The notes beneath the pieces were generated by a model. That model was not told the origin of the DNA, made no database searches, and saw only the letters and a list, made by a program, of their open reading frames with translations. From the NCBI GenBank assembly GCA_000697455.1, contig JNET01028801.1, positions 1 through 36,386 on the forward strand: a stretch of DNA of 36,386 nucleotides. Direction: 5' to 3'. The translations under genes and the position numbers were made by a program. The stretch comes from Basidiobolus heterosporus B8920. Its lineage: Eukaryota > Basidiobolomycota > Basidiobolomycetes > Basidiobolales > Basidiobolaceae. Of the stretch, positions 1 through 36,386 are shown in pieces. Position 1 is the stretch's first letter. Every line of letters begins with the position of its first letter.

Positions 1-2612
1 GTCCCATATGACCATGTAAGTGTCACCATCGAGATCACCACCAGCACATTGACTAGGCAGATCCCTTGAGCCTTGGGTAGAAAAGGTAATGCAGTTTACA
101 AGATGATGTAGCTGTGGACAATCAACGGCCTCAACCATGTGAATATCTCCTGGATGGAGGCATGGGTTTCGAACCACCATCGCAGGACCAACATAGCTTC
201 TAACGACGCTCGGGTTCTTCGGGTCAGTAAAGCGAACGAATATTTGGTTTTCTTGCAGAGTATGCGTTTCATCCAAAACACCCATCAAATGCGCACCCAT
301 CTCGATGGGTATTCTGGCACGTTCTTTGATGTCTCTTAGAACCTGCACCTTAAGAAGGCTCAGAAGAGATTTGGTCATGTTGTCTCCTGACATCAAGAAC
401 CCTGCTTGAATCATTCTCCTCAATACATTAGTGATCCAACCAGAATTGTAATGGAGCGCCAGAAATTTCAATGCCAGTTCCCTATCATCGATGATCCCAT
501 CCATTTCTCGTAAGAACTCTTCTTGCATGTCTACAAACACTTTGTCCGGGACTCCCAATGTAGTCAGCAGTATAATGACTTGTCGGTTCAAGTAAGCAGA
601 CATGAAGTCCGCGATTCTGATGACCTCCAAGGCATGATGATCAGAGTTGAACTTTCGTTGACTTGGCCGCAGTTGAACCAAGGAAGTGCCCATACTATCG
701 TCGGGTGCAACTGCAAGAACGCCCTTATACCCACCGAGACGAATTTGGAACGCTCCGGGAACAGTGTTTTTTTGATAGAGATTGGCAATGTCCGTGGCCA
801 AAGACAAGGCAATCTTGCCAATTCCATCTGAGAACACGTAGCCGTTGCGTGTGACATCCGGAATCTCTTGAATATGCTTCTTGCTGAGAGTCTTCACAGC
901 TCTCGTACTCGAGAAGCATTGCCCCATGCGTGCAGCATGTTTGGCAACGTTCTTGATTTCGCTGAAATCACCCATCCATCTACGTATGAAGTCGGCATCA
1001 ATACCATCTGGGGTATCCGCAAAAAACCAACAGCTATGCTCACGGAGCTGTGAAGTAGAGAAGGCCAGAAATCGATAGTGACGATTCCCAATATAAAAGC
1101 CTTCGCTCAATACCTCTTTGATATGATCAAATATTGGTTGATACACCAACCGATTAGTGCCTATTTTCTCGAAATGTTCATCAGAAAAGGTCACTCGAAT
1201 AAAGTGATCTTGATGCTGATGGAAATTTCGCAACACTCTGTTCGACAACTCTAGCGTGGGTGGTAAAAAATAGATTTTACTTGGTGTGACAGTTACTCTA
1301 CGAATCCACATTGTGTGTGCGGGGATTTCTTCTAACTGGACCAAGTGGTTGCTCAGCTCTAACATTACCTTTTGAGAGTAGGCTAAAAGATCCTCGATTG
1401 AGTCTTCGGCCTCGGTCATGCGCGTCAATATTTTGTTAGCAACGTCTATATCCAAACTGTTCATAAAAGCAACCCAATCTTCAGTCAGACTGTACAAGCT
1501 TATTTTCTGCGCGCATATCAGGCATTCCACTAAATAGGATAGTTTGAATGGAAGTAAGCTGTGAATGTCAACAACCTCCCGCTTTGTCATATCCGCTACT
1601 GAAGGGAATACACCATTGCTTTCGTTGGATAAGAGATTGTAGCGCATCAGACCATCTATCGAATCTTTGAACGATTCCCCGTAAGCATTCATCAGAGGAA
1701 CGCTGACTCGATACGCAAAATAGTTGCCGATACTGATTCTTGCATCATGGCCTACATTACTGTTCGATATTTGATCAGTGATGTAAGTAGCCCGTTCCCA
1801 CATATTCTCTTCGTTCCAACTCTCCGGGGTTCCCATGCTGAGTGCTAGAGACTCGTGCCGATGCCACATGAAAGGTGAGCGGGACAGCTGTATATACAGT
1901 ACGTACGTATTTTCATTGCTGTCGTCCAATACGATTCTTTTACGGATATCATCGAATCTTATTCCGATTCGGTATTCATCATGTTTGTGGTGGAACCTTA
2001 TGGACATTATTCGTCTACCATAGTCTACCTCAAACACACTCTTATCTGACGGCTTCCAACCACTCAAGAAAGTGTTGTTACCCGAAAAAGACCCCATCTC
2101 AAAAGCGATAGCATCGAAGTGGACCTGAGATTTAATATATTCTCCTCTTTCTCGAAGGTTTAACCTATCGGCAGTATGTTTGGTGAACCCGATCTGCAAA
2201 ATGTCACCTCTACGACCTAGGTGAATTGGCTGTAGTTCCTGATCCAAGAAATCTAAAGAAACTGGTGGAGGTCTGAAATCAATAATGGCTCTTTTACTTC
2301 TCCCAGGCTGAGTATTTTTCAACACAATACAAGCGTTAACGTTGCCCCAGGTAGAGAAATAGTTCTTTATATCGGCGGCATCCATTGTGTTAGGTAAACC
2401 TTGAACAAAAATCCCTAATTCGTGGAGGCCATAAGTGCTTAGGCAACTGAAAGAAAGCGGGCCAGGATATAGCTTCTTAGGTCTATTACTTCCCGGGAAG
2501 CACAGAGTCAACTTTTTATTAAGCTAAACTGAGTTTGTTAGTTTCGCAACAACATATTCCACATTCTGACACTGTTACTGGGAAAAATCTACCCTACCTC
2601 AGTGTCTAACAT
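1..2612 (-). CDS. RNA-dependent RNA polymerase (eukaryotic RdRP/RDR family), 3' end outside window
   Basis: Makes double-stranded RNA from single-stranded templates in RNA silencing. The frame is open without interruption from 2523 down to the window edge (841 codons). The catalytic loop DLDGD (residues about 835-839, bases 22-36) sits in CAGGDLDGDTY, the hallmark of the family; upstream are the conserved segments GQCFSST and TRNGYVFSDGIGKI. The N-terminus looks like an RRM: IFVQGLP resembles RNP2 and KRAIIDF resembles RNP1 (residues about 40-90), as in plant RDRs. The proposed start is ATG at 2612, a five-codon first exon (2612-2598), then an intron (2597-2524, GTAGGG..TTTAG) joining in phase 0; starting instead at the in-frame ATG at 2385 would cut the RRM. 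The last few hundred residues lie outside the window. Family is certain; the first exon is moderately supported. Confidence 0.93.
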
Positions 2613-3599
2613 TCTCTATTATAGGGAGCTGAATTTACACCACAGCTTCGGATACCCCTATAATAAAGCAATATGATTCTGCTGCCTTAACACGATATAA
2701 AAATAGACCAACGAATCGATTAACTATGATTAATCGTACCCTCTTCTATAATAGATTGGGTAAATAGTTTAGCTTAAATGCTCTGGAGATGTTAGATAGT
2801 CGTTAAAGTATTATCACACCTCAACTAGACAATTGACCATTACCATAAACACTCACATTAGAAAACAAAGCTGGGGTTAGTTGGCCAAATCATTTCGCTA
2901 ATTTTTGCTCAAGTTTTTATGCTCATCTTCCTAAGAAAATGGATTGAGAACCAGGTCGTGTTGGGCCCTTTGACGGGGGAATCTAGATTCTCTATAGCGT
3001 CATTGATCTGTGATAAAGGGTTTCCAGACAAGCCTGTTGACGAATACTCCAAGGCCAACCTTTTCAACTTTATTTATATCTGTCTTTAAAATAATCAACT
3101 GCAATAGCATCTTCCAGGCGTTTCCCCCTCATCCGCATAAAATAAACTTGCTTGCAAAAGGAAGCAGTATAGTAATCGCATATTGTGCTGCCTTGGGTCA
3201 TTTCACCTGCACTCTCTGTTATCGAGAGTAAATCATCAAACCGATAAGATCGCGCCCTTAACCCAAAGTGGTTAATATCTATATTAATTTAGTGGTCAAA
3301 CGGCACCTTACCCCAAAGTATTTAATCAAATTATCTGTTCATCAATCTTTCCATCAAGGTGGTCGCGATCATGCATCTATAATCCAGTCTCATTTGATTT
3401 GTGGTTAATCACGTTCGAGGTTTTTCTATGGAATCTCTAGGCTCTCGAAGATGAATCTTCACCCGATAATTCGGTTACTGTGCCATAGCAATTTATTATA
3501 AATTACATCCAGTGGTTGCATGAATTTGCCATTCTTCTTGATATTCGAACATCTTCCCCACACCTCAATAGATTGTGATCAATTGTAGTTTATACTTCC
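2613..3599. other. Intergenic, divergent promoters of RdRP and PDK-like kinase
   Basis: AT-rich spacer between two head-to-head genes. I see no conserved coding frame, RNA gene or repeat. Both 5' regions must lie here; no clear TATA box stands out. Confidence 0.6.
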
Positions 3600-4831
3600 A
3601 TGATTCCAACTTCTGCTCTTCAAGCTCTCCCCAGAGCCCACATAGCAAGGCTGGCAAATGCCAAGATCACTCGGGTTTCAGTAAGTATATATGTTGACGT
3701 TTGTCATGGTGCCACATTGGTATTAATCCCCTTCTGACATTATAGTTACAACACCTCTTTTCCTTTGGTAATTATGTTGCGAAAACCCACAATCCTCTGT
3801 TAACTGCACAATTTCTTCATCAAGAATTGCCAGTTAGACTCACTCAATCACTCAAAATCTTGAACGCAAGTGATGTTCCCTTTGGCATGTCTAATTTGCC
3901 TACATTTAGAAAAATTTCCGAAAATTTCCTCCAAGATATTGCTACTTTATCCAGAACGCCAAGGCCAATGTGTGAAGTACAGGAAATCTCCTTCACTGAA
4001 CTACTTAAGGATATGCAATATCGTCAAGAAGTGAACAATCTATCCATTGGCCGTGGGCTTCAGGAACTTTTAGATACCACAAAAAAAGGAATCAATCTCA
4101 ACGACAAGCGTTTGAAATTGTTCTTCGATAAATACTACACCATGGCGCTTGGAACCAGAACTATCATAAGCGAGCATCTCTCCCTTCATGAACACGAACG
4201 TAGTACCGTCGAAAAAATATCCCCCTTGGATGTGGCAAGAAATGCTGCTTTTGATGCCCGTAGAGTTTGCGCCAATTACTATGGCTTCAAAGCACCAGAA
4301 GTTGAAATTATCTCCAAGAACACTAGTGTTTCTCCACTTTACATTGAAGAATACCTTCATCGTAGCTTGTTTGAGATCCTCAAGAACTCGTTTAAGGCAA
4401 CCGCCGAGACTCACAAACATTCCAACCGCTTACCCCCAGTCAAAATTGTTATCGTTGCTGGTGGAGAAGACATCACCATCAAGGTATCTGATGTTGGTGG
4501 TGGTATTCCTCTATCGAAGATGGAAAACCTATGGGGTTATACTTACTCTGAGCAATCAGAGAATGGCTCATTTTTGGCTGGAAACAGCGCCAACTACGGC
4601 ATGAATATCCCCTTGGCTGGATTTGGCCCTGGGTTGTCAGTGGCTAGACTCATCTCTAGATACTTTGGTGGGGAGCTAAATGTAGTATCGATGGACGGTT
4701 ATGGAACCGACGCTTATTTACACATCTTTCGACAACAATCTTGCTTGGAGAATGTACCAGAATTCGACGACGCCGAGATCCTATTCGAAGCTGATGAGCC
4801 CATGCAAGCTGCTGCCATTGGTTCCGCCTAA
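3600..4831 (+). CDS. Mitochondrial dehydrogenase kinase (PDK/BCKDK family)
   Basis: Protein kinase of the GHKL fold that phosphorylates and inhibits the E1 subunit of pyruvate or branched-chain 2-oxoacid dehydrogenase in the mitochondrial matrix. Two exons: 3600-3680 and 3746-4831, intron GTAAGT..TATAG, 388 aa. The first exon encodes an Arg-containing, acid-free leader typical of mitochondrial import. The N-terminal helical domain has YYTMALGTRTIISEHLSLH, matching the conserved LxxRIGxRMLIxxH region. The ATPase domain has the N-box EILKNS, the G1 box DVGGGIP and the G2 box GFGPGLSVA, followed by ARYFGG- and GYGTDAYL-like segments (YFGGELNVVSMDGYGTDAYL). Length agrees with the family (about 390-430). 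I cannot decide from sequence alone between the pyruvate and the branched-chain substrate. An AATAAA about 100 bp downstream of the stop could be its poly(A) signal. Confidence 0.95.
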
Positions 4832-5797
4832 GCGAATCTTTAGTTAATGCACCTTATTTCGAGACCTTGTTTATATCTATTCAATAGAATCTGTAATATA
4901 GAATATCCTAATTGTTAATCATATCCTTAGAATAAAATTTTCCCTAATCAAAAAGCTTTGTTCTCTGCGCGAAATAGGAAGCTAATTAGTAGAATGTGGT
5001 CTTTGCTCTTTTCAACATTATCTACACGTGTCAAGTCCTCCCTTCTGGTAAGTCACCGAAATTACGTTCGCTCATTCAGCTAATGTTGATCCACTGATAA
5101 CAATACCAGGAGGTCGGAGTTTAACTGGGGATCCTAAAATAATCTTGATATCAAACCATTCATTGATTAACCAATTCTATCAAAATATTGACAGCAAAAG
5201 AAAAGCATTCAGAGGTTATAAATAGTGTTTTGTACATCTCTGTAAATGCATGACACTTCCTAATCTTTCTATGATGTAGCATGAAAACACGTTCTTTCAT
5301 TCTGATTTAATCCGCTTTAATCCGCTTTAATCCGCTTTAATCCACCCCACTAATATCTCAATGACTTGATTTCGTTAAGATCCAATCGAGGTTTATCTAC
5401 TGCGAAAGGTATTACAGACACGTGTCGACAGTATTGGACAACAATAAAAGCAGTCCATCTTAGTTGAAGATCCCATAATCAACCCATTAACTTCGACAAT
5501 GTTTAAGTTCCGAATTTTGATTAATTTTAGATTTGGTCCAATTTCGTAGTTCAATCTTTTCATGCATGATGGAGAAACACACCAAAAATCCATACGAAAT
5601 TTAATTCCAGTACCATGAAAGATCTTCAGTAGGAAAATAGACTATTTGGTTACTTGTTATCCTGCACTTTGCTTTATGTCACAATTAAATTCGATTCCGA
5701 GGATACAATGAGTTCGCTCATGTTTTATGTAGGGTAAATATCAAGAAGTATAAATAATCAATTAATTTCTGAGACTACAGTAATCATTAAATCATTT
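4832..5797. other. Intergenic, convergent 3' regions
   Basis: Spacer between the convergent kinase and RPN10 genes. It holds a poly(A)-like AATAAA near 4931, a short ATG frame with an apparent intron at 4994 (see findings), a TATAAATAG at 5217-5225 with no obvious gene behind it, and a 10-bp tandem repeat. Nothing else recognisable. Confidence 0.55.
5306..5343. repeat. 10-bp tandem repeat, about 3.8 copies
   Basis: Direct repeats of the unit TCCGCTTTAA, three exact copies at 5311-5340 with partial copies at both ends. Lies in non-coding DNA; a simple microsatellite-like expansion. Confidence 0.9.
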
Positions 5798-7190
5798 TTA
5801 CTCTTTCTTTTCATCTTCGTTCTGCTTCTCTTGTTTATCAGAATCGGGGTTGCTGGAAAGTCCTTGCAAGGCGTTTTTAACGCGTGGATCATTGGGGTCA
5901 ACACCAGGAAGTGATTCTAAAACGGAGTTCATGAAAGTAGAGTCTGAAGATGGGGTCTCTTCAACCTTCTGGTCGTTCGAGTCTGATTGCATAGATAGAG
6001 AGATAGCACGGGCAATTTGCTCTTCCTCAGTTAATGCTTCGCTAGGCACATCTTCCATTTGAATATCTTTACCTTCGGCGTTATCCATAGACATGGCTAA
6101 GGCTTGGGCTAACATATCCTCTTCAGTGTTTCCACCTTCAGCGGATTGTGCAGCTGCTTGAGGCGTTGCGGAGCCACCTTCTTTGTTTTGGTTAGACTTG
6201 GCAGCTTCTTGTTCTTGACGTGCTTTTTCCTCTTCAAGAGAAATGCGAAGAGCAAGTGCAAGCTCGGGGTCGAGGTTAGGATCAACACCAAGTTCATAAG
6301 AGCCGCCCGATCCACTGTATCCAGGTGCAGAGCCACCTTCACCAGCGAGAATAGGTGAGGATATAAGGATGTCGCTAAGAATATGAGGACCAGGTGGGAT
6401 AGTCACAAGATGACTAGTTTTCATCATCAAATATAAATTATCGTTACTAAGCTATGAAGTAGCCTAGAAAAAGAAAATTATAAAATCTTACCTGTTGTCA
6501 TTGCTATTGACAGCGGATATAAATGCTTCAAGCTTACTGGTATTCTCTCCCTCTTCACCAAAGTTAATAACATCAATGGCGATGTTGTTTTTCTTCATCT
6601 TTTTCGCCAATTTAACTAAACTCTTTTCGTCAGTGGTGACTGGACTACCAACGAAAACAATAATGCGTTGTTGTTGATTCTTATTCTGTCTATGTTTCAA
6701 AGCGAGCTACAAGAAATAAAGTTAGAGAGATGAGCAAACAATCTACTAAAGTAGTTACCAACCTGAGCGATTTGGATTCCCGTAGTAAGGCTAGAGTTTC
6801 CCTCTACTCTGGTATTGTGAAGAGCGTTCAATATTTTTCCAACATCACGAGTCAAAGTGACCAACACTTCAGGACTATACAACAAAAATACCTTGGTAAG
6901 TATTAAATGACTTACGAAAAATACATAAAAAGGTACCAACCCTTTGTTAGCCATTGTCATTAAACCGACAGTATTCTCTGGGTTGGATTGAAACTTGGAG
7001 TTGAAAATCAAGTTGACAGCATCACCTTGAGCTTCTAGTCTTGTAGGCGTATAATCTCCGTTTCTCATCCATTCGGAGTTATCTAAACTACATCAATTAT
7101 AAGATAGAGGTCAATATTTTCAAGATCTTGATCAGTATACAAATAAGTGAGGATAAAATTTTACATGAGCATAGTAGCTTCGAGGACCAT
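5798..7190 (-). CDS. RPN10: 26S proteasome ubiquitin receptor RPN10/PSMD4
   Basis: Regulatory-particle subunit that captures ubiquitinated substrates for the 26S proteasome. Five exons: 7190-7165, 7087-6941, 6874-6763, 6706-6492, 6413-5798, giving 371 aa. The vWA domain fills residues 1-185: [19 protein letters not shown], then [37 protein letters not shown] and [11 protein letters not shown], all close to the human and yeast proteins. Three ubiquitin-interacting motifs follow: [13 protein letters not shown] (about 216-234), [13 protein letters not shown] (264-281) and [13 protein letters not shown] (295-312). The tail keeps the conserved [14 protein letters not shown]. Two introns use an unusual donor, GTTGGT (at 6762 and 6940), but the phases and homology fit only that choice. 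Human has two UIMs and budding yeast one, so three is notable. Confidence 0.97.
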
Positions 7191-7977
7191 CTTGTATATG
7201 TATAACTTGGGATGCGTTTAGTTTGAATAATTCCACTTCTACCTTGTCAATAATCGTAATTTTAATAACCAACGAAAACAAGAAAAATTAGGTGTTGCGT
7301 GGTGTTCTCCTCATAGATGATGACGCCTACGTAAGCTGATTAATTCCATACTGATTTTCATCATACGTTTTTTCGATGCAACCCCCGAAAAATAGTAGAC
7401 TTAATTTTGACTTTAAGGTTGAATAAATTTGATGATTTTGATTAAATATCTTTCGACTTGGGTTGTACACCACTGCGAACAACCCGATCAAGTTGCAAAA
7501 CTTGAGCATAACCCACTATATTTTTATCGATGTGAACTTCATCGATGTATCCATAATGTATCATAATGTTGTTGCTACTTCACTGAAACAATGTGATTGA
7601 TAGGTAAGTGGTAACGTTGGCTACATCATATGGTGTCCGAAACAACGGTCTCATTCTAGGTGAGTTCAAGGAGCTCATGCGTCGTGGAGTTATTGGTTTT
7701 GATTTATTTGATTTTGTAGTGTTGACTTGCTCATACATTTGAATATTTGACTGATTCAACCCAATATGGGAAAAAAATGAGATATGTGACTTGCGTAAGT
7801 TGAGGTAATGAAGACAAGCGACCCTGATTTGCCATTGATTGCTTAAGGTTGGAGTAGAGCATCACGTGCTTCTCACAACACAAAATATGATGATAGAGAG
7901 TGACACAACCATTTCTCTACTACTCTTCTATATATATATCTAACCAAAATAAACTGTGATAAGAAAAGAATTACACC
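7191..7977. other. Intergenic, divergent promoters of RPN10 and DinB-like gene
   Basis: AT-rich spacer between head-to-head genes. Apart from a TATA-like run near 7930, I see no gene, RNA or repeat in it. Confidence 0.55.
7929..7940 (+). promoter_or_regulatory. TATA-like element of the DinB-like gene
   Basis: CTATATATATAT lies about 40 bp upstream of the ATG at 7978. It is the only TATA-like run close to this start. Assigned by position and sequence only. Confidence 0.4.
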
Positions 7978-8708
7978 ATGGTAAAAAATACAACGCTACC
8001 GATTGAGAAGAAGGAACAGCAAGTTGAGCTTAGTACCATAGCTGCTGAAATGCTGGGGCAAAGCAAAGCTCTATTGGAATCGCTTCAGGACGAGAGTAAT
8101 TTTACAATAGAGTCGAAGTTTGTCCCAAAGAGCAATATCGCAAAGCACATACGACATTTGTCCGATCATTTTAAACTACTGCTAAAAAACAAACCAGAAG
8201 GTGTCTCCTGCGTGTCAAACGATCAGACAACTTGGGCAGTTGATTATGATTCTCGTGATCGTAATGTAAGAGTCAATATATTCGAAAATGGATGAACTTC
8301 TATGATAGTCTTCTTGAGTCGCAGTTCAGTAATTCATATTTTCGAATATTCATATAGGTGCTTATGGAAACAGATAAAAATGCAGCCATCCAAGAAATTG
8401 AAAAGCTTCAGGCAAAAATACGGAATAGCAACACACCTCTCGATACACCTGTTCATTTACTGGCGGTCGTCAATAGTGACGATGATAATAAGTCAGAATT
8501 TTTATCAAATTATGGACGAGAGCTATGGTTCTGCGTTCATCACGCTGGTAAGTCAATTCTAGAGGTATTTATAATATTTCTCATCTAATCGCGTCTTTTA
8601 GTTCATCACCATGCTCTTATCAAAGTAATATGTATAGAGCACAATATTGACGTACCAGAGCAATTTGGGATAGCACCATCCACGCAAAAATATAATCAAA
8701 ACTCTTAG
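7978..8708 (+). CDS. DinB-like four-helix-bundle protein
   Basis: Predicted small metal-dependent protein of the DinB/YfiT-like superfamily; members include thiol transferases, but no substrate can be assigned here. Three exons: 7978-8265, 8358-8547, 8602-8708, 194 aa, with GTAAGA and GTAAGT donors. Shared family features: IAKHIRHLSDHF in the first helices, WAVDYDSRDRN, then SNYGRELWFCVHHAVHHHAL near the end. The first-helix His and the HxxxH-type cluster are the expected metal ligands. The closest pattern I know is a DinB-like group common in Bacteroidetes (HIRHxxxxF ... YDxRxR ... RELxxxxxHxxHH). Introns show it is now a normal nuclear gene. A bacterial origin is possible but not shown. Confidence 0.8.
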
Positions 8709-8990
8709 TTTGAAAGCTTTGCATTCACACAAAGCTTTCGTAAACTAATAGGAATTCATTAAAATAATTTGACTCTATTTGCTGTTAGCATTCATTCAAC
8801 ACATTCCAATCTCAATGACAAATGTTGTGACGTATAGTTTATAGAAAAGCATACAACCTAAATCGCATCTGTTACCCTGCGTGGCGCAATGTCAAGATAT
8901 GATAGGCCAAGATGTGCATAAAAATGCTAAGAGACGCACACCAATTCGTACCTCCAGATCTTGGCCCAGCTCTTTATAGAGAAAAGACGC

Positions 8991-9680
8991 ATGGAATATT
9001 CAGGTGTGAAGAAAACCTCCAAAGAATTAAACAACAAACGAATCGACGCAAGTACACAGAAGTCTTACAAAATGCAAAAGGTAATATGTAATGTCGTGTC
9101 CAAGCCGAAGAGACAACAAGTGCAAAACGGCTCCACCGAGAAAAGCTCCAAGAAAGGAAGAAAATCCAAGAGTGACAAAGGCGATGATAACAAAAAAGAC
9201 CGTCCAAAGAGACCTAGAAGTTCGTACATAATTTTCGCAACTGAACAAAGGTGATCTTTGAAACAATCTAACTTGATTGCAGATAATCCTTGGTACTAAC
9301 CAACATTTCAAATATTAGAGCTTCTGAGAAAGAGAACAATCCCAATGCTTCCCCATCCGATTTGGTCAAGTTACTGGCGGCCAGATGGAAAACTATGGGT
9401 GAAGATCAAAAAAAGGTAGTTTTTTCAACATTCAACTAATAGTAAATGGCATTTGTAACATTGTTATCTAGCCTTACGTTGAAATGGCGGCTCAAGACAA
9501 AGCACGATATGAAGGAGAGATGAGTAACTATACTCTGGTAATCAACCATTGCATCTATATTTAACATATTGAAAGTTTCATGTAACCTCTTAGTCCAAGT
9601 AGATCGAAAACCTGAAATCAGTTGGAGCAGAACACACCGTTACTAATAGCAAAACTGAGAGATTGACCGAGACAGACTAG
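8991..9680 (+). CDS. HMG-box protein (HMGB/NHP6-like)
   Basis: Small chromatin protein that bends DNA through one HMG box. Four exons: 8991-9250, 9319-9415, 9472-9537, 9603-9680, 166 aa. A lysine-rich, low-complexity N-terminal half (KSSKKGRKSKSDKGDDNKK) precedes the box, which starts at RPKRPRSSYIIFATEQR and continues LAARWKTMGEDQKKPYVEMA and KARYEGEMSNY, matching the three-helix pattern. Start: first in-frame ATG; a second at 9072 would remove 27 residues. The last intron has two usable acceptors; the one at 9593 would end the protein as ..YTLSK. The exact orthologue (Nhp6, mating-type or another HMG protein) cannot be fixed, but the non-specific HMGB type fits best. Confidence 0.85.
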
Positions 9681-10071
9681 GCTCTTGATTGAATTCGATT
9701 TGCATTTCAGATTAAACCAATTTGCTTCTTATTTATACAAAATTAGCTGATTTGAGGTAGAAATAAACAATAGATAATTTCATAATGTTGAATATTTGTG
9801 GATAGACTAAAGCGGTCAGTATCGTTTATTAGTGTTTCATTTTGTTGGCCATGTTCAAGTTTGTTGTAGCATATGATTATAATGCGTATCAAATTATTTG
9901 AGTTTACCTCAATTTCAGTAGTCTTTAATACTCTGGCTTTAGGGAAGTACTTTGTCGGAAAAGCTTCAAATAATTCATACTCGATTGTTGAACAACTACT
10001 AAGCTACAATCTCTATGACACATATTACTTGCATCTAATTTTTGCAATTTCTTTTTAGCGTGCAGGTCAAA
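9681..10071. other. Intergenic spacer
   Basis: AT-rich DNA between two genes on the same strand. A pyrimidine tract ending in TTTTTAG at 10038 just before the next start could be the acceptor of a 5'-UTR intron. No other feature seen. Confidence 0.4.
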
Positions 10072-11373
10072 ATGGCTGAATTTAACCAGCAGAAAATATT
10101 AGCTTGGAATTCACAGGTGCTGGTTGAAGACGACTTGGAAGTACAGCCAGTTAGTCTAGGTGGCTTACACCGAACCGGAAAAAATTACAAACCAGTTAAA
10201 GAAGAGGTTGTATTGAAACAAAGAGAAAAGAATACCCTCTACAGGAGCCAGAAGACTTTAGCGCCTTCTAGACGTGAGAATTCAGGCATAGAATCTACTG
10301 AAAGCTACAAATTTAGTCATGTTAAGAAGAACTCAAAGCTGAGAAATCTTACTCTGCACCGTCCAAGTACGTTGGAACGTGATGGCAATTCAGAAACGAC
10401 CGCTGTAAAAGACTCCCGTGTAGCTCAGGATAAAAACCCATTACTCTCAAAGTACAAAGTATCAGCTTGGCATACTCTAGGGCCTGAAAAAACCAAGTCT
10501 ACTGAAGGAGGAATAGAAGCCGGTGGCCTGCATCGTATAGGGAAAAATTACAAGCCACACTCAGTTAATGTGGTTTCTAAAGATAACGATTGCAACCCAA
10601 AGAAACCATTGTTAAGAAATGAATCTCCTAGGGTTGAAATATCTAATTGGTATAAACTTGGAGCAGAAAACGAAGTAAATGATTCTGAAGTAGGATCAGG
10701 CCAGCTACACAGGCAAGGGAATAACTTCAAGCCCCATAATGTAGAGCCTAACAGAGGTCGTGAAAGAATGCGAAATCAACCAATTCCTACTTCTAACCAG
10801 ACTGGTCAGCGAGCGAAAAATATAAAGAGCTCACCGAATGCTTTCCAAGAACAAAGTAAAGCTCAAGAGGTAAGTGAATTCATTGACTGTTTTTCAGAGC
10901 TTTCAGTAGATGGAACCGAACGAGAATGCACTCTATTCAATGATGATGTACACGGAGTAGAGTTTTGGGACATTCCGGTGGAAGAGAACAACAAGGAGAA
11001 ATGTGCAACGAAACAAGACTTTACGGTTAATTTGAGTCAAGAATTGGAGGAAACAATAAGCCTACCTTCAGAGCTGAAACGAGCTGATCAAATAGAAAAC
11101 CTCGAAAAAGGGTGTATTTCTGAATGTACTTCACCTGCGACATTAGATGATTTTTCTTTATCGATACCGGGATCATGTCAAGGGAATATCATACTATTAC
11201 TAGAAATCGAGATTCATGATGGTAGAACAAAAACAATCGCACTACACGAACATGATAATCCCCTCGAGGTTGCAAAGCGATTCTGTCAAACTTGGGATAT
11301 CCCTGGTAGAGATGTAGTTGCGCGTCTTGCTCGGCTTATTACCCTTCGGAAAGCACAAATCTCTACACTATAA
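10072..11373 (+). CDS. Unknown protein with three W..LHR-G-N-YKP modules
   Basis: No family recognised; 433 aa in one exon. Three copies of a module can be seen in the N-terminal half: a Trp (residues 12, 133, 193) followed 19-20 residues later by LHRTGKNYKP, LHRIGKNYKPH and LHRQGNNFKPH. The segments between are basic, polar and probably disordered. The middle (about 270-370) is acidic. The C-terminus is a compact predicted alpha/beta segment, LLLEIEIHDGRTKTIALHEH followed by DNPLEVAKRFCQTWDIP, which resembles short C-terminal domains (charged strand pair, DxP, A..FC..w) that I recall at the ends of other fungal proteins. The start is the ATG after the TTTTTAG; an upstream non-coding exon is possible. 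Function unknown. Confidence 0.85.
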   Translation: MAEFNQQKILAWNSQVLVEDDLEVQPVSLGGLHRTGKNYKPVKEEVVLKQREKNTLYRSQKTLAPSRRENSGIESTESYKFSHVKKNSKLRNLTLHRPSTLERDGNSETTAVKDSRVAQDKNPLLSKYKVSAWHTLGPEKTKSTEGGIEAGGLHRIGKNYKPHSVNVVSKDNDCNPKKPLLRNESPRVEISNWYKLGAENEVNDSEVGSGQLHRQGNNFKPHNVEPNRGRERMRNQPIPTSNQTGQRAKNIKSSPNAFQEQSKAQEVSEFIDCFSELSVDGTERECTLFNDDVHGVEFWDIPVEENNKEKCATKQDFTVNLSQELEETISLPSELKRADQIENLEKGCISECTSPATLDDFSLSIPGSCQGNIILLLEIEIHDGRTKTIALHEHDNPLEVAKRFCQTWDIPGRDVVARLARLITLRKAQISTL

Positions 11374-11646
11374 TGGACACTATTCGAGCTCATACACCCT
11401 TCCTTCACCCTTCATCATTTACGCCTTGCCAGGTGTGAATACCATTGATTACATGATATCTTTCCAATGACAATGTTCTATAATATTAGAAAACAAAATA
11501 ACATCTGATTTCAATTGTTCTATTTTACAGAGGATTTTATGTGTTTGAATTTGCATTTATAGGTGACTTAAAACAAATAGTGTTACTTTCTATGCTCAAC
11601 TTCCAATCAACACACACGGAAGTTGCTAATCAGTTGAACACAATTA

Positions 11647-14237
11647 CTAGAGATCCATATCGTCAATAGCAATCTCTCCAGACCCGGCCACTTCTTCAGG
11701 ATTTGCTGGTGTTTGAGATGCCGATTCTTGCTCTTGCTGTTGTTGTTGCTGTTGGCGAGTGGCAATCATTTGTGCAGAGATGAAGTTGACTTCAGTGTTG
11801 TACTGTGCTTGCACACTTCTCTTAATACGAAGCATCTCCCTATAAGTATCCTCATTACCGTGCTTGATTTCGAAGTTCTCCCAGGTTTTCCAGAAGGTGG
11901 GTACAATCTAAAATATATATCTGGGTTAGTGTACGAAGAGAAAACACGCTAGCTTTGTAAATACTTACGCGGGGATCACAGAATTGTGAGCCATACGCAT
12001 ATAAAGCTCTAGCACGGTCAATTTCACCAAGTTTCACTTCCAATTCGGCGTATCTCATACACATATCTCTGGCGTGATGATCCGGCAAAACTTCAATAGA
12101 ACGTTCATAGATCTCTCTAGTAGATGCAATGCCGAATGAGGCACTGGCCTTTGCGATGTAGAAGTTAAACATTTCAAATCTGTCTTCGTCAGAAACCGCT
12201 CTGGTGGCGCGATCGTAAATTTTCATGGCGTGCTTGGCTAAGCCATGTTCTTCCTCGAGCTTACCATACATGAGATAGAGGGGCTTGGCAAATTTGGCTG
12301 GACACTTTTCCAGCGCCTGCTCGAAAAGATCTCTAGCGCGCTCAAGCTTAGAGCCTCCAAAACGATCAAGAAACTTGGAAAGGTATATGTTCCAAATCTC
12401 AAAGGCTACAGGGTAATTGAACAGCTCTACACCACGCTCATACACCTTGAAACTCTCTTCAAAGTATTTGTTTTCTTCCAAAAAGGCTGCGTAGTTGATG
12501 ATGATTTGTGGTGTCGCGATTTTCAGGTCTAAAATCCGATCATATACGGCGCGTGTAGACTCGATAGAACCGATACTCTCCTCAAGGTCTACATAGAATG
12601 ACCAAAGCTTCAACGCCTTGAAGACACGTGCCTGAACTGGTATAGACTCGTCATGGAAACTAACTTTAGTATTCTTTGGAGGAGCAGTGGCTCGACCCAT
12701 AATCTCCGCAGCCCTGTCAAAGTTCTCGTGCTGGAGCTCCATCTCCGCGTATTCACACCAGAGATCAGCCAAATCGTTCACTGATTTGAAATTAACTAAA
12801 ACACCCTTTTCAAAGACGGCACGAGCAGTCTCCAAGTTACCGCCCTTTTCATAAAATTTGGCAAAGTTAACCCACAGTTGATTGAGTTTGCCAACCGCCT
12901 TCTTTGGATTGATAGTAGCGATGGCTGTGGTGTAGGTCTCCACAATCTTCTCGGCATTGTCTTTCCATAGAGCAACACGCTTCTCCCATTCATTAACGTT
13001 GTTAGGGTTTTGTCGAAGAAGTACGTCGTTAACAAGGAAGGGTCGTCTGTCCATCAACTTTTCGAACCTCATCAATCTCAAATCAAGGTCCAAATCCTCT
13101 TCCGGGTCTTGTTCGCCATCCTCTGCCCGTTCAGCAACCAACTCCATCTTAGAGGTTATGACGGATTCCTCGAACTCGGCGTACGCATCAAAAATCTGAG
13201 TAAAATCACGAACAGTCATGACAACATTGATCCCCTCTTCGTATACATCTCTCGCTTTTTCGAATTGATTTTGCATGATCCAATACCTAGCCAAAGAGTT
13301 CCACAATTTACCTGTCTGATCTGTGAATCTTTTGATTCCATCCCGGATGATAGGTTCGATATTTAAGGTCTTGATTTCCGTTGGATATTTACAGGCGATA
13401 TCGCAAAGCTCCATCCATAGTTGATATTTGGATTTTCCTTGGACTGATTGGAATTTATCGTCATTAGCCACCACTGCAAGTTTGGAGGTAGCCTCGTCGT
13501 AACGTTTCAACGAAATAAGTAAGTCGATATATTCCTCAATATGGTCAGGCTCCAGTTGAAGATAGCGTTTGTATATGCGTAAAGAGGTCTCTCCGCCAAC
13601 CAGACGCGCAAACCTTAAATACAGCTCCCATATTCTAGCGTGTTGGGTAATTGGAAGTGCTCGTAGGGCACGATCGAAAACTCTACGGGTCTTTGTGATA
13701 TAGCCTTGGTTGATCAAAAAGTGACAATAATCTAACCAGATGCGAGGCATCTGAATATTTCAAGTAATTGTTAAACATCTAGTAAGCATATGAATAATAA
13801 AATTTAGAAACGCACCTTGTGTAATAGTACTAGAGCTCTCTCAAAACAATTGTTGACCTTTTCGTAGGCGGGAGCAAAATCTACCGGATTCTTTCCTTTA
13901 AGAATGGAGCGTCTCAGATCGAGGTATGCTTTCCATAGCTTATAGGAACCTGGAAGTTCCTTGACAGCTCTTTCATAAATGAAGATTTTGTGTTGAAGGG
14001 AAGAATTGCTTTTGTGATCTAGATATCTTAACCAACTTTTAAGGGTATAGGGGTTTCGTAAAAGATCTTCTTCGTAGGCGATATCTTCTTCGCTCTATAG
14101 ATCAACGTTAAGGAACAAAAAATACGTGGTGTAACGTAAAACGACGTACTCGGAATTGATAAAAAAAAGGATACGATCATGTACAGAGAGGAATCCTCCA
14201 CATTGCCGACGGTGCTTTTGAGATTTTGCCCCGGCAT
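11647..14237 (-). CDS. SYF1: Pre-mRNA splicing factor SYF1/XAB2 (HAT-repeat protein)
   Basis: Scaffold subunit of the NineTeen/Prp19-associated complex in the activated spliceosome; the animal orthologue XAB2 also acts in transcription-coupled repair and homologous recombination. Four exons: 14237-14175, 14094-13816, 13750-11969, 11907-11647, 794 aa. Almost the whole length is HAT repeats. Diagnostic stretches are [116 protein letters not shown] and [12 protein letters not shown], near-identical in order to XAB2. The C-terminus has [18 protein letters not shown], a run of seven Gln, and an acidic end. Slightly shorter than human XAB2 (855 aa). Confidence 0.97.
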
Positions 14238-14617
14238 CTCGACAAGAAATACTCTTCAGAGACAAAGTGATTAGTTAATGTGAGCACTACTATCACTTAA
14301 CGTAATGATACGACCGCGAAATTACAAAAAATCCTCAGATTTTTTTAATAAATCGTGATTCGAGGGACCCTTTTAATGCTTTTGGTTAATTCCACTTATA
14401 ATTCAAGATATATTTAACTCAAAGATTGTCATTCCAAAAGCGCAGCTACTCTGTTCAGTTTCAATAATTTGTTTTTGACTGTTCATCTCAATTTTACCAG
14501 AGGTTGGGATTATTGATAGTTAAATTTAGATTTCTTGCGATAGCATCCTTTACTGGTGTATTTTTTATCTTCAAACTTATTAGTCCTGATAGTGCTTCGA
14601 ACTGTTTGAGGTCAATC
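14238..14617. promoter_or_regulatory. Divergent intergenic region of SYF1 and BRCA1-like
   Basis: 380 bp between two start codons on opposite strands, AT-rich, with runs of A and T. Both promoters must lie here or overlap. I cannot pick out specific sites with confidence. Confidence 0.5.
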
Positions 14618-16797
14618 ATGTCTTTAGACCAAGACACCTTACCCTCTCAGCCGGCTCTATTCGATGAGGAAATCCCCAAAACAATTAGTGGCCTTCTACG
14701 ACGAATGGCAGCCGAGCTTAATTGTCCTATATGGTAGTTTTCTAATGCGTGCATATATATGCATAACTGAGAGATTGACATACATTGTTTCGTTGATATT
14801 AGTCTTGGAATATTACGAGATCCTTATTCCACGCAATGCAACCACTTATTCTGCCAAGAGTGTATTCACCATTCACTTCAAATGAATCTAGCAACCTGTC
14901 CACTTTGCAAAACTCCAATCACCAAAAGAGGCCTAAACAAAATGGAATCAACTGGAGAACTGGCCGATGCATATCAGGAATTATTAGATTCATACGAAGA
15001 GGTGACAGGTGCCGGTGAGTAAGCACACCTACTACAGCATTTTAACATTCACGAACTTAGCCTCCTACATAGCACTATCTCAGGAGAGACAACACAACGA
15101 ATGGCAGTGCGACCCAATTCCCAACCTTTCCCAAGCATATCCCTATCCAACAAAGGAGAACGCTGAAGTGAAAGAAAACGAACCATCAGGTAGCCCAATT
15201 AAGAGACGACGCGGAAGAAATAAAGGAAAAGCCAAGTTGGAGCCAATGGACATTGAGCAGGTAAGAAATTCAAAGTGGATATCGCTGACCGTTAAAATTA
15301 ATTCAATATTCAACAAATTTTGCTTAGCCTGCTTTGGGAGACGGTATGAAGCATAAAACTGCGTTTAAACCTGAGAATTCTAAACGAAAACCCCTCGTTT
15401 CTCCCTCAGGTATGATATTCAATCATCTTTAACATCCAGGCTCGGTTTATTAACTTTTACCTCTTCGTAGATAAAAGCAGTAACTCTCGTAAGTCCGATC
15501 AACGAGGCTTGTCATATACTTTATTAACATTTCGGAATATCTAGCACATATTCAATATGACCCGAGTTTATCGGTAGATATTGACCCTTCTCAGGTCGAG
15601 CCTTCTACACAGGTACTTGAAAAATGAGAATGGTACAAACCGAGCTAACGTGATACTAAACTACTCTATTGAGTAGAATCTCATGTTGCTGCAACAGTTA
15701 GTTTCGGATGTTGATGTAGTTTTGGCCGAGTTGAATAGTAATGTGTTTCTTAAGCTAATGATTCCAAAATAATGAACCCTATGATTAACCAAATACAATA
15801 GATGAAGGATCACCAAAGAGCGCACTCCAGAACGACACTCAAGATACATCGCCAGGATCGCCTTCCAACGCAAGGTGCTCGTCGCCAGATTTATTTGATT
15901 CTTCTGAAGCAACCTCACAAAATCAAGATACCCAAGAGACTCCCGTCATTTTGGGGACGATGCTCAAGGCCTCCCAAACCGTATGGCAACGAATCCTTGA
16001 TTTTATTCAATCACAATGCATTCATTAATGCTACTTTTTTAAGAAAAAACTAAACTCTGCTGCCAAAAAACTCAGCGCCTCAATCGTCACCGAATTCACG
16101 AAAGATGTAACTCATTTAGTCACAGAAGCGGGTACCTTCACGATTCACTAGAATTTGCCTTTTTTCGTCGACACTAATAGAACCGTTAGTCAAAGGTACC
16201 TCAAGACGTACTATGAAGTATTTCTTGGCTATATTGCATGGACGCTGGCTTGTAAATTATCAATGTAACTCTCGAGCGTTTATTACCCCGCTTCGTAAGA
16301 GATATATCTTAATTAATCTTGATGTAAACAGGGATAGAAGATTCGCTCAACCGTAACGAATGGCTTGATGAAAGTATCTATGAAGTTATTGGAGATGAAC
16401 ATTTTTCGAATTATGGGCCCAAACGTGCACGACAAAGTCTAAAAAATGGGGTAACTCTTCATGGATCTACTCCATCACATAGCCAATTGCTCATGATTTA
16501 GTTCCAATCTAGGAACCAAGACTATTCCAGGACCAACAATATTTCTTGGCTGGTGAATTTAAACAGCCGTCTCGTGACGACCTAGTGATGCTGTTGGATG
16601 CAGGTGGGGCCATCGTATTGGATCAATGCCCCGCTCCTAACAATCAGCAACAAGTACGGGTGATATGTGACAACAAAACCGCAATGCGAACAAAGAACAA
16701 GTACAGAGAGCAGTATTCTTGTGAAGTGATCTTTGCCAACTGGGTTCTTGACAGCATCAGTAACTATAAACTGATCGACACTGCGGCATATTACTAG
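14618..16797 (+). CDS. BRCA1: BRCA1-like protein: RING finger plus tandem BRCT domains
   Basis: Predicted ubiquitin ligase and phosphoprotein-binding protein of DNA double-strand-break repair. Twelve exons: 14618-14733, 14803-15014, 15073-15260, 15328-15409, 15471-15488, 15545-15612, 15677-15737, 15802-15980, 16044-16131, 16181-16264, 16332-16450, 16513-16797; 499 aa, all phases agree. RING ligands C36, C39, C51, H53, C56, C59, C71, C74 match BRCA1 spacing except the sixth gap (12 instead of 14); then CPLCKTPITKRGL versus CPLCKNDITKRSL in BRCA1. A basic NLS (153-164) and a Leu-rich helix (229-248) follow, with about eight S/T-Q sites. BRCT1 has RRTMKYFLAILHGRWLVNYQ; the linker EVIGDEHFSNYGPKRARQS parallels BRCA1 FEVRGD..GPKRARES; BRCT2 ends in WVLDSISNY. 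Small exons (18 nt) and donor choices need transcript support. BARD1 is less likely: no ankyrin repeats and BRCA1-type RING. Confidence 0.9.
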
Positions 16798-17315
16798 GGC
16801 ACTTCCATTAGTGAGCTACCGGGCCATAACGTAGTGCAACCACATGAAGGCCACTTTATTTGACCATTACTTCACATGAATGACTGCTTCAAACACTGTA
16901 GACAATTAACTCTGAACATTGCTTGCTGCTTTTTGAGTTAATTCGTGTTCCCTTGAAAATTGTAAATATTCCGAGTGGCTGCACTCCATGCTATTCTGTG
17001 AAATACAAAGAAATCAGACCTTAACTAGCAGTAAGTCGTGCGATGTTTAATCTGTATATTAGTGTTTATGTGAGTGCTTTGAGTACAACTTGGGAATTGC
17101 CATTCTTTAAGGTTTGAAACAACATGAGAGGATTTGAGTATCCAGAAGGAAGAGAAATTATTAAAAGATTGCTATGGGATGTAGATGAAATCTACTGAGG
17201 CAAAATAGGGCAATGGGCCACATACAAGTTGGTCAAACTTACGTTACTTTTTGTGCATATTTAACTAAATGAAATGAGGGAAGAGATGAATGGGGGCGTC
17301 GAGGTGCTGAAGAAG
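16798..17315. other. Intergenic, convergent 3' regions
   Basis: Spacer between the 3' ends of the BRCA1-like and Rap1 genes. No coding frame, repeat or RNA gene seen. Confidence 0.6.
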
Positions 17316-18093
17316 CTAAAGAATGATACACTTTTTTTTACGCTTATCCGAACGTCCAGGGGTTTGTCGATTAATCTGTCGTACGAGTTCAAAAAACGCT
17401 TCGTCGACATTGTTTCTTTTACGAGCCGACGTTTCGAAGAAAGTGGCTCCGGGCCAGTGTTGTGCTAACTCCGAGCCAACCTCACGCGAGACACATCGAT
17501 CGCTCTCTAAATCCGATTTATTCCCTACAAGTACAGTAGGAACCTAATCCAAAAAAGGTGACCAGATTAATTGGGTTTTCTATAGCAGGACAGTGGTAGC
17601 CAAATATGGTATCTGAAGGTTCGAATATAGAAAGCCGACTAATTAAATTTACCTGCTCTGAGTCTTTAACTCGAACGATTTGCTCTCTTAGTTCAGCTAA
17701 ATCGTTGAAAGTAGCCATAGAGGTGATGGAATAGACTAGTACAAAACCCTGGCCATTTTTCATGTAAAGGTCACGCATAGCAGTGAATTGTTCTGTGCCA
17801 GCAGTATCCAAAATCTCTAACATGCATTGCTGTCCATCTATCTCTACTTGTTTTCTGTAAGAATCCTCGATGGTTGGATCATACTTTTCTACGAATATTG
17901 ATTGAACGAATTGAACGGTCTAAAATAGAGAACAGTGGGATAAGCAACAAGTAATAAATACTTGCAGACACAAAACTCAAGAGTGGGAAACAGAGGAGCA
18001 GACGTGAACTTGAGGAAGGGTGTAAAATATACTTACCAACGCAGATTTACCAACACCACCAGAACCAAGAACAACTAATTTGTATTCACGCAT
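17316..18093 (-). CDS. RAP1: Ras-family small GTPase, Rap1/Rsr1 type
   Basis: GTP switch protein; Rap/Rsr1 proteins direct polarity and adhesion-like signalling at membranes. Three exons: 18093-18037, 17919-17653, 17543-17316, 183 aa. P-loop GSGGVGKS (10-17), switch I effector [13 protein letters not shown] identical to Rap/Ras, G3 DTAGTEQF with Thr in place of Ras Gln61 (the Rap signature), G4 NKSD, G5 ETSAR (SAR where SAK is usual). The tail is basic (DKRKKK) and ends in the prenylation box CIIL; the final Leu predicts geranylgeranylation. [20 protein letters not shown] and [14 protein letters not shown] match animal Rap1 closely. Start ATG and intron after codon 19 are unambiguous. Confidence 0.97.
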
Positions 18094-18879
18094 AGTAAAG
18101 AATAAGAAGTAGACTACCGTCCAAAGAAGTTGTTATTACTGACTCTCTGTTATTGTTCAGACTAAACAAAATAAGTAGGGGAGGAAGGAGGAAACAAGAG
18201 ATGGAATGCTAATCGGGAAGTTATAGAGTTGTGTTATGTAGAAATTGTAAAGAGAAGAGGAATACAAGTCAAAAAGACCAGCAGCAAACCCAGCAAGAGT
18301 GGCACGGAACTAGCGCATTGATTACCTGGCTGGGATCAAACAAGGGGGAGTAAGATAGGAGAGAACAGGGGGGAAATGATTCCCCAGTTCAGTATTAAAC
18401 CAACTCTGGATCAGCATATGTTTAGAGAAGCGTCTAATTGTATGACCACGTGTTACAAAAGAAGTGACCAAAGTACTAATCCGTCAAAAAGCATCAATTA
18501 GTGATGCTTGTAATATGAAATAATTACTCTGACAACCATTTAATGTTACTCGAATGCGACTTTCTCCGCTATCTGAGCCACCACCTCAGAAACCGAGCAA
18601 CCTATTGTCATTAGCAGTGATTGATTCGCTAGGTGGCTTTGTAATTGTGTGATATTCTAGGCACCTTGAATGTCCTACCAACCAACTCTCGTATTTATCA
18701 ACGAGAGCCAGGACAAGCAGTTTTACTGTGAAATCGACAGTCCAGCAACGAGCCACTTAATCAAGATTTCTGATTCAAACATTTCAATTCAACTGAAAAA
18801 AGAAAAAAAAAGTGAAATTCATTCTGGAACTTTAAATAGATTAAGTTGATCAGGTATATCTCTTAAACTAAACTTTAGT
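18094..18879. other. Intergenic, divergent promoters of RAP1 and the homeodomain gene
   Basis: Spacer between head-to-head genes. The RAP1-proximal third is purine-rich on the + strand (GGGGAGGAAGGAGGAAAC and similar), perhaps its 5'-UTR. No coding frame or clear TATA box seen. Confidence 0.5.
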
Positions 18880-21047
18880 ATGCCTTCTGAAGCTGAAGTT
18901 GAACGTGAAGGTATAGACCCAGAAACTCCAAAAAAACTTTCTAAAAACTCCCTTACGCGTCACCTAAGCCGAGAATTACGAGCACGTTTAGAAGAGTATT
19001 ACACTTGTAATCCTTACCCCAGTCCATATGAATACAATGTAATTTGTGATGATTGTTCCATTGGACAAGAGGTATGTCGCGTTCGAAAACATCCAAAAAA
19101 TAGCACCAATATTCATTTGCTTCTCTTTACTTGAAGTCTGCGAAGGCTTGGTTCATAAACAGACGAAAAAAAGCCTTTAGGAGTCAGGAAAGTTGTCTAA
19201 GCATTACTGTTGTAGAAAAACTTCGCGCTTTTATATTGGCCACTACTTCTCCTACTGATGAACAACTGACTACTGTTGCAGAGGAGCTTGGCACTACCTC
19301 GGAGACAGTGAGAGCTTTTTGGAAACTTTATTATCCACCAACCAACCAACGCGTCGATCACCTTACTCCTACAGATTTTGAGGTCATTAATTCTAGTAAG
19401 AAAAATACACTTTCTCCTTACCTCGAACCTATTTTCCAGCAGAATCAGTATCCGTCTAAACAAGAGTATACTCGAATTGCTTACAAGTTGGGAGTGAATA
19501 GGAAGGTACATTGAATCTACCCCACCCCACACCCTGAGCATATCTCTTTAACTTGCTTAACTCCATCCAGAAAATCACTTTATGGTTCATAAACAGACGG
19601 AGCCAATTACGTCAGAAAGGGATCGAAATCATATCTCCGGTAGTTTGTAGAGCTCCAGAAGGCGATACAGAAAAGCTTAATGAATCGTGTGAAAAAGTTT
19701 ATGCCGATACAGTCTATCCGCCAGTTTCCGTAATGGAGCAGATTGCCAGTGAAAATGAAGTAACTCTACGAGTAAGTGTAGTTTACGATGATTTGAATTC
19801 GCTCAATATATCTAACTATTTCCTCGTTGGTATTAGAGAGTCAAACGCTGGTTTTCAAAACGACGCGAACGTGATAGAAACAATGGGATCGATATCAAAC
19901 CGATGCTAATCAAGTACACTCCTGAGGCGTCACAGACTTTGCACGACTATTACGAACAAACACCATTTCCAAGTCCTGAACAGTTACACGAACTTGCAGA
20001 ACACCTGAAACGAAGTGAAAAGGTAAGAGATTCAACCTGACTCTTATATACGCTATATCAGTATAGTAACTTTATATTAGTCAGTCTCCCAGTGGTTTTA
20101 TAGACGTAGGGCTGAAGATCGCGAGCGAGGAATAGACTTGAGTCAGCATCCATTGAATCCCCATCCTAAAGTGATTTCTGAAAAAAGAAAAGCTGACGAG
20201 AAAATTGTAAAGCCCAAAAACAAACGGGCAATCAAATTGGCTAGGTTTCCGGAGTCAGTTGTAGAAGCTATGAGTAAGCTTTACGATGAATGCCATGGAT
20301 ACCCCACTTCTATACAACGTAGAGAGTTGGCAGAGCAACTTGGTATCGACTATCTGAAAATCAATGCTTGGTTTCGTGAACGGCAATCAAGAGTAGGCCA
20401 GTACAGTGACCCTCTTCATCTGGCTGTAGAGGAGCTACACAAGAAGGTCAAATACCCCTCTCGGGAGATGATTCAAGAACTTGCAGATCAATACAACGAA
20501 ACATTCCAGGTAAGGGCAGATGCAAGTGATGTCCGAGCGTTTCTTTCAAATAACAGACATTCGTTTTCATTGCAGAATATCGAGCGATGGTTTAAAGAAC
20601 TGCGTCGTAGGGACCGTAAATCCGATTTGGAGAATCGAAGAGAGGGTCACTCATTATTTAGTCCAGAAGTGGTGGCTGAGCTAGAGAATGTTTTTGAACG
20701 TACCCCGTATCCCAATCATCAGCAGATCATTGAACTCGCTAACCGTATGGACTTGTCGATCCATGCTCTTCGTGGTTGGTTTACCAATAGGAGATTAAAT
20801 GGAATAACGGAAAGTTCAGGTAGGTGGCTAAAGATGGTTTCCATTCGAATTCGTTTACTTACTCGTACGCTTCTATTCTCTAGTGGCAATTGATTTATCC
20901 CAAACAGCAACCAACTTGCCAAAATCGATACTGTTCTTGGCATTGAATCGCCGCATCCAAGATCTTGAAAACGAGTTGGCGGAGCGGCAGCAAAAATTAA
21001 TCAAGCAAGAACCTATGGGACTGGCCGTAGATTATGCGCTGATGTAG
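18880..21047 (+). CDS. Protein with eight tandem homeodomain units
   Basis: Predicted nuclear DNA-binding protein; target unknown. Seven exons: 18880-19071, 19137-19505, 19571-19771, 19837-20022, 20081-20509, 20576-20819, 20884-21047; 594 aa. Each unit has helix 1, a loop with YP or FP (NPYPS, NQYPS, TVYPP, TPFPS, HGYPT, VKYPS, TPYPN), helix 2 and a WF recognition helix. Trp48 equivalents are at 69, 192, 259, 321, 413, 464 and 527; unit 2 is degenerate with FW at 125-126. The spacing from the helix-1 aromatic to Trp48 is 28 residues in most units, the normal 60-residue homeodomain (not TALE). Asn51 is kept only in units 1, 3 and 8 (WFINRR, WFINRR, WFTNRR). A short coiled coil (NRRIQDLENELAERQQKL) ends the protein. 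Five introns fall at the same point of a unit, phase 0. I know no named family with this layout. Confidence 0.9.
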
Positions 21048-21352
21048 CTGTATAGTCAACATTGGTTTCCAGAATAGATTCTTTTAATTTGGCATTCATT
21101 ATAGTAGTATTCACTAGACAGAAAGTACTGGTTCGATTGTAAATAAAATGGGCATCGTGATATAGAATAGAACAGAACAGGATTATGAAGATCTATGTAA
21201 TCAAAAACAATGACAGCGTAGTAGCTAAATGTTGTCGTGTGATCTTGTAAATAGATGAAAATCATCTACTACTTGGAAATGAAATCAACAAAACTAGTGA
21301 GACCGGGAGATATTTGAATGAAAGAGTCTTTGTTCTCACTTCTAAGATATCC
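21048..21352. other. Intergenic, convergent 3' regions
   Basis: Short AT-rich spacer between the 3' ends of the homeodomain gene and the surface-protein gene. Nothing recognisable in it. Confidence 0.6.
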
Positions 21353-22539
21353 CTACCTGTTATCAGGTTTTCCAGAGGGGGTTGTTTCTTGAATGGAGCT
21401 TGCAGAATGAACGGAAGAAACTGATGAGTAACCTGCTCTCATTTGTATCCCTTCTTCATCCTCCGAGATCCCCCAGCTTGGTTTACGTAGGATCTGTCGA
21501 TACGTTTCTGCAATCAAGTGAGCATCTTTGGTAGTGAGACGTAATGAATTTAATCGTCGTGGGCTTCTGTTGTCTGATAGGGTATCGCCGACGATATCAT
21601 CTCGAGAAGAACCTTTCGCAGTAGTGGCTTTGACCGAGGGTTTCCTATTGCGCTTACGATAATACATCAAAGCAGTGAGACGTTAAGAATATGCTAGTTG
21701 GTAGAAATGCCATGTTGAATGGTACGCTATGTTACGGTAAAAGGATATATTCCTGCTGCTACCAGTATCGCTACACACCCTATCGAAATCCCAGCAATCG
21801 CACCACTCGATAGACCTGCAGAGTGGTCATCATTCAGATGGGGATTACTGGGAGTTATAGGAGTTGTAGAAGTTGTAGCGGTTGGGGTCGAGTTGATTGT
21901 AGTGGAGGTCAATGGAGGTTGTGTCGCTGTTTCGTTCGTAGAAGGAAGATCTTTCAAGAAACCATTATAATACTGACTCACCAGGTGAAGTATCTTTAAG
22001 AACTCATACCTTGAATAAAAAAGAAAGGCCCTACTTTTTTGTTGGTTGTGCCGTCGCCAGCAACTGTAATCAACAACGTATATATTCTAGTGACTACCGT
22101 ATTGTTTGGACGATTTAGTACCGGTGCAAATATAGGTGGCTGTATGTTTGGATCCAGATAAAGAGACATGTAGCCATCTCCATTGGTAGTATTCAACCGT
22201 TCCAGAACAGGGCTTCGCAAATTTGTTGCATCATAGAGTCGTATGTCAATATAGCCTTGTACTACGAAGGTCGGATATGTAGGATTCCAACGTATTACGC
22301 CAAAATTTGTCATAGTCCAAGTGTCATTGGCTTGAGGCAGACAATAAATCTCCGGACCACAAGTAGGCTCATCTATGGTAAAAACATCAGGATTACATTC
22401 CAAGAATAAGCATGTTAGAATATATACCCCCACGACGCTTTAGCTGTTTAGCGAAGCTTGTTGAAGTCCGACCGAATACCAAGAGAACGAGTAAAAGTGT
22501 ATAAACTACATGAGAACGCAATGATACTTTAAAGCGCAT
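21353..22539 (-). CDS. Single-pass surface glycoprotein with Ser/Thr-rich stalk
   Basis: No named family recognised. Four exons: 22539-22428, 22372-22010, 21950-21736, 21652-21353; 329 aa. The N-terminus is a signal peptide (hydrophobic VVYTLLLVLLVFG, cleavage near FAKQ), followed by KQLKRR, a possible dibasic processing site. The ectodomain (38-160) has four Cys-containing or aromatic landmarks: DEPTCGPEIYCLPQANDTWT, GVIRWNPTYP, VDIRLYDAT-like YIDIRLYDA, ending FFFIQ; it looks like an immunoglobulin-like beta domain of fungal surface proteins. A Thr/Ser/Pro-rich, probably O-glycosylated stalk leads to one transmembrane helix (about 208-230, AIAGISIGCVAILVAAGIY) and a basic cytoplasmic tail starting RNRKPS. 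Layout resembles Wsc/Mid2-type wall sensors without their domain. The third intron acceptor (GTAAG) is the least certain join. Confidence 0.75.
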
Positions 22540-23088
22540 CTTGAATTGTCAGCAGCCTCTTTGTTGTCGAAATCTGACTTTGCTGCTCTATATTTTGCTA
22601 TAGTGAGGGTTATTTCGCAAGGTACATGTAAGCAGAAAATGAAGGCTCTTTAGTAGAAGATATTACGAAGAGTGCTTGTTCGAGAATATGATTATGTTGG
22701 TACTTTGGTGGAGGCAGAATCCTTCGGACAGTACGCATAAATACACAACATATAAGTGATAACCAATCATCTATAAAAAGGATATGAGATTTCCTTACAA
22801 GTCTATTTCCTGTATTAGCCTGCATTCGTTTGCTAATAATAGGCAGCGATGTCTAGCATAAAAAGCTGAAAGCCATATGACCTCTAATCATCCATCAACT
22901 CACCCTCGTCAAGTTGGGAGGTTTTAAATAACTTTATTAGCCATGTATATTAAAGTGCGTAAAGTGCGTAATGAGGACGGATGGATAGATTATTTGATAT
23001 AAGCCATTTGGCAGTATATCTATTGACCAGTTATTCAGGAAAAATACACAATGCAAGTACAGGAATTGGTAAGGATTCGCGAACTAAA
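22540..23088. other. Intergenic spacer
   Basis: Between the surface-protein start and the VMA2 stop. A 9-bp direct duplication (AAAGTGCGT twice) lies at about 22952-22969. No coding frame I can support. Confidence 0.5.
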
Positions 23089-24899
23089 CTACGCCTGAGT
23101 CTCGATTTCGTTATCAACAGTGCCCTTGTTACCCTTGTTCTTACGATCACGTTGATAGAATTCAGCCAAGGTCTTTTGGGGAATACGGTTAAGCAACTCC
23201 TTGGGGAAGATACGAAGAAGAGACCAAGCATGATCGAGTGACTCGAAAATGGTTCTGGATTCATAGTGGCCTTGAGCGATGAAGGTCTTCTCAAACTTGT
23301 CCAAGAACTCCAGAGAAAGCTTATCTTCTTGGTTGAGTGCTTCTTCACCAACAACAGCCTTCATTGCAGCTGCATCACGACCAATGGCATACTTCGCGTA
23401 AAGTTGGTTAGACACATCACCATGGTCCTTGCGAGTCATGCCCTCGCCAATAGCTGACTTCATTAGACGTGAGAGAGAAGGCAACACATTGATAGGTGGG
23501 TAAATTTGGCGGTTGTGAAGCTGACGATCGACGTAAATCTGACCCTCAGTAATGTAACCAGTCAGATCAGGAATAGGATGTGTAATATCATCGTTAGGCA
23601 TGGTCAAAATAGGGATCTGCGTGATGGAGCCATTACGGCCTTCAACACGACCTGCACGTTCGTAGATAGTGGACAAATCGGTGTACATGTAACCGGGGTA
23701 ACCACGACGACCGGGTACTTCTTCTCTGGCCGCAGAAACCTCACGTAGAGCATCGGCGTATGATGACATATCGGTTAAGATGACCAGTACGTGCTTTTCG
23801 AGCTGATAAGCATAGTACTCTGCGGTAGTCAAGGCCAATCTAGGAGTAATGATACGTTCAATGGTAGGGTCGTTGGCAAGATTAAGGAAGAGGGTGACTC
23901 GCTCAATGGAGCCGTTCTCTTCGAAATCCTGTTTGAAGAAACGGGCGGTTTCCATGTTAACACCCATAGCAGCAAACACAATGGCGAAGTTATCTTCGTG
24001 GCCGTCGTGAACGTCCTTAGTTGGCTTCTTGACCAAGCCAGCCTGTCTACAAATTTGAGCAGCAACTTCATTGTGAGGTAAACCGGCAGCAGAGAAAATA
24101 GGGATCTTTTGACCACGAGCAATAGAGTTCATGGTATCAATAGCGGATATACCAGTTTGAATCATTTCTTCAGGATAGATACGAGAGAAAGGATTGATTG
24201 GGGAACCTATCATGTTACGGTAACTAGTCAGAAAGATGGACCAAGCATTACTGGACAATAAGCTGAAACAAACCTTCAATATCCAAGAATTCTTCTGCGA
24301 AGACCTTAGGGCCCTTGTCAATGCTTTTACCAGAACCATTAAAAATACGACCCAACATGTCTTCAGACACAGGCATTTTTAGGGTATCACCAGTAAATTC
24401 GACATGAGTAGCACGGGCATCAACGCCAGCAGTACCTTCGAAAACCTAGAAACGTATGAAGATTGGGTCAGAAGCATGTATACCTCAGTGAGTTGGAGTT
24501 ATTACTTACTTGAACAACAGCTCTCTTTCCTTGAACCTCAAGAACTTGACCAGAACGCTTAGTACCGTCTGGTAGGGTAAGTTCGACAATTTCAGCGAAT
24601 TTTGGGAACTATAGAAAACAAAGAGATGAGAAAAAATGACAAAGGTACCAGCATGATAGTCCAAGATACCTTGACGTTATCAAGAATAACTAAGGGACCG
24701 TTGACACCAGCAACTGTTCGGTAATCTAAAGCACAGGAATACAATATTAAATACTGCATATATAGCACTCTAGATGAGTAGAGTTTTCAAAAACCGTAAG
24801 AACACAATACGTACCCAAACGTGGTTGTAAGGAATAATTTCTGGTTACTGCTGCAGCATGTAAGGCAGCAGCTTCCCTTTCGTTAATTCTAGGATCCAT
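23089..24899 (-). CDS. VMA2: V-type H+-ATPase subunit B
   Basis: Non-catalytic nucleotide-binding subunit of the V1 sector that powers acidification of vacuole and endosomes. Five exons: 24899-24815, 24725-24670, 24608-24510, 24445-24274, 24206-23089; 509 aa, the family length (517 in yeast, 511 in human). Landmarks: [20 protein letters not shown] near the start, [20 protein letters not shown], the hinge [20 protein letters not shown], then [20 protein letters not shown] in place of a catalytic P-loop, [40 protein letters not shown] and [20 protein letters not shown]. The fourth intron uses a GTTTGT donor, required by phase and homology. The C-terminus is less conserved. Confidence 0.98.
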
Positions 24900-25642
24900 T
24901 AAGAGTAATTGAGGTAGAAGAGCAAATAGGAAGTATGAGAATAATAGGAGCTGAGGAGCAGAGCTTAAGAGTATATAGCGGAGTAGTAAAGCAAGGATAA
25001 AAGGAATCGTCTAAATCACAGTGACCAGGGGGACCGGGTAAACCTGGGAAACGCAATTTTTGGTAATGCAATAATACTCGATAATACATTGCTCAAATAA
25101 GACTATTTCAGTGAGTGAGGAAAATGAGGATGTCGACCTATCTGGTGGCCTATCTGATTAACTACAAGAGCCTTGATTGACGTAGGCCGAACGGATTAGG
25201 GAATTCAATCTAAACAATAATGCACTTTGGGTCTATGAAAGATGGATTTCTGGGCTCTTGAGTAATCGATCAATATGAACACAGGCATGGCTGGAATAGA
25301 TTGAAGAATGGGGATTTAGCTAAGCCTCCAAAGATGTAAATATCGCAAAGTTTAATTTCCCCCACTTCGGTAAATACCAAAAAGAACAAACCAATTTGGA
25401 CTTTATTGGCAAAGAAGTATTTGCATTAGAACATCTTTGACAGTAGGGATGGATATGGGATGCGAAGGAACTTTCTTCTGGGATACCCGGTGGTATCTGA
25501 ATTAAATGGCACTATACGCAAATGAGGTAACTCAGCTTCTCAATGTGATATGGCTTAATCTCGGGTAGTGAAATATTAAAGAAATGTGTAATATATGCAA
25601 ATATAGACTGGGAGGCTTGCTTCTTCCGAACGGTGAGGGCCA
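24900..25642. other. Intergenic spacer
   Basis: Between the VMA2 start and the trypsin stop. Contains the VMA2 promoter; no gene, repeat or RNA seen. Confidence 0.55.
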
Positions 25643-26703
25643 TCACAGGACACTCAAGATACAAATAAGAAATAATGAAAGAGCGCGAAAGCTGAAAATT
25701 TGGAGCGCAGGTGCATTGTTGCTTGGTGCATTAGGACTCGTGTTCGACAAATTGGTCTGTATCGGGCCAAATTCGTCCTCTGACAGTCCTGTTACATTTT
25801 GCAAGAATCCCATATATCGGCTGACATGTGAGTAAAAAGCGATATTATTATCACCTCCACAAGAAGGTCCTCCACTGATAACAGAACCACCATAACTAGT
25901 AATCCCTAGCAGCCCAATTGTCCCATTGATCCTGTGTACGAGCGGCCCACCAGAATCTCCATAGCAAGTGTCTCGTCCAGGGGTCATTCCTGCACATACT
26001 TGGGGCCCCTGATTGTCAACAAATTCTGAATTCATCATGCGGCATGGGCTTAGCGGAGCTACATTGAAGTCCACTTTAAGCAAGGACACTGCTGATATAT
26101 CTGACTCGTTCTTCCCCCATCCCAGGGCAGTTACATTCAATCCAGGTGATACTTTGGCTTTGCTAATGGGTATCCTTTGAATACTTTGGTTGAATGTCAA
26201 GGGCTGATAGAGTTGAAGAAGAGCTAGATCATTCTGTATATTACAATAGAAATTATAATTAATTTACAACACCGCCAATTCATCAGGTTAACTAGTGATA
26301 ATACCATTTCTGAACCGGGTATATACTCCGGATGAACAACGATGGTCTTAATAGGTAATGGTGTGGGTGAGTATCTGGCAATAGAGCCTACAACAATATT
26401 CAATCGTATAGCATTCGTCGGCTTATAAACATTGGCCTCTTCACCATTTTCATCATCAATATATGCGGCATTAACACAATGCGCAGCGGTTGCAATCCAC
26501 TCATTCGCCAGTATTGCACCACCACAGGAAGGCCAATTATCTATGTACAAATTAGCCATGAAAGGAAATTCATCTTGAACAGCTGGTATACCCCCAACTA
26601 TGTGGTAAGTCAAAGAATCTTTCAAGGCATTAGCAGTTGAGATTGTAAACGACAATAGTCCTTGGTATACTATCCATGAGCTTAGGGGTGCGTTAAGCTT
26701 CAT
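25643..26703 (-). CDS. Secreted trypsin-like serine protease, probably GPI-anchored
   Basis: Chymotrypsin-fold (S1A) peptidase. Two exons: 26703-26305 and 26233-25643, intron GTATTA..TACAG; 329 aa. A hydrophobic leader ends near residue 26. The mature N-terminus IVGG starts at 35. Catalytic triad: His75 in TAAHC, Asp135 in NDLALL, Ser227 in GDSGGP. Asp221, six residues before the Ser, corresponds to Asp189 and predicts cleavage after Arg or Lys. Paired Cys around His and Ser are kept. After the protease domain comes a Ser/Asn/Pro-rich linker and a C-terminal hydrophobic stretch (about 310-329, FSFRALSLFLICILSVL), the layout of a GPI signal. The residue before IVGG is His, not Arg or Lys, so activation would need another protease or mechanism. 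Confidence 0.93.
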
Positions 26704-27255
26704 CAGTTTGAGTTAAAGAATATCTAATAAAATATTGAAGGAGTAGGTGTTAGTCCGATGAAGACAGTACCTATCCTCCTCTCTCGAGAAAAGAGATAAG
26801 CTGGTTCATTTAAGGAGTTTTAAGACCGAGAAGAGAGTATACTTTGGCCAATATTAATTAGCAATCAATAGTCAAGGGTTGATGTGACACACGCTCAAAT
26901 GCGAATGCCAGTGAAATTGACCATACAAAAGGCTGTAGGATACTCATTTATTACTTATTATTAGGTTTAGCTCAGTCACTAAATCAGTCTATGTTCGCAT
27001 TACACAGCAACAGTATGATGATGAACTTGGCAATAGTGGGTACAATAGATAGCTACAAAAGACTTCGCACAAATTCCTCATCTGATCAGTGTAACGAAAT
27101 ATCTACGAATATGGATGTATGATACACCTGAACATAGGTGGCAATAGATTTTTATTTTATATGGCTTCCTCATATAATCGATCGGTCGTATGATTTACAA
27201 AGAATGGAATGAAGATGAAAGTCCGAATGAGATGGTGTTCTTATGGATTAATACT
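26704..27255. other. Intergenic spacer
   Basis: AT-rich DNA between the trypsin start and the MetRS stop. Nothing recognisable beyond the expected promoter and terminator space. Confidence 0.55.
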
Positions 27256-29381
27256 TTAAGCAGTTTCACCAGTTTTCTCGCTCTCGGCTTGGGGCTTAGG
27301 TTCACCAGTCTGTTCACTCTTAGCTTCAGTCTTTTCACCTTCAACTGGGGGCTTGGTTTCACCGGTCTTCTTACTCTTCTTGCTCTTCTTCTTTTTGGGA
27401 GGCTCTTCTTTAGCACCACCACCATACTTTTGTTTGTAAACCTCTTCCATCTTTCCATCAATTCTCTTGAAAAGATACTCGGGCTTACCAATAACGTGTC
27501 CTTCAAGGATATTGATTTGGAAGGTTTCGGGGATACGAGGAAGTGGTGCGTTTAGCTGTCTACAGATTGATTCAGAAGTAGTAGGCATGTAAGGATAGAA
27601 GACGGCTGAGAGCAAATAGATCAAGTTAACAGCGACGGTAACAACGGTATCGCATTGTGGGCGCTCGTTGTTGTAAAGGGAATTATCAAGCTTGGATTCT
27701 TGAAGATATTGGTTACCACGCTGTGAGATCTTCATAGCAATTTCAAGACCGCTACGTAATTTAACATTTTCAAGTGCGTCAATGTATGCATCAAGCAACT
27801 TGTTGACATCTTCAATAAGCTGCTTCTCGTTGTCTCCTTCAAGTGAGAAAGGAGGAATGACACCATTGTACTTGGCAGAGTCAACAAACTTGATGACACG
27901 GTTACAGAAGTTACCAACGTTAGCCAAGAGCTCGCTGTTATTTCTGGTAATGAAATCTTTCCAAGTGAACACACTGTCGTTGGTTTCCGGACGATTGGAC
28001 AAAAGGTAATAACGCCAGACTGCAACGGGAATTCCAGTTTCCATAACATTGTTGCCGAAAACACCAACGTTTCTACTCTTTGAGAATTTACCGTTCTCGT
28101 AGTTGAGATATTCGGTGGTACTGATATGATGCAACATGGTCCATGGATCTTCAGTACCGATCAAGGAGCAAGGGAAGATAACAGTGTGGAAAGGAATATT
28201 GTCTTTACCCATGAATTGATAAAGCTTGACATCCTCGGGGTTCTTCCACCACTTCTCCCACTCTGAAGTGTAGTTGGCGGTGATTGATGGGTAACCGATT
28301 GGAGCATCGAACCAGACATAGAAAACTTTATCCTTCATGTGCTCCAAAGGAACGGGGGTACCCCATTTGAGATCACGAGTAATGCAACGGGCTTTCAAGC
28401 CTTCCTTCAACCAAGATTGAGTGATGATTTTACCGTTGTTAGCCCAGTTACCATTTTGGCTCGACTCTCTAACGAATTCTTCGCACTTGGGTTGAAGTTT
28501 AGGAAGGTCTAAGAACATATGAGTAGAGTCACGTGTGATTGGAGCATTTCCATCAAGCTTACAGCGAGGGGAAACAAGCTCAGTAGCATTAAGTAACTGT
28601 TGGCATTGATCACACTGATCACCTCTAGCATCAGCATAACCACACTTGGGGCAGGTTCCTTCGACATAACGATCAGCAAGGAATCTTTGACACTTTTCAC
28701 AGAACAATTGAGTCATGGTATCTTCGATGAGATATCCATTCTTTTGAAGCTTCAAGAAGATGTCTTGACCAATCCTACAGCCAGTAGAAATTAATTTACG
28801 TCGCTTCAAAAGATACAGGAGAAAACCAGGTACTTACTCGGTTTGCTGGTTGGTTGTGGTTCTACCAAAATAGTCAAAGTCAACGCCAAACCATTCATAA
28901 ACCTGGGCGTGAAGAGCATTGTATTTGTCGCAAAGCTCTCTGCATGAAACACCCTCTTCCAAAGCCTTGGTTTCAGTAGCGGTACCATATTCATCAGTAC
29001 CGCAAATATAAAGGACATTGTACCCACGAGAACGAGTGAAACGAGCGAAAACATCAGCACTCAAAACAGCGCCAATAATGTTACCCAAGTGAGGAACATT
29101 GTTAACATAAGGTAAGGCTGAAGTAATCAAGATATTTCTTTCTCCTTTGACGGGAAGCCTAGAGAAATAGAGGGTTAGATCAACGATTGTCAAAGAATAA
29201 CAAGATGACAACTTCGTACTTGACATCTTTATTCAAATTCAGAGCAATGCCTTCTCTGACTTTGCGGTTAGTTTCATCAGCAACTGGTCTTTCAATTTTC
29301 TCGGCGGTATCAGTCTTTGTGAATAAAAGTACCGATTAATAGGTGGAATTAGTAGTACATGAATATAGAACTACCTACCAT
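27256..29381 (-). CDS. MES1: Cytosolic methionyl-tRNA synthetase
   Basis: Charges tRNA-Met. Four exons: 29381-29379, 29314-29220, 29158-28838, 28774-27256; 645 aa. Class I signatures: HLGN (HIGH motif) in [20 protein letters not shown] and KFSKS in [14 protein letters not shown]. The zinc-knuckle insert has CEKC, CPKC, CDQC and a further Cys in [28 protein letters not shown] is rebuilt across the third intron. The anticodon-binding region ([25 protein letters not shown]) follows. The C-terminal 60 residues are Lys/Glu/Pro-rich ([13 protein letters not shown]), likely tRNA-binding and disordered. The first exon is just the ATG: the intron GTAGGT..CAAAG with a TACTAAT branch-like site starts right after it. 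No N-terminal GST-like domain. Confidence 0.95.
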
Positions 29382-30024
29382 CCTGTGATTAAGTTCAAAG
29401 AACAAGCTCTCCAAAAATCAGCCTCAATCTTTTCTTGTACTTTTTTTTCTAAAAATCACACCTGTGACAATAGAAACCAATTTCATTCTCAGAATTTTTT
29501 TTATCACAAATCAAAATCCGCCATAATTGGCTCACTCGATTTTCACATCATTTCGTTGATATCATCCTAAATACCATCCATATCACACCACAGCCAATCA
29601 CTCCTACTGGCTAACGTAAAAGTTGGACAATAATTTAAACCAGACCGTATGATGTACTCTTTATAGCGTCTACCTCTGCTTTATCAATCGATTGAAGGAA
29701 TTCCACCATGCCACAGAATAAGAAATGGAAGTGGTGTAAGAAGGTTCACTGCTTGTTACACAGGATTGTACTCCCGTTACCTCGCTATATTTATCGTTAC
29801 AGTAGATTACACGAGAATAACGATGTTTTGCTAGGTTTATTCACTTTCTAGTTTACATCAATTTCCCAGTTTCAAGCTCAGCTCGCAGCCTTGCAGTCAC
29901 GGTGCAATCGATTATGTTTTGGGGTGTATTTCAAATATGAATGTGCTAGAAAAGACTGCTAATCTATGGTAACATGTTGGTGCAGGTGAGAATGGAGGAT
30001 AAAATTAATTAATGATATAGCAAT
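29382..30024. other. Intergenic spacer
   Basis: Between the MetRS start and the calreticulin stop. Pyrimidine-rich near 29440-29500 on the + strand. No coding frame or RNA gene that I can support. Confidence 0.55.
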
Positions 30025-31320
30025 TTATAATTCATCCTTAATGTTCTCGGTTTCTTCAACAGGTTCAGGCTGCTGAGGTACAGGAACGACAGTCTCCACT
30101 ACAACTTCATCTGATGATTTGCTTTCTTCAACAACTTCTTCTTTGTCGAGATCCAATTCATCTTGATCAACCTCCTCACCTTCAGCTTCAGCCTCAGCAG
30201 CCAACTTGGCCTCCTCCTCTTCTTGCTTCTTCTTTTCTTCCTCGTCGTATTTTTCCTTGGCTTGCTTCTCAGATTCTTGGTATTTAGTGAATGTCTTTTC
30301 AGCGAATTCCTTGGCATAATCGACATCATCGGTGATCAAAATGTTGTCAAAGATGGTGCCAGACTTGACTTGCCAGAGGTCAAATCCAACATTTCCACTT
30401 TCATAGACGTATAAATCCTTGTCTTCCTTGTATTCAGGGTTGGGGATTTCAGGGTGAACCCAAGGCCCCTTATAGTCAGGGTTTGGAATGGTCTTGGGCT
30501 CCCAAGGTCCGGTGTATTCTGGGTTATCGATCATAGGTGATTCCCATTCACCATCATCCTCATCATCCCAATCTTCTGGCTTCTTGGCTTCTGGATCAGG
30601 AATAAGAGCTGGAATATCATCGTAACCTTCAGGCTTTTTGTCTTCAGGATCAGGGATAGTAGCATCGTCAACCCAGTCTTCAGGCTTTTTGGCTTCGGGG
30701 TCTTTGATGGTTTTGGGTGGCAAAAGATCCCAATCTTCCAAGAGTTCACCGCTAGCTTCCTCCTTGTTGTCAATAAGAACAGAGTAAGTCAAGTTGGGTT
30801 TGAGGATAAGAGTATACAAGTGAGTCATTTGATCAGAGGGAGGGATGATAGGCTTCTTGATGAGATGGTTGACGCCATTGTAGTTCAGAATGACATGAAC
30901 CTTTCTATCGGGGCCACAAATGTCGGGACCGAACATGACATTATATTTGGTTTCACCGTCAAATTTCTCCAAATCAACACCGGGTGGAAGGACCTTGATA
31001 TAACCACCACCGCAGTCAATGTTTTGTTCGTGTTTAACAGAGAATTGAACTACGAAGTCCTTATCCTTGTTAGAGAAAGTCTTGGCCATTGGGGCGGATA
31101 GGGCATAGAAACGTGCGTCTTGAGTAGTCTGAAGTCCCTTGCTAGCTTCGGAATCGGCGAAAAACTTGCCAGCAGAGACATCGAAAACACCGAGGTTTTC
31201 CTTCATCTTTGAAGGGACCCAACGATCGGCCCAGTTTCCATCGAAGGTCTCTTCAAAGAAAACTTCAGCGGAAGCAGTGGCAAGGGCAATGAGAGAACCA
31301 AGGAGTAAAGTGGCTTTCAT
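30025..31320 (-). CDS. CALR: Calreticulin (ER lectin chaperone) with KDEL
   Basis: Calcium-binding lectin that folds monoglucosylated glycoproteins in the ER lumen. Intronless, 431 aa. Signal peptide MKATLLLGSLIALATASA, then VFFEETFDGNWADRW. The N-domain keeps the Cys pair (IDCGGGYIK and FGPDICGP) and the lectin-site segment KYNVMFGPDICG. The P-domain has three A repeats of the type IPDPEAKKPEDW and three B repeats of the type NPEYTGPWEPKTIPNPDYKG. The C-domain is Glu/Lys/Asp-rich (low-affinity calcium binding) and ends in KDEL. The KDEL end and absence of a transmembrane helix separate it from calnexin, which is the only relative in most Dikarya. Confidence 0.98.
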   Translation of the reverse strand: MKATLLLGSLIALATASAEVFFEETFDGNWADRWVPSKMKENLGVFDVSAGKFFADSEASKGLQTTQDARFYALSAPMAKTFSNKDKDFVVQFSVKHEQNIDCGGGYIKVLPPGVDLEKFDGETKYNVMFGPDICGPDRKVHVILNYNGVNHLIKKPIIPPSDQMTHLYTLILKPNLTYSVLIDNKEEASGELLEDWDLLPPKTIKDPEAKKPEDWVDDATIPDPEDKKPEGYDDIPALIPDPEAKKPEDWDDEDDGEWESPMIDNPEYTGPWEPKTIPNPDYKGPWVHPEIPNPEYKEDKDLYVYESGNVGFDLWQVKSGTIFDNILITDDVDYAKEFAEKTFTKYQESEKQAKEKYDEEEKKKQEEEEAKLAAEAEAEGEEVDQDELDLDKEEVVEESKSSDEVVVETVVPVPQQPEPVEETENIKDEL

Positions 31321-31400
31321 GATGTATGATTCAAAATATTACAAAATTAATGATAAGGAGAGTCAAGCCGTGTCTGTAGTTGCAATGGAAATCATAAACA

Positions 31401-31410
31401 GTATATATAC
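31401..31410. promoter_or_regulatory. Palindromic TATA element between divergent starts
   Basis: GTATATATAC reads the same on both strands, 81 bp from the calreticulin ATG and 65 bp from the ATG at 31475, so it could serve either side. Position and sequence only. Confidence 0.45.
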
Positions 31411-31468
31411 TCCCACCCGCTGCTTGTTGTTTCCGCTTCCTCCTCTCTACTTATTTCTAATAGCTCAC

Positions 31469-31487
31469 CCAATCATGGCTCGCCACA
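31469..31487 (+). promoter_or_regulatory. ERSE-like site upstream of calreticulin
   Basis: CCAAT, nine bases, then CCACA: one mismatch from the metazoan ER stress element CCAAT-N9-CCACG, about 150 bp upstream of the calreticulin ATG. It overlaps the ATG of the uncertain gene at 31475. Chance is quite possible for one such site; whether fungi use ERSE is not established to my knowledge. Confidence 0.25.
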
Positions 31488-31888
31488 GCATTTCTGATTT
31501 CCAAACAATTCGAGGACAACTGAAATCTCCTATCATTGATCGAAGAGTAATTGGAAAATTGACCAATGAAAAATGGAAAAACGATCGTTTGATGACAACC
31601 TTACTGATTCACAGTCAATTACTGACCAATGGGTATCGCGTATTTGCATTCAAAGCCATCGAAATAATGGATTGCCGAGTACAGACACCACTACAGACAC
31701 CACTTCCCAGTATTCGTACATCGATGGATGGTGGCACAGGCAAGGGAGTCACAGTATTCTGGATTACTTCCATCCAGAATGATCAGTCAAATGGAAACGT
31801 TTCATTTTGGCATGTGGTATTTCCCTACATGTTTTGCATACAGCGTGATCTCAGTATTTGCAACCTGCACATGGATGATTTTTCTTGA
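31475..31888 (+). CDS. Uncertain small gene, hypothetical protein
   Basis: ATG followed by 137 open codons, starting MARHSISDFQTIRGQL, with a TATA element 65 bp upstream. No family recognised. The same stretch is open in two other frames: one can be reached by a well-formed intron (donor AGA|GTAATT at about 31547, acceptor TTCACAG near 31615) to give ..IDRR then SITDQWVSRICIQ; another frame, up to 31976, has a membrane-helix-like stretch (YFPTCFAYSVISVFATCTW). The true structure may therefore be a spliced gene ending near 31789 or 31976. It could also be non-coding. Confidence 0.25.
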   Translation: MARHSISDFQTIRGQLKSPIIDRRVIGKLTNEKWKNDRLMTTLLIHSQLLTNGYRVFAFKAIEIMDCRVQTPLQTPLPSIRTSMDGGTGKGVTVFWITSIQNDQSNGNVSFWHVVFPYMFCIQRDLSICNLHMDDFS

Positions 31889-32018
31889 TCATAAAAGTAT
31901 AGAATCAACACTTAACTACAAGCATGCCATGTTCCCACCTACATACCATATTCCTACTCTGAAGCAACGAGATTGATTCTTACTAAGGATACTACGAACG
32001 CTGAAGGTTTTATAATCT

Positions 32019-32100
32019 AACCCTTGTTTTATCCATTCTGTTGTTATAACCCAACCCTTGTTTTATCCATTCTGTTGTTATAACCCAACCCTTGTTTTAT
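32019..32100. repeat. 34-bp tandem repeat, about 2.4 copies
   Basis: Unit AACCCTTGTTTTATCCATTC plus TGTTGTTATAACCC repeated twice in full, then in part. The copies are identical, suggesting recent duplication. Non-coding context; no stem-loop needed to explain it. Confidence 0.9.
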
Positions 32101-33125
32101 TTGATCCGTTGGACTGTCTTTCGACACCAGTGGGTTACCTTATCAACAACGTCATAAACATTTACAAATTCAGTTAGCTGCGTTGGTATTCTCAGTTGAT
32201 TGCTCGATATTGGCTTGTCTCTTTTTATGGCTAATTTGGTTGGTGATGGATTCCTTAGCGTGGAACTGGGGCCATCCTATTTGTTAGAGCTTCTCCAAGA
32301 CAACAGACATTCAATATGTATGGTGGAAACGGGAATAACTGATGAGTACTGGCTTGGAGATTAGTCGATAAAGATAGAATCAATCACTGTCGAATGATCA
32401 TAGTTTTGGACACAAGTGACTTCGATATTCATTTTAGTAATCGTGACCTCAGTAAGGTTCTGAAGATTAAACAAAGTGTCAGAATGCAAGATGTTTCTTC
32501 AACGGGTGTGCCTGAGAGAGGCTCAGATTTAGTAACATCTAGAGTTGGTATGTTCTGTAGAGCTGGTGTGTACTGGTATATAGTTCAACCGAGTATATAC
32601 TAGAGTAGTGGGGTACATACGGTATGCCAATTAATTGCTGATTGGGTTAGTTTTGGTCAAGATTGTTTGCGAATACCAAACACCGAATTAGCCTTGAGAT
32701 ATCTTCAATACTATTCGTAGAACGTAATGATGCCGCGCCTCACAGAATTTCTTCACGAAACGATTTGTTTACAGAGCTTATGCCGAACATTTGAATGGCG
32801 GCAATCTATTCAGAATAATATTCCGCTTATTCTTTCTTCAACAACCGTGAACTCTACAAGTGTTTTTGATATTAACTTGGCTTTAGTCATGATGTATATT
32901 AGTTTTGAAGATCATTAAAAACTCTAGAAATTGTATCAGATCACTCTAAAGAAATCCTAGTAATGCCAGCTGGTAAATTTGGTGAAGCGAATCACCTTTC
33001 AAACACATGTCTCTTCCTGAATTTTTTTAGTATGAGTAATTCCAAACCCAAGAAAAGGGCAGCTTACTGCTAATTGACTACTGACTATAAGGAATCTTCT
33101 CAAACCATGGTTTTAATGGTTTACC

Positions 33126-33133
33126 TATAAATA
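33126..33133 (+). promoter_or_regulatory. TATA box of the Rua1-type gene
   Basis: TATAAATA, a consensus TATA box, 109 bp upstream of the ATG at 33242. It supports that ATG as the start rather than an upstream spliced exon. Confidence 0.55.
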
Positions 33134-33241
33134 GTTCAGGTGGTGCTGGTGGATACGAAAAATCCTTCTTTCTACAGCATCGAAGATTCTGATCCTCTGC
33201 ATCTATCATCTATTGAGTATTTTGTACGGATTTGTGCAACT

Positions 33242-35130
33242 ATGTATGACTCAGATAACAGTAATCTTCATCATTACGACCAAAGTCTTCTTCTGGGTAA
33301 CAAGTATCAAAGTCTCGACTCGGACGTGCCTACATCTATAAACGACTTGTATAACCAGAGTGTACATAGCAGACCCGCTGATTCATATAGTATCCCATCT
33401 ATCTCAGAATCGTTTTCCTGCTTAAATCATGATCATTCCACTTCACAAATGGCACATCAACAAGGCTTTCCACAACAATCAACTGACATCAGAAACTACA
33501 ACCATTCCTCTACTTTAAATGGTATCCAGAGTAATACTCGGGAGCGGTGCAAGTTATCAGCAATATCAATGCTAGAGGAAAATTCGGAGGAAGGTCAGCC
33601 AAGCAAAGGTAAAATATCACCCATACTTCACAAAGATGCAACCAATCCGCATCAACTAAGCCATGCCGTAGATGATCAACATACATATAGCTCTACTTCA
33701 CCTATATCTATGCTTACTACCGTCAATCGGGATCCATTAAGTCCTATGGAGGATGCCATCTCAAATGCGTGGAGATTATGGTCAATGGGAATGCGCTCGG
33801 TTGGAGCTTTACCCATGATCGATGAAAACTTACTGGAGCCCAGTGGGAACACCACTGCTCATAACAACGAGCAGCGCAAAATAGACGCCTCCAATATAGG
33901 TAATACGTTTGGTGTTGCAGACTCTCATTCTAAACTTGGAGGAAACTTAGATATAAACACTTACAAAGAACCCGGTGGATCTTCTCATGTCACTTTAAGC
34001 AGCTCTCTGGTGCCAGAGATTTCGCACACGGGCGCATACCATCAGTACACGACAGCAGAAAGGAGCTCTGATGAATACAGTAATGAAGTCCATGACTTTC
34101 TAAATAGAAAGACAACGTCTGACCAAGAGAATCAAGGAAACGGATACTCGTTTAATAATAGCCACATGATCACCGATTCAACTGGAAGCTGCTTCGAATC
34201 GCACATACAGTCATCTGGGGCTTACAGCCAGGTGTCACTGGCTATGCCATATTATCAAACAACATACTCCACTACCGCGAACTTAGATGGGAATCCAGAT
34301 TTAAATATCACTGATGGCCGGTTCATCACATCGTACACCCCACCAACCCTGGATGCATTAAATACATACTCGGGAAGAAAAAGAGCACACAGTGATTCAA
34401 TCGCATACAGTAGCTATATAGACAACGAGATGCAGCCAACTACACACTATAATTCTTTCAGCTACACTCGCAATAAGCGTTTTAAATCAATGGATCTAAT
34501 GTACACTAACCATGGTAGCACGGAGTTGCCAAGATATACCCAGGTAAACAAATATTTCTCAGATAATAGAACAGACTCCCTAGATGATACATACTTCGGA
34601 GTGAGTATCGAGGAGTACAAATATCCCATTCCTTGGGGACCAGCATTGGACCAAACTCTTTCAATGCCATTGTTCGATATAGCGCCCTCAGATATCGGGA
34701 ACCCAGATGCACGTCCCCGTCGGCAAAAAGTACGGTTTGATGGGGATCTATATACTCCTCAATGGGTTAGATATAATGGCCAGGCGAAAGAAGGGTTTTG
34801 CCAGCACTGTAAGCCAGGAAAGTGGTTACAGCTCAAGAATAGTGCCTATTGGTAGGTTAGCAGTCAAAATTTGTACCAGTAACCTAAACTAACCAGGATC
34901 ATTGAAGGTACCACGTTCAATTCTACCATGGTATATCCGCCACTTCCGGACGTTATTATCGAGCCCCTCTTCAAATGAATACCTTCGAAAACGGAATTAA
35001 AGGACTTTGCCATCAATGCCGTGAAGTGGTGGCAGTTTGTCATACAAAGAAAAAAGATATGGCTTTGTGGTTCCGCCATGCGCACAAGTGCCATGTACAT
35101 CATAAGCCTAAATCACTGAAGAAACATTAA
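33242..35130 (+). CDS. Transcription regulator with Rua1-type C-terminal zinc domain
   Basis: Predicted nuclear regulator. Two exons: 33242-34851 and 34908-35130 (intron GTAGGT..TTGAAG with a CTAACC branch-like site); 610 aa. The first 490 residues are Ser/Tyr/Asn/His-rich and probably disordered, with a basic patch GRKRAH and RNKRFKS. The last 115 residues match the fungal Rua1 C-terminal domain: RFDGDLYTPQWVRYNGQ, FCQHCKPGKWLQLKNSAYWY, YHGISATSG, GLCHQC, LWFRHAHKCH. Likely zinc ligands are C520, C523, C571, C574, H594 or H596, and C598 or H599. Ustilago maydis Rua1 controls a glycolipid cluster; no such cluster is near here. The frame is open for 37 codons before the ATG and preceded by TTCAG, but the TATAAATA just upstream favours the ATG. 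Confidence 0.85.
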
Positions 35131-35335
35131 CCTTGCCCTACTATCATGATATCAGACCATTAACATGATTGATGTATATACAGCACAAAGAATACTATTT
35201 TTATTTAATTCGTGTGTTTAATACTACTCCCGGTACGAAATGCCATTTTTGGGGTGACTGAATGCTAATAAAAGCAAGCAAGTGTACATATGATGATACT
35301 GGCTCTCAATAATATAACAACAGACATGTTGACCA

Positions 35336-35941
35336 CTATAGGCGATCTGGATTCTTGTCAGCGCATTTCTCCACCAACGCGTAGATAGTCGGCCTTACAG
35401 AAAAATGGTTCAGAAAACAGTGTTGATTTCTCCTTAACTAGTAAACCTCACCGGTTACTTCTGGAGCTTAGACCAAGCTTATTCGGCAACTGCTCTTGCT
35501 TTGCAGTTTCGCAGCGATTACCGGTTTCTGTTGATTAGCTCATGTTAGTAACTACCTTGAGAAAATTCTTTGAGGGGTTGAGTCATTTACCAGCTAGAAA
35601 TACTGATAAGGTATGCGAGAGGCCTCGTTTTGCCAAATACTCAATAAAGATCTGATCTACTAAAGATGTAAGTTCTTCGTGGTCCTTTTCTTTCTCCTAA
35701 AACAGAATTCCCAGAGAACAAATGGTAAGTTGGCACCGCTTACAGGAAGGGGTTAAATCTAAACAACTTCATGTGAATCGTCTAACAAAGCCAATATGTC
35801 ACTTCGAAGCTTGGCACGGATAGAAGATAGGGATCCGCGCTCCTCTAAGGCTCTTTTCAATACTGATACAATAAGCACCCTTTTTTTAACCCTTCATATG
35901 AAGAACCAGATACCTTGCTTCAGCTCTTCTACGTCCCCCAT
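35336..35941 (-). CDS. CEP20: CEP20/FOR20 (FOPNL) centriole/basal-body protein
   Basis: Small LisH protein of the FOP family needed for basal-body docking and ciliogenesis in animals and ciliates. Five exons: 35941-35914, 35862-35768, 35696-35591, 35527-35452, 35393-35336; 120 aa, all phases consistent. The N-terminus VEELKQVLKRALEERGSLSS then IRAKLRSDILALLDD parallels human ELKAVLKDTLEKKGVLGHLK then ARIRAEVFNALDD. The LisH motif is LVDQIFIEYLAKRGLSHTLS (about 53-72), followed by VFLAETG. The end TIYALVEKCADKNPDRL parallels TIPLLYGILAHF. The second intron has an unusual donor (GTTGTT at 35767, or GTTTAG three bases later). It is convergent with the Rua1-type gene. No long open frame exists, so the gene is easy to miss. 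Confidence 0.85.
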
Positions 35942-36386
35942 ACTGAGCGATTACACAAATAGAGTAATTTGGAATTATTGAAACATAATCAACATTTAAA
36001 TGCACACAAGAAAATTGATTTTCACGAATGTTTCTTGAAATCGCTTTTATTTAGCCTAGCTAACCATGATTGTCCCTATCAAGAATTGAGGGATTTTCGA
36101 ATTTTACGGTTAAGATGCTAGGTGACTTAACACCAACAGGTGAGAGAATACCAGTCAATAAATATTACTGCTAGATCGAGTTTGTAAAATTTCGATCATT
36201 TTAATGATAAAGAATGTGAAGAATCGATAAAGAGAAAGTTCAAATACGACGTGGGGAAGGATTGAGCTTGAAAGTAACCCTGGAATGGATAAAGTCAAGA
36301 AAATATGCAAAGGTGGTGATATTTTGGGTAAAAGAAACTACAAATGATTAGCCACAAATTCCTGTAAAGATATGTTCAATGTGAAT
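35942..36386. other. Intergenic end of window
   Basis: AT-rich DNA upstream of the CEP20 start; must hold its promoter. No coding frame or other feature seen. Confidence 0.55.

Follow-up and report, generated by a model that had tools for sequence, protein, structure and literature searches.

A gene on the plus strand of the window (the whole 36,386-nucleotide stretch of DNA analysed here) encodes a protein with eight homeodomain folds arranged head to tail. The array is real and conserved and, within the literature searched, apparently undescribed for fungi; the many-homeodomain kind of protein is known from animals. The residue with which homeodomains read bases is lost in the best preserved units of the array, which suggests a new use of a classic DNA-binding fold.

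Gene model and the eight units

The gene at 18880-21047 (+ strand) was modelled with seven exons, the splice sites being chosen by eye, and yields a protein of exactly 594 aa (pI 8.8) from a CDS of 1785 nt without a frame break; the six introns are all GT..AG and 58-66 nt long. Exon 1 (18880..19071, aa 1-64) encodes the N-terminal tail and helices 1-2 of unit 1; exon 2 (19137..19505, aa 65-187) encodes helix 3 of unit 1, the whole of unit 2 and helices 1-2 of unit 3; exon 3 (19571..19771, aa 188-254) and exon 4 (19837..20022, aa 255-316) each carry a linker between helix 3 of one unit (3 and 4, respectively) and helices 1-2 of the unit after it (4 and 5). Exon 5 (20081..20509, aa 317-459) holds helix 3 of unit 5, a long basic linker, the whole of unit 6 and helices 1-2 of unit 7, exon 6 (20576..20819) holds helix 3 of unit 7 and the whole of unit 8, and exon 7 (20884..21047) encodes a C-terminal tail, in which one long helix is predicted, and the stop codon; all exons lie on the plus strand.

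Two orthologues were found, K493DRAFT_303721 of Basidiobolus meristosporus (594 aa, 77% identical to the window protein) and K7432_000157 of B. ranarum (588 aa, 74% identical), with 74% identity to each other; both are colinear and full-length and have the same unit order. That the two identities are nearly equal suggests a Basidiobolus, or a close relative of that genus, as the source of the window. These colinear proteins, themselves gene predictions, support the spliced order of the exons. The B. meristosporus model has an extra five-residue stretch, starting with Val, exactly at the position of intron 4, which looks like a splice-site difference in annotation. We regard it as very improbable that the gene model is an artefact that joins at least two transcripts or follows a decaying pseudogene: the model does rest on genomic sequence and not on RNA, introns 3, 5 and 6 have no in-frame stop if retained, and intron 5 also keeps the frame, but full-length colinear proteins are annotated in two other species, the CDS is unbroken, and six of six introns have canonical GT..AG ends.

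The homeodomain profile PF00046 matches the whole protein in seven stretches with 205 bits (E 9e-62), and units 1 and 3-8 cut out singly score 26.0-49.5 bits, each above the curated cut-off of 22.9. Five of these units, all on the plus strand like the others, are split by an intron: unit 1 (aa 31-79, 18970..19181, W69, Asn51; 31.8 bits alone) by intron 1, unit 3 (aa 154-202, 19404..19615, W192, Asn51; 46.1 bits) by intron 2, unit 4 (aa 221-269, 19670..19881, W259, Lys51; 30.3 bits) by intron 3, unit 5 (aa 283-331, 19921..20125, W321, Arg51, with Lys in both orthologues; 41.2 bits) by intron 4, and unit 7 (aa 426-474, 20408..20620, W464, Glu51; 26.0 bits) by intron 5. Unit 6 (aa 374-423, 20252..20401, W413, Glu51 and Gln53; 32.0 bits) has one additional residue in loop 1, and unit 8 (aa 489-537, 20663..20809, W527, Asn51) scores 49.5 bits. 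Unit 2 (aa 87-135, 19203..19349) is degenerate, with F-W in place of W-F and Leu at 51 in that register, and gave no PF00046 match when searched alone; folded alone it is predicted to form a three-helix bundle (pLDDT 81.7), for which homeodomain or homeodomain-containing chains make up 49 of the 50 Foldseek matches listed (the remaining one is TnpE), with a best E of only 0.057. It is the predicted fold, and not the profile, that supports counting unit 2 as a homeodomain.

AlphaFold predicts eight helix triplets and one C-terminal helix for the whole protein (pLDDT 66), in a model whose pTM of 0.29 is a low confidence at which the packing of the units cannot be read. The three-helix fold is predicted for the array protein, and the preliminary description, which had seen eight tandem homeodomain units in one fungal protein, agrees with both analyses: seven units lie above the PF00046 cut-off alone and eight triplets are predicted. 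Its estimates of geometry hold as well; it had put the units 50-90 residues apart, and the tryptophans of successive units are 51-92 residues apart, and the spacing of 28 residues that it gave for the helix-1 aromatic and Trp48 in nearly all units is found between residue 20 and Trp48 in six of the seven WF units, with 29 in unit 6 and with His as residue 20 in unit 7. The Homeobox_KN profile (PF05920) gives 112 bits for the whole protein; taken singly, five units pass its cut-off of 24, but all five score higher with PF00046; TALE membership was rejected, as the three extra residues between helices 1 and 2 are absent at a residue 20-W48 spacing of 28 (29 in unit 6). Pfam HTH_72 also exceeds its cut-off (35.3 bits vs 27), which we take as overlap with the homeodomain fold. 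Among the homeodomain matches listed by Foldseek, no fold match spans more than two units.

Outside the units, a basic linker (aa 350-371, 20180..20245, + strand) joins units 5 and 6 and is a candidate nuclear localisation signal, picked by eye from the sequence. The C-terminal helix (aa 554-581, 20922..21005, + strand), predicted by AlphaFold, is a possible coiled coil and might conceivably pair two copies of the array protein; its heptad score is no better than that of shuffled sequences, 473 (window protein), 798 and 802 of 2000 shuffles scoring as high. An I/V-K-Q-E motif at the end of this helix, which we take to fit the sumoylation consensus, is kept in three species.

Our protein searches returned no relatives beyond the two Basidiobolus proteins; these searches required shared 5-residue words and set length limits, and two of them scored no more than the 7998 candidates with the most words in common while one had 954, so that remote arrays elsewhere among the fungi may have escaped them. 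Viral contigs were scanned as well and gave no relative. The preliminary description knew of no such layout in fungi, and a search of open-licence literature for fungal homeodomain arrays indeed found no description; the orthologues, however, were already in databases under the names 'hypothetical protein' or 'Homeobox domain-containing'. The main text of the Basidiobolus genome paper (PMC7466969) has no 'homeo', and term searches found no such array in the available portions of a survey of fungal transcription factors (PMC5415576) and of a Conidiobolus genome paper (PMC9026835); in the latter, homeobox genes are described as raised during conidiation. According to the available part of PMC4901127, the usual number of homeobox genes in a fungus is below a dozen.

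The setting of the gene is a normal eukaryotic nuclear one: ten neighbouring frames were scanned, and for nine of them Pfam gave matches at E 0.001, which include RNA-dependent RNA polymerase, Syf1, Ras, ATP synthase alpha/beta (V/A type) and calreticulin. The Ras-family gene (17316-18093, minus strand; Pfam match on its middle piece) is oriented divergently from the array gene and lies about 790 bases upstream of it. At the start of the window, a frame for a eukaryotic RNA-dependent RNA polymerase (1-2523, minus strand) runs off the edge and also has an RRM match and a fungal PH-like match below cut-off. A 444-aa frame at 10039-11373 (plus strand) has no Pfam match and contains three repeats like G-G/Q-LHR-x-G-x-N-Y/F-KP.

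Residue 51, conservation and DNA contacts

From unit 1 to unit 8 of the window protein, residue 51 in the Trp48 register is N, L, N, K, R, E, E and N, the L of unit 2 being read in the F48-W49 register. Both orthologues have the same residues except for Lys instead of Arg in unit 5, and the class of residue is the same in all three species. Asn51 is therefore confined to three of the eight units (1, 3 and 8), the same three in each species, and these units keep W48, F49, N51 and R53 throughout; in the window protein Arg5 is found in none of the eight units and Arg53 in six (1, 3, 4, 5, 7 and 8). By comparison, the genome has eight further homeodomain matches, of which seven keep Asn51 (six WFQN and one TALE WFINA) and the eighth, on contig C92, has Arg51. 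The units had been called standard homeodomains, a term that suits their fold but not their DNA contacts.

Conservation across the three species is not spread evenly over the array. Invariant positions number 39/49 in unit 4, 39/49 in unit 5, 44/49 in unit 6 and 41/49 in unit 7, vs 28/49, 32/49 and 36/49 in units 1, 3 and 8, 24/49 in unit 2 (23/49 in the other register) and 106/202 outside the eight units. Units 4-7, all without Asn51, are the most conserved part of the array; pooled, they have 163 of 196 positions invariant vs 96 of 147 in the Asn51 units, a difference whose significance is overstated by Fisher's p = 0.0002, since in three sequences of common ancestry the positions are not fully independent of one another. 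This higher conservation could stem from any constraint.

From the residue classes, the conservation, the unit order shared by three species and the basic character of the protein (pI 8.8, basic linker at aa 350-371, net positive helix 3 throughout), we infer a nuclear DNA-binding regulator with a division of labour among its units, in which a few base-reading heads accompany a conserved block, units 4-7, that would touch proteins or the DNA backbone; we give this reading slightly less than an even chance. The regulator, so far seen only in two Basidiobolus species and in the near relative from which the window derives, would consist of eight head-to-tail homeodomain folds. Units 1, 3 and 8, which keep Asn51, Trp48 and Arg53, probably read bases, although a classic TAAT-type reading is not expected because they lack Arg5 and because position 50 varies between species (Ile/Arg/Arg in unit 1, Ile/Thr/Thr in unit 3 and Thr/Asn/Asn in unit 8). 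Units 4-7, with the fold kept and Asn51 gone, would most likely contact proteins, or the DNA backbone without specificity, and the array would then act as a scaffold of spaced units held on DNA close to either end; the tail helix might, at most tentatively, dimerise the protein.

Every unit has a helix 3 with net positive charge, reaching +7 in unit 4, as would befit an array in which most units contact one long DNA site and the specificity of units 4-7 is altered by Lys, Arg or Glu at 51. The single-homeodomain gene on C92 in the same genome also has Arg51, and the double homeodomain of DUX4, which reads DNA with two heads, is the top match by sequence as well as by Foldseek. However, Glu51 is expected to disfavour DNA, which bears on units 6 and 7, and the W-W spacing of 51 between these two units leaves almost no N-terminal arm; we judge such a composite reader unlikely, and the preliminary description's suggestion of a reader of long composite DNA sites loses ground where units 2 and 4-7 are concerned; its alternative, that the protein acts as a scaffold, may hold.

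The same counts, Asn51 in three and Arg5 in none of eight units together with the strongest conservation where Asn51 is missing, would also fit a pure protein-binding scaffold in which, inside the cell, no unit would read bases and the homeodomain fold would have been turned into a repeat for protein contacts. There is a precedent, for this reading as for the division of labour, for a protein-binding homeodomain within an array in the second homeodomain of ZHX2, whose DNA site is disrupted and for which a homodimer was seen (PMC2893186, available in part). Yet W48, F49, N51 and R53, kept in units 1, 3 and 8 of three species, would not be needed for a role away from DNA, and we think a pure scaffold improbable. 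A related proposal, that the array represents a fungal family in which the homeodomain serves as a structural repeat, its central four Asn51-less units being architectural or protein-binding and base-reading units standing only outside them, seems to us possible, if doubtful.

Introns, paralogues and growth of the array

Each of introns 1-5 interrupts its homeodomain (units 1, 3, 4, 5 and 7, respectively) after residue 43 and in phase 0, and intron 6 lies after unit 8. Of 200,000 random placements of six introns, 41 put three introns at the same offset and none put more than three there. Exons 2-5 are symmetric (phase 0-0) and hence copyable without a frame shift. An R..GI(D/E)-like motif follows helix 3 in each of units 3, 4 and 5 (shuffle p 0.005, 0.001 and 0.0004; 21 pairs were compared, so that 0.005 alone is not significant after correction for 21 tests) and is largely retained in both orthologues. 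Because five of six introns stand at one homeodomain position and units 3-5 share this linker motif, the array probably grew by tandem exon duplication, each copied phase 0-0 exon bringing a linker flanked by the last helix of one unit and the first two helices of the following one. Chance retention of an ancient common intron in a number of units explains the pattern less well, since one ancestral homeodomain bearing that intron would still need duplicating.

In a tree of the units, which the preliminary description had proposed, each unit forms one group across the three species, but the tree, with few columns and long branches, does not give the order of duplication; unit 2 was entered in the W48 register, one residue off the preferred F48-W49, so that its place is unusable.

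Paralogues were sought in the 8.1-Mb, 428-contig assembly, perhaps incomplete, in which the window is contig C58. The array protein gave one match outside its own gene, a weak one on C128 (E 4.8e-4). Pfam found ten homeodomain matches in the genome, two of them being the array gene; in the 7.5-9.5 kb stretches around the other eight, a search with a profile made from the array units gave a single homeodomain per stretch, and two further fragments of 22-23 aa were set aside at E 0.14. In seven of these other homeodomains the match runs through the residue-43 position in a single open frame. The eighth belongs to the single-homeodomain gene on C92 (L024:3060-3400; Arg51 in WFSRRR, extra loop 1 residues), in which many small exons may follow downstream, as judged by eye; its intron lies after residue 44, one codon later (by eye), and an intron common to this gene and the array was rejected.

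A conserved array with signs of exon-by-exon growth, whose best preserved units are those that have lost the base-reading residue, offers a tractable case, separate from the animal ones, of a DNA-reading fold becoming a structural repeat.

Comparison with known systems

In plant HD-Zip proteins a homeodomain is followed by a leucine zipper helix; the helix at 554-581, which also follows homeodomains, might be a zipper, but its heptad score does not exceed that of shuffles, and there are eight homeodomains here. The DUX4 double homeodomain is the first PDB match by sequence and by Foldseek; the sequence match spans only residues 158-269 of 594, and the eight units of the array, vs the two tandem homeodomains of DUX4, rule out DUX membership. 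HOCHOB of Caenorhabditis likewise has a homeodomain pair whose first unit may have lost DNA binding (PMC4448998, in part), but the Homeobox-cysteine loop-homeobox profile scores 11.7 bits vs a cut-off of 26.3, so that membership in this family was also rejected.

Like ZHX1-3, the array protein has several homeodomains, and in ZHX proteins at least one, that of ZHX2 already mentioned, has a disrupted DNA site. Unlike these proteins, which have five homeodomains preceded by two C2H2 zinc fingers (PMC2893186, in part), it matches no zinc finger family in Pfam up to E 10 and was not counted among them; HOMEZ, with several homeodomains and leucine zippers, is itself without zinc fingers, according to the available part of PMC2211742.

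The preliminary description had named the ZHX, ZFHX and DUX proteins of animals but missed the closest case, CEH-100 of C. elegans, in which 12 homeodomains are tightly packed, one of them only 55 residues long (Hench et al. 2015, PMC4448998, in part). Together with CEH-99 and CEH-83, CEH-100 is the nearest known kind in layout. The fungal array resembles it in having many divergent, packed homeodomains and little else, a likeness of kind, in layout. Unlike CEH-100, an animal protein for which the available part of the same source gives no obvious orthologues even in other Caenorhabditis, the fungal array is kept across three Basidiobolus-type fungi.
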